Shown: positions 1 to 64,000 of the stretch, one piece after another
Numbering within the stretch: position 1 is the stretch's first letter
Layout: every line of letters starts with the position of its first letter
Virus record (IMG/VR): IMGVR_UViG_3300046492_000369
Span: 1-64,000 of that record
Length of the DNA: 64,000 nt
From: a virus
Reading direction: 5' to 3' (one strand)
The notes under the pieces: model-generated
Told to the model about the DNA's origin: nothing
The model's input: the letters and a program-made list of their open reading frames with translations, nothing else
Database searches by the model: none
Translations under genes and position numbers: made by a program

Positions 1-136
1 CAGAACCTTCAATCAGTTCACTGAGTGTGGGGTGGGGTGTGCCGGTTATGACACGTACTTCCATGTCGCAATCGAAGCAGACATCACGGCCTGCCATGGC
101 AGTATTTGCGCATTTCTTGCATGAGTGGAGAATCAT
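1..136 (-). CDS. small zinc-ribbon protein, truncated by the window edge
   Basis: Forty-five codons are visible from an ATG at 136 and the frame runs off the left edge, so the stop is outside. The N-terminus has two CxxC pairs (HSCKKCAN at residues 4-11, then CFDCD at about 20-24), a spacing typical of a small zinc ribbon. A ribosome binding site (AAGGAA) lies about 7 nt upstream of the ATG, and the gene follows the HNH gene by 9 nt, as in an operon. No function can be assigned. Confidence 0.55.
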   Translation of the reverse strand, partial: MILHSCKKCANTAMAGRDVCFDCDMEVRVITGTPHPTLSELIEGS

Positions 137-145
137 TATTTTTCC

Positions 146-679
146 TTATATGTGTTGCCAACGTTGGCGCTTGACGATGCGATCAACTTGCTGGCGGGAG
201 ATGCCGAACTCGACTGCAATGGCCTTCAGGGATTCGTCTTCAGCACGACGACGAATTTCGCGTACCTTGTCTGCAGTGAGTACAGTTAAATTGCTACTTT
301 CACCCTTGGTTTGAGTACCGTGCAGGATGCGATCGGCTGCATTGGCCAAAGGTGTATCCCAGCGCAGATTGCTCAACTGGTTATTGTTGGTGTCACCATT
401 GTCATGGCAACCCTGCATGCTCTTCTCTGGCTTGGGTCCGATAAAGGCGTTGAGCACGGCAAGATGAACATACACGTTCTTCTTGCGGCCTTCCTTATAC
501 AGTGTGACATAGTGATAGCCACCACGACTGGCATCGGTGTAGGTACTGAGGATCTGTTCCGGCATGAAGCGGATGCCACCACGGTTGTTGCTGATATCCC
601 GGGCTACTGCACGTACTTGACCCATGTTGGACACTTCGTAGTAGCCTTCGTAATCCTTGACTGGCTTCCAGATTTCCAT
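146..679 (-). CDS. NUMOD4/HNH homing endonuclease with C-terminal HTH
   Basis: This is a 177-aa freestanding endonuclease. The N-terminus (MEIWKPVKDYEGYYEVSN) is a typical NUMOD4 DNA-binding motif. The central HNH region has VHLAVLNAFIG followed by QGCHDNGDTNNNQLSNLRW, and the C-terminus (LKAIAVEFGISRQQVDRIV) looks like a small helix-turn-helix DNA-recognition segment. The start at 679 is chosen because AAAGGAAACC precedes it directly and the NUMOD4 motif begins there; an upstream open extension runs into the terminator and the nrdJ end. Such genes often sit beside ribonucleotide reductase genes and cut intronless or endonuclease-free alleles; that role is inferred. Confidence 0.85.
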   Translation of the reverse strand: MEIWKPVKDYEGYYEVSNMGQVRAVARDISNNRGGIRFMPEQILSTYTDASRGGYHYVTLYKEGRKKNVYVHLAVLNAFIGPKPEKSMQGCHDNGDTNNNQLSNLRWDTPLANAADRILHGTQTKGESSNLTVLTADKVREIRRRAEDESLKAIAVEFGISRQQVDRIVKRQRWQHI

Positions 680-690
680 GGTTTCCTTTG

Positions 691-718
691 AAAGAAAAGG
701 ATCCCCCGGAGGGGATCC
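691..718 (-). terminator. rho-independent terminator after nrdJ
   Basis: On the minus strand an 8-bp perfect stem (GGATCCCC/GGGGATCC at 699-706 and 711-718, 4-nt loop) is followed by TTTTCTTT. It sits just after the nrdJ stop and overlaps the leader of the HNH gene, so it separates the endonuclease from the reductase transcript. Confidence 0.8.
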
Positions 719-734
719 ATGGCCTATTAGTTCA

Positions 735-3323
735 TTAGGACTGGTTGACGTTGGCACCAAAGTTAATCGGGCAGGCACCAGAGGCACAATCCACATGTTC
801 CATACCCACGTCTTCCTGCACATCGTCATTCGACTTGATCGCATTGACGATCATCTCGAATTCCGCTTTGGTGACAGGTTGTTCGGGTAGGTACTCGTAG
901 GCCGAGGTATCCGACTGCGGCATGACACTGCAGCAGCGAATCGAGCTCTGGCCTTCCATCAGCGTCCGCATGAACTCCGCGAAACTGGTGACCTGGGGCT
1001 TGTACTTCAGGGTGTAACTGACCTGATTGCCGGTATCACGCAGGGGCGTAACACCATCTTCTTCCACACCGACGATCCAGTATTTCTCCAGCAGGCGCAA
1101 CCACTGGTATTGGTCTTCAGGGGTGGCATCACCAGCAGTCACGAGCTTGTCGCCCATGCCCAGCGTGGCAATGGTAGGAATCGTCGGGAAGCCAACGATG
1201 GTGGTACCGTTGTAGGTTTGCAGTTCGCGGATCGGATAACCCTGCTTGCGGTACGTTTCGATCAACGGATCATCGTTGCGGAACTGGACCCAGCGCAGGT
1301 ACTCGCCCATGGATGGCAGGTGGGCACCTTCAGTCAAACCAAACAGCTTGGAGGTCGTCCCTGCTGGTTTCATCGTGGTATCGGTGTGCGGCACCACTAC
1401 GCCCAGCAGTTTTGAGTACACCAGTGCTTCATCTTGCACAGCACGTTTGAAGCGCGACAGCATTTGCCAGAACGGTTGTGAAACCTCTTCATCAACCAGA
1501 TCTTTCCAGCCGAAGCCAAAACGTGCCCAAGCGTATTCGTGCAGGCCGGTCATGCCGACACCAATGCGGTTGGTGCGTGCTACTTCCTTCTTGTACAAGG
1601 AGTCCATCAGGTTAGTGCGGATCAGGGCACGAGTAGCGACCTTGAAAGCGTCTTCTGCATCGTTGTCCCACTCATAGTGGCAAAGTTCTGCATCATCACT
1701 CAAGTTGGCCCTATAGGTGTACCCAGCATGGAACGGCACCACATCAGCGATGACGCAGTAACCACCGAGCAGGTTCAGGACGATCTCACCGCACGGATTG
1801 GTGATGACCTTGTACTTCATCCGGGACCATGCCTGTGCCAGCACACGGGCTAGTTGCTTACCTTCCGGAGTCATCTTGTACTTCTGGCTTTCTGCGAATT
1901 CGCCATCGAGCAGGTTGTCGGTACCATCACCATTCCATGTAAGACGTTCTACCGTGATGAAACCGGGTTCGCCGGTACCATCGAAGTAGGAAGCCTCGCA
2001 GGCTGCGGTGAACACCTTCCACGCATGGATCTGGGTCGGTGTGAAGCAGTCCTTACCAATTAACTTGTGGAAGCCGCCCTTGTCGGTCAGTTCATAGCCG
2101 TTGATCTGCATAAGAGCAGCAACATGCTTGACACCATTCCAGAACTCCATGTCCACCATGACGGAGTTATTCGAGCTCCACAGGAAGCCACCACGCTTCA
2201 GTTCAATGAAGCCAAAGATGGTTTCATCGGTCCAGCACTTGGTGGCCATCCGGGCTGCACGACGAGCTCCACCCACCAATACACATTCAGCGAAGTAGTG
2301 GTCGGCATACATCGCAGCACGCCATGGCTGCATGCCTGCATCACGCAGCTTGGCTACGCAGGCGATTGCATGCATCAGCGGTCCTGGCCCGGAAGCCGGA
2401 CGACCCTGCATGCCCCCAATCGGGGAACCCTTGCAGCGCACATCAGAGAAGTCGATGAGCAGGACATCATTACGGAAGCAACCCGCATAGGTCATGGTTT
2501 CCAGCTTCTCGATAGCCTGTGCCCAGCCTTCACGACTGTCCGGTACGCGGAAAGTGTGGATCGTCTTGTGTGCATACATGTGGGCTGCCGATCGGGCATC
2601 CAGTGCGACGATTTCACGCGATTGCACATCCTTGTGGGACATGTCGATCACGCAGACCACGGTGGGCATGAGGCGGTAATCCACCTGCATCATGGCGTCA
2701 TCGTAGCAGCGCCCGACTCCAGAACCGTTCAGCAGCAGGTAGAATTCGAGGAAGCTCATCGCACTGGTGCTGCAGTTCGTAAACACTTCCATGTTGCGGT
2801 TGATCTGGTTGGCATCCCCATGCTGCAGGTGTCGTCCCGACATGAGCAGGCTGGCTTGACGCAGATGATGGTGCATCGCGTCGAACTCGATCTGAAAGGG
2901 AGATGGACCTTGGGCTGCCAGCAGGGAGCTGGCATCGGGACTGCGGCGGTCCCATTGGGTGCGGGGATCGAGCATGGCATTGCCGTAGGAGACACGGTAT
3001 GCCACATCGGCCCACTTCTCAGTCTCAACGTCAGCAATGACATTGAGGGTAACGACCACAGTCTGGTCATCACCCTTATCGACTTTGTAGCCGTTAGGGG
3101 CGGCTTCAATCTTGAGGTGGTTGGATTTGCAGTAGGCTGCCACTTCATCGTCGAGCGAGATGTCGTCGCGTCGCGGCAGTTCGATGACTTGGGTCCGGGA
3201 GGCAGGACGATCAATCTTGCGGTTGATGGTGCGGTTGGCCACCGCATCTCCCATACCCTTATCGTATTCCCGGGCGGGTACATTAGCTGGACGACGCCAC
3301 GAGTTTTGACGGGTTACTTGCAT
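735..3323 (-). CDS. nrdJ: adenosylcobalamin-dependent (class II) ribonucleoside-triphosphate reductase
   Basis: This 862-aa monomeric class II reductase converts ribonucleoside triphosphates to deoxyribonucleotides using a B12-generated thiyl radical. Visible active-site features are the first redox cysteine in FTNCSTSAMS (C184), the conserved NPCGEI box with the thiyl-radical cysteine C511 and the following Glu, the second redox cysteine in GGYC shortly after, and the C-terminal thiol relay C846-x4-C851 (DCASGAC), as in the Lactobacillus leichmannii enzyme (739 aa). The start at 3323 has a GGAAAGGG site upstream. It is preceded by thyX and followed by a terminator. Encoding a B12 enzyme makes dNTP supply oxygen-independent but dependent on host cobalamin. 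Confidence 0.95.
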   Translation of the reverse strand: MQVTRQNSWRRPANVPAREYDKGMGDAVANRTINRKIDRPASRTQVIELPRRDDISLDDEVAAYCKSNHLKIEAAPNGYKVDKGDDQTVVVTLNVIADVETEKWADVAYRVSYGNAMLDPRTQWDRRSPDASSLLAAQGPSPFQIEFDAMHHHLRQASLLMSGRHLQHGDANQINRNMEVFTNCSTSAMSFLEFYLLLNGSGVGRCYDDAMMQVDYRLMPTVVCVIDMSHKDVQSREIVALDARSAAHMYAHKTIHTFRVPDSREGWAQAIEKLETMTYAGCFRNDVLLIDFSDVRCKGSPIGGMQGRPASGPGPLMHAIACVAKLRDAGMQPWRAAMYADHYFAECVLVGGARRAARMATKCWTDETIFGFIELKRGGFLWSSNNSVMVDMEFWNGVKHVAALMQINGYELTDKGGFHKLIGKDCFTPTQIHAWKVFTAACEASYFDGTGEPGFITVERLTWNGDGTDNLLDGEFAESQKYKMTPEGKQLARVLAQAWSRMKYKVITNPCGEIVLNLLGGYCVIADVVPFHAGYTYRANLSDDAELCHYEWDNDAEDAFKVATRALIRTNLMDSLYKKEVARTNRIGVGMTGLHEYAWARFGFGWKDLVDEEVSQPFWQMLSRFKRAVQDEALVYSKLLGVVVPHTDTTMKPAGTTSKLFGLTEGAHLPSMGEYLRWVQFRNDDPLIETYRKQGYPIRELQTYNGTTIVGFPTIPTIATLGMGDKLVTAGDATPEDQYQWLRLLEKYWIVGVEEDGVTPLRDTGNQVSYTLKYKPQVTSFAEFMRTLMEGQSSIRCCSVMPQSDTSAYEYLPEQPVTKAEFEMIVNAIKSNDDVQEDVGMEHVDCASGACPINFGANVNQS

Positions 3324-3537
3324 ATTTTTATTTCCCTTTCCTGAGTGACAAAAAAAGAGCCGATCATCCCAGGAATGGTGGACGGGCGGCTCTGCTGCTT
3401 TGAGTTACTGAACGTGCTACGGGGAACACGTATAGTACCCAAGATTCGATGTTGCACAAGAGATTTATTTTCTCAAGGCAACTAACTCTTTGTCTGGAGT
3501 TTGTGCTAGATCACGGTAGTTGTTGTTCAACAACTAA
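3324..3537 (-). promoter_or_regulatory. nrdJ leader with internal terminator-like hairpin
   Basis: This is a 214-nt gap between thyX and nrdJ. Reading on the minus strand, a palindrome AGTTGTTG-N2-CAACAACT (3518-3535) follows the thyX stop. Near the end there is a stem AGAGCCG/CGGCTCT (3387-3393 with 3356-3362) followed by TTTTTTT, a good intrinsic terminator only about 25 nt before the nrdJ ATG. Either thyX transcripts end here and nrdJ uses a promoter between the hairpin and its ATG, or the hairpin attenuates nrdJ. No tRNA cloverleaf or recognisable cobalamin riboswitch box was found. Confidence 0.6.
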
Positions 3538-4275
3538 TTAATACTCTCCCCTGGTAAGAGCAGCCCAGCTCACTGGGAATAGTGGAGCGATGATCTTATC
3601 CACTTGAGCAGCGATCAACTGGGTTTCTTTCTGCGCGTGACCTTCACTACGCTGGTTATACAAGTTAGCCCATGCATACAGCGAGCCAGTGAGTGCCCAA
3701 TGAACTTCCACGCCCTGTGGAAGGATGAAGCGGGCCTGTTCAGGTGCGATACCATCATCAATCATGGCTTCGTAGTGTGTAATCGAATGATTACAGTGTG
3801 AAATGTACCGTTCACGCCATACAGCGCTCTGTGGATGGATTCCCCCACTCCCTTGCTTGACATTAGCCGCTGCTGCACGGAATTCGTCGGGGATATACAA
3901 CACTGGACGGCCACTGATATAGCGTCGAGATTCTTCTGACTCGATCATGCCGATCTTGTGCTTGAAGAGCTGCCTTGCGATCGGTACTGGCGCTTCCATC
4001 ATAATGCTGATGTGCGGATGACCGAACGGAACCCAGTGTTCTGGGATCTTGCGCACGTAAACCAGCAGATCATGCGCTTCATCACGGGTTCCAACCGTAG
4101 TCAGCTTATCAATCAGGTTCTGCCAATCCCCGCTGGCCATGCCCCGGGCGAGGAATCGGATCAGATTGTGGTTTTGTTCGGGTGTGAAGTTCTCGGCCAG
4201 TTTAGCAAAACTCAAACGAGCGAAGTTTGCCACAGCCTGATCATCTAAATAATGCCCTTGATAAATAGCTTGCAT
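3538..4275 (-). CDS. thyX: flavin-dependent thymidylate synthase ThyX
   Basis: A 245-aa FAD-dependent enzyme that methylates dUMP to dTMP using methylene-tetrahydrofolate and NADPH. The ThyX signature is present in a divergent form: KHKIGMIESEESRRY in place of the usual RHR-x7-S-x-RY. The C-terminal active-site region is also present (ARFILPQGVEVHW, then YNQRSEGHAQKE with the conserved Arg and His-Ala-Gln-x-Glu). The start at 4275 has AGGAA a few nt upstream and is divergent from the tail-fibre gene. With nrdJ and dut it forms a nucleotide-supply set. The host-type ThyA fold is not what is seen here. Confidence 0.92.
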   Translation of the reverse strand: MQAIYQGHYLDDQAVANFARLSFAKLAENFTPEQNHNLIRFLARGMASGDWQNLIDKLTTVGTRDEAHDLLVYVRKIPEHWVPFGHPHISIMMEAPVPIARQLFKHKIGMIESEESRRYISGRPVLYIPDEFRAAAANVKQGSGGIHPQSAVWRERYISHCNHSITHYEAMIDDGIAPEQARFILPQGVEVHWALTGSLYAWANLYNQRSEGHAQKETQLIAAQVDKIIAPLFPVSWAALTRGEY

Positions 4276-4338
4276 ACAGGAAATTCCTTTAAAATGGAAG
4301 GGTTAAGCGCACAAATGCGCCCTCTTGAGGAGTTTGGT
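4276..4338. promoter_or_regulatory. divergent intergenic region with hairpin
   Basis: This spacer lies between thyX (minus) and the first tail-fibre gene (plus). It holds a perfect 5-bp hairpin GCGCA-CAAA-TGCGC (4307-4320) and the palindrome AGGAAATTCCT (4278-4288), which includes the thyX ribosome binding site. A GAGGAG site at 4327-4332 serves the plus-strand gene. Promoters for both directions are expected here, but no convincing -35/-10 pair was seen. Confidence 0.45.
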
Positions 4339-6546
4339 ATGACTTGTGAAGGTAATGTCTGCGGTACAGGCGGTTGGGGCGGCCCTAAGCCAGGTGATCC
4401 GAACAATGACAGCATTCTACGGGCTACACCAGCATTCGGTGGTATCGACATCAATTTTACTTACCCAACTGTCAATCCCTATGCGCTGGCTTACACAATG
4501 TTGTACAGGGGCGTCTTACCAGACTTTGCCAACGCTATTCTCATTCAGGATGCCTTGGCTGGCAGCTACTATTTCGATCGGGTAGATCCCGGCACCACTT
4601 ATTACTACTGGATTCAGTTCGTATCGATTAACGGCACTATTGGTGATGTTATTGGCCCTGCATCAGCCCAAGCCAGGGATTCGATCGAACAGACCCTGCG
4701 TGACCTGACTGGCAAGATAGATGCAGGTGTGCTGGCGCAAGCCCTGAAGACAGAGATCGCAAGGATCCCTGAAATCGATGACAAGATCTTTCAGGAGATT
4801 GAAGACCGACTCAGCAGTAATCAAGCTTTGTCCAATGCCATTGCACAGGTACAGAACGTGTCGGATGAGACACTGAGCTATGTACAGCAAGAGATCACCC
4901 AACGGCAGGATGCCGATGGTGTGTTGGCTGAATCGATCAATACCTTGTTCGCCCAGATGGCAGGCAATGCTGCAGCCATCAATGAGGAAAAGCTGGTTCG
5001 GGTCAGCAAGGATGACGCCCTGTCGCAGCGGATTGACACCCTGGCTACATCTTGGGGGCCAGACATTGCTGCTGCTATTGCGATCGAACAGACTGCCCGG
5101 ACCAATGCAGATGGAGCGTTGGCTCAGGACATCACGACCTTATTTACCCGGACGAATGACAATGCAGCAGCCGTCATTGCCGAGCAAACTGCCCGTACTA
5201 CGCATGAAGGCTCGGTAGCCACCACAATTGCTGACTTGTACACCAAGCATGGGGAAGCCCTGTCGGCGGTGGATACGGAACGAACATCCCGTACAAGCGC
5301 TGATAGTGCCCTGGCTTCGGACATTACTACCCTGTTTTCCCGGGTAAGTGGTGCTGATGCGGCGATTCAATCCACTAATCAAGCCATTGTAGATGCTGGT
5401 GTGGCAACAACCAGCCAGATCAACACAATGCGGACCACGATCAATGGCGATATCACGAATGCCATAAATGGGGAAGCTGGTGCCCGTAATGCTGCAATTT
5501 CCTCTGCAGTGCAATCGGAAGCCAATACCCGTTCTGCCGCAGACTCAGCCTTGTCCCAGCAGATTACTACGGCCGAATCGTCCATGGGCAGCAATCTAAC
5601 CCAAGTTCAGACGCTATTGCAGACAAATATCGACACAACCAACGGTAAATTGACTTCAATTGGTGCTTTGTACACGGCTAAGGTCAGTGTAAATGGCTTG
5701 ATTGGTGGTTTCGGTGTCTACAACGATGGTAGTGAAGTCGAAGCAGGGTTTGATGTTGATCGTTTCTGGGTAGGCCGAACTAACGACGACAAGATTAAGC
5801 CATTCATCATCGATAGCGGCACTGTCTACATCAATGAAGCAGTGATCCGGCACCTTGAAGTGGAAAAGATCACCAGTGGTAGTGTTAATTCGGAATGGCG
5901 CATCCGTGGTCTGGGTGGACGGATCGTCATGGACACCGGGGCAGTGATGAAGGTAATTGGTACTGGTTTTGGTGCCAACAAGGATCTCATCGAGTGGTTT
6001 GGTCCCAGTATGCCGATTGAAGCCTGTACGAAAGCCAATGCCACGATTTATGAAGCAATTGATGGTAGTGCCTACTATGGTGGCGCACTCCGGGCAGGTA
6101 CCTTGTACAACGCCCAACGTACTACACAGACTGCTGCTAATGCTCAAGTTCCTCTTGGTCCATTCTGGTCTAACGGTAATCCGAGGGTGCTGGTCGTTAG
6201 CTATACCTTCAACTGGGAGATGTTGAATAACAATGCTGGTTCGACTGGGTACCAATACCAAGGAGGGGATACTTACGCCGATATCCAGCTCTGGAAAGGG
6301 AATACCATGGTGTCTTCCAGCAGAATGACGGGAAGCTATACCATTGATAACGATCTGAGTGATCCAGACAGCGCCAGTATCAGCATTGGTGGTTCTTTCA
6401 CCTTCACGGACACAGGCCCAGCCGGTAACTATTCATACAGCGCTGTTATTGTGTCGCGGAGCCTGGCAAACATCACTCATAGCTCTGGAGCCAACACCTC
6501 TTCAAATATCACGCAATCACTGGGCATTGTGAGTACTGAAGCCTGA
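4339..6546 (+). CDS. tail fibre / tail tip protein with coiled-coil repeats
   Basis: A 735-aa putative host-recognition protein. Residues about 25-100 look like a fibronectin-III-type domain. Residues about 130-420 contain repeated 30-35-residue units (pattern AVxAExxARTxADxALAxDITTLF) predicted to form a trimeric coiled coil. A segment after that (DDKIKPFIIDSGTVYINEAV) resembles the C-terminal stalk of lambda J-type central fibres, followed by a glycine/serine-rich beta C-terminus. The ATG at 4339 is chosen over an in-frame ATG at 4252 because GAGGAG lies 6 nt upstream and the longer form would overlap the thyX start. It is the first gene of the tail module. Confidence 0.8.
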   Translation: MTCEGNVCGTGGWGGPKPGDPNNDSILRATPAFGGIDINFTYPTVNPYALAYTMLYRGVLPDFANAILIQDALAGSYYFDRVDPGTTYYYWIQFVSINGTIGDVIGPASAQARDSIEQTLRDLTGKIDAGVLAQALKTEIARIPEIDDKIFQEIEDRLSSNQALSNAIAQVQNVSDETLSYVQQEITQRQDADGVLAESINTLFAQMAGNAAAINEEKLVRVSKDDALSQRIDTLATSWGPDIAAAIAIEQTARTNADGALAQDITTLFTRTNDNAAAVIAEQTARTTHEGSVATTIADLYTKHGEALSAVDTERTSRTSADSALASDITTLFSRVSGADAAIQSTNQAIVDAGVATTSQINTMRTTINGDITNAINGEAGARNAAISSAVQSEANTRSAADSALSQQITTAESSMGSNLTQVQTLLQTNIDTTNGKLTSIGALYTAKVSVNGLIGGFGVYNDGSEVEAGFDVDRFWVGRTNDDKIKPFIIDSGTVYINEAVIRHLEVEKITSGSVNSEWRIRGLGGRIVMDTGAVMKVIGTGFGANKDLIEWFGPSMPIEACTKANATIYEAIDGSAYYGGALRAGTLYNAQRTTQTAANAQVPLGPFWSNGNPRVLVVSYTFNWEMLNNNAGSTGYQYQGGDTYADIQLWKGNTMVSSSRMTGSYTIDNDLSDPDSASISIGGSFTFTDTGPAGNYSYSAVIVSRSLANITHSSGANTSSNITQSLGIVSTEA

Positions 6547-6570
6547 TTTACATCATTTAACCGCCTAACA

Positions 6571-6602
6571 GTGGACTTGTAGCCAACAAGCCACGGTTTT
6601 CT
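6571..6602 (+). terminator. putative intrinsic terminator after the first tail-fibre gene
   Basis: An imperfect stem GTGG(A)CTTGT/ACAAGCCAC (6571-6580 with 6586-6594) is followed by GGTTTTCT. The bulged A and short U tract make it moderate. Confidence 0.5.
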
Positions 6603-6675
6603 GCGTTAATTAATGAGCACTGCAACGAATTGTTGTGGGACAATAGTGCTTACTGTAAATAAAGCTGGAGCCTGC

Positions 6676-7491
6676 ATGACGCCCGTATCGATGCAATTCC
6701 TTACTTCAACCGGAGAACCCATCGCGCATGCTCCGGTTGAGATCCGGCTCGCCCGCTCCGACTACGATGAAGCCCAGTCAGGCATCATCATGCCCCGACT
6801 GGTCACGGCAACGACGGATGAACAGGGCGAAGCCACGGTGAACCTGACGCCCTGTGACACGATGTATCACGTCACGGTTTATGACACGCTTAGTGATGCA
6901 GCGTTGCATTACGACTTCTATGTACCGACGCTGGATGTACCAGGAACGACGGTACGTCTGCAGGATATCGTGGTGGTCAAGCCCATCTCGCCCAAGAAAT
7001 ACGACGAGACAGCGTTGCTGGCCATCCAAAATGCCAAGGCCAATACGCTTTCGGCAATGCTGTCGGCTGAACAGGCCCGGGATGCCAGCATTACGGCCGC
7101 CAGCGATGCAGCGGACAGTGCTCGCTTAACTATCCCAACCACTTCCGCACTACCTCCGGACAATCCCCTGGAAAACCAAGAGTGGATCAACACGACCAAT
7201 GGCAAGCGCTTCAACTGGTTGGTTACGAATGGTCATGGGGCGTGGGTTGAAACCTACGCTTCCGTGGTCGTCAACACTCCTGATGCGGCAGCCATTCCGG
7301 CAGGTGTCGATGCGGAAGAAGTGGTTGCCATCGTTACGGAACAAGGAGTGCAAGTCACCGATCTGGAACTGGTGCAGTCCTTGGCTTCCACCGACATCCT
7401 GACCATTACCCAGCAAGATGGAGTAGAACGCCGGGTTACATTGGCAGAACTGGCTGCCATGATCGATCAGATCAATCGCGGTATCGCTTAA
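6676..7491 (+). CDS. virion/tail-module protein with N-terminal Ig-like domain
   Basis: A 271-aa protein of the tail module. The N-terminal ~100 residues (STGEPIAHAPVEIRL, TDEQGEATVNLTP, TMYHVTVYD) have the pattern of a bacterial Ig-like/carboxypeptidase-regulatory beta sandwich. An alanine-rich helical stretch (KANTLSAMLSAEQARDASI) follows, then a region with NTTNGKRFNWLVTNGHGAWVE. The start at 6676 is preferred because GGAG lies 5 nt upstream; an in-frame ATG at 6613 would add 21 residues (including a CC pair) but has no ribosome binding site. It probably links fibre proteins to the tail; function is inferred from position. Confidence 0.65.
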   Translation: MTPVSMQFLTSTGEPIAHAPVEIRLARSDYDEAQSGIIMPRLVTATTDEQGEATVNLTPCDTMYHVTVYDTLSDAALHYDFYVPTLDVPGTTVRLQDIVVVKPISPKKYDETALLAIQNAKANTLSAMLSAEQARDASITAASDAADSARLTIPTTSALPPDNPLENQEWINTTNGKRFNWLVTNGHGAWVETYASVVVNTPDAAAIPAGVDAEEVVAIVTEQGVQVTDLELVQSLASTDILTITQQDGVERRVTLAELAAMIDQINRGIA

Positions 7492-7517
7492 TTAATCATT
7501 CACTATAGAGGCTCATC

Positions 7518-7985
7518 ATGGCTGTAGGACCAATTGTCATTCCCCAGAAAGCTGACTTCAATTTCGTCAATGCCACTAATCTGCTGGCTGCCAACCCAGC
7601 CAACTTCAAGCTGATGCTGGTAGGTTCCGGCTGGGTACCCAACAATGCAACCGACGAAGTAATTGCCGACATCGGTGCCAATGAAATCGCTGCAGGTAAC
7701 GGCTACACAGCCGGTGGTACAGCACTGACTAACGTCAGCTTGGCGCTGGTAGCTGGTAAAGCCAAGTTCACCTGCGATCCTGTAGTGTTCAATGGAACTG
7801 GTGCTGGTTTCCCAGCCTGGCGACGGGGTGTGTATTACTACAATGGCACACTCAACGGCAAAGTTAATCCTATCGTTGGACACTTTCTTGGTGATGCCGC
7901 ACCAGCTGATGTTCCGGCCACGACGCCTGCCAATTCGCCATTGACGATCACTCCTAATGCTGCTGGCTTGCTGACGGTAGGTTAA
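7518..7985 (+). CDS. putative tail-module structural protein
   Basis: A 155-aa beta-rich, Gly/Ala/Asn-rich protein with no charged domain or known catalytic motif. The sequence (FKLMLVGSGWVPNNATDEVI, GTALTNVSLALVAGKAKF) looks like small virion proteins found between fibre genes in other phages. GAGG precedes the ATG. It ends 2 nt before the cupin-like gene. Structural role is inferred from context only. Confidence 0.6.
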   Translation: MAVGPIVIPQKADFNFVNATNLLAANPANFKLMLVGSGWVPNNATDEVIADIGANEIAAGNGYTAGGTALTNVSLALVAGKAKFTCDPVVFNGTGAGFPAWRRGVYYYNGTLNGKVNPIVGHFLGDAAPADVPATTPANSPLTITPNAAGLLTVG

Positions 7986-7987
7986 TC

Positions 7988-8308
7988 ATGGAATGGGCCA
8001 GCGGTAATATCTTCATACGTCCAAATCCTCTGCCGAAAGCAGGGGATCAGGTGCAAGGGCATGCGCATAACTTTGACCACACGACTATCGCATTCAAAGG
8101 CGCTATCAGGGTCAAGCGCACACTTACCGATGGCACTGTACAAACCGTCGATCTGGTCGCGCCTGCTCATTGCCTGATCGAGGCTGGCGTGGAGCATGAG
8201 ATCACCGCTTTGGAAGATAACAGCGTGTTCTGGTGCGTCTACTCGCATCGCGAACCGCAGGGCGACATCGTGCAGGACGTGACTGGCTGGTCGGAGGCGT
8301 ACCAATAA
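7988..8308 (+). CDS. small cupin-fold protein in the tail module
   Basis: A 106-aa protein matching the cupin pattern: GHAHNFDHTTIAFKG (His pair, conserved Gly), a proline/glycine turn, then IEAGVEHEITALEDNSVFWC. The possible metal ligands are H45, H47 and H51 of the first motif and the later VEHE histidine. It overlaps the next gene by the TAATG junction at 8306-8310. Cupins occur as small beta-barrel virion or sugar-binding proteins; whether this one is catalytic or structural is unknown. Confidence 0.6.
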   Translation: MEWASGNIFIRPNPLPKAGDQVQGHAHNFDHTTIAFKGAIRVKRTLTDGTVQTVDLVAPAHCLIEAGVEHEITALEDNSVFWCVYSHREPQGDIVQDVTGWSEAYQ

Positions 8309-8703
8309 TGGCCGAGCTTCTGGTGCGCGTGTTTAGCAAATCAAGTACTGACCCGGCGCAGGACGCTAAGCTCACCAAGCGTGGCGACGTGATCGTGGTC
8401 GTCCCTGACGGCTGGGGATGGTCGGATATCGAGTGCACCAATCCACACTGGCGCATCTTCAAGTGGCCGAGCGTGACCGAATCGGAGGCAAGTGCGCTGC
8501 TCACACCCGAACTACCCATCTCTGAAGCGGATGTGGATAACCCGCTGCTGCAACGACGTGGTTTTAACCTAAACCTTGATGCTGCGATCCTACCTGCCGC
8601 GTTGAAGGCGTACCTTGCTGACGATAGCCGTGTACAGCCGTTCTTCAACGTGCCTGCGCAGGTAACGCTGGCGAGCATCAAAGCCAAGAAAGCACGGCGT
8701 TAA
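8308..8703 (+). CDS. hypothetical tail-module protein
   Basis: A 131-aa protein with start codon overlapping the stop of the cupin gene and its own stop overlapping the tailspike start (TAATG at both ends), so it is translationally coupled. It is acidic in the middle and basic at the C-terminus (IKAKKARR). No recognised domain. The longer upstream extension of this frame reads into the cupin gene and is not used. Confidence 0.6.
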   Translation: MAELLVRVFSKSSTDPAQDAKLTKRGDVIVVVPDGWGWSDIECTNPHWRIFKWPSVTESEASALLTPELPISEADVDNPLLQRRGFNLNLDAAILPAALKAYLADDSRVQPFFNVPAQVTLASIKAKKARR

Positions 8704-10865
8704 TGGCAACGATCACCTCTACCATCGGCACCGCCAGCCGTAATTATTCGACCCTGCAGGCTTGGGAAGATGCCCTGCCTGCCAGCGCAGTTGCGGCAGG
8801 CAATGACTACGTCGGTGAGGTCTACAAGGACAGCGAGTTTGTTGTAGCGCTGCCGCTGATCATTGCTGGCATCGTGACTGACGCGACCCACGGAATTACG
8901 TTGCGAGCAGCGGCGGGACAGTCGTTCCGTAATAATGCCAATGTGCGAACCAACGCACTGCGTTACAACGCGGCCAACGGTGTGGCGATTCGGGGCACGT
9001 CCGGCTACAACTCGGCCATTGAAATCCAGGGCGTGCACTATGTCACGTTCGACGGGCTGCAGATTGCCCACCAAAACAATGGGCGGGCGATATTCTCCTC
9101 GGGCGCGACGCCTGGTTCCAACACAACAGTGCAGAACTGCCTGTGCGAGGCACCCGGTTCTTTCGCGTCTGGACTGCGGATCGACGGCGCTAATGCCGTT
9201 GTGAGAAATACGCTGGTCGTAAATACCGGAAGCGGCCTTGCAATGCAGATGACCGGGGCAAATGGCAAGCTGCACGGCAATACGGTGGTCAAGACCGGAA
9301 CGGCGGCAGTAACAGGCATTCAGGGCAATTCGTCAACCGAAATCCGCAACACGGTTTCAGCCAACTTTGCTACCTGTTTCACCGGCATGACTGCGGCTAA
9401 TTGCTCGAACAATGCTTCGACCGATGCCACCGCACCTGGCGCAAATTCTAAGACTGCACTGACACTGGCGAGCCTGTTCGAGGCACCTGGCACCGATTAC
9501 CGCACAAAATCTGGTTCTGCGCTGATTGACGCAGGTACGGTCGTGGGCTTGGCGGTAGACATCAGCAACACCGCTCGTCCACAGGGTAGTGCCTATGACA
9601 TCGGCGCATGGGAAGTAACTGCACCAGCTACGTCTGGCTTTACGTTCGTCCGCAGCTCTAGTGCTCGAATCGATAGCGATACAGGGGCACTATCCAGTCC
9701 CGCTACCGCACTGACGGCGGGTAACCATGTGTTCGTCCACATTCGATGGGAAAGTGGTGATGCTGACCCCGTCATTAGTGACACGGCAGGTAATACCTAC
9801 ACCATTCTCCCGTCTAATATGTCGCAACGGGGAGCGTGTGGTCGTTGGTTCTACTGCCTAAACGCCAAGGGTAATGCAGCGAACTCGGTTTCTGTCACGC
9901 TGACGCCTGCACGTTTCTACCGATCTATCCGGGTGTTGGAGTTCTCAGCGGCCAGTGCTGCATTCGACAAGCAAGTAGTCGGTGATAACGGTGTAGGTGC
10001 CACGACAGTAGCCACCCCGGCATTTTCAACTACAGGTGCTGGCCTGGTACTGGTCGGTGAATCGAGCTATGACGGTGATGCTGGCAGCAATTTTGGTGCA
10101 GCCTACACCTCGCTGCCGGTATCGGTACCGTTCTCGAACGAAGCGTACTGGATCACAACAGGGCCGCTGACCAATGAGGTCATCACATTCACGGATACGC
10201 AGTACACGCAGCGTAACATCGAGGCTGTTTCATTTGTAGCTGCAGCACCCGGAACAAGTCTTACACCTGTTACTGCAGCACTTGCAGTCACGGGTTATAG
10301 CCCTTCCGTTGCACAAGCACGCAATCTTGCTTTGGCTAGCAGCACGGTAGCCACAACTGGCTATGCACCCAATGTAGCCCAAGCTACCCGGCTGAACATT
10401 GATACCGGGGTAGTGGGTGTCATGGGCTATGCTCCCAGCATCGCTCAAGCCAGTAATTTGAATCCACTCACCGGAGTGGTTGTCGCCACTGGTTTTGCAC
10501 CAAGCATTGCCCAAGCTACCAACCTCTTCGTCGATGCAGGAAGCTCGCCTGTACAAGGTTACGTACCTGCGATCGCTCAGGCAGTCAACCTGTTTCCGGA
10601 TACGGCAGCATCTGAGGTTACTGGTTTTGCACCTTCAGTAGCACAAGCCAGCAATCTGGTATTGCCTGCCACGACCCAGAATGTGACAGGGTATGCACCC
10701 ACGGTACAGCAGGCATCAGCTCCCCTTGTTCTTGCACCGGCCACAGTCAGCACATTGGGTTACGCCCCGGGTGTCCGACACAAACCAGTGTTGGTAATCC
10801 GTCTGGCTTCAAATGGTAAGCCGCTCCTACGTAATAACAAACCTGCGCTCCTCTACAGCAAATAA
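8703..10865 (+). CDS. beta-helix tailspike-like protein with C-terminal 22-residue repeats
   Basis: A 720-aa putative receptor-binding or depolymerase-type protein. Residues about 60-300 show right-handed parallel beta-helix features (short repeats such as YVTFDGLQIAHQNN, AVVRNTLVVNTGSGLAMQM, GKLHGNTVVKTGTA). Residues 310-520 form a second beta domain (FTFVRSSSARIDSD, HVFVHIRWESGD) resembling exported adhesins. Residues 531-690 are seven tandem 22-residue units GYAPSVAQASNL-x10. The C-terminal ~20 residues (RLASNGKPLLRNNKPALLY) resemble a terminal anchoring motif. No catalytic residues for polysaccharide cleavage can be assigned. Confidence 0.75.
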   Translation: MATITSTIGTASRNYSTLQAWEDALPASAVAAGNDYVGEVYKDSEFVVALPLIIAGIVTDATHGITLRAAAGQSFRNNANVRTNALRYNAANGVAIRGTSGYNSAIEIQGVHYVTFDGLQIAHQNNGRAIFSSGATPGSNTTVQNCLCEAPGSFASGLRIDGANAVVRNTLVVNTGSGLAMQMTGANGKLHGNTVVKTGTAAVTGIQGNSSTEIRNTVSANFATCFTGMTAANCSNNASTDATAPGANSKTALTLASLFEAPGTDYRTKSGSALIDAGTVVGLAVDISNTARPQGSAYDIGAWEVTAPATSGFTFVRSSSARIDSDTGALSSPATALTAGNHVFVHIRWESGDADPVISDTAGNTYTILPSNMSQRGACGRWFYCLNAKGNAANSVSVTLTPARFYRSIRVLEFSAASAAFDKQVVGDNGVGATTVATPAFSTTGAGLVLVGESSYDGDAGSNFGAAYTSLPVSVPFSNEAYWITTGPLTNEVITFTDTQYTQRNIEAVSFVAAAPGTSLTPVTAALAVTGYSPSVAQARNLALASSTVATTGYAPNVAQATRLNIDTGVVGVMGYAPSIAQASNLNPLTGVVVATGFAPSIAQATNLFVDAGSSPVQGYVPAIAQAVNLFPDTAASEVTGFAPSVAQASNLVLPATTQNVTGYAPTVQQASAPLVLAPATVSTLGYAPGVRHKPVLVIRLASNGKPLLRNNKPALLYSK
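10293..10775 (+). repeat. tandem 66-bp coding repeats in the tailspike
   Basis: Seven consecutive units encode GY/FxPxxAQAxxL followed by about ten variable residues; six units are exactly 22 codons, the seventh is 23, and an eighth partial unit (GYAPGV) ends the array. The first 12 residues are conserved, the rest vary. Confidence 0.9.
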
Positions 10866-10873
10866 AGGCATAT

Positions 10874-13867
10874 ATGATCGAATTTCCTCTTAATCCTGCC
10901 GTCGGCCAGCAGTTCAGTGTCGGTACCAAATCCTGGGAATGGACTGGTGTAAGCTGGGATCTGCTGGCTTTCTCCACGGTGGAGTTGCGTCGGGTGGATG
11001 CAGCAGTAACCAGTGCTGAACAAGCAGCTACTGCAGCACAAACAGCAGCCGATGTAGCAGTTACGGCTGCAGATCAACTCGCTAATTTGACAAAAATCTC
11101 GGTAGGTCTGGGTAATGTAGACAACACGGCTGATGCAGACAAGCCAGTAAGTACTGCTGTTGCCACAGCATTGAGCTTGAAGGCTGATAAGTCCCAGATC
11201 TCCAATATCAACAATACCAGTGACGCCAACAAGCCAGTCTCCATTGCCCAACAGGCAGCTCTGGATCTGAAGGCACCTTTGGTATCTCCTGGTTTCAGTG
11301 GTGTACCGACTGTACCGACTGCGGGTGCTGGCACCAATACCCTGCAAGTAGCATCAACTCAATTCGTGACCAGTGCTGTGGCACAAGCCAAGGCTGATAT
11401 CGTCAACAGTTCACCAGCTGCACTGGATACGCTCAATGAATTGGCCACGGCACTGGGTAATGATCCGCAGTTCGCTACGACGACAGCTACTGCAATTGGT
11501 AACCGACTTCGTGTCGATACCGCTGCGCAGGGATTGACCGCAGCACAGCAAGGTAATGCTAAGGTGAACCTGGGGCTTGGGAACGTGGATAACACCTCAG
11601 ACGCCAACAAGCCGGTTAGCTCTGCGCAACAGACCGCGCTGAATGCAAAAGCAAATCTGAGCGGCGCAAAATTCACTGGCACAGTCAACAGCAGCGCAGG
11701 AATTTTCGCAGTCGGTGCGGGTAATGATGTTGCTAACGGCATCGGCCCAGGCGCTGTGTTCTCAACAGGTGCTGACGGCGCGGCTAACGTCTACCGCGGG
11801 TTCTGGTGGCAGTTGGGGGCAGCTGACCAAGCGCGCCTGTTCATTGGTAATCAGACGCAGACCGCATGGCGCAACCCAATCACGGTGGATACAGCGGGCA
11901 CTGTCGGTATCGGTGCTCCTAGTCCCACGTTGGGCGCAGGTTATTCAGGACTGCATATCAACAGCGACAGTACGCCCGGTACTCAGATTCACTTGACAAA
12001 CCCTACCACTGGAACAACTGCGGCTGACGGACTTACCCTATCCAATGATGTATCAAGTGCTTACCTGTGGAACTACGAAAACACTCCGTTAGTATTCGGC
12101 ACGAACTCAGCTGAACGGCTGCGGATTGCTGCTTCAGGTGCTGTCGGTGTCGGTGTAATTCCTAGTGCATGGTCTTCAGCCGCCCTACAGGTGAAAGCTA
12201 CTGGCATTACCGAAACCTCTAGCGGTGGCGAGTTCACCTATAACACCTACCAATCTGCACCGGGAACATGGAAAGCCATTGCGGCAGGTGGTGCAGCACG
12301 TTACGGGCAGGCTGGCGATCATCGCTGGTATGTGGGCAACGCTGCTACTGGTGCTGATATCGCTTGGACTCAGGCGATGACCTTGGGGGCTAACGGCAAT
12401 CTCTTGATCGGCACTGCGGTTGATAACGGCGCTGATAAGCTACAAGTGGAAGGATCGGTGTCTGCTAAGGGAATCGCGCTGGCCCATGCCCCCCTTACCG
12501 GCGTCAGTGTCTCTACTGGTTCCATGACACGGGAAGGGACGGTTGCGCGTTGTTACGTTGGCGACGGCACCGGCTGGTCCTGGGCATTTAGCAAGCGGGC
12601 CGCGTCTGCTACTACTGATCTGGTCACTATCAAGGACAATGGTGACGTCCTGATCGGCTCTACAATCGACAACGGCACGGACAAATTGCAAGTTACAGGC
12701 TCGATCAGGGCAAGTAACGGTAATCTTATCAATACTGATGGGGTCTATGTACAGACATCTACCTCAGCAAATGCATCGGCCCGTAACTTTGCGTTCGGTC
12801 AAATCTCCTCCTTCGGTCGCTTCGAGCTTACTGTAGGTAATGTCAAGGATGCCGACCCTACGACTGCTGGTATTCCGTTGATGAGCTGGACATCTTCCGG
12901 CAACGTCGGTATCGGTAATACAGCGCCTTCTTCCGCACTCAGCATTGGACCAGCAGTAAGTAAAGGAACAGCATTAGCAGAAACGATAACGTTCCCCGGA
13001 TACTCTACCAGTCCCCAATATCGACTCCTGATTAACCATACAGGGTCAGGGATATTGGGTATCGGCAGCGATGGCGCAGGATCAATGATCCTTGGTCGCG
13101 CTATCGACTTTGCCGGCACACCGCAGATGGAATACGCAAGGTTTGATGCCAGCGGCAACCTGTTGGTAGGGGCGACGAGCGGTAATAGTCACATCTTCGT
13201 TAAGCAAGTAGCTGAGGGACAGACCATTCTCGGGGTTCACAACGGGAGCAACTACTCATTCGCCGCATTCGCGGTAGCGAACATGAGTTGGAACGCCGCT
13301 GGATGTGCTGTCGTAACAGGTAAAAACGCCACCACTGACCGCTCGATCAACACCGCAGGCACCATCAACGCATCTGGCGCTGACTACGCCGAGTACATGA
13401 CCAAGGCTGAGGGCTGCGGCGTGCTGACTAAGGGCCAGATCGTCGGTGTCGATGCGGAAGGCAAGTTGACCGACAAGTGGGCAGAGTCGGTGTCCTTCCT
13501 CATCAAGTCCACTGACCCGTCGTATGTCGGTGGTGACGTGTGGGGCAGTGAGGAGGCGCTGGGACTGGCCTACCCTACCGACGAAACCAGTGAAACTTAT
13601 GCTGCTGATTTGGAAGCCTTCAATTCCGCGCTGGAAGCAGCACGTCAGAAGGTTGATCGAATCGCTTACGCAGGCCAGGTACCTGTCAATGTGCAAGGTG
13701 CCATTCCTGGTCAGTACGTTGTGCCTCAAGCTATGGCTGATGGCAGCATTGGAGCCCGTCTGGTAGGAGCTTCAGGGATCTCACTGCCGGAATACATGGC
13801 TGCTGTGGGCATCGTGCAGAACATCCTGCCTGATGGTAGGGCTAATGTCCGTGTGAAAGTCGTTTAA
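10874..13867 (+). CDS. tail fibre with C-terminal intramolecular chaperone/autoprotease-like domain
   Basis: A 997-aa fibre. The N-terminus has a coiled-coil, alanine-rich region and the repeated fibre motif VGLGNVDNTADADKPVS (again as LGLGNVDNTSDANKPVS), common in long tail fibres. The middle consists of repeated beta modules (NLLIGTAVDNGADKLQV, DVLIGSTIDNGTDKLQV). The C-terminus has GADYAEYMTKAEG followed by QIVGVDAEGKL and GIVQNILPDGRANVRVKV, matching the autoprocessing chaperone (peptidase G2 / IMC-like) domains that trimerise fibres and then release. The start at 10874 follows AAAGGCATAT. Confidence 0.8.
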   Translation: MIEFPLNPAVGQQFSVGTKSWEWTGVSWDLLAFSTVELRRVDAAVTSAEQAATAAQTAADVAVTAADQLANLTKISVGLGNVDNTADADKPVSTAVATALSLKADKSQISNINNTSDANKPVSIAQQAALDLKAPLVSPGFSGVPTVPTAGAGTNTLQVASTQFVTSAVAQAKADIVNSSPAALDTLNELATALGNDPQFATTTATAIGNRLRVDTAAQGLTAAQQGNAKVNLGLGNVDNTSDANKPVSSAQQTALNAKANLSGAKFTGTVNSSAGIFAVGAGNDVANGIGPGAVFSTGADGAANVYRGFWWQLGAADQARLFIGNQTQTAWRNPITVDTAGTVGIGAPSPTLGAGYSGLHINSDSTPGTQIHLTNPTTGTTAADGLTLSNDVSSAYLWNYENTPLVFGTNSAERLRIAASGAVGVGVIPSAWSSAALQVKATGITETSSGGEFTYNTYQSAPGTWKAIAAGGAARYGQAGDHRWYVGNAATGADIAWTQAMTLGANGNLLIGTAVDNGADKLQVEGSVSAKGIALAHAPLTGVSVSTGSMTREGTVARCYVGDGTGWSWAFSKRAASATTDLVTIKDNGDVLIGSTIDNGTDKLQVTGSIRASNGNLINTDGVYVQTSTSANASARNFAFGQISSFGRFELTVGNVKDADPTTAGIPLMSWTSSGNVGIGNTAPSSALSIGPAVSKGTALAETITFPGYSTSPQYRLLINHTGSGILGIGSDGAGSMILGRAIDFAGTPQMEYARFDASGNLLVGATSGNSHIFVKQVAEGQTILGVHNGSNYSFAAFAVANMSWNAAGCAVVTGKNATTDRSINTAGTINASGADYAEYMTKAEGCGVLTKGQIVGVDAEGKLTDKWAESVSFLIKSTDPSYVGGDVWGSEEALGLAYPTDETSETYAADLEAFNSALEAARQKVDRIAYAGQVPVNVQGAIPGQYVVPQAMADGSIGARLVGASGISLPEYMAAVGIVQNILPDGRANVRVKVV

Positions 13868-13892
13868 TCTATCAACAACAAGGATCTGAGCA

Positions 13893-14177
13893 ATGCATAT
13901 TCTTTCCATGGTTTCTTTGTTAGTACTGGCAATCCTGCAGCTTTGTGATGGTCTGCTTACTGCAAGAGTGTTGGCTCGTGGTGGATGGGAATTGAACCCT
14001 GTTATGCACTACCTAATGGATAAATTGGGTATCACTGCAGGGCTGATCCTACCTAAACTGGTTTTAACGGTGCTGCTCTGGCTTTACGTGAGTAATTATC
14101 CATTGGTGTTGGTGCTGCTCGTGATTACCTATCTGATCGTGGTAGTCCACAACTGGCAACAGTTGAGCAAGGATTGA
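13893..14177 (+). CDS. small membrane protein (DUF5658-like)
   Basis: A 94-aa protein with three predicted membrane segments. The signature LCDGLLTARVLARGGWELNP followed by VMHYLM resembles the DUF5658 pattern (aspartate and threonine in the first helix, then E-x-NP). AAGGAT precedes the ATG. It lies between the tail fibres and the holin, so a role in lysis or superinfection is possible but unproven. Confidence 0.65.
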   Translation: MHILSMVSLLVLAILQLCDGLLTARVLARGGWELNPVMHYLMDKLGITAGLILPKLVLTVLLWLYVSNYPLVLVLLVITYLIVVVHNWQQLSKD

Positions 14178-14309
14178 GTCACTGAATCTTGCGTTCTGTC
14201 CAGAAACCAACGATTTGTTTGACTTAATTCATTCTTACAGGCAACAATTCCTATGAACAAGGTAGAATACTCCGACACCATTTTTAACCTAAATTTACAG
14301 AGATTCAAA

Positions 14310-14537
14310 ATGCGAAATGTGAGTGCTCCCGAGTTCACCAGCTATGCCGGATCAGTCACTGCCATCGGCGCGTCCATGACGCTGACCAATATTGGCATCC
14401 TGATCGGTATTGTTACTGCACTGCTGACGTGTGCACTCAACATTTACTTCATGCGACGCAAGGATCAGCGGGAACAACGGGAAAGTGATGCCAGGATGGC
14501 ACTGCTGTCCCAGAAAGAGGATGTGGTTCATGGATAA
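14310..14537 (+). CDS. putative holin
   Basis: A 75-aa protein with a membrane segment (TNIGILIGIVTALLTCALNIYF) followed by a highly charged tail (MRRKDQREQRESDAR), the layout of class II/III holins. It overlaps the endolysin gene by 8 nt. The start at 14310 is chosen because it begins near the conserved N-terminus; an ATG at 14253 gives 19 more residues with a weak ribosome binding site. It would control the timing of membrane permeabilisation or depolarisation. Confidence 0.7.
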   Translation: MRNVSAPEFTSYAGSVTAIGASMTLTNIGILIGIVTALLTCALNIYFMRRKDQREQRESDARMALLSQKEDVVHG

Positions 14538-15051
14538 TGACACCAGCAACCGGCTCAGGGTGGCAGTGGCCAGCCTGGCTCTGTCTGCAGCAGGCTTCAT
14601 TGGCATCATCTCCAGCGAGTATTACACCGATAACGCCGTGGTGCCGACATTAAACGATCGGCCCACAGTAGGCTTTGGCTCGACCTACTGGGAAGATGGT
14701 ACACCCGTCAAGATGGGCCAGAAGATCACGCCAGTGCGGGCCTTACTAGTGGCCAAGACGCACATCAGCAAGGAGGAAGTGAGCTTCCGAAAGTCTTTGC
14801 CCGGTGTCGCACTGTCGCAGACCGAGTACGACGTGTACATGGATTGGGTCTACCAGTACGGCACCGGCGCTTGGTCCGGCTCCAGCATGCGCAGTCACCT
14901 CCTAAGAAAAGAATATGCAAGTGCTTGTGGGGCACTGCTGGCATATAAGTTCTCCGGTGGTTATGACTGCAGCATCCCCGGTAACAAGGTGTGTGCGGGC
15001 GTCTGGACACGCCAGAAAGCCCGCTACACCACCTGCATGGGGGCACAATGA
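14530..15051 (+). CDS. SAR-type endolysin (lysozyme-like)
   Basis: A 173-aa muramidase-like endolysin. Residues about 8-30 (LRVAVASLALSAAGFIGII) are a weakly hydrophobic, Ala/Gly-rich segment typical of signal-arrest-release endolysins. The catalytic Glu probably lies just after it (SSEYYTDNAVVPTLNDRPT), followed by VGFGSTYWEDG, matching R21-like phage lysozymes. The cysteine pairs near the C-terminus (SACGAL, YDCS, KVCAG, TTCMG) may stabilise the periplasmic form. Upstream overlap with the holin and downstream ATGA overlap with the spanin define the cassette. Confidence 0.85.
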   Translation: MDNDTSNRLRVAVASLALSAAGFIGIISSEYYTDNAVVPTLNDRPTVGFGSTYWEDGTPVKMGQKITPVRALLVAKTHISKEEVSFRKSLPGVALSQTEYDVYMDWVYQYGTGAWSGSSMRSHLLRKEYASACGALLAYKFSGGYDCSIPGNKVCAGVWTRQKARYTTCMGAQ

Positions 15052-15416
15052 ATATTCAAGGTCTGTTGATTGCGGTATTACTCTGGGTTGCTTCGATAGC
15101 TGGCTCATTCTTCTATGGTCAATCGGTAGGAACCGACCAGGAGAAGGTCAAGCAGACTGAAATCAAGCAAGCTATCGAAGACACCCGTGAAGTGGCACGT
15201 CAAGGAGCTGCAAGTGAAATTGCAAAAATTAAAGTTCGGAACACCACCATTCAAGGCAAGGTCACCACACTGGTCCGTGATAATCCTGTGTACCGCGATT
15301 GTGTCAATGATCCTGCAGGGCTGCAGCTCATTAACGAAGCGCTCACCGGTAAATCCAGTGGGACCGGACGCTACAGTGGTGATGGCTTGCCCACTACTGT
15401 CTCCCCTCTCCGATAG
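15048..15416 (+). CDS. i-spanin (Rz-like)
   Basis: A 122-aa inner-membrane spanin subunit. It has one N-terminal membrane segment (GLLIAVLLWVASIAGSFFYG) followed by a long charged helix (QEKVKQTEIKQAIEDTREVARQ) crossing the periplasm. The ATG overlaps the endolysin stop (ATGA). The o-spanin gene overlaps its 3' part in another frame, as in classical Rz/Rz1 pairs; together they fuse inner and outer membranes at the end of lysis. Confidence 0.85.
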   Translation: MNIQGLLIAVLLWVASIAGSFFYGQSVGTDQEKVKQTEIKQAIEDTREVARQGAASEIAKIKVRNTTIQGKVTTLVRDNPVYRDCVNDPAGLQLINEALTGKSSGTGRYSGDGLPTTVSPLR

Positions 15417-15507
15417 TTCCTTCGGAGGCACCGTGGCCAAGCTAGTGGAGGTAGGTAGCCAATACAACGAATGTCGTACTGCTGCCCTGGCTGGATTAAA
15501 AAAGTGA
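15277..15507 (+). CDS. o-spanin lipoprotein (Rz1-like), overlapping the i-spanin gene
   Basis: The frame encodes a short hydrophobic signal (IILCTAIVSMILQGC) with a lipobox-like LQGC at about residues 13-16, giving a small outer-membrane lipoprotein of about 60 mature residues. A GTG at 15277 is placed directly before the signal sequence; an ATG at 15187 in the same frame would put 30 charged residues before it and is less likely. The gene starts inside the i-spanin gene (+1 frame) and ends 91 nt beyond it. Confidence 0.7.
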   Translation: MIILCTAIVSMILQGCSSLTKRSPVNPVGPDATVVMACPLLSPLSDSSFGGTVAKLVEVGSQYNECRTAALAGLKK

Positions 15508-15697
15508 TTAGCCTCCTGTCCCAGATGTTGATACTGGTTAGTGAAATACCTGCCCAGCCTGAACCGAAAAGAATCACTGCAGCTGAGCCAGTATATCGGC
15601 CTCGCTGCAGCGAATGTGACGACGAAGGACGAGATGCCCGTCTTCCTTGTGAAGGGCATGACTGAATCTGGGAAAGGAGGTGATCTTATCTACACCG
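15508..15697 (+). other. intergenic stretch without a supported gene
   Basis: Open frames exist here in two plus-strand phases, but neither has a ribosome binding site, and the longer (from a GTG at 15541) runs through the terminator at 15698-15721 and into the minus-strand gene at 15727-15927. No other structure was seen. Confidence 0.4.
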
Positions 15698-15721
15698 ATG
15701 CCCCGGATGTTCTCGGGGCAT
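15698..15721 (+). terminator. intrinsic terminator after the lysis cassette
   Basis: An 8-bp perfect stem (ATGCCCCG/CGGGGCAT at 15698-15705 and 15714-15721) is followed by TTGTGTTATT. It ends the plus-strand tail and lysis transcript just before the convergent minus-strand genes. Confidence 0.7.
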
Positions 15722-15726
15722 TTGTG

Positions 15727-15927
15727 TTATTGGCGCACCAAACTGGCAGCAGGTACGGGAATGCAGTAAGCGTACAGGAAAGCTCCTCCACTTCTATCGC
15801 GGGATTGCTGTTGTAAGTCTGCTGCTGCAGCCCTACATGCCTGCCCATCATTCATCACTGCCAGTGTAGAAGGGGAAGTGTGACCCCCACTTGACCCAAT
15901 CAGAAGCCAGACAATTGCCTTGATCAT
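15727..15927 (-). CDS. small exported protein downstream of rIIB
   Basis: A 66-aa protein whose ATG overlaps the rIIB stop (ATGA at 15924-15927). The N-terminus (MIKAIVWLLIGSSGG) looks like a short signal or membrane segment. The rest has the pattern C-x-A-A-A-x-L-x-Q, then AYCIPVP, seen in many tiny phage/prophage exported proteins with two cysteines. Function unknown; a periplasmic or envelope location is inferred. Confidence 0.6.
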   Translation of the reverse strand: MIKAIVWLLIGSSGGHTSPSTLAVMNDGQACRAAAADLQQQSRDRSGGAFLYAYCIPVPAASLVRQ

Positions 15928-17783
15928 TTGGCTTCTACCAGCTTCAGGATCTGAGCAACCTGCTCTTCAGTCACCCCAAGCACCGTCCAGCTCTTCTTGG
16001 CCTTTTGCTTGATGGTCAGGATAGCCTGAGCTACACCAACCGAAGTAATCCCAATAGCCAGCATCTTCTGGATGCGTTCCTTGGGTCCACCTTCCCCCAG
16101 CTCGACACCATTAACGACACGCTTGGTCGATGCCATGACTGGTGCGTCATCCCGGGCATCATTCAAGACATCAGCACGGGTGTCTTCGCTACCGTCCAGT
16201 TCAACTTCCATGACCTGAGGTGTAGGCTTAACTGGCTTGGCTACTGTCGGTTTCGGGAATGGCTTTGGTGGTTTGGTCTTAGTACCTGGCTTAGTGGTAG
16301 GATCAGGAATGCCGAGGCGATCCCAGCCAACTTTGGCTGTTTTTTTAAAGATCACTAACGCATCCAGATCGTCACGGTGGCCACTAGCCTGCCACTTAGC
16401 ATACATGGCTTGAGCCTGCTCCTTACGGGACAGCTGTACCTTTTCTTCTTGCTGTTCGACCTCGGCCACCACTTCTTTCGGGTCAGTGGGTTGGTCCAGT
16501 GTCTCAGCTTCAGCATTACCGATCGCTTCCGCTTGAACAGGTGCTACCAAAGTAGCTTTCACCTCTAGCTTCATGGTTCCCAGCTTCTTCACCTGCACAC
16601 CGCCACCATGCTGTGCCGTGATACGCACTTCATGGGTCTTGCCGATGTGCTGACCGCTAAGTGCCTTAGCTAGCAGCTGCTTGCCATCTTCCAGCTTGGT
16701 GATGGGCTCATTACGATTTAGTAAGTTGTACTGTTCCTTGGTGAGCTCCGCGATGATGTGATAACCACAGACACGCATCTTGTTGGCGTCGTAGGTCGGC
16801 ACAGCGATCACGTCTTCCGGAGTCAGCTTGGCCAGTACGCACACGTCGCCATTGAAGCCCCTGATGTAGCCACGACGGGCCACATGCAGGCCGTTGGAGC
16901 ACTCGTTGTTGCGGTTGTGGTCCACCAGCTTCTCATCCATGCAGACGTAGGCCCCGACCCACTGTTCTACCTTCTGGGTATGGCAGTCCACGTACGTGTC
17001 CTTGCCATAGGTACGAAGTACCTTGTAGATCAGGATGGTGCCATCATCCGCGATTGGCAGGTCAGCTCGCTCCAAGAACTTGAGCAGGTCTTCCACCGAG
17101 TGACTGCGTTTGTCGATTACTGAAGCCAGCCGCTGTAGGAACGCTTCGACACCCTGAGTCGAACCGAGCTTGGAGGCCCGGGCGAACTGGGTCTTGATCC
17201 GTTCCATACCCGGGATGATGGTATCCCCTACCACGGCGATGATGGTGTCCGGTGCCGCAGCATGGACTTCATCATTGCGGTCATTGGGAGTTTCCCCATT
17301 GGCTTCCACCACATTGCCCTGCTTGCCGACCGTGACTTCATGGAAGTCTGGTGACGATACCGGCACAGCATGCTGCATGATCTCGGCCACGACAGACTGG
17401 GTCTGTTCGACTTTGGATGGCATCTTGGCAGCCATTACTGCTTCAATACTTTCCTTCGTTGTCGGAATGTGGCCGAGCGCCTGTTCCGGGACCACCTCTA
17501 CTGGCTTCGGTGTGAACAGGTTCTTCAGCCTTTCCTTGGCCACCCTGAAGAACTTGACCACGCCCCCGGATTTCTCCTCGAACTGGGCATAGCTGTTGTC
17601 CTCCGGTTGGTCGATGGCCACGTAAGCATGGTCCCTCTCGACCAGCTGGGGCGTGACGGCATCGACGATCCGACGCAGGCGCGGATCGCCTTGGGGAATG
17701 ACGATCGTACTGCCATCGTCCTTGTACAGAGTGAGATTGCGGGTATCGACCACTGCCGCAACGATACGAATGAGATTACTCAT
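15924..17783 (-). CDS. rIIB: rIIB-like protein
   Basis: A 619-aa homologue of T4 RIIB, as found in N4-like phages. The conserved core is at about residues 235-375 (DDGTILIYKVLRTYG, CHTQKVEQWVG, CSNGLHVARRGYI, CVLAKLTPEDVIAVP). The N-terminal and Pro/Lys-rich C-terminal parts are specific extensions. The C-terminal part contains two similar short segments (FKKTAKVGWDRLGI near 480 and IKQKAKKSWTVLGV near 593), suggesting a duplicated helical motif. It follows rIIA by 11 nt. In T4 the rII proteins act at the membrane against prophage exclusion; a role here is inferred. Confidence 0.85.
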   Translation of the reverse strand: MSNLIRIVAAVVDTRNLTLYKDDGSTIVIPQGDPRLRRIVDAVTPQLVERDHAYVAIDQPEDNSYAQFEEKSGGVVKFFRVAKERLKNLFTPKPVEVVPEQALGHIPTTKESIEAVMAAKMPSKVEQTQSVVAEIMQHAVPVSSPDFHEVTVGKQGNVVEANGETPNDRNDEVHAAAPDTIIAVVGDTIIPGMERIKTQFARASKLGSTQGVEAFLQRLASVIDKRSHSVEDLLKFLERADLPIADDGTILIYKVLRTYGKDTYVDCHTQKVEQWVGAYVCMDEKLVDHNRNNECSNGLHVARRGYIRGFNGDVCVLAKLTPEDVIAVPTYDANKMRVCGYHIIAELTKEQYNLLNRNEPITKLEDGKQLLAKALSGQHIGKTHEVRITAQHGGGVQVKKLGTMKLEVKATLVAPVQAEAIGNAEAETLDQPTDPKEVVAEVEQQEEKVQLSRKEQAQAMYAKWQASGHRDDLDALVIFKKTAKVGWDRLGIPDPTTKPGTKTKPPKPFPKPTVAKPVKPTPQVMEVELDGSEDTRADVLNDARDDAPVMASTKRVVNGVELGEGGPKERIQKMLAIGITSVGVAQAILTIKQKAKKSWTVLGVTEEQVAQILKLVEAK

Positions 17784-17794
17784 GGGGCTTCCTT

Positions 17795-20242
17795 TTAGTT
17801 TTTAAGTACGAGAGCCAGGACATCAATGGCAGCCTTGGCTAGCTGGGGAGAGGTATCGCTCGAATTCAACAAACGAGCTAAACCAGACTTATCAAGGATA
17901 CTCAACAGTTCACTATCCTTGACCTTTTTAATGAACAGTGCATTCGCTGGATCGAGAGGAATAGCATTCAAATATGTGCGCACACTGGCCATATCAGGCG
18001 GGATGTTGTAGCGATGATGGGAAATCAAGTCCTTCCAGAGGTGCACATACTTCCTGTCTTCCTCGGTCAGATTATTCACCAAGCCAAATTCCTGTCGCAA
18101 GATCTCAGTGTTGTACACCATTTCAATGACTGAAGTGTTATAGAAGCAGTCGGAATAGTACGTCGTCAAAGCCCGGTTCACATCGAATGCCCAGTATTCC
18201 CTGATAGTCGGACTGTTCAGCATGTAATCACAGACCTTTTGCCGAACATAGTCCGTCATCTCGGGAATATTCTTGCCCTTCCACTTCGCATGCATGGATG
18301 AATTGGTGGTAATGCCACCTTTATCCCCGAACAATTCGACGATATAAAAAGACGCCAATTCATCCCAATGATCCAACACCAAGGTCGAAGTGGTCTTATT
18401 GATTTTTACTTCTACCAAGAACTCAGGATTCTCAATACGGGGTGCCGTATCCAGTCGAGACAATGTAGTATTAATATGCATGCGAACATTCTTGGCTGGC
18501 ACGACTGACTTCAGGCACGCCAAGCCTTTCTGTACTGGCTTGCGTGCAGAATAGTCCCGCTTTTCTGGTTCTTCTTCCCAATCCTGTCGTGTAGTCAGGT
18601 CCACCACAGTCATACCACTAGCTTGGAAGAACGTAAGTGCTGCTTCCTGCTCGGCCTTCTTCATGCCAACGTGGTACACCAGGAAGCCCTCGTACTTGCC
18701 GAGCTGCTTGAACACGTCATGACGGAAGATCCGCAACTTGAGATCTCGGCGTGATTTGGTGAGTACGACGATGTTGCGCAGGTAAGGCAGTGTGGCAAAC
18801 AAATGACGTGGAGCCACCATGTTGAAGGCCACCATGGGCGGGGTGCTGGTGTCGTAGGAATTGCTAGGTGCATTGGCGTCACCGGAATCGAACACATACA
18901 GCTTCTTGTGGTCGATGCCCGCCTTGATCAGCTTGACGACCAGCGGGCCCACCACACAACGCTGCAGCCAGTCGTTGGGTTCATGACCACGCTGGAAACC
19001 AGCTTTCACCTTGTCCAGATGCCGCAGGAAGGTCTGCACCGTGCCACGCTGCAGCAAGCCAGCCACCACCATCTTCTCCAACCGGAACTTGATGTCTTGC
19101 TTGCGGAAGTCCAACGACTTCGGATAGTTCGATTCCATGTACCGCTGAGACATGGTCAGCAGATCGCTGATATGGGTCGGATGGGTGGAGTCTCCCTTGA
19201 TCGGCAGGCATTCAGCCGTGGTCAAGAGATCGGCAATACGCTTGTCGGCTACCGCATTTTCCACTGCAGCTTGGGCGAACTCGCTGCAGGCTTCCTTGAA
19301 GGTCGTGTTGAGCGTATCGACGAAGCCACCCAGCAGCATCTTCAGCGTCTTGATGGTGTGCTCTTGCATCGACAGGGATTCTCGGCTTGGGGTCACCGAG
19401 ATGCTGTGCGGGGGAGCTTGGAAGATGATGTTGTAGTTCCGGCTGTGGCGACCCAAGGCTTCGAGATGTGCCTTGATAATCTTGTATTCGTGGCCGATCT
19501 CCGAAGCCGTATCTACCGGATAGATCACGTTCCCATACCGCACCATAATGTCGGTTTGGTTCTCGATGAATTCGCCGGGTGCGATCAGGTAGTTGGCTTT
19601 GGTCGTATCGAAGCCAAGGGTTTCCACTTGCTTCCCGTTGAAGAGCACATTCATGTCGCCGTTCTTGGCGATACGCTGCACCAGCCGCATGAAGCGATTG
19701 CGATTCATGTTGTTGAGGATGCGGATCGTCACCTGCAGGCCGGTATCCGTGGTTGGGAACGAAGCGATCGGAATGATTCCTGGCTTGCCCATGGCCTGTG
19801 CCGACGACTTGGAAAGGTTGTAAATTGTTTTCACCCCATCGTGGCAGGATATCACCTCGAAATGGTCAGTGTAGGCAAAGGGTGCCTTGCAACCCAGACC
19901 GAAGCCACCAGTCTGCTGGCCATCGTTCTTTTTGGTCGAGTTGCCGTAGGTGCCGTAGATTAGCCCCATGTCATCCTTGTGGATGCCCCGGCCAAAGTCC
20001 TTGATGATGAACTTATCGTCGGTGATGGTGACTTCCACTGGCTTGTCGGTATAACCCGCTTCGATATGGGCATCCCATGCATTGCACAGCACTTCACGCA
20101 CCACAGCCAGAATCTGATCCTTGTACAACGTGGACGACAGGATGTTGAAGAACTCGGCACTGGACGAGATACCGAATTCAATGGGCTGGCTGCCACCAAT
20201 GATAGCGTGCGTGATATGGTCTTTTTGATGTGCTACTTGCAT
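17795..20242 (-). CDS. rIIA: rIIA-like GHKL ATPase
   Basis: An 815-aa protein with an N-terminal Bergerat-fold ATPase. The N-box is EVLCNAWDAH (about 48-57), the G1 box IKDFGRGI (about 74-81), and the G2 box QTGGFGLGCKAPF (about 100-112). The rest is an RIIA-specific C-terminal region without clear motifs. The ATG follows AGGAATCCC. It is paired with rIIB downstream, the standard order. Possibly a membrane-associated anti-exclusion factor, by analogy with T4. Confidence 0.9.
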   Translation of the reverse strand: MQVAHQKDHITHAIIGGSQPIEFGISSSAEFFNILSSTLYKDQILAVVREVLCNAWDAHIEAGYTDKPVEVTITDDKFIIKDFGRGIHKDDMGLIYGTYGNSTKKNDGQQTGGFGLGCKAPFAYTDHFEVISCHDGVKTIYNLSKSSAQAMGKPGIIPIASFPTTDTGLQVTIRILNNMNRNRFMRLVQRIAKNGDMNVLFNGKQVETLGFDTTKANYLIAPGEFIENQTDIMVRYGNVIYPVDTASEIGHEYKIIKAHLEALGRHSRNYNIIFQAPPHSISVTPSRESLSMQEHTIKTLKMLLGGFVDTLNTTFKEACSEFAQAAVENAVADKRIADLLTTAECLPIKGDSTHPTHISDLLTMSQRYMESNYPKSLDFRKQDIKFRLEKMVVAGLLQRGTVQTFLRHLDKVKAGFQRGHEPNDWLQRCVVGPLVVKLIKAGIDHKKLYVFDSGDANAPSNSYDTSTPPMVAFNMVAPRHLFATLPYLRNIVVLTKSRRDLKLRIFRHDVFKQLGKYEGFLVYHVGMKKAEQEAALTFFQASGMTVVDLTTRQDWEEEPEKRDYSARKPVQKGLACLKSVVPAKNVRMHINTTLSRLDTAPRIENPEFLVEVKINKTTSTLVLDHWDELASFYIVELFGDKGGITTNSSMHAKWKGKNIPEMTDYVRQKVCDYMLNSPTIREYWAFDVNRALTTYYSDCFYNTSVIEMVYNTEILRQEFGLVNNLTEEDRKYVHLWKDLISHHRYNIPPDMASVRTYLNAIPLDPANALFIKKVKDSELLSILDKSGLARLLNSSDTSPQLAKAAIDVLALVLKN

Positions 20243-20255
20243 GGGATTCCTCTAA

Positions 20256-20528
20256 TTATTCGTTGGGTTCGTTGATGTAGTGTTTGAATTCCAGCCGGGT
20301 GACGTGGTATTCCTCCAATAACCGATCCACGTCTTCCTCGGTCATCTGTTTTTCCAGCCAGGGGGCTTTGATCTTGCGATGGTCAAGGATCGTGTAGCTG
20401 AATTCCTCGTCGTAGCCTTCCTCGGCGTCTTCCATCGGGCCGGATACCTTGTCCGGTCGGCCCGGGGAATAGTGATCAACCCTGCAGTAGCAGGGGATGT
20501 CATTGATCTTGGTTTCAAAGGTCACCAT
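20256..20528 (-). CDS. hypothetical acidic protein
   Basis: A 90-aa protein, acidic overall (EDAEEGYDEEF, TEEDVDRLLEEYHV), with an HYSPGRPDK turn and two cysteines near the N-terminus. It lies tightly between a 70-aa gene and rIIA. No family recognised. Confidence 0.7.
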   Translation of the reverse strand: MVTFETKINDIPCYCRVDHYSPGRPDKVSGPMEDAEEGYDEEFSYTILDHRKIKAPWLEKQMTEEDVDRLLEEYHVTRLEFKHYINEPNE

Positions 20529-20530
20529 GC

Positions 20531-20743
20531 TTAGTACTCTCCTCTTCGGTCAGGGTCTACTTGCTGGTGCTGGAGTTTATGGATGTACAGGGCCAGATCA
20601 TTCTGAGCCTGTTGCAGCTCCAGCCTGACCTGTTCCCTGTAGTTAAGATCAATGACTCCGCTCATTCGGGCATTGTCCAGTTCCGCTTCGACCAATTTAC
20701 GGATCTTTAGCACTAGTATTCTGGCCTGTCTATCATTGAACAT
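20531..20743 (-). CDS. hypothetical small helical protein
   Basis: A 70-aa, mostly helical, charged protein (RQARILVLKIRKLVEAEL, RLELQQAQNDLALYIHKL), probably a small coiled coil. GGAGTAATGCC precedes the ATG. It sits between the DNA polymerase gene and the 90-aa gene in the replication operon. No family recognised. Confidence 0.7.
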   Translation of the reverse strand: MFNDRQARILVLKIRKLVEAELDNARMSGVIDLNYREQVRLELQQAQNDLALYIHKLQHQQVDPDRRGEY

Positions 20744-20755
20744 GGCATTACTCCT

Positions 20756-23488
20756 TTATGCTGCTTCTTTCTCCTTGGGGTTGAGATAATCATTCACCGC
20801 TTCCTTACAGATGGTGATGATCTCTTCTTTACCAGCATTGTTGGGTAGAGTGATCGGGTTATGCCAGGCAGGCCAGAAGATGTCCAATGCAGCACCCAGC
20901 TTCACGGTCGGATGCTGTATCTCAGGCAGCTCCTGCCACTCCATGCAGGCGATCAGTTCCCGGTTGACCCACTCCGTCACTTCGGCGTCATCGGTCCACA
21001 GGTAGTACTGGGCATCATGAATCTGTGCACAAGGCCAGATGTCATAGCGATACTTCGAGGCCCATACCTTCTCCATGAAGGCATTGGCTGCCCGGTTGTT
21101 CAGCAAGCCATAGGACTGTCCCAGTGCATTGCCTGCAGTCCGGCCTTCCGCTGCAGCTTCATACGGCATGCGCGATGCACCGTAAATCACCTGCTTGAGT
21201 AGGGGGGTCCGCAACCGCAGCCCGAATGCCACTTCCACGTAGCCATCCTTGGTGGCCTGCTTGATGCGATCGGCCACATACTGGTCCGACACCTTGTAGA
21301 GCTCATGGTAGTTGGCTTCGATACGCTGTGACTTCTCCTTGGGCCAGCCGAGGTTGGCCATCATGCCGTGGTACGTGCCTCCGTACGTCAGCAGGAAGGT
21401 TGGAGCCTTGCTGTCCTGTCGCCAGTGCTTGGCTTCCTTCTTGATGCGGTTCACCGACTTCGGATCGGTCACATCAATGTTCAGTCCTTCCGCAATGAGC
21501 TCTTCCCGAAAGTAATACGCTGCACGCAGACAGTGACCATCGAATCCTTGGATGTACACACCCAATTTGTTCGGATCTTTGGTAGTGAGTGCCGAGATAT
21601 AGTCTTCCAGCGAGTTGAAGTCCGCTCCACCGAACACCATACCCTTGGGAGCCATGAAGATGGTCTTGATCAGCTTACCGAGGTGTAGTTCCACGCCGTC
21701 GATCATCATAGTGACGTTCGATGGAATGTTTTGCATGTTCGGATCGGAGGATGACAACCTGCCCGATACCGTGCCTCCGAGGTTAAAGCTACCATGAAGC
21801 CAGATGATGCCATCCTTGGCTTTCTCGATCCCCTTCTCAAACGCCGGGATGAAGTTAGACAGGATAGTGGTCACTTGGCCATGGCCGATCAGTGCCGTGA
21901 TCAATCCCTTGTAGGCATCGTCATCGGTGTGGTGCAGCAGCTTCTCCAATGTCTCCGCTCCGGTGGCAGGCAGCTTGGTGTCGGTGAAGTCGAGTACCGG
22001 CAGCCCCATCAGCTCGTACAGCAGGAACTGCAACTGTGGACCACTGTTCGGGTTGAACTCAAAACGGGGGAAGGTAGCCCGGTCCTTGGGCTGGATCTTG
22101 TCAGGATTCTTGGCTTTGCCTCGCCGTTCTTCATAGTCTTTCCGCCATTCCTTCTCGGTCATGGCGTCTTCGAACGTGGACAGCACCGGGGTCTTGCGGA
22201 TCGTAGCCAGGAATTTATCCCGAATCCGCTCCAGCTGCTCCTTGACCTCTTGCACCCGCTGCTTGTTCATCGGCATGCCGGTCAACTCCATCTGCAGGAT
22301 GGTCTTCAGGCTCGGAAGGAACAGGTTGTGGTAGATGGCTTCCTGATTGTCGGCCACCAGCACCGGCCAGTACTTGCCACGGACATAGTGGGTGGACAAG
22401 GTATCGACACCGTTGTACTGCAGCAGCTCCGGCAATGGGATGCGCCGGATGTCCTTGATATCGTCCTTGGCCCAGTTGCCAGCGAATTCATGGGCTAGCG
22501 ACTTCAGGCCCAGTACATTGCCAGCGGTAGAATTGGTGGCCAGGTAGGCGATCAGGCGGGTGTCGTCGATGCCTCCTACCCGGGTCATCACTTCCAACCC
22601 TTCCAGCAGCCCTCTCGTATCGAGCAGGTCCTGCATGTACAGCGTGTAGATGATCACCTTCACGTCATAAGCGGCATGGTGCCAGATCAGCTTGCCCTTG
22701 TAGGTGTTGAAAAACTGCTTGAGCGCGGCACGAACGGCAGGATTGGGAGCGAAGCGACCAAAATCCGACCGCCGTTCAGTGCCAAGCGGGGCAAGAAGGG
22801 AATTATTGGGCTGGTAGTCACATGGAAAAGCAACAAACCGATGTTGATCAGGAGCAAAAGCGATGGTCCCGATCCCTGCCTCGTTAAAACGCAGCGAGAA
22901 GGCTTCGATGTCACAGGCGAGGGTTGGGTACTCATGGAGGGCATTTAAGGCCGCCTGGATCGAACTGACGCCTTCTGGGTACACTGCCTGATGGATGATC
23001 CCCGTTCCCGGTGCCTGATACGCACCCTGCAGGTGCGAAGCCAAGGCAAACAGTCCCGCATCGAGCTTGGTTTGCAGGGAGGGATCATAGATCAGTTGCT
23101 GGTAGTTCATCCCCAGCACGACATGCAGGTGCTGGAAACCATCAATCTTGCAGGGGAGAACGTAGCCAGCGTGGACATCGGCCTTGGCTTGGCCGGTGAG
23201 TACCTTGAAGAAGGCACTATCGGAACAATACAGGTGGGTAACCTTCAGGGAGGTGAGCGCCGGAAGCAGGGATTCAAGGAGATACTCCTTAATGTGCTTC
23301 ACGGGCGCCTTCCCCAGTTCATTGTATTCTAATGTATAAGCGATAACATTAGTAGGGCTCAAACCGTGCGCGGCCAGCTTGTTGACGTAATTCTTCCGCA
23401 GTTCGTCCTGTTTGAAGGCTGACACCTTCATCAACAGGGCGACTTGGTAGTTGCCGTCCACTGACGGCTCGAAGAGGTGGTAGCGCAT
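20756..23488 (-). CDS. DNA polymerase, family A, with 3'-5' exonuclease
   Basis: A 910-aa replicative polymerase of the N4 gp39 type. An N-terminal ~180 residues of unknown fold precede the exonuclease. Exo I is ACDIEAFS (D193, E195), Exo II is IWHHAAYDVK, and Exo III is NGVDTLSTHY. Polymerase motif A is GADFNSLED (about residue 620), motif B is RQDSKAPTFLLTYGG (about 690-705), and motif C is QIHDAQYY (about 824), where the usual HDE is HDA. It is preceded by a conserved 173-aa gene and followed by small genes; all are transcribed with the helicase. Confidence 0.93.
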   Translation of the reverse strand: MRYHLFEPSVDGNYQVALLMKVSAFKQDELRKNYVNKLAAHGLSPTNVIAYTLEYNELGKAPVKHIKEYLLESLLPALTSLKVTHLYCSDSAFFKVLTGQAKADVHAGYVLPCKIDGFQHLHVVLGMNYQQLIYDPSLQTKLDAGLFALASHLQGAYQAPGTGIIHQAVYPEGVSSIQAALNALHEYPTLACDIEAFSLRFNEAGIGTIAFAPDQHRFVAFPCDYQPNNSLLAPLGTERRSDFGRFAPNPAVRAALKQFFNTYKGKLIWHHAAYDVKVIIYTLYMQDLLDTRGLLEGLEVMTRVGGIDDTRLIAYLATNSTAGNVLGLKSLAHEFAGNWAKDDIKDIRRIPLPELLQYNGVDTLSTHYVRGKYWPVLVADNQEAIYHNLFLPSLKTILQMELTGMPMNKQRVQEVKEQLERIRDKFLATIRKTPVLSTFEDAMTEKEWRKDYEERRGKAKNPDKIQPKDRATFPRFEFNPNSGPQLQFLLYELMGLPVLDFTDTKLPATGAETLEKLLHHTDDDAYKGLITALIGHGQVTTILSNFIPAFEKGIEKAKDGIIWLHGSFNLGGTVSGRLSSSDPNMQNIPSNVTMMIDGVELHLGKLIKTIFMAPKGMVFGGADFNSLEDYISALTTKDPNKLGVYIQGFDGHCLRAAYYFREELIAEGLNIDVTDPKSVNRIKKEAKHWRQDSKAPTFLLTYGGTYHGMMANLGWPKEKSQRIEANYHELYKVSDQYVADRIKQATKDGYVEVAFGLRLRTPLLKQVIYGASRMPYEAAAEGRTAGNALGQSYGLLNNRAANAFMEKVWASKYRYDIWPCAQIHDAQYYLWTDDAEVTEWVNRELIACMEWQELPEIQHPTVKLGAALDIFWPAWHNPITLPNNAGKEEIITICKEAVNDYLNPKEKEAA

Positions 23489-23499
23489 TGTTATTGTTC

Positions 23500-24021
23500 C
23501 TATGTAATGACCAGTTCCAGCACCATCCGCTTTTTGAGCATCAGGAGCCAGTCCTTGTGTGCTTCCTTGAATGCTTCCACCTGTTCATCCGTCATCTCCC
23601 GTGGTAAGACGAACTCAGCAGGCAAGAACAGGTTGTAGATGGCGCTGTGTAAGCTCTCTGGCAGGATCTGCAGGTAGTCATGCACACTGTTGCTGGCATT
23701 GAGCATCTTGTTGAAGAAACCAACGACGAAAGGCACCTCGGTGTACTCAAGGTGCTTCTTTTCCGCCAAGTATTCATCCATGCTTGGCTGCAATTCTGGC
23801 AGAAGTCGGTTGGTTTTGAAACGGGGATGGGTGAATTCGAAGCTGTAGTACTCGCCCTTGTAGGTGAAGGACTCATGTACGTACCGGGCTGCCGTGGTGT
23901 TGGTACGCAACAGTTCCTTCAGTTTGGCTTCGAAACGCCGGTGGGTCGGCGCATACATGGCGGCTTCAAGGGCGTTCTTGATGGTCTGCTTGACCCGAGG
24001 TTCCAGTTTGGGTCTGTGCAT
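23500..24021 (-). CDS. conserved hypothetical protein next to DNA polymerase
   Basis: A 173-aa soluble protein with mixed alpha/beta character (THPRFKTNRLLPELQPSMDE, LPREMTDEQVEAFKEAHK). It has a good ribosome binding site (GGGAGACTCCC before the ATG). N4-like phages carry a similar-sized gene beside the polymerase. No catalytic motif recognised. Confidence 0.75.
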   Translation of the reverse strand: MHRPKLEPRVKQTIKNALEAAMYAPTHRRFEAKLKELLRTNTTAARYVHESFTYKGEYYSFEFTHPRFKTNRLLPELQPSMDEYLAEKKHLEYTEVPFVVGFFNKMLNASNSVHDYLQILPESLHSAIYNLFLPAEFVLPREMTDEQVEAFKEAHKDWLLMLKKRMVLELVIT

Positions 24022-24032
24022 GGGAGTCTCCC

Positions 24033-24233
24033 TTAGTTGGGTGCCCCCTTGGCTTGCCTCTGGGAGCGGAGTCGATCGGCAGCCTGCACGATCAAGCTGA
24101 TCAGTGCACGCATCTTGTAGGTACTGCCTTCTGAGCTGTTGGCTAAAGCCAACTGCTGTCCATAGATCCGGGCCAGACTGTCCAGCTCATCGAAGGTCAG
24201 TCCGCAATCATCCATGCTGGATTGGTTGGTCAT
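24033..24233 (-). CDS. hypothetical small protein
   Basis: A 66-aa protein with an acidic N-terminus and a helical, basic C-terminus (MRALISLIVQAADRLRSQRQ). The ATG overlaps the stop of the upstream gene (ATGA), with GAGGAAAC upstream. Function unknown. Confidence 0.65.
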   Translation of the reverse strand: MTNQSSMDDCGLTFDELDSLARIYGQQLALANSSEGSTYKMRALISLIVQAADRLRSQRQAKGAPN

Positions 24234-24424
24234 TGTTTCCTCGCGTATTGCATATCCTGCAGGTGATGCAGTGTGACCAGCAGCACCTTACGGGTAATTT
24301 CAAATGCAGAGCCAAGTTTTCTCAGACTTTCTATCGCTTCCTGATAGTCCTTGATGCCCTGCTCCAGCTCATCGTTGGTGATGCTTCCACCATCACAGCA
24401 TTTACGATAGAGATCACGACTCAC
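24230..24424 (-). CDS. hypothetical small helical protein
   Basis: A 64-aa protein starting with GTG, which overlaps the stop of the DUF2591-like gene (GTGA). It is helical (ELEQGIKDYQEAIESLRKLG) with a CC pair near the N-terminus. Coupled translation on both sides supports it as real. Function unknown. Confidence 0.6.
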   Translation of the reverse strand: MSRDLYRKCCDGGSITNDELEQGIKDYQEAIESLRKLGSAFEITRKVLLVTLHHLQDMQYARKQ

Positions 24425-24810
24425 AGCAGCCCCTCCGGTATGTCGACTTCATCGCCCAACTTGCTGGCGATTAGGCAGCGCATGGCGGCGATCAGGGGCG
24501 TTTGGCCGTGGATATTGCGGCTACTATCCTTCGACGCCAGCCATAGCTCTTCGTAGTGGTCACCCTTCTCGTTCCCTTTTGGGAAGTACAGGTCATTACC
24601 ACGAAGTACATTAATGCGCTCGCGCTCGATGATCGGACCGCCCTGTGCCCAGTTGGTGGAATGGGACTGCTGCCACAATCCCGCCTCCCATACCGGATTG
24701 GGGAACAACGAGCCGTCATCGTTACGCATCAACGTGGTGTTCTTCCCCTCGCACTTTGCCACCGCCCAGTCAAGGGCAGCGCCGATTAATTCGCTGGTTT
24801 TGATCATCAT
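24421..24810 (-). CDS. DUF2591/NinX-like phage protein
   Basis: A 129-aa protein. The start KTSELIGAALDWAVAKCEG, the middle PSTxW-like segment (HSTNWAQGGPIIERERI) and the end TPLIAAMRCLIASKLGDEV match the DUF2591 family (NinX-like) of phage proteins, whose biochemical role is unknown. The ATG overlaps the helicase stop (ATGA). Confidence 0.75.
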   Translation of the reverse strand: MMIKTSELIGAALDWAVAKCEGKNTTLMRNDDGSLFPNPVWEAGLWQQSHSTNWAQGGPIIERERINVLRGNDLYFPKGNEKGDHYEELWLASKDSSRNIHGQTPLIAAMRCLIASKLGDEVDIPEGLL

Positions 24811-26150
24811 GCGAAGTCTCCAACGAGATAAATATAATGACGTGCCCTACTTACGGCTACATACATCAAGCGAGCAATCAGGTCACCCAAGTTACACCGG
24901 CTCACATCGTCCAAGTCGATGAATACTTTGTCGTAAGTGGAGCCCTGACTCTTGTTGATGGTCTGCGCAAACGCTGCACGCAGGTCGAACCAGCATTCCT
25001 CGATTTCGGCCAGCAGTCGATATTCGTTGAGGGCTTTGGCTCGCTTCACGCGCTCATTCTTGGCAGCCAAGGACTTGGGGAAGAATGCCCGGATGCTGTA
25101 ATCGACCGTGACCCAGTTGCCGACGACATCGTGGTACTCGACATCGGGTTCGATGCAGGTGATGTACACCAGTTGATCGGTCTTGATACTGTGCTTGCCT
25201 ACGATGACATGCTTGTTGCATACCACGTAGTCACCCACTGCAAAGTGCGGGTCACCGGAAATGTGGTTATTCACCGCATGGTTGTAGTCGATCACGCACT
25301 TGTTGGTCCAGCCAAGGATCTTCGAATCGTTGTAACGCCAGTCGTTACGGGTGAATTCGTCGATGATCCTGTCCTCGAAGTCACTGCGCGGCAGATGGAC
25401 AATATGATGGCCATCTGGCTTGAAGTTAAACCACTGACCACTACTCACCGTATTTCGGAACTGGGTAGCTAGTGTGATGATCGGGTTGCCTTCAGCCTGA
25501 CGCATCACCTTCTCCAGTTTGGCCGTGGTAAAGCCTGCATCGAATACTGGAGTGTTGTTGTACTTCACAGGAGGAAGCTGGGCCGGATCCCCGATGAACA
25601 TGATCTTGCAGTTCTGGGTCTTCTTGAAGATCGTGGTCAAGAGCTTACTGTCGATCATGGACGCTTCGTCGATGATCAGGATGTAACCGAATTCCGGGAT
25701 TTCACTGCGAGGTACCAGTTCAGTATGGCCGGTACGGTAGTCCTTCGACACCCGCAAACCAAGGAAGCTATGAATAGTCCGCACTTCCATGCCGGTGATC
25801 TGGGCCAGTGCCTCGGCTGCCTTGTTAGTGGTAGCTGTCAGCTGAATCTGGTAGTCGAACATGCTCGGGTTGACCAGCTTAGCCATCTGCAAGTACTTGG
25901 GCATGTTGTCCATCAGAGTCTTGACCAGCGTGCTCTTGCCGGTGCCAGCGTAACCTTGCAGTACAAAGACCTGCTCGATCGGGCTGATCAGGAAATTGAT
26001 GAACATATTCTTGGCTTTTTCCTGGTCCTCGGACAGGATGAAGGCTGGAGCTGTGACATCGACTTCTTCCGGAGCAGGAGGCCACTCACTGCGATCAAAC
26101 AGATCATCTATCGCTGCATCTTCTTCTTCAGGCGAGTTAAAGTCACTCAT
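24807..26150 (-). CDS. Dda-like SF1B DNA helicase
   Basis: A 447-aa ATP-dependent helicase of the N4 gp37/T4 Dda type. Walker A is GYAGTGKST (residues 66-74), Walker B is LIIDEASM (about 158-165), motif III is GDPAQLPPV (about 180-188), and the C-terminal UvrD_C_2 part has TINKSQGSTYDKVFIDL and LMYVAVSRARHYIYL. It probably unwinds DNA at replication origins or forks with the N4-type polymerase. It is located between the VWA gene and DUF2591 in the replication operon. Confidence 0.92.
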   Translation of the reverse strand: MSDFNSPEEEDAAIDDLFDRSEWPPAPEEVDVTAPAFILSEDQEKAKNMFINFLISPIEQVFVLQGYAGTGKSTLVKTLMDNMPKYLQMAKLVNPSMFDYQIQLTATTNKAAEALAQITGMEVRTIHSFLGLRVSKDYRTGHTELVPRSEIPEFGYILIIDEASMIDSKLLTTIFKKTQNCKIMFIGDPAQLPPVKYNNTPVFDAGFTTAKLEKVMRQAEGNPIITLATQFRNTVSSGQWFNFKPDGHHIVHLPRSDFEDRIIDEFTRNDWRYNDSKILGWTNKCVIDYNHAVNNHISGDPHFAVGDYVVCNKHVIVGKHSIKTDQLVYITCIEPDVEYHDVVGNWVTVDYSIRAFFPKSLAAKNERVKRAKALNEYRLLAEIEECWFDLRAAFAQTINKSQGSTYDKVFIDLDDVSRCNLGDLIARLMYVAVSRARHYIYLVGDFA

Positions 26151-26158
26151 GTGGTTTC

Positions 26159-27325
26159 CTATTCGGTGTGGGTGTTGTAGTAGATAATTTTCCCGAACGG
26201 GGCAGTCCAGTCCGGGTTATCGTGGATCATCCACAGGATGTTGGTGTTACAGGTATCCCTGTCGTGATAGAAGCCACCATCAGTAAAGATCATGGCCACC
26301 TTCGGCTTGGTCTTCTCGATATGGTCCAATACATCGGTGATGACAGTACCACCCCGGCCATGGAACTTCACATTGGCCAAGTCCACGACGTTACGCACCG
26401 GAGTGATCGACTTGATGCAGGTGTCGAACTGTCCCAGCTCGATCTTTTTGGGCTTCATCATGCGCAGGATACCGTTGATCTCGGAGACGAAGCGTTGGAA
26501 GTCCTCATCGGTTTCCGAACCAGAGATATCCACCCATGCCTGGAAGTCCACCATGGCCCCTTCGCTCCACAGCGATGGAAGATAGTGATCTGGCATGAAA
26601 CGACGGTTGGGTCGCTTCCAGCTATAGTCGAACTTGCCCAAGCTTTTGAGCCACTTGCGCAGAATGGTCTGCCATGGCAACTTGGGGTCGAGCAGCTTGT
26701 CGAGGTACAGTTCGATCTCGCCAGGAATGGCTCCTGGCTTTTCATTGGCCATGCGGGAATGGGTAATGGCCCGAACCAAGATGTCATCGAGCGATCGCTT
26801 CAAATCATCGGCAGGCATCTTGTCGCCTTGCCCTTCACCGTCACCTTCCCCGGGTTCACGCAGGTCCGGCATGCCATTTTGCGGTTGCGGTGCCCCTTGC
26901 TGTTGTTCCTCCTGCAGGAGCTTGTACACTTCTTCGGTGCTCATGCCCTTGAAACGGTCATCGGCCAGTCGCATGGCAGGCAGCTTGAAGCCACGTTCCA
27001 GCAAGTACAGGTTGATAACATGATCGGCTGCAATGTTGAACAGGTTACGGTCCCGGGTACCTAGACGCACCGTATGCATGTAGGCCACATGGCAGCACTC
27101 GTGCACCAACACACCGATCCGTTCTTCTGGCCTCAGGCTCAGGAAGAAGTTACGGTTGAACCCCAGCTTCAGTCCCGTGGTCCATGCGGTTGGGTGGGCA
27201 TCATCCCAGACGAACTTCATGCTGAACAGGATGGTAGTAAAGAAGTGGGTTTCCGGGTGCTGCATCAGGCCGATCTTGGCCTTGTCCAGCAGCTTGTTCA
27301 GCTGGGCTTGATCAATGGTTTGCAT
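26159..27325 (-). CDS. VWA protein with HExxH motif (N4 gp25-like)
   Basis: A 388-aa protein. The N-terminal half has a zinc-metallopeptidase motif VHECCHVAYMH (about residues 73-83). A linker rich in Glu/Gln/Gly follows (EEQQQGAPQPQ, PGEGDGEGQGD). The C-terminal von Willebrand A domain has MIDAS elements AWVDISGSETD, GRGGT and IFTDGG. This is the VWA partner of a MoxR-type AAA ATPase (here the intron-split gene at 31.3-33.2 kb). MoxR/VWA pairs act as chaperone-like complexes; the substrate in N4-like phages is not known. Confidence 0.85.
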   Translation of the reverse strand: MQTIDQAQLNKLLDKAKIGLMQHPETHFFTTILFSMKFVWDDAHPTAWTTGLKLGFNRNFFLSLRPEERIGVLVHECCHVAYMHTVRLGTRDRNLFNIAADHVINLYLLERGFKLPAMRLADDRFKGMSTEEVYKLLQEEQQQGAPQPQNGMPDLREPGEGDGEGQGDKMPADDLKRSLDDILVRAITHSRMANEKPGAIPGEIELYLDKLLDPKLPWQTILRKWLKSLGKFDYSWKRPNRRFMPDHYLPSLWSEGAMVDFQAWVDISGSETDEDFQRFVSEINGILRMMKPKKIELGQFDTCIKSITPVRNVVDLANVKFHGRGGTVITDVLDHIEKTKPKVAMIFTDGGFYHDRDTCNTNILWMIHDNPDWTAPFGKIIYYNTHTE

Positions 27326-27382
27326 GTGGTCCTCTGTGGATTGGAAGGGCGAAGCTCACCCAGCGCAGGACAGCGCCTGTCT

Positions 27383-27652
27383 TTAATAGGCTGGGTGAAA
27401 TTGGGCCACGTTAGGTTGAACAGCAGGCTCTTCATTTTTGTAGAGGAACTGCTTGAGCCGGATAATGCGGTTGTGGTGGTATTCGGCAGTCAACTTGTGG
27501 ATCTGCACTCGCAAAGCCGCGTATTCTGCCATGGATTGGGCTTGCAGCTCAGCCAGCTCTGCTTGTTTGAGTTCAGCATGGGCCAGCTTCATTGGAGTAG
27601 GTTGAAACCGCTGGAGGAAGCGTTCCCACCAGCTTAATGTCTGTCCGTACAT
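27383..27652 (-). CDS. hypothetical helical protein
   Basis: An 89-aa protein with a long amphipathic helix (AELKQAELAELQAQSMAEYA) and Trp-rich N-terminus (LSWWERFLQRF) that could contact a membrane. GGGGATTATC precedes the ATG. It is the first gene of the small-gene block between the VWA gene and its AAA partner. No family recognised. Confidence 0.6.
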   Translation of the reverse strand: MYGQTLSWWERFLQRFQPTPMKLAHAELKQAELAELQAQSMAEYAALRVQIHKLTAEYHHNRIIRLKQFLYKNEEPAVQPNVAQFHPAY

Positions 27653-27666
27653 GATAATCCCCTATA

Positions 27667-27849
27667 TCATTTATATTGTTTTCCGTATTCGCAGTTACAG
27701 GGCTTCCTGCCCTGATCACAGTCACCAGCACAACCATAGACAATGCGATGTGCTTCGGTACGACGATCCTTGCCAGTACGACGTTCCCCGATCAGGTACT
27801 GCCAAAACAGTACCCAAGGCCATGTCGATCCCTTACGCCGGTCACTCAT
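27667..27849 (-). CDS. hypothetical small Cys-rich protein
   Basis: A 60-aa basic protein with three cysteines at the C-terminus (CAGDCDQGRKPCNC) and an Arg-rich middle (GERRTGKDRRTEAHR). The ATG overlaps the stop of the 101-aa gene (ATGA). A metal-binding or disulfide role is possible; not recognised. Confidence 0.55.
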   Translation of the reverse strand: MSDRRKGSTWPWVLFWQYLIGERRTGKDRRTEAHRIVYGCAGDCDQGRKPCNCEYGKQYK

Positions 27850-28151
27850 AGCAACTTGTCCTTCGCTGGCCAGATGTGATCCACCTTATCCAGCAGTTCT
27901 TCCAGTGTGCTGGCCTCGTACGATTCAAAGCCAACCGGAGTCTCTGGGTATACCTGAAAGACAAAGACACCCTTTGGATCTACCGGCTCGTAGTACAGGG
28001 CACTTTGACGACAGTCGATGGAAGCGGAGACACCGGACTCCAGCATCTTCTTGAGCTTACGGAAGCGTGCACCATCCTTCAGCATGGCTTCAACATCCTG
28101 CTGAAAGGCCATCATCTCGTGATGGGTCATTACCTTGGCTTTGATACTCAC
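27846..28151 (-). CDS. hypothetical protein (GTG start)
   Basis: A 101-aa protein. The start is a GTG at 28151 because AAGGAG lies 6 nt upstream and the frame further upstream overlaps the next gene. It is helical at the N-terminus (HHEMMAFQQDVEAML) and then beta (GVFVFQVYPETPVGFESYE). No family recognised. Confidence 0.65.
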   Translation of the reverse strand: MSIKAKVMTHHEMMAFQQDVEAMLKDGARFRKLKKMLESGVSASIDCRQSALYYEPVDPKGVFVFQVYPETPVGFESYEASTLEELLDKVDHIWPAKDKLL

Positions 28152-28161
28152 TAGTTTCTCC

Positions 28162-28491
28162 TTACAGGAAGTAGGCAACGGCCCGGACAGGATTGCGACG
28201 CAAAGGATCGTCGAACTTAGTAGGATCATCCTTGTAGGTGGTTTCAACCCGGTTATCCTTGTGACGCACGAATTCAGCAAACAACCTGCCTGTGTCGGCC
28301 GAGAATACCTGCGCCACGCTGGAGCCATAATGGTTCATCGACATATGCATGAAGCAGCGCATGGCTGCCGTGTTCGGCTTGTTGGCGGTGGTCTTCTTCA
28401 CCACTACACCTTCTTCGATGTAGGCAGTAATGATCGGACGTTGGGAGTTGACCCCTTCCAGTACCTTGCGACGTTGAGTAATAGTGAACAT
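28162..28491 (-). CDS. hypothetical protein
   Basis: A 109-aa basic protein (FTITQRRKVLEGVN, VVKKTTANKPNTAAMRCFMH). Its ATG lies 1 nt after the HNH gene stop, so translation is likely coupled; a 16-residue N-terminal extension within the HNH gene is less likely. Not recognised. Confidence 0.6.
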   Translation of the reverse strand: MFTITQRRKVLEGVNSQRPIITAYIEEGVVVKKTTANKPNTAAMRCFMHMSMNHYGSSVAQVFSADTGRLFAEFVRHKDNRVETTYKDDPTKFDDPLRRNPVRAVAYFL

Positions 28492-28492
28492 G

Positions 28493-28846
28493 TTAGGCAG
28501 CGATTTTCTCAAGGGTGAATGGATGGACATCACGGCCAAACAGCACCGCTTTGCCTCTTAATGTATTGATCTGATGGGTGACCGGCTCTAGATGAGCCGG
28601 GTTAACGCAACAACGAGTACTACAGCGATGGTCGAGCAACAGTCCTTCCGGGATGGGACCAACCAGTGCTTCATAGGCCAGCCGATGGGCCATACGCTCA
28701 TCGCCATCATGGAACAGCCTGCCATAGCCATTGCGGTTCAATCGAGCGACCCACACCCAGCACTCGCCAACAGGGGCAAGTACCAGTACGGGAACCACCC
28801 GATCAAGGATCTTCTCGATGAGCCTTTCTCGATGGGTGTGGGTCAT
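28493..28846 (-). CDS. HNH endonuclease (HNH_3 type)
   Basis: A 117-aa nuclease with CWVWVARLNRNGYGR, the helix AHRLAYEALVGPIPEG, then the HNH core LLLDHRCSTRCCVNPAHLEPVT, including the C-x4-CC pattern and N-P-x-HL. This architecture is common for stand-alone phage HNH nucleases. It sits in the small-gene island. It may be a selfish homing gene; cleavage target unknown. Confidence 0.85.
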   Translation of the reverse strand: MTHTHRERLIEKILDRVVPVLVLAPVGECWVWVARLNRNGYGRLFHDGDERMAHRLAYEALVGPIPEGLLLDHRCSTRCCVNPAHLEPVTHQINTLRGKAVLFGRDVHPFTLEKIAA

Positions 28847-28852
28847 GATGTC

Positions 28853-29221
28853 CTACCCGTTAAGAATGGCTGTGACGTGGACGACCTTCGAGATGATCAG
28901 GCCTACTCCGGCAATACGGTGCTGATAATTGGCATCCATGCAGCGGATATGCGCTAGTACTGCTTTGTGCAGCGACTGACCATCATTGATGAAGCCAGAA
29001 TTGAAATCGACTTGGCCGGGTGGTGGGGGTTCTCCCACGTACACGGCTTCAGCAATCCGGGTGTAGATGTTCCCATCCCAGAATTCAGTGGGGATCTCAT
29101 CGATCGGTGGTAGCAACCTCTGTGTACCTCGCCAGAATTCCAGCTCGGTGATCGAATCCAAATCAGCTTGGGTGATATTCCATGGCTTAGGGGGTTCAGG
29201 TGCTTTCTTCTTGGCTTTCAT
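28853..29221 (-). CDS. hypothetical protein
   Basis: A 122-aa protein with a basic N-terminus (KAKKKAPEPPKPWN), a central acidic section and a hydrophobic C-terminus (HRIAGVGLIISKVVHVTAIL). The ATG overlaps the stop of the next upstream gene (ATGA). No family recognised. Confidence 0.6.
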   Translation of the reverse strand: MKAKKKAPEPPKPWNITQADLDSITELEFWRGTQRLLPPIDEIPTEFWDGNIYTRIAEAVYVGEPPPPGQVDFNSGFINDGQSLHKAVLAHIRCMDANYQHRIAGVGLIISKVVHVTAILNG

Positions 29222-29901
29222 GAGTCATCCTTACGTGCGAGCTGGGCGGCACGCTCTGATACCTTTGGGTCAAGCGCGATTTCTTCTCGCCATGCGATCA
29301 AACGAGCTAGCGATCCCCGTGCATCGTTCTCGTCCCAAGGGAGTTCACCCGACACTACGCAGGCATCCGTTACGGCGTCATACCACTGCTTATAGCGCGC
29401 GAGCTGGGCTTGAACTTGAGCCAACGCCTTTTCGGATTCTGCTGCATGCCGTTGCTCATACTCCTTGGCCTGATGTGCACTGGCTAACTGGGCGCGCAGG
29501 TCGGCAGCTGTCTGCTCTAGCTCGATGCAATACAAGCTGGTCGCCTTCGAGATCGGACAGGCTTGCTGCTGGGCGCTATATGCTGCGATGGCGTCGAGGG
29601 CGTCGAGGGCGTACTGGCGCATCTGACGTGCGGTGTAGTACGGATCGCCTGCTTTCCCGAATACGCTTGTAAAGCGCAGCGTGTGGTCCGGCAGCGGCGG
29701 CAGTCCCTCGTCGCTCCCATGCGCAGCAACAGCGGAGGATGGGGCGGTGCGGCGGGCGGCTTGCCATGCTTCCCATAACTCGCAAACGTAATGATCCGTG
29801 TACGAGTCCCCTTCGCGTTCAGATTTCGGGCCAACCCTGTCATTCAGGCCAAGCCACGCCTCAAACGCTGCCCGCTCGGCTTCGATGTTCAGATTGCTCA
29901 T
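29218..29901 (-). CDS. Ead/Ea22-like accessory phage protein
   Basis: A 227-aa protein beginning NIEAERAAFEAWLG and continuing with CELWEAWQAARR, the pattern of Ead/Ea22-like accessory proteins in many lambdoid and Burkholderia phages. A coiled-coil middle (TAADLRAQLASAHQAKEYE, SEKALAQVQAQLARY) follows, with VVSGELPWDEND at the end. The start at 29901 has GAAAGGACAGCA upstream; the longer frame overlaps a neighbouring gene. Function unknown. The GC-rich codon use differs by eye from the phage core. Confidence 0.65.
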   Translation of the reverse strand: MSNLNIEAERAAFEAWLGLNDRVGPKSEREGDSYTDHYVCELWEAWQAARRTAPSSAVAAHGSDEGLPPLPDHTLRFTSVFGKAGDPYYTARQMRQYALDALDAIAAYSAQQQACPISKATSLYCIELEQTAADLRAQLASAHQAKEYEQRHAAESEKALAQVQAQLARYKQWYDAVTDACVVSGELPWDENDARGSLARLIAWREEIALDPKVSERAAQLARKDDS

Positions 29902-30248
29902 TGCTGTCCTTTCTCGCCCGACTCCGGGGCGGGGGTTCTCTGCTGATTCATTGCCGCCAGAATCTCGTCCTGGCGGGCCTTCATGAAGTCCGCGATGGTC
30001 TGCTGGATGTCCAGAAACTCGCACTTGGTCCGGCTGTGCTGCAATGTGTAGCCGCGCCGCGCCATGAACCACAGGAACACATCGATGGTGTAGATGTGTG
30101 CGTCACGCCAAGTGATGGCCTTAGTGCCGTCGTGCGCATGGACCAGTCCGTGGATCGTCTTGAACAGGTCTTTCTGGTCGTGGAAGTCGCGCATGAACTC
30201 CGGGAGGTATTCAGCGGAATCCAGCCACGCCCGCAGGTCGCGCGTCAC
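29898..30248 (-). CDS. hypothetical accessory protein (GTG start)
   Basis: A 116-aa protein (DLRAWLDSAEYLPEFMRDFH, WRDAHIYTIDVFLWFMARRG). The GTG at 30248 overlaps the stop of the upstream gene (GTGA), and its own stop overlaps the following ATG. No family recognised with confidence; part of the GC-rich module. Confidence 0.6.
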   Translation of the reverse strand: MTRDLRAWLDSAEYLPEFMRDFHDQKDLFKTIHGLVHAHDGTKAITWRDAHIYTIDVFLWFMARRGYTLQHSRTKCEFLDIQQTIADFMKARQDEILAAMNQQRTPAPESGEKGQQ

Positions 30249-31030
30249 TTCGCACCGCCTTCCTGACCTGCTGCGCCCACAGCGGCGGCTCTGACCCCGC
30301 TGAGCAAACGCGCGTTGAGGTAGCCGTTGGCATCCTTGACCCGTACAAACACACGGTGCGCGTCCTTCTCGCCGTCTTTCACCTGATGCGACAGCGCGCC
30401 CCATACGTAGTAGCCGACGACGGTATGCTCGACCCATGCGTCTTGGCGAGCGAGGTGGATCAGCACTTTCGACCCAACTGGCGGCAGCAAGTCGCCCTCT
30501 ACCGGCTCCACTTCACCCGCATTGGCGGCAGCAGGCGCAGGGGCGGCTCGCTGGGCGAGCACTTCGCGCGCAAACTTCAGGATTGCATTCAATGGACCGC
30601 CGAAACTCAACCAACGGCTCTGTACCCGGTTGAAAATCTGCACAATCTTTTCGTCGGTCACTACTTCTATATGCTGTGCAGCCGAAGGGTTGGGGGATGG
30701 GGCGACGAACTTAGTAACTGCCTCGCGCACCTTCCGTGCTACGTCTTCACCTTTACCGATATAGCGCCATACTTCAGAGTTTCCTTCGCGGACAAGGCTC
30801 TGTGAAAAACTAGTAGTATCCAGTTCTTCAGCAACCATGCGAAGGATTTCATAAAGCTCGCGCGCTGCCGTGGTGGCCGCTTGCTGTGCAGTAGTGGCGC
30901 GGCGCGCGAGGGCGATCATTTCACGCAATTTGTCTGACGCACTGTACTGAAAGTTACCTTCCAACTGATCAGCGATTGCTTCCAGCTTGTCCAGGTCGAT
31001 GCCTCCCGGTTCGGTAGTGTGTTTGCTCAT
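30245..31030 (-). CDS. hypothetical accessory protein
   Basis: A 261-aa protein with helical N-terminus (DKLREMIALARRATTAQQAAT), a middle segment KIVQIFNRVQSRWLSFGGPL, and a C-terminal region (GSKVLIHLARQDAWVEHTVVGYYVWG) resembling the small beta domains of phage accessory proteins. GAGGAATAACACC precedes the ATG at 31030. Part of the GC-rich module; function unknown. Confidence 0.65.
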   Translation of the reverse strand: MSKHTTEPGGIDLDKLEAIADQLEGNFQYSASDKLREMIALARRATTAQQAATTAARELYEILRMVAEELDTTSFSQSLVREGNSEVWRYIGKGEDVARKVREAVTKFVAPSPNPSAAQHIEVVTDEKIVQIFNRVQSRWLSFGGPLNAILKFAREVLAQRAAPAPAAANAGEVEPVEGDLLPPVGSKVLIHLARQDAWVEHTVVGYYVWGALSHQVKDGEKDAHRVFVRVKDANGYLNARLLSGVRAAAVGAAGQEGGAK

Positions 31031-31034
31031 GGTG

Positions 31035-31244
31035 TTATTCCTCGCTGGCTTTCTCGGTGTTGCTGGCGGCGGTGCGCCGGACTTCGCGCTCGATGGCGCG
31101 GGCAAATTTGAGCCATCCGGGCGGTAGTCGCTTCGGAACTTCGTGCGTGATTGAGCCGAGCGCGGCCAAAATTTGCTCGTCGGTCAGCTCGCCCGGTACC
31201 TCTGCGCTCTGCTGCGGTGCTGGTGGGACAGGTGTTGTCATCAC
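31035..31244 (-). CDS. hypothetical accessory protein
   Basis: A 69-aa protein. ELTDEQILAAL and WLKFARAIEREVRR form a motif pair repeatedly seen in accessory proteins of Burkholderia and enteric phages. ATG-ATG start (31244 or 31241), with AAAGGAAC upstream. It closes the GC-rich module and lies 22 nt from exon 2 of the gp24-like gene. Function unknown. Confidence 0.6.
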   Translation of the reverse strand: MMTTPVPPAPQQSAEVPGELTDEQILAALGSITHEVPKRLPPGWLKFARAIEREVRRTAASNTEKASEE

Positions 31245-31266
31245 AGTTCCTTTCTTGGTTTAAGGT

Positions 31267-32208
31267 TTAAAACAAGGCTTCAGCATGCATACCCAACCAC
31301 TTCTGCATGTCTGCATCGTTGACCAGCTCTTTGTTGCGACCCAGCACCATCCTTACGCACACCACTTGGAATTCCAGTGGCAGGCGCTTGATGTACTTCA
31401 TCAGTGGGTTGATGTTCACCTTGTTGATCTTGTCCGCAATGCTACCGGACAGAGCAAACAGGATGCTTGGCTCACCTGGTACCTGGATCGATTCAGGATT
31501 GGCCATGATCTCGGCTACCGTGGGCAACTGGTCGAAGATCTTGCAGTAGCTGAGAAATTCCCGTGCCACGCCTTCGGACAGGGTACCAGCCAACAGCGGC
31601 AGCATGTCGGCGTCGTTGGCGTCCATGATCTTCAGGAAGCTATCCGCAAATTCCCATGTCCGTGGCGAAGCATAGGTACGATCCGAGTGGTCTGGCTTGA
31701 AGGTGTACAACAACGTAGGTCGGAACTCCATGAAGCTGATGATGCGGTGGTCAAGACCAGTAGCAGACGCCCACTGTACCCATTCAACAGGATTAACCAC
31801 CATTTCCATGTGCACGATACGCGACTGCAGTGCAGTGCTCATCTGCTCGACGATGGCTCCATCGGTTTCTAGGTTACCAGCACAGACTACCGCCACATTC
31901 TTATGCAGGTTGTACTTGCCCACCATCCGATCGAGCACGACCTTGTAAGACGCGGCTTGAACGGCGACCGAAGCACTGTTGAACTCATCCAGGAACAGCA
32001 ACCAACCATTATAAGCTTGGCCATTTTCTGGATTAATAGGTAATGAGTCACCTTCAATAGGAAAAGTGTCCATTGGCAAATACCCGGCACGATTACCTTG
32101 TATATTAGGAAATCCGAGGATATCTGTAGGGTCACATTGAGAAAGACGTAAATCAATCAATTTAAGATTATATTCACGCGCTATTTGATGCACGATTCCT
32201 GACTTACC
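31267..32208 (-). CDS. MoxR-type AAA+ ATPase (N4 gp24-like), exon 2
   Basis: This is the second exon (313 residues) of a 354-aa protein. It starts with GKSGIVHQIAREYN, completing the Walker A motif begun in exon 1. It contains a Walker B (GWLLFLDEFNSA), arginine-finger-type segments (RIVHMEMVVNP) and the AAA lid (RTYASPRTWEFADSF). Without splicing the exon has no natural ATG; only a TTG at 32220 inside the intron would open it. It is the AAA partner of the VWA protein at 26.2-27.3 kb and belongs to the MoxR/AAA_5 group. Confidence 0.9.
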   Translation of the reverse strand, partial: GKSGIVHQIAREYNLKLIDLRLSQCDPTDILGFPNIQGNRAGYLPMDTFPIEGDSLPINPENGQAYNGWLLFLDEFNSASVAVQAASYKVVLDRMVGKYNLHKNVAVVCAGNLETDGAIVEQMSTALQSRIVHMEMVVNPVEWVQWASATGLDHRIISFMEFRPTLLYTFKPDHSDRTYASPRTWEFADSFLKIMDANDADMLPLLAGTLSEGVAREFLSYCKIFDQLPTVAEIMANPESIQVPGEPSILFALSGSIADKINKVNINPLMKYIKRLPLEFQVVCVRMVLGRNKELVNDADMQKWLGMHAEALF

Positions 32209-33090
32209 CTTGGTATTCAAGAGAGTACGTTACCCCCCTCTCCGCTATTAAGCTGCTCATGCTTTCGCATGAGAATAGACTATATCTTCATCTTATACTG
32301 ACATGGCCGACACATAATGTTGGTCTGTCTCAGCGTCGAAGAATCAGTTCTGCATACAAGTTTTGTAGGGCAATTAGAGCAATAAAATTCTACAAAATTA
32401 CGTGGATTTTCATTGATCACTCGAATAAAATTCAAGCCTAATTTTTCCCTGAAAAATTTCTCTGTTACAGCAAACTTGGCAGCACTTGCTGCTTTACTGG
32501 CATTCAGATAGGGTGTTTTACCCATACTAATCGCGTGTAATTGATTTCCTGATTTTGTAGTCCATTCCAGATTGTCTTTCCAATCATGGCCAGGAACCAA
32601 ATCCTTGTGATTTACTTCCACATCATCTGGTCCTTTGACCAGATAAATTTCAGCAACCATTCGGTGTACAAAAAATCGTTCAGTTTTACCTTGTATTGAC
32701 AGAGTAACCCGACGATAGCCTTTTGGCATTACATCGGCTTTTAGTGCAGTACTTTTTCCTTTTCGATATACATTCCCATCTTCTGATACCAGATAAGGCG
32801 TATTTCTGAATTGACGCATATTTTACCTTTTAAGGAGAACCACATACATGGTAGACCTGTTGAGGTAAAAAGTAAAGAGCTTCCCATTTCCACCCACTTG
32901 GGTGTACGGCTTTCGCCTAGTCGTTGAACGTTCACCTATACGGTGCTTCGCTGCTGATTGCCCAATTCTCATACTTTTCAAGCCTTGGCTTTGTCTTTCG
33001 ACGCGCAGTGGCAATGAGACTATCAGGAGTTTCCAGCAATTAGAGAAGTTTGTTTTGACACCTCACGGTGAAAGCTATCTAGTAGAGTCA
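32209..33090 (-). ncRNA. group I self-splicing intron in the gp24-like ATPase gene
   Basis: This 882-nt intron interrupts the P-loop codons. The exon 1 end AGCTATT (33097-33091) pairs with GATAGCT (33079-33073), giving P1 with the diagnostic U-G wobble at the splice site. The core elements are in order: P (AATTGCTGGAAACTCC, 33041-33026), Q (AATCAGCAGCGAAGC, 32959-32945), R (CGTTCAACGACTAGGCG, 32930-32914) and S (AAGATATAGTCTA, 32288-32276); R GACTA pairs with S TAGTC (P7). A P9 hairpin CTCATGC-GAAA-GCATGAG (32272-32255) follows. The last nucleotide is G (32209). The HNH gene lies between R and S, in the P8 loop. Confidence 0.95.
32280..32819 (-). CDS. intron-encoded HNH homing endonuclease
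   Basis: A 179-aa endonuclease. RKGKSTALKADVMPKGYRR at the N-terminus and the HNH core HRMVAEIYLVKG, EVNHKDLVPGHDW and DNLEWTTKSGNQLHA are typical of phage group I intron nucleases. The C-terminus has a CSNC/CRPC pair (EFYCSNCPT, IMCRPCQY), suggesting a zinc finger. It would cut intronless alleles at the P-loop site to spread the intron. Its TAG stop (32282-32280) lies inside the S element of the intron. AAGGAGAACC upstream is at some distance, so the start is reasonable but not certain. Confidence 0.9.
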   Translation of the reverse strand: MRQFRNTPYLVSEDGNVYRKGKSTALKADVMPKGYRRVTLSIQGKTERFFVHRMVAEIYLVKGPDDVEVNHKDLVPGHDWKDNLEWTTKSGNQLHAISMGKTPYLNASKAASAAKFAVTEKFFREKLGLNFIRVINENPRNFVEFYCSNCPTKLVCRTDSSTLRQTNIMCRPCQYKMKI

Positions 33091-33213
33091 AATAGCTGGT
33101 GAGCCATGAATCATGGCCACACGCTTAGCCTTGATGCAGGCCGTGACCATGCGGATGGCCTGACTGATGGTGACTTTCAGGGTCTGTTGTACTTCGTTGT
33201 CGTTCTTTGCCAT
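33091..33213 (-). CDS. MoxR-type AAA+ ATPase (N4 gp24-like), exon 1
   Basis: Exon 1 encodes the first 41 residues, ending VAMIHGSPAI, from an ATG at 33213. Without splicing the reading frame hits TGA immediately after ATT. Joined to exon 2 it yields the Walker A GSPAIGKS (residues 37-44). ACGAAAG upstream gives a modest ribosome binding site. The total spliced product is 354 aa. Confidence 0.9.
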
Positions 33214-33230
33214 GTTGTACTTTCGTTGGT

Positions 33231-33881
33231 TTAGCAGCTGCAGGACAGGAAATTACCCTGATTTTCGTTGTCTACTTTCTGTCCAGTGACGATCTCGTAA
33301 GCAGGCCAGAAGATGTCCGGGTCGATCGAACGTCCTTCAAAACGACCACCTTCGGACCAGTAGTGCCAGCCATCAGCGGCATGTACTTTGGCATGAGCCA
33401 TCAGATCGTCATATTCGACGCCCAGCCGGTCTGCGATGTCCATAATGGTCTGCTTGGCTACAGCCCCTTCTTCACGCACCAGCAGCTTCATCTGGTGCAG
33501 CTGTTCTTCGGTGGCTTGAGGTTCACGCACCTGTTCAGTCTCACCACTGGCCGGGAAGTCCGGGTGTTCCCAGACATGACGCAGGGAGGTGATTTGACGG
33601 GGATACACGATCAGCCAGAAATGCTCACCTTTTTTGATACCACCGCGCTTGATAATAAAGGGATCTACGATACCTACCGTTTTCCAGTCTTCGCCTGTTT
33701 GAGCGTAGTTATATGCTTTACCATCGTGACCAATGCCCACATGTTGCCCAGGCTTCAGGTCACATCCAGCTTCGATGGGTTCTACGCCAAGGTGAATAGC
33801 GTCACGCTTTTCTTGTTGCGTATGAATCATGCCAAGGGTAGCCAAGGCATCGGTGATGGGGGAACGGCTATCTGCGGCCAT
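33231..33881 (-). CDS. conserved hypothetical protein upstream of the gp24-like gene
   Basis: A 216-aa soluble protein (KPGQHVGIGHDGKAYNYAQ, GEHFWLIVYPRQITSLRHVW, WHYWSEGGRFEGRSIDPDIFW). The Trp/His-rich C-terminus is reminiscent of conserved proteins encoded near gp24 in N4-like phages. GAGAGAG lies before the ATG at 33881; the earlier in-frame ATG at 33965 lies inside the preceding gene. No catalytic motif known. Confidence 0.7.
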   Translation of the reverse strand: MAADSRSPITDALATLGMIHTQQEKRDAIHLGVEPIEAGCDLKPGQHVGIGHDGKAYNYAQTGEDWKTVGIVDPFIIKRGGIKKGEHFWLIVYPRQITSLRHVWEHPDFPASGETEQVREPQATEEQLHQMKLLVREEGAVAKQTIMDIADRLGVEYDDLMAHAKVHAADGWHYWSEGGRFEGRSIDPDIFWPAYEIVTGQKVDNENQGNFLSCSC

Positions 33882-34053
33882 ATTTTTCTCTCTCTGAAGT
33901 GGGAAGCACCAACGCCAGCATGGTGTTGTGCTTACGTTGTAGTTTGATGAGCCTGCGCAGCTCACTGCTGGGAGTGTTCTTCACACCCCGTTTTTGAAGG
34001 AATGAGATCCGTTGATTAACCTCAACCGGTGTGAATGCCTTCACACCTTTCAT
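33868..34053 (-). CDS. hypothetical small basic protein
   Basis: A 61-aa basic protein (TPVEVNQRISFLQKRGVKN, SELRRLIKLQRKHN). Its ATG overlaps the stop of the AAA gene (ATGA at 34050-34053), and its 3' end overlaps the next gene by 14 nt. The helix pattern would fit a nucleic-acid binder; this is inference. Confidence 0.65.
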   Translation of the reverse strand: MKGVKAFTPVEVNQRISFLQKRGVKNTPSSELRRLIKLQRKHNTMLALVLPTSEREKYGRR

Positions 34054-34847
34054 GGCATGGCCAGAGTTTTCTGGAAAGTTGTCTTAGCTACTTCTTTAGG
34101 CTTGAGACCACCTTCAATAAAGTACTGATGCAGCAGAGTGTTGATCATGCGTACACCAATGGTGTTCTTCTCGTGGTTTTCGGTCAAAACCTTCATGATG
34201 GACGTAACTACCAGATCTTTGCTGACAGTAGGAATCAGAGTCAGATAATGGGCCAGTAGTTTGCTGTTCTCCAGAATATTCTGCATCTGTTCAAGGCTGA
34301 CTTTATCCATTCCATAAGCCAAGCCAACACGACCAAGAAATTCTGTCTTCAAACCGAATTCACGCAGCCTGTCGATCGTAATGTTCTCTTCACCATTGAA
34401 AGCACCAGCAAAGATGAATAAGACATTATCTGTCTTGATGTTATGGTACTTGCCGTAGTCAGCCGAGATGTTGGCCAGTCCTTCAAGCGCTTTCAGGAAC
34501 TCATTCTGCACGCCATTGGTGGTTTCATGGGCCAATGCGGAGTTGGAGTTGCCACTGATGAACAGCTTGTCAAACTCATCAACGAAGCACACCACTGGAC
34601 GGCCACCATACTGCACCAATGGAGCCAGTGCCTTGGACAGGGAATTGCCTGCGGTGCCTTCCTTGGTCAAGCCAGCCGCATTGATCTCAACCATGGGGAG
34701 GTCAAGCTCTTCGCACAGCATGCCGATGTTGTGGCTCTTGCCTGAACCGGAGGGACCGGTGACGATGAAATGCGGACGGATCTCGCCTTCACTGTTGAGG
34801 TAGATGTTAAGGATGCGACGGATGCTGTCGATGGACTTCTGGCTCAC
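34050..34847 (-). CDS. AAA+ ATPase (ClpX/FtsH-like)
   Basis: A 265-aa AAA+ protein. Walker A is TGPSGSGKS (residues 30-38), Walker B is VVCFVDEFDK (85-94), sensor-1-like region DNVLFIFAGAFNG, and arginine-finger region FLGRVGLAYG. It lacks any zinc-finger or peptidase domain. It starts with GTG at 34847, with AATAGGAG upstream. Its role in early/middle infection is unknown; it is distinct from the MoxR-type gene. Confidence 0.85.
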   Translation of the reverse strand: MSQKSIDSIRRILNIYLNSEGEIRPHFIVTGPSGSGKSHNIGMLCEELDLPMVEINAAGLTKEGTAGNSLSKALAPLVQYGGRPVVCFVDEFDKLFISGNSNSALAHETTNGVQNEFLKALEGLANISADYGKYHNIKTDNVLFIFAGAFNGEENITIDRLREFGLKTEFLGRVGLAYGMDKVSLEQMQNILENSKLLAHYLTLIPTVSKDLVVTSIMKVLTENHEKNTIGVRMINTLLHQYFIEGGLKPKEVAKTTFQKTLAMP

Positions 34848-34857
34848 GGCAATACTC

Positions 34858-35001
34858 CTATTTTTTGGTTTTGGTTCGGTTGATTTGTTGAATATTTAAT
34901 TTTTTAAACATGCGACGAGCTTCGTGCAGGGCTGGTGACATGTGGGTAAGTCCCAGGCGGTAGTGCACGATGTTCCAAGCCCAGCGAATATGGAACCACA
35001 T
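34858..35001 (-). CDS. very small basic protein
   Basis: A 47-aa protein (MWFHIRWAWNIVHYRLGLTH, then basic KKLNIQQINRTKTKK). The ATG shares an A with the upstream stop (TAATG), and the stop is 10 nt before the AAA gene start. Such tight coupling favours a real gene. The aromatic N-terminus could associate with a membrane. Confidence 0.55.
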   Translation of the reverse strand: MWFHIRWAWNIVHYRLGLTHMSPALHEARRMFKKLNIQQINRTKTKK

Positions 35002-35144
35002 TACTGTGCATCCAGCAGTTCTAGTACAGCTTCGCTTACCGCCTGATCATAGGCAGTTAGTACGTCATTGCGACCCCAGCCAGTCTTAGTGGCTAATTTG
35101 GCGGCAAACTTGGCACGAACCAAGTCAAGTAGCTTTTTGTTCAT
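35001..35144 (-). CDS. very small helical protein
   Basis: A 47-aa protein (MNKKLLDLVRAKFAAKLATK, DVLTAYDQAVSEAVLELLDAQ). AAGGAG lies 7 nt before the ATG. It overlaps the upstream gene by 20 nt and the downstream 47-aa gene by the TAATG junction. Helical, soluble; function unknown. Confidence 0.6.
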   Translation of the reverse strand: MNKKLLDLVRAKFAAKLATKTGWGRNDVLTAYDQAVSEAVLELLDAQ

Positions 35145-35340
35145 CTTGTAGCTCCTTCAGCAGCGTGTTGTGGTAGATCATCAGCAAGCTGACGATAGAG
35201 TTGGGTGTTTGTAGTGGTAACTGACTTAAAGCAAGGTCAATAACCGACTGAAGGCTGTTCAGTGTGGGGAACAGCCCCATTGGTACCGGACGGACGACCG
35301 GCTGCTCAGTTGACTTAGTTGAACTTGCTTTAGTACTCAT
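35125..35340 (-). CDS. hypothetical small protein
   Basis: A 71-aa protein with a Ser/Thr/Pro-rich N-terminus and a helical C-terminus (SVIDLALSQLPL, LLMIYHNTLLKELQDEQ). The ATG overlaps the stop of the HTH gene (ATGA at 35337-35340). Function unknown. Confidence 0.65.
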   Translation of the reverse strand: MSTKASSTKSTEQPVVRPVPMGLFPTLNSLQSVIDLALSQLPLQTPNSIVSLLMIYHNTLLKELQDEQKAT

Positions 35341-35804
35341 GCAGCCTCCAGATCAAAGCCAAGTTGTGCACTCTTTGGAATTGGCTTGCCTTCAGGAGCT
35401 GCATACAGTGCTTGTACCGCCAAACTTTTCTTCTGTGGGTCATCTGAAAGGATCAAGCCAGCACCAATCAGGATGACAGCTAATTGTTCCCTATTGCACT
35501 TCTTCAGGAACACGGAGATGTTGCCTGGTGTCAGTGCCGGGGTATTCAGTATCTGTTCCAGCATGTTCGGGTCAATCTTGTGCTTGTACAGCAACTGGAT
35601 AACCTTATTGGCTTCAGTGTTTACATTGCCAAAGCGTGCTTTCATCGGGCTGTCGATGCCCTTCTCTTCCAACACACGGCCCACGGTGCGGGTGGAGACA
35701 CCAAGAAAACTGGCGATCTCCTTGATCGTCTTGGGCTTGTCTTTGGACGTGTAAATGGTGACGATCGCCTCTTTCTGGGCGTCGGTGATTTTCTTGACAG
35801 GCAT
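35337..35804 (-). CDS. helix-turn-helix protein, probable regulator
   Basis: A 155-aa protein with an N-terminal HTH (ITDAQKEAIVTIYTSKDKPK then IKEIASFLGVSTRTVGRVLEE, residues about 6-50), like resolvase/homeodomain-type HTH. The C-terminal domain (about 65-155) is alpha-helical with no known fold. Start at 35804: GAGG is 7 nt upstream, versus 1 nt for ATG 35810. It heads the block of coupled small genes. A 9-bp inverted repeat directly upstream could be its operator. Confidence 0.8.
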   Translation of the reverse strand: MPVKKITDAQKEAIVTIYTSKDKPKTIKEIASFLGVSTRTVGRVLEEKGIDSPMKARFGNVNTEANKVIQLLYKHKIDPNMLEQILNTPALTPGNISVFLKKCNREQLAVILIGAGLILSDDPQKKSLAVQALYAAPEGKPIPKSAQLGFDLEAA

Positions 35805-35915
35805 GTTCATACCTCGTTGGTTTATCGGTTGGATATAGTAGAAAAATCAAAAATTTTATTAATTACTATATCGGTTGAGTAGTTTTGGGGAAGTCAGGGA
35901 CACTTGTAAAAACTT
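35805..35915 (-). promoter_or_regulatory. AT-rich region with 9-bp inverted repeat (candidate operator or middle promoter)
   Basis: Upstream of the HTH gene, GATATAGTA (35832-35840) and TACTATATC (35864-35872) form a perfect inverted repeat 23 nt apart around an AT-rich core (AAAAATTTTATTAATTA). The octamer ATCGGTTG occurs twice around it. Expected to be a promoter for RNAP1/RNAP2 or a repressor site; no proof from sequence alone. Confidence 0.5.
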
Positions 35916-36206
35916 CTACAAAATCACCCTGTTAGTGAGATTCATACGCTTGGCCATGGGCTCGACCTTCCACGCACCATGGATATTCTGGCTGCCTAGC
36001 AGCCCACCTACACGCAAGGGACGAGGGAAAGCATTGGGGATAATTCTCCGCAGGTTGTCAATCTGGCGGATATCATAAGCAGACAGGAAAGCCATGACTT
36101 CCTTGCCAGAGTACTTGGCCAATGTTTCAACTGTCTGGCTTCCCGGATCTTCCGGATTGTTAGCCACGAACTGGGCAATCTTGATCAGCAGAGTTTGATA
36201 CAGCAT
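35916..36206 (-). CDS. hypothetical protein
   Basis: A 96-aa protein (LLIKIAQFVANNPEDPGSQT, LAKYSGKEVMAFLSAYDIRQ, RRIIPNAFPRPLRVGGLLGS). ATG at 36206 chosen because AAGGAA is upstream; the longer frame overlaps the upstream gene. Basic C-terminus. No family recognised. Confidence 0.65.
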   Translation of the reverse strand: MLYQTLLIKIAQFVANNPEDPGSQTVETLAKYSGKEVMAFLSAYDIRQIDNLRRIIPNAFPRPLRVGGLLGSQNIHGAWKVEPMAKRMNLTNRVIL

Positions 36207-36226
36207 GAATATTGTTATTCCTTGGT

Positions 36227-36595
36227 TTAAAGATGTTCCCCACACTTGGGGCAACCGCACATATAACGCTGTGCTTCGTTCATGAAAGCGCCACAGTGGT
36301 GGCAGTTGGAGAGCTTCTTGACCTTGGGTACCGATCGAATATCCAAGCCAGTGTCCACCAGTGCATCACTCTGCTGGCACAAGTTGGTATCCACCGTCGG
36401 ACGTACCCGCTCGTCAATGTATTCCTTGGGCCAAGGTACATCGGTGGGACGACGATAATGCATGGCCTGAGCCAGTTCAGCATCAATGACCAAGGCTTCA
36501 TTCAGGTTAGTGGTGTAGCCTTCATAGCCCTGCCTCCACCACACCATGCAGTTACCGAGATAAGTACGACTGTCTTGCAGGTAGAACTGTCTCAC
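36227..36595 (-). CDS. zinc-ribbon hypothetical protein (GTG start)
   Basis: A 122-aa protein with C-terminal two-CxxC zinc ribbon (CHHCGAFMNEAQRYMCGCPKC). The GTG at 36595 has AGGAGG 5 nt upstream; longer versions read into the terminator. A central segment (GYEGYTTNLNEALVIDAELA) may fold independently. Possibly nucleic-acid-binding, not recognised. Confidence 0.65.
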   Translation of the reverse strand: MRQFYLQDSRTYLGNCMVWWRQGYEGYTTNLNEALVIDAELAQAMHYRRPTDVPWPKEYIDERVRPTVDTNLCQQSDALVDTGLDIRSVPKVKKLSNCHHCGAFMNEAQRYMCGCPKCGEHL

Positions 36596-36619
36596 GCTAC
36601 CTCCTGTGGGAATCTGTGG

Positions 36620-36657
36620 GAAAAAATAGGGGAGAGCAGCCATGTAGGCTCCTCTCC
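36620..36657 (-). terminator. intrinsic terminator downstream of RNAP2
   Basis: A stem of 11 positions with one mismatch (36647-36657 with 36631-36641, loop of 5) is followed by CCTATTTTTT on the minus strand. It ends the RNAP2 transcript. A further inverted repeat (CTAATCAGG/CCTGATTAG at about 36692-36727) brackets the RNAP2 stop. Confidence 0.8.
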
Positions 36658-36695
36658 TCCAACTCACCCACCGCCCGGAGCGGCGGATGCCCTAA

Positions 36696-37937
36696 TCAGG
36701 ACAATGCATAATTACTTCCCCTGATTAGTTGCCCCAAGTTGTTATTCAGTTTGGTGTAGGTACCTGGCACACCATGAATCTGGCTCAGAATGTCAGCCAG
36801 CAGCTCGCTCTCAGCCAGCTCAGCAAAGATGTTGATGTAGTGTTGGCGCAGGTGGTTCATGTGATTACCGCCACACTTGAACTCGTCATGGACGGTCACC
36901 ACTGGGAAGGGCTTGTGCTTCAACATCGAAAACACGATACCAGTCAGCCCTTCTAAATGCTGCGTGGAGAGCTGGTGCACGTTGTTGTCATTGACGTATG
37001 GGAGGATCACGACATCAGCGATGCCACTACGGTTGTACTGCTCGATGTAGTAGGCCAGCTTGGTGCCAGCCTTCACATCCAATGCCGTGCAGCTGTGATT
37101 CTGGCGTATGCTGAGCTCTGCCATCATTACATCGTAGGCATTGTTCGCCATGGCTTCATCATAGTTGCAGCGACGCTGGATGCAGCGCAGGATGTAAGCA
37201 TCGACACTGTGGATCACATTGGCAGCATTGGCCCGGCCCTTCTCTTCCGGTTCATTGACAGCAAAGTTGTAGGTGAACGAGGTGTGATCGAGCTCATCAA
37301 TCTCGATGCGCGCGTCCTTGTCTACCATGACCTTGATCCGCGCATCATACCCGTCCGGCAGCTTCCATGCATGTACCAATGCATGAGGTTGCCAAGAATC
37401 CAACAGTTCCTGTAACAGGATCCACGCCCCTGGTCCGATGATGCTGGCTGCTTCATAGAAGGCTGCCAGTTCCGGGGTATCTTCCCCGAAGATCTTCTTC
37501 GGTTCAGCCTTGGAGCCATACAAGGACTTCATGTAGGCATCCTTGGAGTCGTTCCTGCTTACCCCTGTGCTGACACCGAGGATGTCCTTCATGACCTCAT
37601 TGAGCTCAGTATAGGCATCCGACCGCACATTCGGATCAACCAAGCCAGTGGCAGTAGCGCCCTTGATGCAGCCAGTGAGCACGCTCATGATCTGCAAGCC
37701 AGAACAGCAGGCATCCAGTCCAACCAGATGGCCGGTTGGTTCACCATTCAATACCTTGCGGATGGTCAGTACCGCCTTCATATACAGCGGCTTCTTGTCT
37801 GCTTTATCTGCCAATGCTTCTAATTGATGCAGGTTGTTGTTAGCCCATTCGATACGTTCTTCGAACAGCAATTTATCCAAGCCAAAATGATTAGCCAAAT
37901 CAATCAGCAAGTATTCCCAGCCTGAGTATAAAACCAT
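36696..37937 (-). CDS. RNA polymerase subunit 2 (N4 gp16-like, catalytic)
   Basis: A 413-aa catalytic half of the heterodimeric T7-family polymerase for middle genes. Motif A is LDACCSGLQIM with catalytic D75, motif B is R128-x3-K132-x3-M136-x3-Y140-G141 (SKDAYMKSLYG), and motif C is VHDEF with D351. HSVDAYILRCI matches the conserved H-S/D element. AAAGGAGAAATAAC precedes the ATG. The RNAP1 subunit is encoded upstream, separated by five paralogous small genes. Confidence 0.95.
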   Translation of the reverse strand: MVLYSGWEYLLIDLANHFGLDKLLFEERIEWANNNLHQLEALADKADKKPLYMKAVLTIRKVLNGEPTGHLVGLDACCSGLQIMSVLTGCIKGATATGLVDPNVRSDAYTELNEVMKDILGVSTGVSRNDSKDAYMKSLYGSKAEPKKIFGEDTPELAAFYEAASIIGPGAWILLQELLDSWQPHALVHAWKLPDGYDARIKVMVDKDARIEIDELDHTSFTYNFAVNEPEEKGRANAANVIHSVDAYILRCIQRRCNYDEAMANNAYDVMMAELSIRQNHSCTALDVKAGTKLAYYIEQYNRSGIADVVILPYVNDNNVHQLSTQHLEGLTGIVFSMLKHKPFPVVTVHDEFKCGGNHMNHLRQHYINIFAELAESELLADILSQIHGVPGTYTKLNNNLGQLIRGSNYALS

Positions 37938-37949
37938 GTTATTTCTCCT

Positions 37950-38180
37950 TTATAGTGGAATGTTCAGTACTAAGCAGAGCATCTTGATCTCTGCCGGGAT
38001 ATCTGAAAGATTAATTGGACTGGTATGGGATACCGTTATTACGCGGTACCAGAATGCAGATTTATTGCCCCAATGATGTCCAAGCTTTTCTCGAATGATA
38101 GCGCCATAAGGAAGAAACTTTGGCCATTCATCGTATTCTCCATACAGTTTGCCTTCGTAAAACACGATAACCTTAGCCAT
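37950..38180 (-). CDS. tandem small-protein family, copy 5
   Basis: A 76-aa member of the five-copy array between the RNAP subunit genes. It begins AKVIVFYEGKLYGEYDEW and ends LSDIPAEIKMLCLVLNIPL, the most divergent C-terminus of the five. AAAGGAGACTT precedes the ATG, and the gap to RNAP2 is 12 nt. No family recognised. Confidence 0.75.
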   Translation of the reverse strand: MAKVIVFYEGKLYGEYDEWPKFLPYGAIIREKLGHHWGNKSAFWYRVITVSHTSPINLSDIPAEIKMLCLVLNIPL

Positions 38181-38189
38181 AAGTCTCCT

Positions 38190-38408
38190 TTATAGATTCA
38201 ATACCAGTGCCAGCATTTGAGTTTTCTTAGGTACATTATGTACTGGGATAATTACTCCATCGGTGTTATACCAATTAGTTGGAATACCCATCAATGGTTG
38301 ATAAGTACGATTGAACACATAGATATCATCTCTACATTCTGGTAGATCGTACCAATGATTAGATGATGCTATTACTTTGTCATTCTGAAATACTGTGAAG
38401 AGCGCCAT
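38190..38408 (-). CDS. tandem small-protein family, copy 4
   Basis: A 72-aa member with N-terminus ALFTVFQNDKVIASSNHW and C-terminus VHNVPKKTQMLALVLNL. TATAGGAGATTAC precedes the ATG. The conserved ends and variable middle suggest duplication followed by divergence. Function unknown. Confidence 0.75.
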   Translation of the reverse strand: MALFTVFQNDKVIASSNHWYDLPECRDDIYVFNRTYQPLMGIPTNWYNTDGVIIPVHNVPKKTQMLALVLNL

Positions 38409-38416
38409 GTAATCTC

Positions 38417-38653
38417 CTATAGATTTAATACCAATGCCAGCATCTGTAATACCTTGGGTACATCCTCGATTAATACTGGTGTCTTATCTGATCTGTACCA
38501 TCGAGTGTATTTGTTTTCTGGGACATGGACATAAGCACCGTTATAGACCTCGTGATAATCCTCCATGGATCGTAGATATTGGTGATATTCCTTCCAGCTA
38601 TCGAACTCACCGAATACCTGAGTTCCATAGAAGACCACTAATTGCTTTGCCAT
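38417..38653 (-). CDS. tandem small-protein family, copy 3
   Basis: A 78-aa member with N-terminus AKQLVVFYGTQVFGEFDSW and C-terminus EDVPKVLQMLALVLNL. The last ten residues are nearly identical to copy 4. CATAGGAGGCTAC precedes the ATG. Function unknown. Confidence 0.75.
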   Translation of the reverse strand: MAKQLVVFYGTQVFGEFDSWKEYHQYLRSMEDYHEVYNGAYVHVPENKYTRWYRSDKTPVLIEDVPKVLQMLALVLNL

Positions 38654-38661
38654 GTAGCCTC

Positions 38662-38904
38662 CTATGGATAGACCAATGCGGTCATCTGATATTGTTTAGG
38701 TACTTCACCCAATTCCAATAGTTCCCATTGATTGCCTTTGTCACGTCCAAGCGTACTGTAGAACACACGCACCCATGCCCATTCAGTTCCAATCTTCTGA
38801 CATGCGATGGTATCTACAGGTAATCCATAAGGCCGAGGCAGTGTTTGTACCACCAGCCCCAGCACCCTGCCATCCGGGTAGAACAGGATGAGATTTGATG
38901 CCAT
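38662..38904 (-). CDS. tandem small-protein family, copy 2
   Basis: An 80-aa member with N-terminus ASNLILFYPDGRVLG and C-terminus GEVPKQYQMTALVYP. It shares the FYPDG motif with copy 1. CATAGGAGAAACC precedes the ATG. Function unknown. Confidence 0.75.
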   Translation of the reverse strand: MASNLILFYPDGRVLGLVVQTLPRPYGLPVDTIACQKIGTEWAWVRVFYSTLGRDKGNQWELLELGEVPKQYQMTALVYP

Positions 38905-38913
38905 TGGTTTCTC

Positions 38914-39195
38914 CTATGGATGGACGAGTGCGATCATCTGGAACTTCTTAGGTGGATCAGCACGACCGGGACCATAATGAACCCAATCTATCTGAAGAGA
39001 CTTATCTGATTGGCTCCAGCTTGCCATTCTTAATTGGCTCCATGGATCTTGTAATGGATAACCTTTTAGTTCAGGGTTATATGCCCATGTACCAATCGGA
39101 TGGTCTATCTTATTGGGATATCCCATCCCTGCATATTCCACAATGGTTCCATCAGGATAGAACAACAGCAGTCTAGTAACCACTTGGTACCCCAC
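38914..39195 (-). CDS. tandem small-protein family, copy 1
   Basis: A member of up to 93 aa next to RNAP1. It contains RLLLFYPDGTIVEYAG and ends DPPKKFQMIALVHP. Two GTG starts are possible: 39195 (AGGAA 7 nt upstream, overlapping the RNAP1 3' end by 23 nt) and 39183, which aligns with the starts of the other copies. Function unknown. Confidence 0.7.
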   Translation of the reverse strand: MGYQVVTRLLLFYPDGTIVEYAGMGYPNKIDHPIGTWAYNPELKGYPLQDPWSQLRMASWSQSDKSLQIDWVHYGPGRADPPKKFQMIALVHP

Positions 39196-40111
39196 TCAAA
39201 TATTCCTGATCAGCTAATTCGATCATGGCTTTCTTGAAGGCTGCTCCTTGTGGATTAATGTGATAACCCTGCGAGTAGATCCGACCACGCTTGTCTACCT
39301 TATGGGTCATGTAGAATACATTCCCCTGGCTGGCCATCAGGTCATACATCTGGTAGCTGTGACGCTTGAACATCTTCCAGTTGTCGATCTTCTCCGGTGT
39401 ATCCAACTCATGCGTAGGCTCCTCTTCCACCTTGCACAGAAAGTCCAGTGCCAAGCTCAGTGGTACACGATTCATCAGGTTTAGCACATCGAGACACAGA
39501 TCCCCATCGTGATGGTTACCTGATCCCAATACCAATGAATCATTATGGGTCAGATAACCAGAGCAGAAATTACTCTTCAATTCCAATGGCTCAATCACCA
39601 TGGGAGGCAGGCACCGGCTCTCTTCAATGAAGGTGATCAGTTTCTCGCTAAGTGGCATCCTGCTGATGATGCACAGGCTAGCCATGCGATCGGGCTTCAC
39701 GATATCGAAGGCATCGGTATTACACAGTACGGCAATCAGTTCAGCAATGGTAGTAATGGCTTCCACCTTGTCACTGAACCGTAAACGTGATGCCATCTGA
39801 GCCGTTACTGCCGTGAACAGTTCTTCACGCTGGCAATAAGCAATACCAACGAAGATATCAGTCACCAGTACTTCAATGTCCATGTTCTTGAGCTGAGCAA
39901 CACGGGTATTCTTGGAAGTGAACTCCTTGGTTTCACCATTCTTGGTGGTATAGGTGTAATGCGTATTAATATATTGTTCCACCAGCTTGATACCCTGCTG
40001 GACCTTCTTCTGCATGATGGGATCCGTTTGAATTGCATCACGGATATATCCATCAATATGCTTGCGATTGAATCGCTTTTCATTGTGCTCTTGTACGATG
40101 TAATGGGACAT
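39173..40111 (-). CDS. RNA polymerase subunit 1 (N4 gp15-like)
   Basis: A 312-aa N-terminal half of the split T7-like polymerase. The key motif is the T/DxxGR element near the C-terminus: KVDKRGRIYSQGYHINPQG, with D273, G276 and R277. The protein stops soon after (YLSGVPSGY), exactly the domain boundary where RNAP2 resumes with motif A. CAAGGAGTGAATA precedes the ATG. It acts with RNAP2 and N4-type accessory factors on middle promoters. Confidence 0.92.
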   Translation of the reverse strand: MSHYIVQEHNEKRFNRKHIDGYIRDAIQTDPIMQKKVQQGIKLVEQYINTHYTYTTKNGETKEFTSKNTRVAQLKNMDIEVLVTDIFVGIAYCQREELFTAVTAQMASRLRFSDKVEAITTIAELIAVLCNTDAFDIVKPDRMASLCIISRMPLSEKLITFIEESRCLPPMVIEPLELKSNFCSGYLTHNDSLVLGSGNHHDGDLCLDVLNLMNRVPLSLALDFLCKVEEEPTHELDTPEKIDNWKMFKRHSYQMYDLMASQGNVFYMTHKVDKRGRIYSQGYHINPQGAAFKKAMIELADQEYLSGVPSGY

Positions 40112-40114
40112 TAT

Positions 40115-40282
40115 TCACTCCTTGGCTTCTAGTTGAGCAAGTTCTTGTTTACATTTTGCGATCTCAGCCAAGAACACACGTATTTCTGTTGGAGTACTGA
40201 AGGCTAAATAACTCTCTAGTCTGTGAATATATTTGCGCAATATCCTCTTACGCTGCCAAATACGCCACCATTGCTTAATCAT
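40115..40282 (-). CDS. very small basic protein upstream of RNAP1
   Basis: A 55-aa protein (MIKQWWRIWQRKRILRKYIH, FLAEIAKCKQELAQLEAKE). AGGAGG lies 5 nt before the ATG, and its stop is 3 nt before the RNAP1 ATG, whose ribosome binding site lies in its last codons. It is basic with tryptophans at the N-terminus and a short coiled coil at the end. It is the first gene after the early promoter at 40.32 kb. Function unknown. Confidence 0.65.
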   Translation of the reverse strand: MIKQWWRIWQRKRILRKYIHRLESYLAFSTPTEIRVFLAEIAKCKQELAQLEAKE

Positions 40283-40318
40283 TCAATCCTCCTGTAGTTA
40301 TCTGTTGTCGAACACCAC

Positions 40319-40338
40319 CCACAATATGCCCGGAGGGC
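40319..40338 (-). promoter_or_regulatory. candidate virion-RNAP hairpin promoter for the RNAP1 operon
   Basis: The plus (template) strand reads CCACAATAT followed by a hairpin GCCC-GGA-GGGC (40328-40338), with the central loop G at 40333. N4 virion RNAP promoters are template-strand hairpins with a 3-nt GGA-type loop whose central base is -11, with C at +1. Here +1 would be 40322 (C), giving RNA starting GUGGGUGG. It lies 40 nt upstream of the 55-aa gene. Confidence 0.7.
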
Positions 40339-40412
40339 CAACTGTGTATCTGTGGTTTAACTGTCTTGGATGTAGTCTGTCTGTTGTGTAAAGCAACCAA
40401 AGTCGCCAGGAC

Positions 40413-40446
40413 AAAAAGAACACCACCTTCCCCGAAGGGAAGGCGG
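40413..40446 (-). terminator. intrinsic terminator between the 91-aa gene and the RNAP1 operon
   Basis: On the minus strand a 10-bp stem with a UUCG tetraloop (40446-40437 and 40432-40423) is followed by TGTTCTTTTTG. It stops transcripts of the 91-aa early gene, so RNAP1 needs the promoter just downstream. Confidence 0.85.
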
Positions 40447-40456
40447 CAGCAGCATA

Positions 40457-40732
40457 TTACTCAGGCAGATCGAAGCCAGCCGATTCATCCGATACAGCCG
40501 GGTTGTACTCAACTTGCAGTTGAGCCAGCAGTACCTTGATGCGCTCCGGATCAGCCATCAGCCAGTCAGCCAGAGTGGCTTCGTTGGCATAGGCTTCACG
40601 CAGGGTGATGGCACCCAGCTTACGACGGCCACCATCCTTCTTCGGCAGGTAGAAGTTCAGGTAGCCCACGGCCTTCTTGTTGGCCGGGATATTGTTGGAA
40701 CGAGCAGCAGCAGCAGGGCGATTGAATGCCAT
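40457..40732 (-). CDS. conserved early phage protein
   Basis: A 91-aa protein (NNIPANKKAVGYLNFYLPKK, LREAYANEATLADWL, LPE terminal). Pattern and position agree with a conserved small protein near RNAP1 in N4-like phages, but no biochemical role is known. It is flanked by an early promoter upstream and a terminator downstream, so it is a monocistronic early unit. Confidence 0.7.
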   Translation of the reverse strand: MAFNRPAAAARSNNIPANKKAVGYLNFYLPKKDGGRRKLGAITLREAYANEATLADWLMADPERIKVLLAQLQVEYNPAVSDESAGFDLPE

Positions 40733-40779
40733 GATAGATTCTCCAGTTGAAGGATTAGAAAATGTAGAAACAAGATAGC

Positions 40780-40825
40780 GGAAGGAGGGTTTTGCCCTTG
40801 ACCTTCCACCATAAGGACGGAGTCC
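40780..40825 (-). promoter_or_regulatory. candidate virion-RNAP hairpin promoter plus 5' leader hairpin
   Basis: Template (plus) strand CCACCATAA (40806-40814) is followed by the hairpin GGAC-GGA-GTCC (40815-40825). The predicted +1 is 40809 (C), giving RNA GUGGAAGG. The first nucleotides of that RNA form a stem with GGAAGG/CCTTCC (40807-40780). It lies 77 nt upstream of the 91-aa gene. Confidence 0.7.
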
Positions 40826-40843
40826 CGGATGATTAGTGTTAGC

Positions 40844-41155
40844 TTAATGCAGCAAGGTACCAGCCTCAGGCATATGCTCTTCAGCCAGATGCTGCGTATA
40901 AGAAGCAAAGACTTCATTGAACAGCCTGCACAGTATGTCCAATGAGATCTTACTGATGGTTTCAGGATGGTAGAACACCACACCGAACTCTCGGTGCAGT
41001 GCTACTCCTTCCATCTCGAAGTACTCAACGAAATGCAGCTGGTCACAGCAGGGATGCGCAGGCAATAACAGCCGCTGCGCTTCCAGTACCATGTCCCTGG
41101 CTTGGGCCGATGTCACAGGTGCATGTAGTAGCTCCACAGGCAGGTTGATCATCAT
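40844..41155 (-). CDS. hypothetical early protein
   Basis: A 103-aa protein (RDMVLEAQRLLLPAHPCCDQ, HREFGVVFYHPETISKISLD). The ATG overlaps the stop of the upstream gene (ATGA). Soluble and alpha/beta mixed; no family recognised. Confidence 0.65.
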   Translation of the reverse strand: MMINLPVELLHAPVTSAQARDMVLEAQRLLLPAHPCCDQLHFVEYFEMEGVALHREFGVVFYHPETISKISLDILCRLFNEVFASYTQHLAEEHMPEAGTLLH

Positions 41156-41415
41156 GGCTGCACCTTCTGTTCCAGCAGATGCATCATGTGAGCCACACCA
41201 CGCGGCGTCACACAGTGCCGACCATCGTAGCGCACCAAACCAGCATCCATGAGCTCACGGATACGGGCAGAGAACACCTGATGGGATAGGAAGTGTCCCT
41301 TTTGCAGGCGTGTATCGAAGTCACCTTGGTAGATGGCGGTGAGATATAGCAGGTGCAGAGGCTTGAGCTCAAAGCTATTCAAGAACTCCAGTTCCATTTG
41401 GCTTGGCTTGGGCAT
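41152..41415 (-). CDS. winged-helix-like early protein
   Basis: An 87-aa protein. LKPLHLLYLTAIYQGDFDTR followed by GHFLSHQVFSARIRELMDAG and LVRYDGRHCVTPRGV resembles a small winged-helix fold with a beta wing. AAGGAGAATCACT precedes the ATG at 41415; the upstream extension crosses a hairpin (41444-41463). It may be an early host- or phage-gene regulator; inferred. Confidence 0.65.
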   Translation of the reverse strand: MPKPSQMELEFLNSFELKPLHLLYLTAIYQGDFDTRLQKGHFLSHQVFSARIRELMDAGLVRYDGRHCVTPRGVAHMMHLLEQKVQP

Positions 41416-41471
41416 AGTGATTCTCCTTGTAATTATGACAACTATGGGGCATTGCTGCCCCATATGATTTA

Positions 41472-41699
41472 TTAATGCTCCTGCATGTCAGCAATCATGC
41501 TATCGTACATATCACGACCATGTTGCAAGTATTCAGCACGGCCATACACATACAGACCACGCTTCAGGGCATGCTCACGGTACTCGTGATGCGTGAGATC
41601 GCATGCCGAGCAGTGGCTCATGAAATGATGGGCAGCTTGTGTGTCAACAGGTACAACAGGGTTACGGACATCAGTAGTGATGGTATGCAGCATGGACAT
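41472..41699 (-). CDS. hypothetical early protein
   Basis: A 75-aa protein rich in His/Tyr/Met (HHFMSHCSACDLTHHEYREH, DMYDSMIADMQEH), with a CxxC preceded by histidines, possibly a metal site. AAGGAGTTCACC precedes the ATG. Downstream is an 8-bp hairpin (41444-41463). Function unknown. Confidence 0.65.
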   Translation of the reverse strand: MSMLHTITTDVRNPVVPVDTQAAHHFMSHCSACDLTHHEYREHALKRGLYVYGRAEYLQHGRDMYDSMIADMQEH

Positions 41700-42130
41700 G
41701 GTGAACTCCTTGTAGTTTTAACAAGTATAGAGAACAGATAGGGAACACTGATAGAAGGCAACAGTGTACGACAATTAGTATATCGGTGGGATATCGGAAT
41801 GAAGATAAGGATGGATAGATGTGGTGAGTGTAGTTATGCACAGGAGTATGGAGCTAGACATCATGAATACACAGTGCTACTCAGCACAGCCATCCCAGTA
41901 TCCATCAGACTTGCGGTGTAAGTGAGTACTAACTAACTCAGTTAGATTGAGTGAGGGATGAGTACTGAATTAGGACTATCCACACAGTTATCCACATCCT
42001 CATACAGCCGGAGGCTTATAGTTTAGACCCACTATCCCAAGACGCTGACTTCTGTAGGAAGTTGAGGCCCATGGTGCGCTGGTGCTAGCTATGGTCTGTC
42101 TTATTGTGTGTAATGTGTAGTGTGTGAAGT
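41700..42130. other. non-coding early region with DnaA-box-like sites
   Basis: No gene is supported in this stretch. It contains TTATCCACA (41988-41996), an exact DnaA-box consensus, and CTATCCACA (41976-41984) 12 bp before it. A template-strand hairpin AGCC-GGA-GGCT (42006-42016) with CATAC before it resembles the early promoters, although its predicted +1 is T, not C. Other palindromes are CTAAC-TCA-GTTAG (about 41931-41945) and AGTACT direct repeats. Confidence 0.5.
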
Positions 42131-42160
42131 AAAAGCGTGAACCACCCGAAGGTGATTCAC
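42131..42160 (-). terminator. intrinsic terminator after the membrane-protein gene
   Basis: On the minus strand a stem GTGAATCACC-TTCG-GGTGGTTCAC (42160-42137, one G-U pair) is followed by GCTTTTAC. It ends the transcript of the early genes at 42.2-42.7 kb. Confidence 0.8.
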
Positions 42161-42164
42161 ATTG

Positions 42165-42446
42165 TTACCTATTGCTCAGCTCTGCGATCTTTGCTTTGCG
42201 ATGCGCTTCAGCTGCATCAGCGAATGCATTGAAGTCCACTATCGGTTGATCAGCCAAATCCTCATGCTTGCTATAGATAGCAGGCAGGATGAACATCATA
42301 ACGATGGCCAAGGTAGCAATCGGGAATGCGATCGCTGGATGCAGACCATGACCGAAGTTAATCCAATCCATGCCAAGGTTGAAGGACACGAATGCAGCGA
42401 ACATCAAGCCAATCAGTACGAGATGCTTGAGGAAATTGGTGAACAT
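42165..42446 (-). CDS. early two-helix membrane protein
   Basis: A 93-aa protein with two membrane segments (LIGLMFAAFVSFNLGM and IAFPIATLAIVMMFILPAIY) and a charged cytoplasmic C-terminus (AEAHRKAKIAELSNR). GGAGCTAACA precedes the ATG. The position near the presumed left end is like early N4 membrane proteins; inferred. Confidence 0.7.
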   Translation of the reverse strand: MFTNFLKHLVLIGLMFAAFVSFNLGMDWINFGHGLHPAIAFPIATLAIVMMFILPAIYSKHEDLADQPIVDFNAFADAAEAHRKAKIAELSNR

Positions 42447-42511
42447 TGTTAGCTCCTGATATTTTGGTTAGATGATGAGCCACCACGGTAAGGTGATGGC
42501 TCATGAATTAC

Positions 42512-42748
42512 TTAAGCAGCAGCTACTTTAGCAGCAGCCTTCTTCTCTGCTTTAGGTAGAGCCGAGATGCCAGCTTCCTTCAGCATTTCCTTGATACGCT
42601 CCTGACGCTTGTGACGTGCTTCGTCTTCGAACGTACCTGCTGCTTCATCTGCCCACGTTGCCAGGTGATTGGCAGCCGATGCAGTCTTTTCGAATGCACC
42701 GAACAGTTGAGTCAGTGCTGCGAACAGAGCGGTGAACATTGCACCCAT
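42512..42748 (-). CDS. early hypothetical protein
   Basis: A 78-aa protein with a hydrophobic N-terminus (MFTALFAALTQLFGAF) and a charged C-terminus (DEARHKRQERIKEMLKEAG), ending KKAAAKVAAA. AAGGAGTATCACC precedes the ATG. It is the first gene of the leftward early region. Function unknown. Confidence 0.65.
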   Translation of the reverse strand: MGAMFTALFAALTQLFGAFEKTASAANHLATWADEAAGTFEDEARHKRQERIKEMLKEAGISALPKAEKKAAAKVAAA

Positions 42749-42793
42749 GGTGATACTCCTTAGCTAAGTTAATGGAATGATGGTGATCAACCA

Positions 42794-42813
42794 CCACCAT
42801 ATGGGCGGAGCCC
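42794..42813 (-). promoter_or_regulatory. candidate virion-RNAP hairpin promoter, first early promoter
   Basis: Template (plus) strand CCACCATAT (42794-42802) followed by GGGC-GGA-GCCC (42803-42813). Predicted +1 at 42797 (C); the RNA would begin GUGGUGGUUG and fold a short hairpin. It lies about 50 nt upstream of the first early gene. It is the closest match, together with the one at 40.81 kb, to a CCACMATAW + 4-bp stem + GGA consensus. Confidence 0.75.
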
Positions 42814-43166
42814 GGCTGCACCCAGCTCAGAGGCTAAAGAATTCTTTTTGCATATTCACCGGGGGGGATGTTTTGCTTTTCGCTTGGCCATGCTCAGTAC
42901 TACGTGCGTACCTATTTTGTAAAAAATCCCTAAACCTGCAGACGGTTTTCTCACTACACACGTACCCATTTTCCCGATTTCCCCAAAAGTTGGGGTTATA
43001 AATTTTATAATCCCCCTCCCTACAGAGTTTCGTTAAAAATTTTATAACTCTGTCGCTAAAACCTGCGGATTAGCTTACTCTGTGTTGGTTTGTTTCCCTT
43101 CTACATGTTTCTTCTGTACAATCCCCTACGATATAAGGCCGGGGGCCTAACTACGGGATTAAGCCA
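42814..43166. other. non-coding divergence point, likely site of the genome termini
   Basis: No gene is supported here. The region has repeated elements: a 6-bp hairpin CCCCAA-AAG-TTGGGG (42981-42995), an 8-bp inverted repeat ACAGAGTT/AACTCTGT (43022-43053) around AAAAATTTTAT, and a 5-bp hairpin AGGCC-GGG-GGCCT (43136-43148) just before the first late gene. Direct repeats include CGTACC-T/C-ATTTT and AAACCTGC. Because leftward early genes start at 42748 and rightward late genes at 43167, terminal repeats are expected here by comparison with N4. Confidence 0.5.
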
Positions 43167-43871
43167 ATGACAGCACTTGCTCCACTCACCGTTGAACAGT
43201 TCAAGGACGCTCTTCCAGCCAAGATGAAGAAGAGTGTCAATCAAGAGCTGATTGACCAAGTTAATTCGATGCTCTCCGATCCTGCGATGTTTGAACAGTA
43301 TCGGGAGAACTTGGTCAGCTATACCAGCGTCATGAGCGATGGTAAGTTCAAGATTGAGAGCTATGTGGATGCAGTGAAGTATGTAAGCCACAAGCTGCTG
43401 GGGTGTACGAACATTGATGCATACATCAAGACATTCCCGGACAAGCATGCAGCGTTTGTGGCTTCCGGGGTGTCGGCTAAGGATATTGCCTCGTATGTGA
43501 CCGCGTATAACAAGGGCAAGCTGGTGAATCTGATCATGGCCCAGACCTTGGTGCCGAGTTACGTGTTGAACCAGGATCTGTATCAGCGGGCATTGAATGT
43601 GCAGGCAGACCTGATGATGTCGGCCAAGAGCGAGAAGGTACGGTCCGATGCAGCGGCTCACTTGATGAATGCCCTGAAGATGCCTGAGGTGATGAAGGTG
43701 GAGCTGGATGTGGGGGTCAAGGAGGATAGCGCGATTGCTCAGCTGAGGGCAACGACACTGGAATTGTCTCGTATGCAGCGGATGCAGATTGAGGCTGGGG
43801 CGATGAATGCGCAGGAGGCAGCCCACAGCAAACTGATTATCGACATGGGTGATGCGGAGGTGGTGCAATGA
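43167..43871 (+). CDS. first late gene, possible small terminase subunit
   Basis: A 234-aa protein directly upstream of terminase. A helical N-terminus (LPAKMKKSVNQELIDQVNSM) is followed by a central region (AKDIASYVTAYNKGKLVNLI) and a helical C-terminus. In N4-like phages the gene next to the large terminase at the genome end has this size; a packaging or DNA-recognition role is possible. The ATG at 43167 lacks a strong ribosome binding site. Terminase-small identity is not proven. Confidence 0.6.
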   Translation: MTALAPLTVEQFKDALPAKMKKSVNQELIDQVNSMLSDPAMFEQYRENLVSYTSVMSDGKFKIESYVDAVKYVSHKLLGCTNIDAYIKTFPDKHAAFVASGVSAKDIASYVTAYNKGKLVNLIMAQTLVPSYVLNQDLYQRALNVQADLMMSAKSEKVRSDAAAHLMNALKMPEVMKVELDVGVKEDSAIAQLRATTLELSRMQRMQIEAGAMNAQEAAHSKLIIDMGDAEVVQ

Positions 43872-44059
43872 TGCGTAGCCGAATGACCAAGAGTGAACGG
43901 GTGGAGTACGTGGTAGTGGGGCTGGTATTGTCAGGTGCCTGCGGGTTGATCCTCGGTGGTGCCTTGTCGATCGCCTTTCATTCCTTCTGGCTTGGAATGA
44001 CGGTGGCAGCTGCGTCTGCTACCTACTTTGGTGTGTTGTACTTTTCGGAGTCTCGATGA
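43868..44059 (+). CDS. small two-helix membrane protein before terminase
   Basis: A 63-aa protein with two membrane segments (VEYVVVGLVLSGACGLILGG and WLGMTVAAASATYFGVLYF). Its start overlaps the upstream stop (ATGA) and its stop overlaps the terminase start (ATGA). Function unknown. Confidence 0.65.
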   Translation: MMRSRMTKSERVEYVVVGLVLSGACGLILGGALSIAFHSFWLGMTVAAASATYFGVLYFSESR

Positions 44060-45720
44060 TTGGGCTTACCAACGCTGCAGCAGCGATAGCTCTGTCAGCT
44101 TCCTTGGTTTACGGGCCAGTGGTCGAGGCAATTCAGTCGGCTGCACCATGGAAGGTGGAAGACTACCTGAACCACACCAACTATCGGGTGGATCCGAAGT
44201 ATGTGCCCAGTGAATTCGCACTGGAGTTCATTACCTTCATCAAGCTGGTGAACGGGCAGGAAGGGGAAGAGCACAAGACGCCACTAGTGCATTATCACAT
44301 GTTGGACACCCTGACCAAGGGTGGTTCCCGCGTCATCAACCTGTGCCACCGGGGTATCGCCAAGACCACGCTGATGGGGGAATACCTGTTCCTGTACATT
44401 GCCTGCTATGGGGAGATTCCTGGCTTTGGTCGGATCGACCTGGCCCTGTATGTGTCCGACTCGATCGAGAACGGGGTCAAGAACATGCGGAAGAACTTGG
44501 AATTCCGCTGGGAGAACTCGGACTTCCTGAAGCAATACATCCCCGAAGCCCACTTCACGGATATTCGCTGGGCCTTCAAGAATGCTGATGGCAAGATGTT
44601 TGTCATCAAGGGTTACGGCGCGAAGACAGGTGTGCGTGGTGCCAAGGAGATGGGTAAGCGTCCGGGTCTGGCCGTGCTGGATGACTTGATCAGCGACGAA
44701 GATGCGCGCTCGGCTACTGTGATCAGCGCAGTAGAAGATACCGTGTACAAAGCGGTGAACTACGCACTTCACCCGACCAAGAACATGATCATCTGGTCTG
44801 GTACACCATTCAATGCGAAGGATCCTCTGTACAAGGCCGTTGAATCAGGAGCATGGGCGGTCAACGTGTTCCCTGTATGCGAGCAGTTCCCTTGTAGCCG
44901 GGAAGAATTCCGGGGTAGCTGGCCAGACCGCTTCACCTATGACTACGTCAAGAAGCAGTATGACGATGCCGTGAAACTGGGGAAGGTGGAAACCTTCAAC
45001 CAAGAGCTGATGCTGCGGATTATGTCGGAGGAAGACCGACTGATCCGGGATGAGGACATCAAGTGGTTCAAGCTGGAGACTGTTCTCCAGAACAAATCCA
45101 AATTCAACTACTTCATTACCACTGACTTTGCCACTAGTGAGAAGCAGGCCGCCGACTTTTCCATCATCAGCGTCTGGGCATTCAACTCGAATGGCGATTG
45201 GCTCTGGGTAGACGGGATTTGCAAGCGCCAGGACATGGGCAAGAACGTCGATGATCTGTTCAAACTGGCCCAGAAGTGGCGACCCATGGGCGTCGGCATC
45301 GAGGTATCGGGCCAACAGGCAGGCTTTGTTCCTTGGATTCAGGATCAGATGCTGTCCCGGAACATCTATTTCACCTTGGTTTCGGAAGGGAATGACAACA
45401 AGCCGGGTATCCGACCCAACACCAACAAGATGGTGCGTTTCAATACCATGGTGCCGATGTTCAAGGCAGGCAAGATGTACTTCCCCAAGGAACTGGAGAA
45501 GACTACCGCAATGCTGGAGGCGATGAACGAGCTCAGTCTCGCCGCAGTATCCGGATTCCGTAGTAAGCACGATGACTTCATCGACTCGATTTCGATGCTG
45601 TCGAGTATGAAAGCGTGGAAACCATCGGAAGAAGCACCGATCCAGGAATCCGAAAGCGGGATGTGGGAGATCGAAACCAACGATGCTTCTGCCGATCGCA
45701 TGTCCTCTTACATTGTTTAA
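44056..45720 (+). CDS. terL: terminase large subunit (N4 gp68-like)
   Basis: A 554-aa packaging ATPase/nuclease. The Walker A-like motif is NLCHRGIAKTT (residues 95-105), and Walker B is LAVLDDLIS with D209-D210. The nuclease domain has the first acidic site TTDFATS (D357) and the last KHDDFIDSIS near the C-terminus. It cuts and pumps genome DNA into proheads via the portal. It starts with ATG overlapping the membrane-protein gene. N-terminal ~30 residues are hydrophobic and could be non-conserved. Confidence 0.93.
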   Translation: MIGLTNAAAAIALSASLVYGPVVEAIQSAAPWKVEDYLNHTNYRVDPKYVPSEFALEFITFIKLVNGQEGEEHKTPLVHYHMLDTLTKGGSRVINLCHRGIAKTTLMGEYLFLYIACYGEIPGFGRIDLALYVSDSIENGVKNMRKNLEFRWENSDFLKQYIPEAHFTDIRWAFKNADGKMFVIKGYGAKTGVRGAKEMGKRPGLAVLDDLISDEDARSATVISAVEDTVYKAVNYALHPTKNMIIWSGTPFNAKDPLYKAVESGAWAVNVFPVCEQFPCSREEFRGSWPDRFTYDYVKKQYDDAVKLGKVETFNQELMLRIMSEEDRLIRDEDIKWFKLETVLQNKSKFNYFITTDFATSEKQAADFSIISVWAFNSNGDWLWVDGICKRQDMGKNVDDLFKLAQKWRPMGVGIEVSGQQAGFVPWIQDQMLSRNIYFTLVSEGNDNKPGIRPNTNKMVRFNTMVPMFKAGKMYFPKELEKTTAMLEAMNELSLAAVSGFRSKHDDFIDSISMLSSMKAWKPSEEAPIQESESGMWEIETNDASADRMSSYIV

Positions 45721-45730
45721 GGAATAACTT

Positions 45731-46480
45731 ATGATGAAACTCTCCGAAATCTTCGAACAACTGACCACGGGGGAGCTTTCTCAGGTCGCCATTGGGGGCA
45801 ATGAGCAGGGGGGGATCGACGAAGCCAATTACCGGGCCGTGGCCAATCATGTCAAGCTGGGATTGACCACCCTGTACAACCGTTTCGACCTGAAACGTAG
45901 TGAAGTCGATGTGCTCTTGATGCCAGACCAGTACGTGTACCCACTGCAGAGCAAGTATGCCCTCAATGGGAAGAACTCGACCGAGCCGAAACGCTGGATC
46001 ATGGATACACCTTTGTCACCTTTCGGTGAAGATATCCTGAAAATTCTGGTTGTAAAGGGAGATACCGGAGAAGAATTCCCGTTGAACGACTACACCAACG
46101 AATATTCGGTTCATACCCCAACGATGGACAGTATCCGGGTGCCGGTGGAGGTGGTTACTCCAACCGACAGGACGCCAGTCTGGTACCGGACCACACAGTT
46201 AATGCTGTGTTACCAAGCCAATCACCCAAATTTCCTGCCTCGGGTGGGGTATTTTGATCCGGAGCTGACCAATATCGAGCTGCCGCTGACCCATCTGCAG
46301 GCATTGCTGTACTTTGTGGCTTCGCGGGTACATAACCCGATCGGTATGGGCCAGGAATTCAATGCCGGGAACAACTGGGCACAGCGATTCGAAGCAGAAT
46401 GCCAGCGACTGGAACAGGAAGGCCGGGAAATTGACAGCACTGCCGGGAATACCCGGGCAGAGCGGGGAGGATGGTGCTGA
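45731..46480 (+). CDS. structural/adaptor protein (N4 gp67-like, ~30 kDa)
   Basis: A 249-aa protein following terminase, as gp67 does in N4. It contains EANYRAVANHVKLGLTTLY, QYVYPLQSKYALNG, and LELPL-type helices (ELTNIELPLTHLQALLYFVAS), typical of a head-tail adaptor or connector-type protein. Its role is inferred from synteny. Confidence 0.7.
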   Translation: MMKLSEIFEQLTTGELSQVAIGGNEQGGIDEANYRAVANHVKLGLTTLYNRFDLKRSEVDVLLMPDQYVYPLQSKYALNGKNSTEPKRWIMDTPLSPFGEDILKILVVKGDTGEEFPLNDYTNEYSVHTPTMDSIRVPVEVVTPTDRTPVWYRTTQLMLCYQANHPNFLPRVGYFDPELTNIELPLTHLQALLYFVASRVHNPIGMGQEFNAGNNWAQRFEAECQRLEQEGREIDSTAGNTRAERGGWC

Positions 46481-46503
46481 TTATGCGTAAATACTAAGAG
46501 AAG

Positions 46504-46530
46504 CGGCCCCCGAAGGGGCCGTTTTCTTTT
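46504..46530 (+). terminator. bidirectional intrinsic terminator between gp67-like and dut
   Basis: A 7-bp stem CGGCCCC-CGAA-GGGGCCG (46504-46521) is followed by TTTTCTTTT on the plus strand. It separates two convergent transcripts (packaging genes, plus, and dUTPase, minus). Confidence 0.85.
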
Positions 46531-46543
46531 GAAGAGGTGGCGC

Positions 46544-46963
46544 TTAGCCGGTTGAACCGAACCCGCCAGTACCACGACGGGTTGGAGTGAGCGTAAGAAC
46601 ACGCTCTGGAGGGGAATCGAGGACTGGAACCAGTACGTATTGCAGGATTCTATCCCCTGCAGCCCAACCATAGCCAGGATAGTTCTTGGTTTTAAGGGAG
46701 GCAATCCATTCGCCACGGTAATCGGAGTCGATGATGCCGCAGGTATTGTTCAGTTCAAGGCCATGTTTGGCCCCAATACCGGAACGCGGGAAGATCATGG
46801 CCACATAACCTTCCGGAACTTGGGCTGCAAAGCCTAAAGCCACCCTTGTAGCCGTGTGTTCAGACGTAAAGCCAGCTTCAGGCATGTAGATGTCGTATGC
46901 ACCGGCACCTTCTGTCCCTTTTGTCGGAAGTTTGGCGTTTTCGTGGAAGATTAGTACTTTCAT
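46544..46963 (-). CDS. dut: dUTP diphosphatase (dUTPase)
   Basis: A 139-aa trimeric dUTPase that hydrolyses dUTP to dUMP, limiting uracil in DNA and feeding ThyX. Motif 1 is AGAYDIYM, motif 2 PRSGIGAKHG, motif 3 NTCGIIDSDYRGEW, and motif 5 RGTGGFGSTG, the C-terminal P-loop-like arm. AAAGGAATACGTTGC precedes the ATG at 46963; the longer frame would overlap the portal promoter. It is the only minus-strand gene in the late region. Confidence 0.93.
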   Translation of the reverse strand: MKVLIFHENAKLPTKGTEGAGAYDIYMPEAGFTSEHTATRVALGFAAQVPEGYVAMIFPRSGIGAKHGLELNNTCGIIDSDYRGEWIASLKTKNYPGYGWAAGDRILQYVLVPVLDSPPERVLTLTPTRRGTGGFGSTG

Positions 46964-46975
46964 GCAACGTATTCC

Positions 46976-47003
46976 TTTACAGAAAGGATTTCTATGGGAT
47001 AAT
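46976..47003 (+). promoter_or_regulatory. sigma70-like promoter candidate for the portal gene
   Basis: TTTACA (46976-46981), a 16-nt spacer, then GATAAT (46998-47003), 26 nt before the portal ATG. N4 late genes are read by host RNA polymerase, so a host-type promoter at this divergent dut/portal junction is expected. Match is good but not tested. Confidence 0.55.
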
Positions 47004-47028
47004 CGAGCATCATTTCTTTGGGACAATC

Positions 47029-49212
47029 ATGATTGATCAAGCACAGCTCAGCAAAGAGGATGACGACGCGGGCAGCGACACGGTGGACAAGGAGAACTCT
47101 CCTGATCAGCTTACTGATTGGGTTAATCCACCGACAATTTATGATCTGAAGCAAGATCTTCAGGATGCCCGAAGTACTCATTCCGGTCAAGAAACAAAAA
47201 TTGGCGAGTATCTCGACAATCTGAATGTCACCGGGAAAGCCAAGGTCAAAACCCCCAAGGGCAACTCCTCGATTGTCCCTAAACTTATTCGCAAACAGGC
47301 CGAGTGGCGTTATGCCGCCCTGTCCGAACCGTATCTGAGCACCGATGATGTCTTCAAGGTGCAACCGGTCAGCTGGGAAGACCGTGCAGCCGCACAGCAG
47401 AATCAGATCCTGCTCAATAACCAGTTCAACACGAAGATTAACAAGGTCAACTTCATTGATACGTTGATCCGCACCGCTGTGGATGAAGGAACAGCGATCG
47501 TGAAGGTTGGCTGGGACTTCAGGGAAGAAGAATACGAAGCTGTCGTGCCAAAGACACAATATGTGGTTGATCCTAGCTTCATGCCGACAATTCAGTACAT
47601 TGACCAACTAAAGAATAACTCTCCCAGTCAGTACGACACTGATGTACCGGACGAACTCAAGACTGCTTACGAGATGTCGGTCGAGCAGAAACAAGCCATT
47701 CGTCCCGAGATCGTTGGCCAGGAAACGGTTACCAAGACCCGCACTGTCAAGAATTGTCCGACTGTAGAAGTCTGCGACTACCGCAATGTTATCGTGGACC
47801 CAACCTGCCATGGTGATGTCGAGAAAGCTGGCTTCATCATCTATTCCTTCGAAACTTCGCTAGCCGAGCTTCGCAAGGATGGCAAGTACAAGAACCTTAA
47901 TAGGGTGAATGTCGCCAACAATGGCCCGCTCAATGAGCCAGACCATCGTACCGATTTGGATGTCGCCAGCTTCAACTTCAATGACGAGCCTCGCAAGAAA
48001 ATCGTCGTGTATGAATATTGGGGCTTCTGGGATATCCACAAGAATGGCACCACAGTACCGATCGTAGCCGCTTGGGTTGGTGATCAACTGATCCGGATGG
48101 AAGAGAATCCTTTCCCGGACAAACAAATCCCATTCGTCATCATCCATTACCTGCCAGTGCGTCGTTCCAACTATGGCGAACCGGATGGTGTGCTGATTGA
48201 AGACAACCAGAAGATTGCTGGCGCAGTCACCCGGGGCATGATCGACATCCTCGCCAAGTCGGCTAATGGCCAGACTGGTATGCGCAAGGACATGCTGGAC
48301 TCCACGAACAAGAAGAAGTGGCAGAACGGTGAAGACTACGAGTTCAATGGCAATGTAGATCCCCGTGTTGGTGTGCACATGCATACCTATCCGGAGATTC
48401 CACAATCTGCGGGCATGATGCTGCAGCTTCAGAACATGGAAGCCGAGTCGTTGACGGGTGTGAAGAGCTTCAGCCAGGGTGTGTCCGGTAATGCCCTCGG
48501 TGAAGTGGCTGCTGGTGTACGTGGTGCGCTTGATGCAGCCTCCAAGCGAGAATTGGGTATTCTTCGTCGTATCTCCGCAGGTATTGTAGCCATTGGTCGC
48601 AAGATCATCAGCATGAATGCGGAGTTCCTTGAGCCCCAAGAAGTTATTCGGGTCACCAACGAAGACTTCGTGAAAGTTCGTAAAGACGACCTTCCAGGTA
48701 ACTTTGACCTGAAGCTGGGTGTATCCACGGCTGAAGAAGATGAGAAGAAGGCGCAGGAACTGGCCTTTATGCTCCAGACCATGGGTAACAACATGGATCC
48801 AGAGATGACCAAGATGATCCTGTCGGATATCGCTCGTCTACGCAAGATGCCGGAACTGGCCAAGAAGATCGAAATGTACCAACCAAAGCCAGATCCTATG
48901 CAGCAACAGATGCAACAACTACAAATGCAGCTGATACAAGCGCAGATTGCAGAATCTAACGCCAAAGCTCAAGCAGCACTGTCTTCTGTTGGTTTGCATC
49001 AGGCTAAAGTGGGTACAGAGCTGGCTAAAGCGGATCACTTCAAGGCTGATACGGATCAAAAGAATCTTGACTACGTTGAGCAAGAAAGTGGCGTGAAACA
49101 GGAGCGAGAGCTGGAGAAAGTGGACCGCCAGGCCACACATCAAGCTAGTAACGACCTTCTGAACCATTACATGGAACAAAAAGCCGCAAAAACTGCTGCC
49201 GCAAGTAAATAA
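47029..49212 (+). CDS. portal protein (N4 gp59-like)
   Basis: A 727-aa portal. Conserved features are the N-terminal helical region, the segment KLIRKQAEWRYAALSEPYLS, PFVIIHYLPVRRSNYGEPDG, and the LTGVKSFSQGVSG region, typical of N4-like and large podovirus portals. The C-terminus is a Gln/Ala/Lys coiled coil (QQQMQQLQMQLIQAQIAESN). The ATG at 47029 is preferred; an upstream extension would be antisense to dut. It forms the dodecameric DNA channel at the head vertex. Confidence 0.85.
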   Translation: MIDQAQLSKEDDDAGSDTVDKENSPDQLTDWVNPPTIYDLKQDLQDARSTHSGQETKIGEYLDNLNVTGKAKVKTPKGNSSIVPKLIRKQAEWRYAALSEPYLSTDDVFKVQPVSWEDRAAAQQNQILLNNQFNTKINKVNFIDTLIRTAVDEGTAIVKVGWDFREEEYEAVVPKTQYVVDPSFMPTIQYIDQLKNNSPSQYDTDVPDELKTAYEMSVEQKQAIRPEIVGQETVTKTRTVKNCPTVEVCDYRNVIVDPTCHGDVEKAGFIIYSFETSLAELRKDGKYKNLNRVNVANNGPLNEPDHRTDLDVASFNFNDEPRKKIVVYEYWGFWDIHKNGTTVPIVAAWVGDQLIRMEENPFPDKQIPFVIIHYLPVRRSNYGEPDGVLIEDNQKIAGAVTRGMIDILAKSANGQTGMRKDMLDSTNKKKWQNGEDYEFNGNVDPRVGVHMHTYPEIPQSAGMMLQLQNMEAESLTGVKSFSQGVSGNALGEVAAGVRGALDAASKRELGILRRISAGIVAIGRKIISMNAEFLEPQEVIRVTNEDFVKVRKDDLPGNFDLKLGVSTAEEDEKKAQELAFMLQTMGNNMDPEMTKMILSDIARLRKMPELAKKIEMYQPKPDPMQQQMQQLQMQLIQAQIAESNAKAQAALSSVGLHQAKVGTELAKADHFKADTDQKNLDYVEQESGVKQERELEKVDRQATHQASNDLLNHYMEQKAAKTAAASK

Positions 49213-49228
49213 TTGCTGCACATAAACT

Positions 49229-49266
49229 AGAAAGTGGTTATAGTGGCGTCGATGTAACCACTTTCT
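49229..49266 (+). terminator. long hairpin between portal and gp58-like genes
   Basis: A 12-bp perfect stem AGAAAGTGGTTA/TAACCACTTTCT (49229-49240 with 49255-49266, 14-nt loop) is followed by ATTAACTTCTTAT. The U tract is interrupted, so it may attenuate or process mRNA rather than stop it fully. Confidence 0.5.
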
Positions 49267-49297
49267 ATTAACTTCTTATAGCACTGGTAGAACTTAA

Positions 49298-49642
49298 ATG
49301 AGCACTCAAGACGAGATTAACTCGATCGAACGTGATGTAAAGGTGGCACAGAAGGTTAAAGACCTTGGTGCTGCACTAGAACGTCTGTATTCCAACCGGG
49401 ACTTCCGCACTGTAATTAAGAGTGCGTACTTTGAAGGAGAAGCAGTGCGCTTGGTGCACGCTAAAGGCGATCCAAGCTGCCAGACCCCGGAAAAGCAGGC
49501 CAGTATCGTCAAACAAATCGATGCTATCTCGACGTTGAACCAGTTCTTCCTCACCATTCAGCATCAAGCCGGTCTGGCACTCAAGCAGATCGAAGAAGGC
49601 GAAGCGGTACTCGAAGAACTGCGGGCTGAGGAGCTCAAATAA
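49298..49642 (+). CDS. late hypothetical protein (N4 gp58-like position)
   Basis: A 114-aa, highly helical protein (EINSIERDVKVAQKVKDLGA, TLNQFFLTIQHQAGLALKQI). It overlaps the scaffold-like gene by the AATAATG junction. Position matches the small gene between portal and scaffold in N4. Function unknown. Confidence 0.65.
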   Translation: MSTQDEINSIERDVKVAQKVKDLGAALERLYSNRDFRTVIKSAYFEGEAVRLVHAKGDPSCQTPEKQASIVKQIDAISTLNQFFLTIQHQAGLALKQIEEGEAVLEELRAEELK

Positions 49643-50895
49643 TGGCTACTGAAGACCAAAACCAAGATCAAGCACCTGACTTCCTGAGTATGTCGGATGA
49701 CGAGCTTGCCAACTTCGACCCAACCTCCATGGCTTCGGAAGCGGATAAGGAAACAACGACTGAACTATCCGATAAAGAAGCAGAAGAATATGGTGGTGAA
49801 CCGCAAAACGTAACCGACGTTCAGGATGACGATGCCGGTAACGGCAAAGGTGCTGGCGATGCAGACGAAGACCAAGACGACACGCAAGATGATGTGGACG
49901 GCGGTACTGCAGATGCGGCGGATAAGGCAGACAAAGATGCTGATGGCAAGGACGGCAAAACTACCGACCCAAAAGCCAATGACGGCAAAGATAAAGCAGT
50001 AAAAGATGGCGAAGCGAAGTCCGGCACCGAAGGTGCCAAGGACGAGAGTGCAGCCGTCGATTACAAGTCAGCTTATGAAAAGCTGATGGCTCCTTTCAAG
50101 GCCAATGGTCGTGAAATTCAAGCCAAGAGTGTAGAAGACGCGATCTCCCTGATGCAGATGGGCGCGAACTACAACAAGAAGATGGCAGGTTTGAAGCCGA
50201 GCATGAAGTTCCTGAAGATGCTCGAATCGAATGACCTGCTCGATGAAAGCAAACTCGGATTCTTGATCGACCTGTCAAAGCGTGACCCGGCAGCGATCAA
50301 CAAGCTGGTCTTGGATAGCAAGCTGGATCCCCTGGATCTCTCTGCTGAAAAGGCTGGTGAATATAAACCCGGTAACCACTCTGTCGATGATCGTGAGGTG
50401 GAACTGGATGAAGTGATCAATGAGCTGCGTAGCTCGGAACACTTCACCCGGACACTCCAAGTCGTTGGCAAAGACTGGGATGTGAAAAGCCGAGGGGTTG
50501 TAGCTTCTACCCCTGACCTGATGCGCGTGATTAACGGACACATGGAGTCCGGCATCTACGATCGCATCGTGGCAGAGATGGAAAGTGAACGTACCTTCGG
50601 TCGTTTGAAAGGATTGTCTGATCTCGAAGCATACCGGCAAGTTGGTGATGCGATTGAGGCGCGTGGTGGATTTAACGACCTGTTCAAGGGTAGCTCCCAA
50701 GAGCAGGCGAAATCGGCACCAGCGACCAAACAAATCGTGGAACCGAAACCGAAGCAGGCTGAAGACGACAAGCTGAAGGATAAGCGACGTGCTGCCAGCG
50801 GAACCCGCGCTGCACCCGCTGCCAAGGGAGTCCCTGCGGACTTCAACCCTTTAAATATGTCGGACGACGACTTCGCTAAGTTCCAACCAACTTAA
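49642..50895 (+). CDS. acidic scaffold-like protein (N4 gp57-like)
   Basis: A 417-aa very acidic N-terminal half (Asp/Glu/Lys/Gly-rich, residues about 35-135), then a more structured core (KLMAPFKANGREIQAKSVED, AYRQVGDAIEARGGF) and a basic C-terminal linker. The N-terminal segment FLSMSDDELANFDPTSM recurs in altered form at the C-terminus (LNMSDDDFAKFQPT). It lies directly before the capsid gene, the normal scaffold position; the role is inferred. Confidence 0.7.
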   Translation: MATEDQNQDQAPDFLSMSDDELANFDPTSMASEADKETTTELSDKEAEEYGGEPQNVTDVQDDDAGNGKGAGDADEDQDDTQDDVDGGTADAADKADKDADGKDGKTTDPKANDGKDKAVKDGEAKSGTEGAKDESAAVDYKSAYEKLMAPFKANGREIQAKSVEDAISLMQMGANYNKKMAGLKPSMKFLKMLESNDLLDESKLGFLIDLSKRDPAAINKLVLDSKLDPLDLSAEKAGEYKPGNHSVDDREVELDEVINELRSSEHFTRTLQVVGKDWDVKSRGVVASTPDLMRVINGHMESGIYDRIVAEMESERTFGRLKGLSDLEAYRQVGDAIEARGGFNDLFKGSSQEQAKSAPATKQIVEPKPKQAEDDKLKDKRRAASGTRAAPAAKGVPADFNPLNMSDDDFAKFQPT

Positions 50896-50907
50896 GAAAG
50901 GCACCAA

Positions 50908-52083
50908 ATGACTGCACGTCAGTATAACGGCGGTAACGCCGCAGGCAATCTGTCTACCATGTCGCCCCAACTCCTGGACCAGTACTTCCAGAAGCAGGCG
51001 CTGATCGAAGCACGCAAGACCCAGTTCTTCACCCAGCTGGCCGATGTCACGGCCATGCCGAAGAACATGGGCAAGAAGATCATTCGCTACCACTACCTGC
51101 CGCTGCTCGATGATGCCAACATCAACGACCAAGGCATCAATGCGGCTGGCGTCACGATCGCCAACGGTAACCTGTACGGTTCGTCGAAAGACATCGGTAC
51201 CATCCCGGGCAAGATGCCGGTGCTGTCGGAAGCCGGTGGCCGTGTCAACCGTGTTGGTTTCAAGCGCAAGACCATCGAAGGTACCTTCGAGAAGTTTGGT
51301 TTCTTCGACGAATATACCCAGGAATCGGTGGACTTCGACTCGGACGCTGACCTGCTGCAGCACATCAACCGCGAGATGATCAACGGTGCCAACGAGATCA
51401 CCGAAGACGCCCTGCAGATCGACCTGATCAATGCAGCTGGTGTGGTGAAGTACGCTGGTAACGCGACCTCGAACGCCACTGTTGGTGCTGATGATGTCGT
51501 GACTTACTCGGACCTGATGCACCTGTCGATTGACCTCGACAACAACCGCACGCCGAAGCACACCACGGTCATCACCGGCACCCGTCTGGTTGATACCCGT
51601 GTGCTACCCGCAGCCCGTGTCATGTACGTCGGTTCGGAGCTGATCCCGACCCTGCGTGCGATGAAGGACCTGCACAACAACCCGGCTTACATCTCGGTCG
51701 AGAAGTATGCGGCTGGTGGCAACACCGTGACCGGCGAAGAAGGCGCAGTGGACAAGTTCCGCATCGTCGTCGTGCCGGAAATGATGAAGTGGGCTGGTGC
51801 TGGTGCGGATGCTTCCGCAGACGCTGCGCACTACGAAACCAATAGCAAGTTCGACGTGTTCCCGATGCTGGTTGTCGGTGACGAATCGTTCACCACCATT
51901 GGCTTCCAGACGGACGGCAAGACCGTGAAGTTCAAGATCACCCACAAGAAGCCGGGTGACGAGACTGCGGACCGCAACGACCCGTATGGTGAAACCGGCT
52001 TCATGTCGATCAAGTGGTACTACGGCTTCATGGCCCTGCGCCCGGAACGTATCGCCCTGATCAAGACCGCGGCCTCGCTGTAA
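50908..52083 (+). CDS. major capsid protein (N4 gp56-like)
   Basis: A 391-aa capsid subunit. Conserved N4-type MCP segments are [57 protein letters not shown] and [28 protein letters not shown] precedes the ATG. It is followed by a strong hairpin (52102-52123) and is expected to be the most abundant late product. Codon usage visibly favours C-ending codons compared with neighbours, consistent with high expression. Confidence 0.92.
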
Positions 52084-52101
52084 TCGGCAAGTAGCGTGAT
52101 A

Positions 52102-52123
52102 GGGGAGGGGGCAACCTCTCCCC
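52102..52123 (+). terminator. strong hairpin after the major capsid gene
   Basis: A 9-bp stem GGGGAGGGG-GCAA-CCTCTCCCC (one G-U pair) with a GNRA tetraloop, followed only by ATTTC. It may partially terminate or protect the capsid mRNA 3' end, allowing higher capsid levels than downstream genes. Confidence 0.55.
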
Positions 52124-52170
52124 ATTTCAACCTCACTCACCCCACTGATATCTATTCATTAGGACACAAC

Positions 52171-52896
52171 ATGGAAAACCAAGACCAAATCCCGGGCGTT
52201 GATGACGAACAGCCTGCCCTGCCCCAAGTCGATGAACTAACCGCCCTGAAAGAGCGTGCCGACCTGATGGGTATTCAATATCATCCCTCGATTGGCTTGG
52301 AAAAGCTACGCGCAAAGATCAACGAAGCCATCACGACTGAAGGTGCTCCGAAGCGTGCTGAAGACGCTCCCGTTGCAGCCCCTGTCGCTGTCCCGACTCA
52401 AGCCTACCAGGCTGAATCGCTGGCTCCGGTACCGGAAAAAGCTGCACCAGTTCTCGAAAAGCGTACTTTCCTGACCCCGAAACAGCATGCTGATGCCGAA
52501 TCGGTGCCAGTTGAAGGTGAAACCCTCTCCCAGAAACGTGTACGCCTGAAGCGTCATGCCAATGAGCTGATCCGTATTCGTGTCACCTGCATGAACCCGG
52601 CCAAGAAGGAATGGGAAGGCGAAATCATCTCGGTAGGTAACAGCCTCGTCAAGACGATCTCGAAATATGTCCCGTTCGGTATCGACGAAGGCTGGCATGT
52701 ACCCCGCATCCTGTACAACGTCCTGCGTGATCGCCAAGCCCAGATCTTCGTCACCGTGACTGATGAAAAGGGTAACAAGGTACGCAAGGGCAAGCTCATC
52801 AAAGAATTTGCAATCGAAGTGCTGGAGCCCCTGACCAAGGAAGAACTGGCCGAACTGGCAGCCCGCCAAGCAGCCAGCCGCTCGGTTGACGCCTAA
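52171..52896 (+). CDS. virion protein with SAP/HeH-like segment (N4 gp55-like)
   Basis: A 241-aa protein. LKERADLMGIQYHPSIGLEK followed by LRAKINEAI looks like an HeH/LEM-type DNA-binding helical pair. A Pro/Ala linker (APVAAPVAVPTQAYQ) precedes a C-terminal domain (LIRIRVTCMNPAKKEWEGEI, ISKYVPFGIDEGWHVPRILY). AGGACACAAC precedes the ATG at 52171. The position matches gp55 after the capsid gene; the virion role is inferred. Confidence 0.7.
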   Translation: MENQDQIPGVDDEQPALPQVDELTALKERADLMGIQYHPSIGLEKLRAKINEAITTEGAPKRAEDAPVAAPVAVPTQAYQAESLAPVPEKAAPVLEKRTFLTPKQHADAESVPVEGETLSQKRVRLKRHANELIRIRVTCMNPAKKEWEGEIISVGNSLVKTISKYVPFGIDEGWHVPRILYNVLRDRQAQIFVTVTDEKGNKVRKGKLIKEFAIEVLEPLTKEELAELAARQAASRSVDA

Positions 52897-52928
52897 ATAG
52901 TAAATACTGACCACCACCCGGATAGAAC

Positions 52929-53762
52929 ATGACTGAATTGACGATCACTGATCTGACCGATGGCACCTTGGATGGTGCCGGTGTCTTCGACAAGATGATG
53001 GCTGCCGTAAAGGCCCACCTGGAGTCGGAGTACCTGAAGAATCGGATCAAAGGACCGGAGTACGCCACGGTCTATCTGGGTGCGTTACAAAATGTGCTGA
53101 ATAGTGGCCTGCAGTTCGTACTGCAGAGGCAAACTGCTGCTTTACAGGCAGATCTGTTGGCTCAACAGATCTTACTGGCTGAAGTCGAAGTCCAGAAAGC
53201 CAACGTCCAGTTGGAATTGCTGGCTTTGGAAAAGGACAAGTCCAATGCCGAGATTGCCCAGTTGACTGCTCAGACGGCACTGGTTGAAGCCCAACAAGCC
53301 AAGGTGGAAGAAGAAACGCTGCTGGTACCGAAACAAGGTGAGCAGATCGAGGCTCAGACGGCACTGCTGGTACAACAGGAAGCCAATGCAGTCCTCGAAG
53401 GCAAGGTACTAGTGGCACAGGAGTGCAAACTGCGTGCCGAGTACGACCTGACAGTGAATACCAACACCAAGACCACGGCAGAAATCTCGGTGCTGAATCA
53501 GAAGCTGGCCACTGAAAAAGCCCAGATCTTGTCGATGGGTGTGGATGAAGACAGTGTGATTGGTCGCCAGAAGCAACTGTATGCCAAGCAATCCGCTGGT
53601 TTCGACCGGGATGCCGAGCAGAAGGCAGCCAGCTTGATGGTTCAGTCGTGGAATACTCGCCGCATGACTGATGAAGCCACGGTTGCGGATGGTACCAACA
53701 TGCTCAATGATGCCACGGTGGGTCGAGCAGTAATCAAGCTCCTCTCCGGTATCAACGCTTAA
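52929..53762 (+). CDS. coiled-coil virion protein (N4 gp54-like)
   Basis: A 277-aa protein dominated by a long Gln/Ala/Leu-rich coiled coil (ILLAEVEVQKANVQLELLAL, AQLTAQTALVEAQQAKVEEE). N-terminal ~60 residues and C-terminal ~60 (RRMTDEATVADGTNMLNDAT) are less repetitive. It is likely a tail-tube or internal virion component, inferred from position. Confidence 0.7.
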   Translation: MTELTITDLTDGTLDGAGVFDKMMAAVKAHLESEYLKNRIKGPEYATVYLGALQNVLNSGLQFVLQRQTAALQADLLAQQILLAEVEVQKANVQLELLALEKDKSNAEIAQLTAQTALVEAQQAKVEEETLLVPKQGEQIEAQTALLVQQEANAVLEGKVLVAQECKLRAEYDLTVNTNTKTTAEISVLNQKLATEKAQILSMGVDEDSVIGRQKQLYAKQSAGFDRDAEQKAASLMVQSWNTRRMTDEATVADGTNMLNDATVGRAVIKLLSGINA

Positions 53763-53792
53763 GAATGCCTTAGCCACCAGCGATGGGCCTTT

Positions 53793-53821
53793 GGGGAGCA
53801 TAAAGCTCCCCGTTTTTTATT
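53793..53821 (+). terminator. intrinsic terminator after the gp54-like gene
   Basis: A 7-bp stem GGGGAGC-ATAAA-GCTCCCC (53793-53811) followed by GTTTTTTATT. Strong; downstream genes probably need readthrough or their own promoter. Confidence 0.9.
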
Positions 53822-53833
53822 CAGGAGCAGTGC

Positions 53834-56116
53834 ATGGGTCTGTTCAGTAGCAAATACGTCACTAATGTGTCCACCACGGTGGCCAGGGTGATCGAGGATC
53901 ACTCGCTACCGAACTCCCTCAAGCATGGTGCCTTGAAAGGTTTGCTGGAAGATCCCGAGCAAATCGTGGAATACATACAGGAAGAAATGGTGGGCAGTCT
54001 TGGTATCAAGGCCCATAGCATGTTCCGTTACGGGAAGAACACCTACCTGTATGGCTTACCGTCCGGTTCAATCCACGCTTCCGATGATGGCAGGGATGTA
54101 GCCCAAACCACGATCGCAAGTATCGTAGGCCAGTCCGTAACACTGGACTATTACCATTTTGGTGTCCTGAACAACCTGCATGTAGGTTGGGTCAAGCTCA
54201 TTACCGAACATGGTTACAACACCAAGACCAATGTACTAGGTAACCTGACAGCAGCCAAAGGCAAACCAGTAGTACTCAATAACATGGTAGTAGTAGTGCA
54301 GGAAGCAACACTACCTGAGCTATCCAATGGTTCACTGGACCAATGGGGTACACCCCCATGGGCTACATCACAAGCGACTGGTGGCAGCAATGACCTCTTC
54401 CTTAATGCTGTCAACACTGTTGTCAAGCCTCAGCACTTATTCGAAGTAGATGCTACGGCAGCCAATGATTATGTGCGTGTTGAATATTCCTGGCTTGAAG
54501 ATGTCGTTGCGCAGGTGGAAGGTGTCAATATCACCCGTCAGCAGAAGCAGACTGGCAGCTTCAGAATAGAGCTCCTTGGTTTGGATGACAACGCTGCCTG
54601 GCACCAGGCCAAGTACACCCGAGCTGATGGTGAAATCGGCTACTGGCTGTATCAGGCGGGAACCAATACTTACCCAGAAATTGATAGCCTGCATGACCCG
54701 GATCATGATGAGAACGGTAGCTATTTCCCATTCGGGTACTTCCGCTATGCCAAGGTGAGTGGTCTACAGGACAAGAACAGCGATTGGTTCAAGCACAGCA
54801 AAAAACTGATGAACTGCATCGGCATAGACTATGAAACCGTGACCGACGCGATCCACCAGAATCCAGGTATCGAAAACGTGGAACAAGCCATGCTTACCAT
54901 GGCTGTACCTGCTGTGACCGAAAATCAGGTGGAGATGCGCTACCTGTTCGACTATTTCAGCGAACTGATGGTGCTTACGGGTGGTTCACTGGGATCTCAC
55001 CCCATTGGGGACACTAATGGCATTAAGGAACTGATTAACAAGGTACTCAATGGTGGTATGGCGGATAACGCCATCATCATTCAGGATAAACGCTTCAAGA
55101 TGGCCTTGAGCTTCCGGGGCATCTACAAAACCATCGTCCAAGGCAGTATAGGTGATATCGGTACCTATGCTTGTGGCTGGAACATGCGGACCACAACTGA
55201 AGACTTCAAGGACGTGAACACAGGCGAGTCTGCACCATGGAATACAACTACCCGGGCACACTGGTACCGTAAGCAAGTTAGTGATACCCAATACGAAGAG
55301 GTTCAAGTTAGTAACCTGAAGATGACCTACTACATCTATGGCGACTACACGACTGTAGGGGATGAGAACGACGACATCCTGCTGGTCCCGATCGACAAGT
55401 TCATCACCAATAACTACACACTGAAGGTACGGGAAGAGCTCTATGCACGCAGCCTGCACTACGTCTTCAACAGCCGTGTCATTACAGAAGTAAAGTGGTA
55501 CCAGCAAGGCTGGTTCAGGGCACTCATGGTGGTGGCAGCCATCGTCATCACAATCATTACTCAGGGTGCAACATGGCAAGCCATTGGGGCTGCTCTTGTA
55601 GCAGGGACTATTACGATTGAGGCTGTAATTTACATGATAGCAATCGCTATCTTGAAATATGTAGCGATCAGTATCGCGGTAAAGCTCTTCATCAAAGTAG
55701 TGGGTGTCAAATTTGCCTTGATTGTAGCTATTGTGGCTGCTATTGCGGGCTCCTACCAAGCCATTGAAGCAGGATCCATTAAAGGCGCACCCTGGGCCAG
55801 TCAACTGCTACAGGCGTCCACCAGCATCAGTAAAGGCGTCAATCTTGAATTGAAGAGGGAATTTGCTGAACTAAAGGTGGATGCCGAGAACTTCCAGCAA
55901 TACACCAAGGATCAGAAAGAAAAACTTGATGCAGCCAAGAATTTGTTGGTTAATGACACCGATTACTTGACACCCATCGTGATTTTTGGCGAAAAGCCAA
56001 CTGAATATTTTCAACGAACAGTGCATTCCGGTAACATTGGGGTTTTAGGGCTCGATGCGATATCGGCGTATGTAGATGTGGCGCTCCAGCTGCCTAAATT
56101 GACCGATACCTTATAG
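53834..56116 (+). CDS. large virion protein with C-terminal membrane segments (N4 gp53-like)
   Basis: A 760-aa protein. Residues about 1-540 are soluble, mixed beta. Between about 560 and 650 there are several hydrophobic segments (RALMVVAAIVITIITQGATW, IYMIAIAILKYVAISIAVK, FALIVAIVAAIAGSYQAIE), followed by a coiled-coil tail. Such a membrane-prone C-terminus in a virion protein suggests a role in penetration of the cell envelope during DNA ejection. AGGAGCAGTGC precedes the ATG. Function inferred. Confidence 0.7.
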   Translation: MGLFSSKYVTNVSTTVARVIEDHSLPNSLKHGALKGLLEDPEQIVEYIQEEMVGSLGIKAHSMFRYGKNTYLYGLPSGSIHASDDGRDVAQTTIASIVGQSVTLDYYHFGVLNNLHVGWVKLITEHGYNTKTNVLGNLTAAKGKPVVLNNMVVVVQEATLPELSNGSLDQWGTPPWATSQATGGSNDLFLNAVNTVVKPQHLFEVDATAANDYVRVEYSWLEDVVAQVEGVNITRQQKQTGSFRIELLGLDDNAAWHQAKYTRADGEIGYWLYQAGTNTYPEIDSLHDPDHDENGSYFPFGYFRYAKVSGLQDKNSDWFKHSKKLMNCIGIDYETVTDAIHQNPGIENVEQAMLTMAVPAVTENQVEMRYLFDYFSELMVLTGGSLGSHPIGDTNGIKELINKVLNGGMADNAIIIQDKRFKMALSFRGIYKTIVQGSIGDIGTYACGWNMRTTTEDFKDVNTGESAPWNTTTRAHWYRKQVSDTQYEEVQVSNLKMTYYIYGDYTTVGDENDDILLVPIDKFITNNYTLKVREELYARSLHYVFNSRVITEVKWYQQGWFRALMVVAAIVITIITQGATWQAIGAALVAGTITIEAVIYMIAIAILKYVAISIAVKLFIKVVGVKFALIVAIVAAIAGSYQAIEAGSIKGAPWASQLLQASTSISKGVNLELKREFAELKVDAENFQQYTKDQKEKLDAAKNLLVNDTDYLTPIVIFGEKPTEYFQRTVHSGNIGVLGLDAISAYVDVALQLPKLTDTL

Positions 56117-56127
56117 GAGATAGATAC

Positions 56128-56697
56128 GTGGGACTCTTTTCTAATATTGATGGCTTGGGGAACCCTGCTGACTACGGGTCATTGGGTGGATATGGGCTTA
56201 ACCAAGCCCTGGCTCCCCCTGTCCCGGTTGCAGACTACGTTACCAAGACTCCGTGGACTTCGCCCCCGATCGACCCATTGACTGGCCAACAGGACTTTCT
56301 AGCAGGAATAGGCGCACCTGCACAGGCTTCAGGACAGGTTGACCTCAGTGGTCTGAACTTTGGTAATGCTTCTTCTGGAAGTTCCCTCAGTGACCTCTTT
56401 GGTGGCAATACTTTTGGTGGTTTCTTGGGCAAGACCGAGAACGGTGTGGCTACCCAAGGTTGGGGTGGTCTGGCCCTCGGAGCAGCACAAAGTATTGGTA
56501 ACATCTTCATGGGTATGAAACAGTATGGTTTAGCTAAAGATCAACTGACCCAATCCAAGAAACAGTTTGACTTAAACTTCGGTGCACAACAGAAGCTTAC
56601 CAACGCCAATCTGGAAGATCGCCAGCGTGCGCGAGTAGCCTCCAATCCGGGTGCTTACCAGTCGGTAGGCGATTATATGAAAGCTCACGGGATCTAA
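56128..56697 (+). CDS. virion protein (N4 gp52-like), GTG start
   Basis: A 189-aa protein with a Gly/Pro/Ser-rich N-terminus (NIDGLGNPADYGSLGGYGLN, FGNASSGSSLSDLFGGNTFG) and a helical C-terminus (LAKDQLTQSKKQFDLNFGAQ, ASNPGAYQSVGDYMKAHGI). GTG at 56128 has TAGGAGATAGATAC upstream. Probably an internal or ejected protein encoded just before the gp51- and virion-RNAP-like genes. Confidence 0.7.
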   Translation: MGLFSNIDGLGNPADYGSLGGYGLNQALAPPVPVADYVTKTPWTSPPIDPLTGQQDFLAGIGAPAQASGQVDLSGLNFGNASSGSSLSDLFGGNTFGGFLGKTENGVATQGWGGLALGAAQSIGNIFMGMKQYGLAKDQLTQSKKQFDLNFGAQQKLTNANLEDRQRARVASNPGAYQSVGDYMKAHGI

Positions 56698-56698
56698 T

Positions 56699-58198
56699 AT
56701 GCCCCCTATCACTTGGCAAAACGTAAACCAAGGGGATGCCAGCACTGCCTGGCGTGCCATGGACTCCGCACAACGGAGCATGAACGGTGCATTCGATGGC
56801 TTGCAAGGTCAGATCACGAAAAGTGAAGACATCCAAGCCAAGAACGATGTCGCCATCAAGAACAACAACACGCAGGACTACCTGAACAAGCTAGCTGAGC
56901 TAGGTAAAACACCTGACGATCTGCAGCATGCGATCGACACAGGTGCAATAGCCCAGTTGAAAGCCAGCTATGGGAATGCCATCAACCATGATCAAGTCCG
57001 TGGTGCAGCAGAAACTCTATTGTCTCAACGGTACCAGCAAGTCAAACAAGGTGTGGATTTCAAGAATGCCATGCTGGATGAAAAGACTGCTCCGATCATG
57101 GACAAGTTCAAGTCAGCCTACTTGGCTGGAAATATGGATCTGGCCAACCAGTACCGTCAGCAGTACGCTGATGTGGGCGGCAAACATTCGTCCGATTTGG
57201 AGAGTTTCGCTCGTACCACTGGCCATGAAAATCTGGTCTGGGATGAGGAGAAGAAGCAATGGTCCCGCAACCAAGCCATGCATGAAGCCAATGTCACGCA
57301 CATGGCTAATCAGGACCGGATCGGCTTCGCTAATGTCGATGTGGCTCGACGTAATGCAGATACCAATGCAGAACAGGTCAAACTGCAGGGCAAGAGCCTG
57401 AACATGCAACTGCAGGACAAACTGGACCAACGCCTGGCTACTGCCATTGATGGCCTGGGTAAGGCACGTTCTTACGAAGCTGGCTCGCAAGAAGGTACCA
57501 AAGCAGTGATGGATAGCATCAAGGAGATGTTTGGTAAGGATGAAAACGGTGCTGCCAATGCTCGCATGGCCTTTAACGAGATCCTTCAGAAATATCCGGG
57601 TATCTCGACAGCAGATGCCATGAAAGCTGTTGGTGGTCAGGACGTAAGTCGGATCTATAAAAATGATTCGTGGGTTCGAGATAATACGGTCGAGCGTGCT
57701 GGCCAATTTGCCGGTACCAAAGAATCGCAGGAACGTAATGCTGCTTTGCTGGCCCAACGTGCCGCAGCCGAGTTGTACTACAAGAATGCCAAGAAAGCGG
57801 CGGAAGCTGGTCCTTTGGCTGCACTGAAATCTGGCATCAAAGTTGGTGGATCAGGGGTTGCTGCTGGTGCTAATCCAGTCATCAACCCTGCTGTGGTTAC
57901 GCCAGTAACTCCACCAGCGGCACCAGCAGCTGTTACAACGGTAGCTCCGGGTGGTGCACCTACTGCTGCTGATCTTGGTTTAAGGATCCCTCTCACTGCT
58001 GGCTTGCCAGAGGATACCCGGACCTTCAGCAAACCAATGGAGGCGCATCTGAAAGCTGTGGCCCGGGAAGAAGCAGCTAAAGCCGAAGCCCGGAAGACAG
58101 CAGCAAAAGCAGCCCAAATCGCCCAAGCAAATGCCACTGTGGCAGAAATGGTGCGATTAGGTAAATTGGCCGCCCAAGACCCTAATTTCTTCCAGTAA
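56699..58198 (+). CDS. virion protein (N4 gp51-like)
   Basis: A 499-aa helical protein (NTQDYLNKLAELGKTPDDLQ, AMHEANVTHMANQDRIGFAN) with a Pro/Ala/Val linker near residues 395-430 (PVITPAVVTPVTPPAAPAAV-like) and an Ala/Lys-rich C-terminus. It is directly upstream of the virion RNAP gene and likely ejected with it. ATG at 56699 is 1 nt after the previous stop. Confidence 0.7.
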   Translation: MPPITWQNVNQGDASTAWRAMDSAQRSMNGAFDGLQGQITKSEDIQAKNDVAIKNNNTQDYLNKLAELGKTPDDLQHAIDTGAIAQLKASYGNAINHDQVRGAAETLLSQRYQQVKQGVDFKNAMLDEKTAPIMDKFKSAYLAGNMDLANQYRQQYADVGGKHSSDLESFARTTGHENLVWDEEKKQWSRNQAMHEANVTHMANQDRIGFANVDVARRNADTNAEQVKLQGKSLNMQLQDKLDQRLATAIDGLGKARSYEAGSQEGTKAVMDSIKEMFGKDENGAANARMAFNEILQKYPGISTADAMKAVGGQDVSRIYKNDSWVRDNTVERAGQFAGTKESQERNAALLAQRAAAELYYKNAKKAAEAGPLAALKSGIKVGGSGVAAGANPVINPAVVTPVTPPAAPAAVTTVAPGGAPTAADLGLRIPLTAGLPEDTRTFSKPMEAHLKAVAREEAAKAEARKTAAKAAQIAQANATVAEMVRLGKLAAQDPNFFQ

Positions 58199-58206
58199 TT
58201 GCCATA

Positions 58207-58237
58207 AAGCCGGGTTAAGAAGGATTTAACCCGGCTT
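58207..58237 (+). terminator. hairpin between the gp51-like gene and virion RNAP
   Basis: A 12-bp perfect stem (AAGCCGGGTTAA/TTAACCCGGCTT at 58207-58218 and 58226-58237), followed by ATTTCATATATAC. Its U tract is short, so termination may be partial. Confidence 0.6.
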
Positions 58238-58282
58238 ATTTCATATATACTGCAGGAAATTCCCATTCCATCAGGAAACTTC

Positions 58283-61200
58283 ATGTCCTCTTCCAGCATC
58301 GACAAATACTTCGACAAAGTCACTTCCGAGCTCGTTGATCAGAAAATGGAAGAGGTCCGCGCAGCCACCGATGCCAAGATCGCTGAACTTAATGCACGTA
58401 TAGCTGGACCACACACCCCACCTCCTGTTGAACAAGCTGGTGTGCTGCGCACTGCTGGTGACGTGGGTATCAAGCTGGCTCAAGGTGCAGTTGATCTAGG
58501 CCAATCCGTAGTGGGTCTGGGAAGTCTGGTTACTGGTGGCTTGATTGGTGAAGGAATGCACGCTATCGGGTATGACCCGGAACGTACCAACCAGATCCTC
58601 GGTGAATACCTGTCGGACAGCCAGAAGGCTGCTGATGCCAAGGTCCAGCAGGCTGACGGCTTCATTGCGTCAATCAAGGCATACCTGAAGAATCCACGCT
58701 CGATTATGGGTGGTATTGCTGAGTCCACTCCAGGAATGTTGGGTGGTATGGGTGTTGCGGGCGCTGCAGCTCGTCGTATTGGTTTAAAAGCTGCTGAATT
58801 GGCTGGTGGTATGGAGACTGTGGCTGGTCAGAAAGCCTTCCAGACAGCGATCGAAGAAGCAGGTGCCAAGCTCTCAGCCCTCGGTGCAGTCACCGAAGGT
58901 GCCCAATCGGCGGGCCAGATCGCAGATCAGGCACAGGCAGCAGGCCGGGAATACAGTGATTACGCCTTGCCTGCACTGGGAGCTGGTGCCCTGACGGCAG
59001 GTATCGGTGCCGTATCAAACAAGTTCTTCGGGGATGCGGCCACGGATTTTGCTACCGGAGCCAAGACCCTGAAGGGGAGCCGCCTTGCCAAGCTGGCCAA
59101 GGAAGGATTCTCGGAAGGCGTCACCGAAGAGATGCCCCAGTCGGCGCAGGAGCAGTACTTCACCAACATGGCCATGGGCAAGGATGACCTCATGGAGGGG
59201 GTCGGCAATGCTGCAGGCTCTGGCTTGGTGGTCGGTGCTGCCATGGGGGTAGGGATGGGGGGGCTCCATAGGAGCCCAACCGCTAAAAATTCGGTAAAAA
59301 CGACCCAGGACCGTCAAAAATTCAAAGAGGCTGCTGCGAAGAACGACGTTTCAGCCTACATTGATCCACAGAGTCCAGATTATGACCTGTCCAAGGCGGT
59401 TGGAGTACTGTTGGGTCACGCAATGCAGGACTCTACCACCCCTGAAGTACGTCAAGCCAACCTTAAACAGGCTGGAGATATCGTCGCTAAGCTGGAAGAA
59501 GACCACGCTAAAGCGCTGCAAGACGTGGAAGCAGCCACTCCTACTGGCTTGGATGAGCTTCAAGGTCAGCTATCTGCAGTACAAGACCTGTTGAAGAAGA
59601 CTGATCCACAGGATAAGGCCAAGATTGCTACCTTCAACACGATGGTAGAAGACTTGACCGCCGAGATCGCGGATGCCAGCAATAATGACAAGGCTAAAGT
59701 AGCCCAAACCCGTGCTTCTAAGCTTGAACAGCAACTTGCTGCTGTGCGTGCTTCTGATCTGGGAAGGCAGCTTGATTCTGCTCGTGCACGCTTTGAAGGG
59801 CTGGCTACGGTCGCTGAACCTCAAGCCACCACGGCTGAAGTACAAGATTTGCTCAAACAAGCCAACTCAACCGACCACACCACAGCAACTGAGCCAATCC
59901 AGCGCATCATCAACCTGTCGATGACGCAACCGGACGCATTGTCCGCGAAACAGGCCAAATACTTGGCCAATAACAAGGCCAATGGCCTAACCGACGAACA
60001 GCGTACCCATCTGCGTATTTTCAGCGAAGCCAGGATGGCTGAGAATGCCCTGTCCTCTACAGACAAGGTCCAGAACGATGTCCTGATTGGCTCGGACAAG
60101 AACGTGGGTATCGTCCAGTACCGTTCCCGGATCGGTGCAGCGATCGCTGCTGGCAACCAAGCCATCGCTAACCGTCAGCTCGGCCTGCTGGAACGTTTTA
60201 CCAACGACCAAACCAGCAAGGCAGAAGCAGCCCAAAAAGCCATGACACTGGGCAAAGGCAACCAGATCGTCAAACTGACCGATGGCACTGGCTGGCAGGT
60301 GGTCCTGAAGGAGCAGGCACTGGATGAGGATAAGCTCAGGAAGAACGGTGGCCTGACCATGGACTCGCCCCGTCTAGTGGAAAACATCCAGAAGGAAGCC
60401 ACCGCCCTGCAAGCCACACTGGCTGAAATGAAATCTGCCACCCAGTTGAAATTCGGGGTACAATCCGTTTCCTCTGCAAAACAATCTACCCCTTCCAAAA
60501 ATAATCTACCTTCCAAGACTGTAGAGGATGCCGCACGTCCATCCCAAGGGAATGGACCCTCTGCCGCACAAGCTCCCTCCCCTGCTTCTAAACTTACCTC
60601 CCTGCAACAAGCAGAAGCGAAACACACCCGGCAAGAAGCCTTGGTGAAAGAAGCACAAGCCAAGTACGAACAGCGCAAAGCAGAACGGGAAGCTAAGGCT
60701 AAGGCTAAGGCGGCAGCAACCGAGCAGCAAGCTGTCACGAGCGAAGCGAGTGCAGCGCCAGCTGCAGAGGTTGCAACGCCTGCAGCGGTAGAGAAGAAAG
60801 ATAATCAATCTTCTCCTGTAGCCTCGCCAGCGTCGGAACCTTCCGCCCCAATCGCAGTCGCTGACGCTCCTGCTCAGGGCACGGTTCCTTCCTTGGCTTC
60901 GGCTACGGAAACTCAGGTAGAGGTGAAACCTACTGGTTTGAAGGTGTTCAGGCAGAAGGTTACTGGCTTGAATGGGAAGATGCAGGAGATCTTCCGCCAA
61001 GTAAATCCTATTGCCCAGTTCCTGACGCAACGAACCAACAGCGAACGCTACAAGACCCGTTTGCCACTGGTGGCCCAGCCAGACTTCTTTACTGCTATTA
61101 AGAACAAGACTGTTACACCCTTCGAGTTCATCGAAGAAGGTAGTAAGGAAAATACCACGCCAGAAGTTCGCCATGCACTGCGGAACATGTATGAAAACCT

Positions 61201-64000
61201 CAAATCATGGCTTCCGCTCATTGAACAGAACATTGCAGTCCACAATGGCAATGTGGACTTCAAGACTGAAGATATGATGCAGTACCTGCTGGAGCAGGAC
61301 GAACAAGGCAAACCAATCCGGGCAGTGGAAGAGAATGTCCGTACTGCCATCGCTTATGGTGCTTATTCCTGGTTTCTGGAACAGGCCCATTCCCCGGAAT
61401 GGAAAACCATGAGTGACATCGCAGCCATGCACGGCAAGGACAAGGAAACCTTTGTCAGCGATGAGGGTGTAGCCAAACTGCGTGAAATGGCCCACTTCGA
61501 AGACCGGATCATCTACCGTATCGGTGACAGGATCGTACAAGCCCTTGGTTTGCAGGCTGGTCCCAATGCTCCGCAGAATATCCTGCCACGCTTACGCATG
61601 GCATTGGGTACGCACGCCTTGCTGCTATTGGAGCACCCAGATGTCAAACTGATCGAACGGGTATCGCTGCCGACCAAGGAAGTTGAAAGCTACTTCGGGG
61701 TAGGTATCAGCGATAACGAAGACAGCTCGATCACCGAAGACGAAATTGACAACGTCGCCAAACTGAAAGAAAGCCGTAACAGCTACATCAAACTGTGGCG
61801 TGATGAAGATGGTCTGAGCCTGTCTGGTTTAGGTAAGGGCATCAAGGATGCGGATGTAGGTAGCCGGGGTGCAGTCGATCGCCTGTTTGGCAGTGACAAG
61901 GCTGGTCGTATGCCCAGCACCAAGCCAGTGGAGTTTACTCAGAAATTCGCCAAGGGTACCCGTCAACTGATCACCAAGATGCAGCGTAAGGCGATTCAGG
62001 AAACCATGAATACGCCGCACACCGTCATCCCCGAGATGATGCAGTTGTTCTCACATCTGGGACGGGATACAGTGCTTCGGATTGCTGGTGCCCGTGATGT
62101 CGATGACGGAACCGTGCACTCCCGGTACCTGCGTAGCGTCGAAGCCCAGAACAATAACCTGATCAACCAGTACGACAATGCATGGGAGCTAATCACCAGC
62201 TACCCGGAAGGTACCGAGTTCTTCGTCGAACAACAGGTGGGTAAGAACTTCCGTGGTTTCTTCTCGAATCAGGCGCTGAACCAGCAGACCAGCAAGATTC
62301 ACCGTGTCCTGTTCGCTCGCCCGGAGTGGAAGACCACGATCAAACTGAATGACGAAGCCATGGTCAATGAATTCAAGATTGCCGTGGCCATGTCCCTGGG
62401 CTTGAAGACAGACCAGCAACGCAATGTCACCACGCTGGAAGAATTCAACAAGGTACTGAAGGACCAGCCGGGCATCATGCAGGCTGTGGAATTGATCCGT
62501 ATCGGTACGCTTAATGATGATCCTTCCGTCTGGACCGACGAAGCCAAGCAACTGGTAGAGAAGGTCGCTGGAGGCAAGGAACGCATGATGAGTCTGCAGG
62601 CTCTGGTGGCTTACGCCAAGTACCAGGAAGCCTTGATCGACCAGAACCTGATGCACAAGACGGGGCAAGATGCTGCCGACCATTCGTTCGAAGTCACGCT
62701 GCTGGTGGGTGTCGATGGCAAGACCAACGGCCCAATGTTATCTCATCTGGCTTTGGGCGCAGCCCGCGATATTGACAGCTTCTATGCCCTGCTAAACCGA
62801 GGTGGCTTCTACAGCACCGAGGAAGGCCAGCCGGACCATTTCAGCGAGTGGTATGAGCGTGCCACCAGCATGGACCTGTACGAGGATCTGGGCAGCCGTA
62901 TCGTCGAACGGGTGCAGGGCTATGTCATGGAAAATTCGGCCCTGTGGGCACTACGCAAGGCAAACTACAAGGAGTCGAAAAAGTACTTCACCGAAGACCA
63001 TCTGAAGGCAGTCGAGATGGTGACCAAGCAGCTGATCAAGGATGGCAAGGCCACCAAGGACATGCGTAACCTGACCAAGGTGCCGCTGACTTCGTTCGCC
63101 TTTGGTTCCTCGCTGAAGAAGTCCATTCAGAACATGCAGGACAGCTTCATCGACTCGTTCTATTCGAATATTGAGAAGATGGCTGCTAACAAGGAGAATG
63201 GGGTCAAGGTCCGTACTTACCTCACCCAGATTAACACGCTGATGGATCTGGGTGACTATAAGCTCAAGTCGCCGGTCGATGTGGCCATGCCGATTGAAGC
63301 ACTGCTGAAATTCGAGCTGGACCACGATCAGGAAGTGGCCCTGCGCAAGGCATTTAATCAGGTGATCGGTAACTCGGTTCGGGAAGAGATGAACTCGTAC
63401 TTCGGTACCTTCATGGATCGACGTACCAAACTGAATAACACCATCCAGTCAGCCTACCAGGTGTTCGAGGCAGCCTATGCTTCAGCCCGGGTCAAGGAGA
63501 TGGAACGCCTGATGGATGAGGGTGAGATCGCTTCCCGTATTTCCAAAGCCAACGACGGTGTCGAGACTCGGGTACCACTGCATGACCTGACACAGGCACA
63601 GGAACAAGCTCTTCACGCCAAGGTGGAAAGCCTGATGCCGACGATGCACAGCGCCTATTCGATCGAAGCCAATGACCTGTCCTCTGGCTTGCAGATGTCC
63701 AAGTCGAAGGTCACGATCTCGGATTCTCCGCTGTACAAAAACAAGACCTACACCTACAAGAAGGTAGACCATGCCAATGGCACCAGCGTAGCGCATCTGA
63801 GCAGCAAGGCACAGACTCGTGTCGAGCAGTCTCCCGGTGTAGCTGGTGCTGCCTACTCGATCCACTCGACCGATTCGAGCATCATGCACCAGATGCTGCT
63901 GCGGGTGAAAGGCTCACTCAACGTGCACGATGAAGGTTCGAACGGCGTACACAAAACTCGTGATGTGGCCAGGGGCTTGAACCAAGCCACGGTGGAAACC
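58283..64000 (+). CDS. virion RNA polymerase (N4 gp50-like), truncated at the window end
   Basis: An open frame of 1,906 codons continuing past the window. N-terminal part to about 730: Gly/Ala-rich hydrophobic and helical segments. A low-complexity Ser/Pro/Ala/Lys linker spans about 730-880. The polymerase domain follows: T/DxxGR-equivalent QQVGKNFRGFF (R1324), motif A VGVDGKTNG (D1478), motif B R1595-x3-K1599-x7-F1607-G1608 (RNLTKVPLTSFAFG), and motif C VHDEG (D1883). In N4 the corresponding residues of mini-vRNAP are R424, D559, K670, Y678 and D951. AGGAAACTTC precedes the ATG. It is packaged and ejected to transcribe early genes from hairpin promoters. Confidence 0.93.
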   Translation, partial: MSSSSIDKYFDKVTSELVDQKMEEVRAATDAKIAELNARIAGPHTPPPVEQAGVLRTAGDVGIKLAQGAVDLGQSVVGLGSLVTGGLIGEGMHAIGYDPERTNQILGEYLSDSQKAADAKVQQADGFIASIKAYLKNPRSIMGGIAESTPGMLGGMGVAGAAARRIGLKAAELAGGMETVAGQKAFQTAIEEAGAKLSALGAVTEGAQSAGQIADQAQAAGREYSDYALPALGAGALTAGIGAVSNKFFGDAATDFATGAKTLKGSRLAKLAKEGFSEGVTEEMPQSAQEQYFTNMAMGKDDLMEGVGNAAGSGLVVGAAMGVGMGGLHRSPTAKNSVKTTQDRQKFKEAAAKNDVSAYIDPQSPDYDLSKAVGVLLGHAMQDSTTPEVRQANLKQAGDIVAKLEEDHAKALQDVEAATPTGLDELQGQLSAVQDLLKKTDPQDKAKIATFNTMVEDLTAEIADASNNDKAKVAQTRASKLEQQLAAVRASDLGRQLDSARARFEGLATVAEPQATTAEVQDLLKQANSTDHTTATEPIQRIINLSMTQPDALSAKQAKYLANNKANGLTDEQRTHLRIFSEARMAENALSSTDKVQNDVLIGSDKNVGIVQYRSRIGAAIAAGNQAIANRQLGLLERFTNDQTSKAEAAQKAMTLGKGNQIVKLTDGTGWQVVLKEQALDEDKLRKNGGLTMDSPRLVENIQKEATALQATLAEMKSATQLKFGVQSVSSAKQSTPSKNNLPSKTVEDAARPSQGNGPSAAQAPSPASKLTSLQQAEAKHTRQEALVKEAQAKYEQRKAEREAKAKAKAAATEQQAVTSEASAAPAAEVATPAAVEKKDNQSSPVASPASEPSAPIAVADAPAQGTVPSLASATETQVEVKPTGLKVFRQKVTGLNGKMQEIFRQVNPIAQFLTQRTNSERYKTRLPLVAQPDFFTAIKNKTVTPFEFIEEGSKENTTPEVRHALRNMYENLKSWLPLIEQNIAVHNGNVDFKTEDMMQYLLEQDEQGKPIRAVEENVRTAIAYGAYSWFLEQAHSPEWKTMSDIAAMHGKDKETFVSDEGVAKLREMAHFEDRIIYRIGDRIVQALGLQAGPNAPQNILPRLRMALGTHALLLLEHPDVKLIERVSLPTKEVESYFGVGISDNEDSSITEDEIDNVAKLKESRNSYIKLWRDEDGLSLSGLGKGIKDADVGSRGAVDRLFGSDKAGRMPSTKPVEFTQKFAKGTRQLITKMQRKAIQETMNTPHTVIPEMMQLFSHLGRDTVLRIAGARDVDDGTVHSRYLRSVEAQNNNLINQYDNAWELITSYPEGTEFFVEQQVGKNFRGFFSNQALNQQTSKIHRVLFARPEWKTTIKLNDEAMVNEFKIAVAMSLGLKTDQQRNVTTLEEFNKVLKDQPGIMQAVELIRIGTLNDDPSVWTDEAKQLVEKVAGGKERMMSLQALVAYAKYQEALIDQNLMHKTGQDAADHSFEVTLLVGVDGKTNGPMLSHLALGAARDIDSFYALLNRGGFYSTEEGQPDHFSEWYERATSMDLYEDLGSRIVERVQGYVMENSALWALRKANYKESKKYFTEDHLKAVEMVTKQLIKDGKATKDMRNLTKVPLTSFAFGSSLKKSIQNMQDSFIDSFYSNIEKMAANKENGVKVRTYLTQINTLMDLGDYKLKSPVDVAMPIEALLKFELDHDQEVALRKAFNQVIGNSVREEMNSYFGTFMDRRTKLNNTIQSAYQVFEAAYASARVKEMERLMDEGEIASRISKANDGVETRVPLHDLTQAQEQALHAKVESLMPTMHSAYSIEANDLSSGLQMSKSKVTISDSPLYKNKTYTYKKVDHANGTSVAHLSSKAQTRVEQSPGVAGAAYSIHSTDSSIMHQMLLRVKGSLNVHDEGSNGVHKTRDVARGLNQATVET

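Follow-up and report, generated by a model that had tools for sequence, protein, structure and literature searches.

The gene for a gp24-like AAA/MoxR-type ATPase in this phage DNA is split by a group I intron between the isoleucine and glycine codons of its Walker A motif, a placement supported by the agreement of a covariance model, contiguous intronless homologues and related introns in the identical position in two lineages of cultured phages. The element is very probably a mobile (homing) intron, which its predicted structure would assign to the group IA type, and it is of the ordinary self-splicing kind at a known homing site, not a new kind of system. The window, by which we mean the whole 64-kb stretch analyzed here, is part of a record that is a 77-kb virus contig. 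Given that neighboring genes matched the RNAP2, DNA polymerase and rIIA families, and that the relatives of gp24 were mostly found in Schitoviridae phages, we take the source to be an N4-like phage.

The split gene lies on the minus strand. Exon 1 (33091..33213) comprises codons 1-41, with the alignments to homologues L006-L008 and L014 beginning at residue 1, and ends in HGSPAI, encoded by ...CAT GGC TCA CCA GCT ATT. It is directly followed by an in-frame TGA and an intron of 882 nt (32209..33090), with the termini TGACTC...ACCAAG and hence a G as its last nucleotide. Exon 2 (31267..32208) starts with GGT AAG TCA (GKS) and reads GKSGIVHQ... to the stop codon. Removal of 33090-32209 joins the exons into one 354-aa ORF with the Walker A motif GSPAI|GKS intact. 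This spliced product matched PHROG_1297 (ATPase) over residues 8-349 (E 2.3e-124), and its match to the Pfam AAA model fell slightly under the cut-off. The exon and intron coordinates given in a preliminary description of this DNA proved exact to the base, and the spliced frame restores GSPAIGKS as it had stated. However, its further claim that the intron interrupts the most conserved site of the protein was not fully borne out: Walker A belongs to the most conserved parts, but its 10-residue window ranked 16th of 325 in conservation, behind the more conserved Walker B region. Its observation that production of the ATPase depends on splicing holds, but is less remarkable than implied, since any intron within a coding gene makes its product depend on splicing, and conserved sites are in any case preferred by group I introns and inteins. 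The case is made less exceptional still by a 2013 paper, in which a split of gp24 by an HNH gene had already been reported (PMC3670811).

A covariance search, which had been proposed as the test of the group I claim, was passed: the Rfam model RF00028 matched 33102-32256 on the minus strand with 58.8 bits (cut-off 50, E 2.3e-12). No other Rfam match at E<=1 and no second intron was found in the 64-kb window. All 7 of 7 pairs of the P1 helix, previously described with a terminal U-G, were recovered; it is formed at 33073..33097 by the exon sequence AGCUAUU (33097-33091) and the internal guide sequence GAUAGCU (33079-33073), with the U.G at the 5' splice site. The pairing check likewise placed P10 between UACU (33084-33081) and GGUA of exon 2 (32208-32205), and the covariance match and fold together placed a P2 hairpin, CACC/GGUG, at 33059..33070. 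The covariance match combined with the pairing check delineated a catalytic core at 32880..33048, consisting of P3 (33048-33043/32885-32880), P4 (33038-33034/32956-32952), the 5' strand of P7 (32922-32918), P7.1 (32917-32908) and P7.2 (32904-32891), all on the minus strand. It is completed at 32256..32282 by the 3' strand of P7, UAGUC (32282-32278), and the P9 hairpin (32273-32256). The group I core of the preliminary description, with its conserved P, Q, R and S elements, is thereby reproduced, with P3, P4, P7, P7.1, P7.2 and P9 all pairing. The presence of P7.1 and P7.2 between P7 and P3 is what we take to place the gp24 intron in group IA. It should be noted that the minimum-energy fold of the intron is ordinary by itself (z -1.5), and so the case for a group I intron rests on the covariance model and on comparison. 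In the latter, the pairing of P1, P7.1, P7.2 and P9 was seen to be kept through two-sided changes among the window intron and the same-site introns of phages Pollock and VCO139, with P1 in the three taking the forms AGCUAUU/GAUAGCU, GGGUAUU/GAUACCC and GGUGUU/GACACC.

The intron also carries an intact ORF of 179 aa (32280..32819, minus strand), absent from the preliminary description, for a predicted HNH homing endonuclease. The ORF is placed in the P8 loop, with its final codons overlapping J8/7 and the 3' strand of P7, and AAGG at 32826..32829 could serve as its ribosome-binding site. The HNH motif, VHR...VNHKD...NLEW, is intact and a CxxC segment is present at the C-terminus. The protein matched PHROG_59 (E 4.1e-24) and, over residues 9-116, I-HmuI (PDB 1U3E, E 1.7e-9); its match to Pfam HNH_3 was under the cut-off (18.6 vs 24.8 bits). 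I-HmuI, from the SPO1 DNA polymerase intron, is likewise an intron-encoded HNH endonuclease and homologous to the window enzyme, but differs from it in host gene and C-terminus. In the phage collection the only near-full-length relatives were the enzymes of the gp24 introns of VCO139, JA-1 and JSF3 (30% over 99%), the alignment with that of VCO139 spanning 184 positions at 31.5% identity (E 3e-19). As read from the sequence, then, the ribozyme core is complete, the splice sites match and the HNH ORF is intact, and by comparison with the named families the element may be expected to undergo splicing, to cleave its target and to home.

A group I intron occupies the identical codon junction in VCO139 (GSPGV|GKSKM) and in Pollock (GSPGI|GKSAI), and JA-1 and JSF3 share the intron of VCO139. 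The Vibrio phages VCO139, JA-1 and JSF3 (Schitoviridae, Pacinivirus) agree with the window in the gene, in the Walker A junction and in a stop codon after exon 1, and their P8-loop HNH endonuclease is a full-length homologue (~30%) of that of the window; they differ in being of another host lineage, with a core just 61% identical to that of the window. A 2013 Virology Journal paper described the homologues of gp24, DNAP and gp43 in these phages as interrupted by HNH genes, which "may be carried on an intron" (PMC3670811); its passages on these genes suggest an intron but do not place the split in Walker A. In Escherichia phage Pollock (KM236242), whose announcement mentions a DNA polymerase intron only (PMC4319500), the gene and codon junction are those of the window and the core is 73% identical, but unlike that of the window the gp24 intron has no endonuclease ORF. 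Its P8 loop (L003 3240-3330) reads GLCRKCSKDEDIV, which lines up with the end of the VCO139 endonuclease, where VCO139 has GICNSCAKEQDIV. This suggests that GLCRKCSKDEDIV could be the C-terminal remnant of a deleted homing endonuclease, with the qualification that the likeness of the two P8 loops is partly due to their shared ribozyme core. Comparison with intronless gp24 homologues, also proposed earlier, gave the expected result, in that the gene is contiguous across the insertion site in 80 IMG/VR gp24 loci (~40-67% identity), none of which has an intron there wherever the site is covered. Diverged relatives thus carry related introns at one and the same site, with a patchy distribution, the pattern by which a mobile intron is recognized. 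A search of IMG/VR with two degenerate DNA patterns for further same-site introns returned only VCO139 and Pollock. The same 5' boundary pattern gave three chance matches in GTDB genomes, without a gp24 relative or a group I intron.

On the basis of these features we propose that the ATPase pre-mRNA would self-splice with GTP, with exon 1 being released after U33091 of P1 and the joining at ATT|GGT restoring Walker A. The endonuclease would make a cut or nick at the P-loop codons of gp24 alleles that lack the intron, and repair by recombination would copy the intron together with flanking exon DNA into them. The target site was probably picked because the P-loop codons are conserved, and not for regulation of the ATPase. 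Co-conversion of the exon DNA beside the intron is a known consequence of homing and is often asymmetric (PMC2988022), and composition points to such an event here. Along gp24, GC3 is 0.65-0.85 in exon 1, drops to 0.15-0.35 over the opening ~200 nt of exon 2 and recovers to ~0.7 thereafter, the best-fit low segment being codons 35-109 (GC3 0.21 vs 0.70 elsewhere). By this segmentation the tract covers 32005..32208 at the start of exon 2 and the final ~20 nt of exon 1 (33111-33091), on the minus strand, and so begins near the junction and reaches ~204 nt into exon 2. The log-likelihood gain of the tract was 29.2, whereas none of 809 shuffles exceeded 13.0, and the dip is the strongest among the genes of the window (23.4 vs 12.1 for the next gene). 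The difference in GC3 between tract and rest was -0.39, vs a mean of 0.00 (sd 0.066) in 69 intronless homologues, among which, as among the other genes of the window, no comparable tract was found. We infer that the tract, lying mostly toward exon 2, is a foreign low-GC co-conversion tract left by homing. Neither blastn nor nearest-neighbor identity found a donor phage for it, and the sequences nearest to it are for the most part those nearest to the remainder of gp24.

That the low GC3 instead reflects selection for exon sequences that fold weakly near the splice site is a thought favored by the start of the tract near the junction, but we consider it unlikely, as the tract reaches ~204 nt downstream and ends sharply; furthermore, in the intron-split RNAP2 gene of YH6, the one control used, GC3 is 0.75 over the 60 nt that open exon 2 and 0.45 over the 60 nt that close exon 1.

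The closest ribozyme core is that of the YH6 RNAP2 (gp16) intron, which is 84.8% identical over 171 nt and 81% in the core alignment. This intron, found in the Pseudomonas Litunavirus phages YH6, LP14, Pa_WF01 and PAP02, thus offers the nearest core but in a different gene, and its ORF is GIY-YIG-like and follows P9, whereas that of the window is of the HNH type and lies in the P8 loop. The RNAP2 gene present in the window gave an end-to-end match to its family. In a tree of 11 intron cores neither a single clade of the same-site introns (p-AU 0.24) nor a grouping of the window intron with the RNAP2 introns (0.26) was rejected; an earlier core tree of 14 rows was discarded, as it included rows that were badly cut or long, and the pairwise identities (61%, 73%, 81%) are still quoted here. 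A composite history is conceivable, in which an RNAP2-type core was combined with a Vibrio-type gp24-site endonuclease and recently homed from a low-GC phage, the endonuclease doubling as a weapon against co-infecting phages whose gp24 P-loops lack the intron. An intron endonuclease of PhiPA3 has been shown to act as a weapon against co-infecting phages (PMC11620839), but as a whole we regard this scenario as quite improbable for the window.

The in-frame stop after exon 1, seen in all three same-site introns (TGA in the window and Pollock, TAA in VCO139), might be taken to mean that the intron is fixed or regulatory, with splicing acting as a GTP- or translation-sensitive switch that times ATPase production, and an on-switch role has been proposed for phage introns of Bastillevirinae (PMC11878797). 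However, such stop codons are common in bacterial and phage group I introns (PMC3984707), most gp24 homologues are intronless, so that the gene works without the intron, and the intact endonuclease and patchy distribution suit a selfish element, making a switch very improbable. Least probable of all is a dead ribozyme or pseudogene, with the exons being remnants or translated apart as two polypeptides: an in-frame TTG at 32220 could start a 317-aa exon 2 ORF, but every core helix pairs, the internal guide sequence fits a diverged exon sequence, both exons are conserved, and a protein started at the TTG would be missing half of Walker A.

A homing intron at this position has a parallel in the P-loop inteins, such as the archaeal VMA-b, which are likewise mobile elements with an endonuclease in the P-loop codons of an ATPase (PMC8966425), but use protein splicing where the gp24 intron would use RNA splicing. 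That mobile introns and inteins occur at conserved codons, P-loops among them, is already established. What the window adds is a third lineage for the homing site in N4-like gp24, at its Walker A codons, for which forms with an intact endonuclease and without an ORF are now at hand, plus an exon tract possibly marking homing across phages, so that gp24 offers a convenient natural series in which to follow the homing cycle.

A second insertion in gp24, at QAAA|YK, is present in the Vibrio phages and in Pollock (L089 ~6518-7241 in VCO139 and L003 ~3641-4481 in Pollock) and carries an HNH ORF; it marks a second shared site near another conserved stretch, with an Rfam match there under the cut-off. 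Downstream of gp24 in the window, a cluster of small Ala/Arg-rich ORFs (28853-31244), which looks like inserted accessory DNA, separates it from a gene at 26159-27325. The product of the latter matched phrog_1314 (E 3.9e-117), labelled HNH endonuclease; the label is doubtful, and going by its position the protein may instead be gp25-like.
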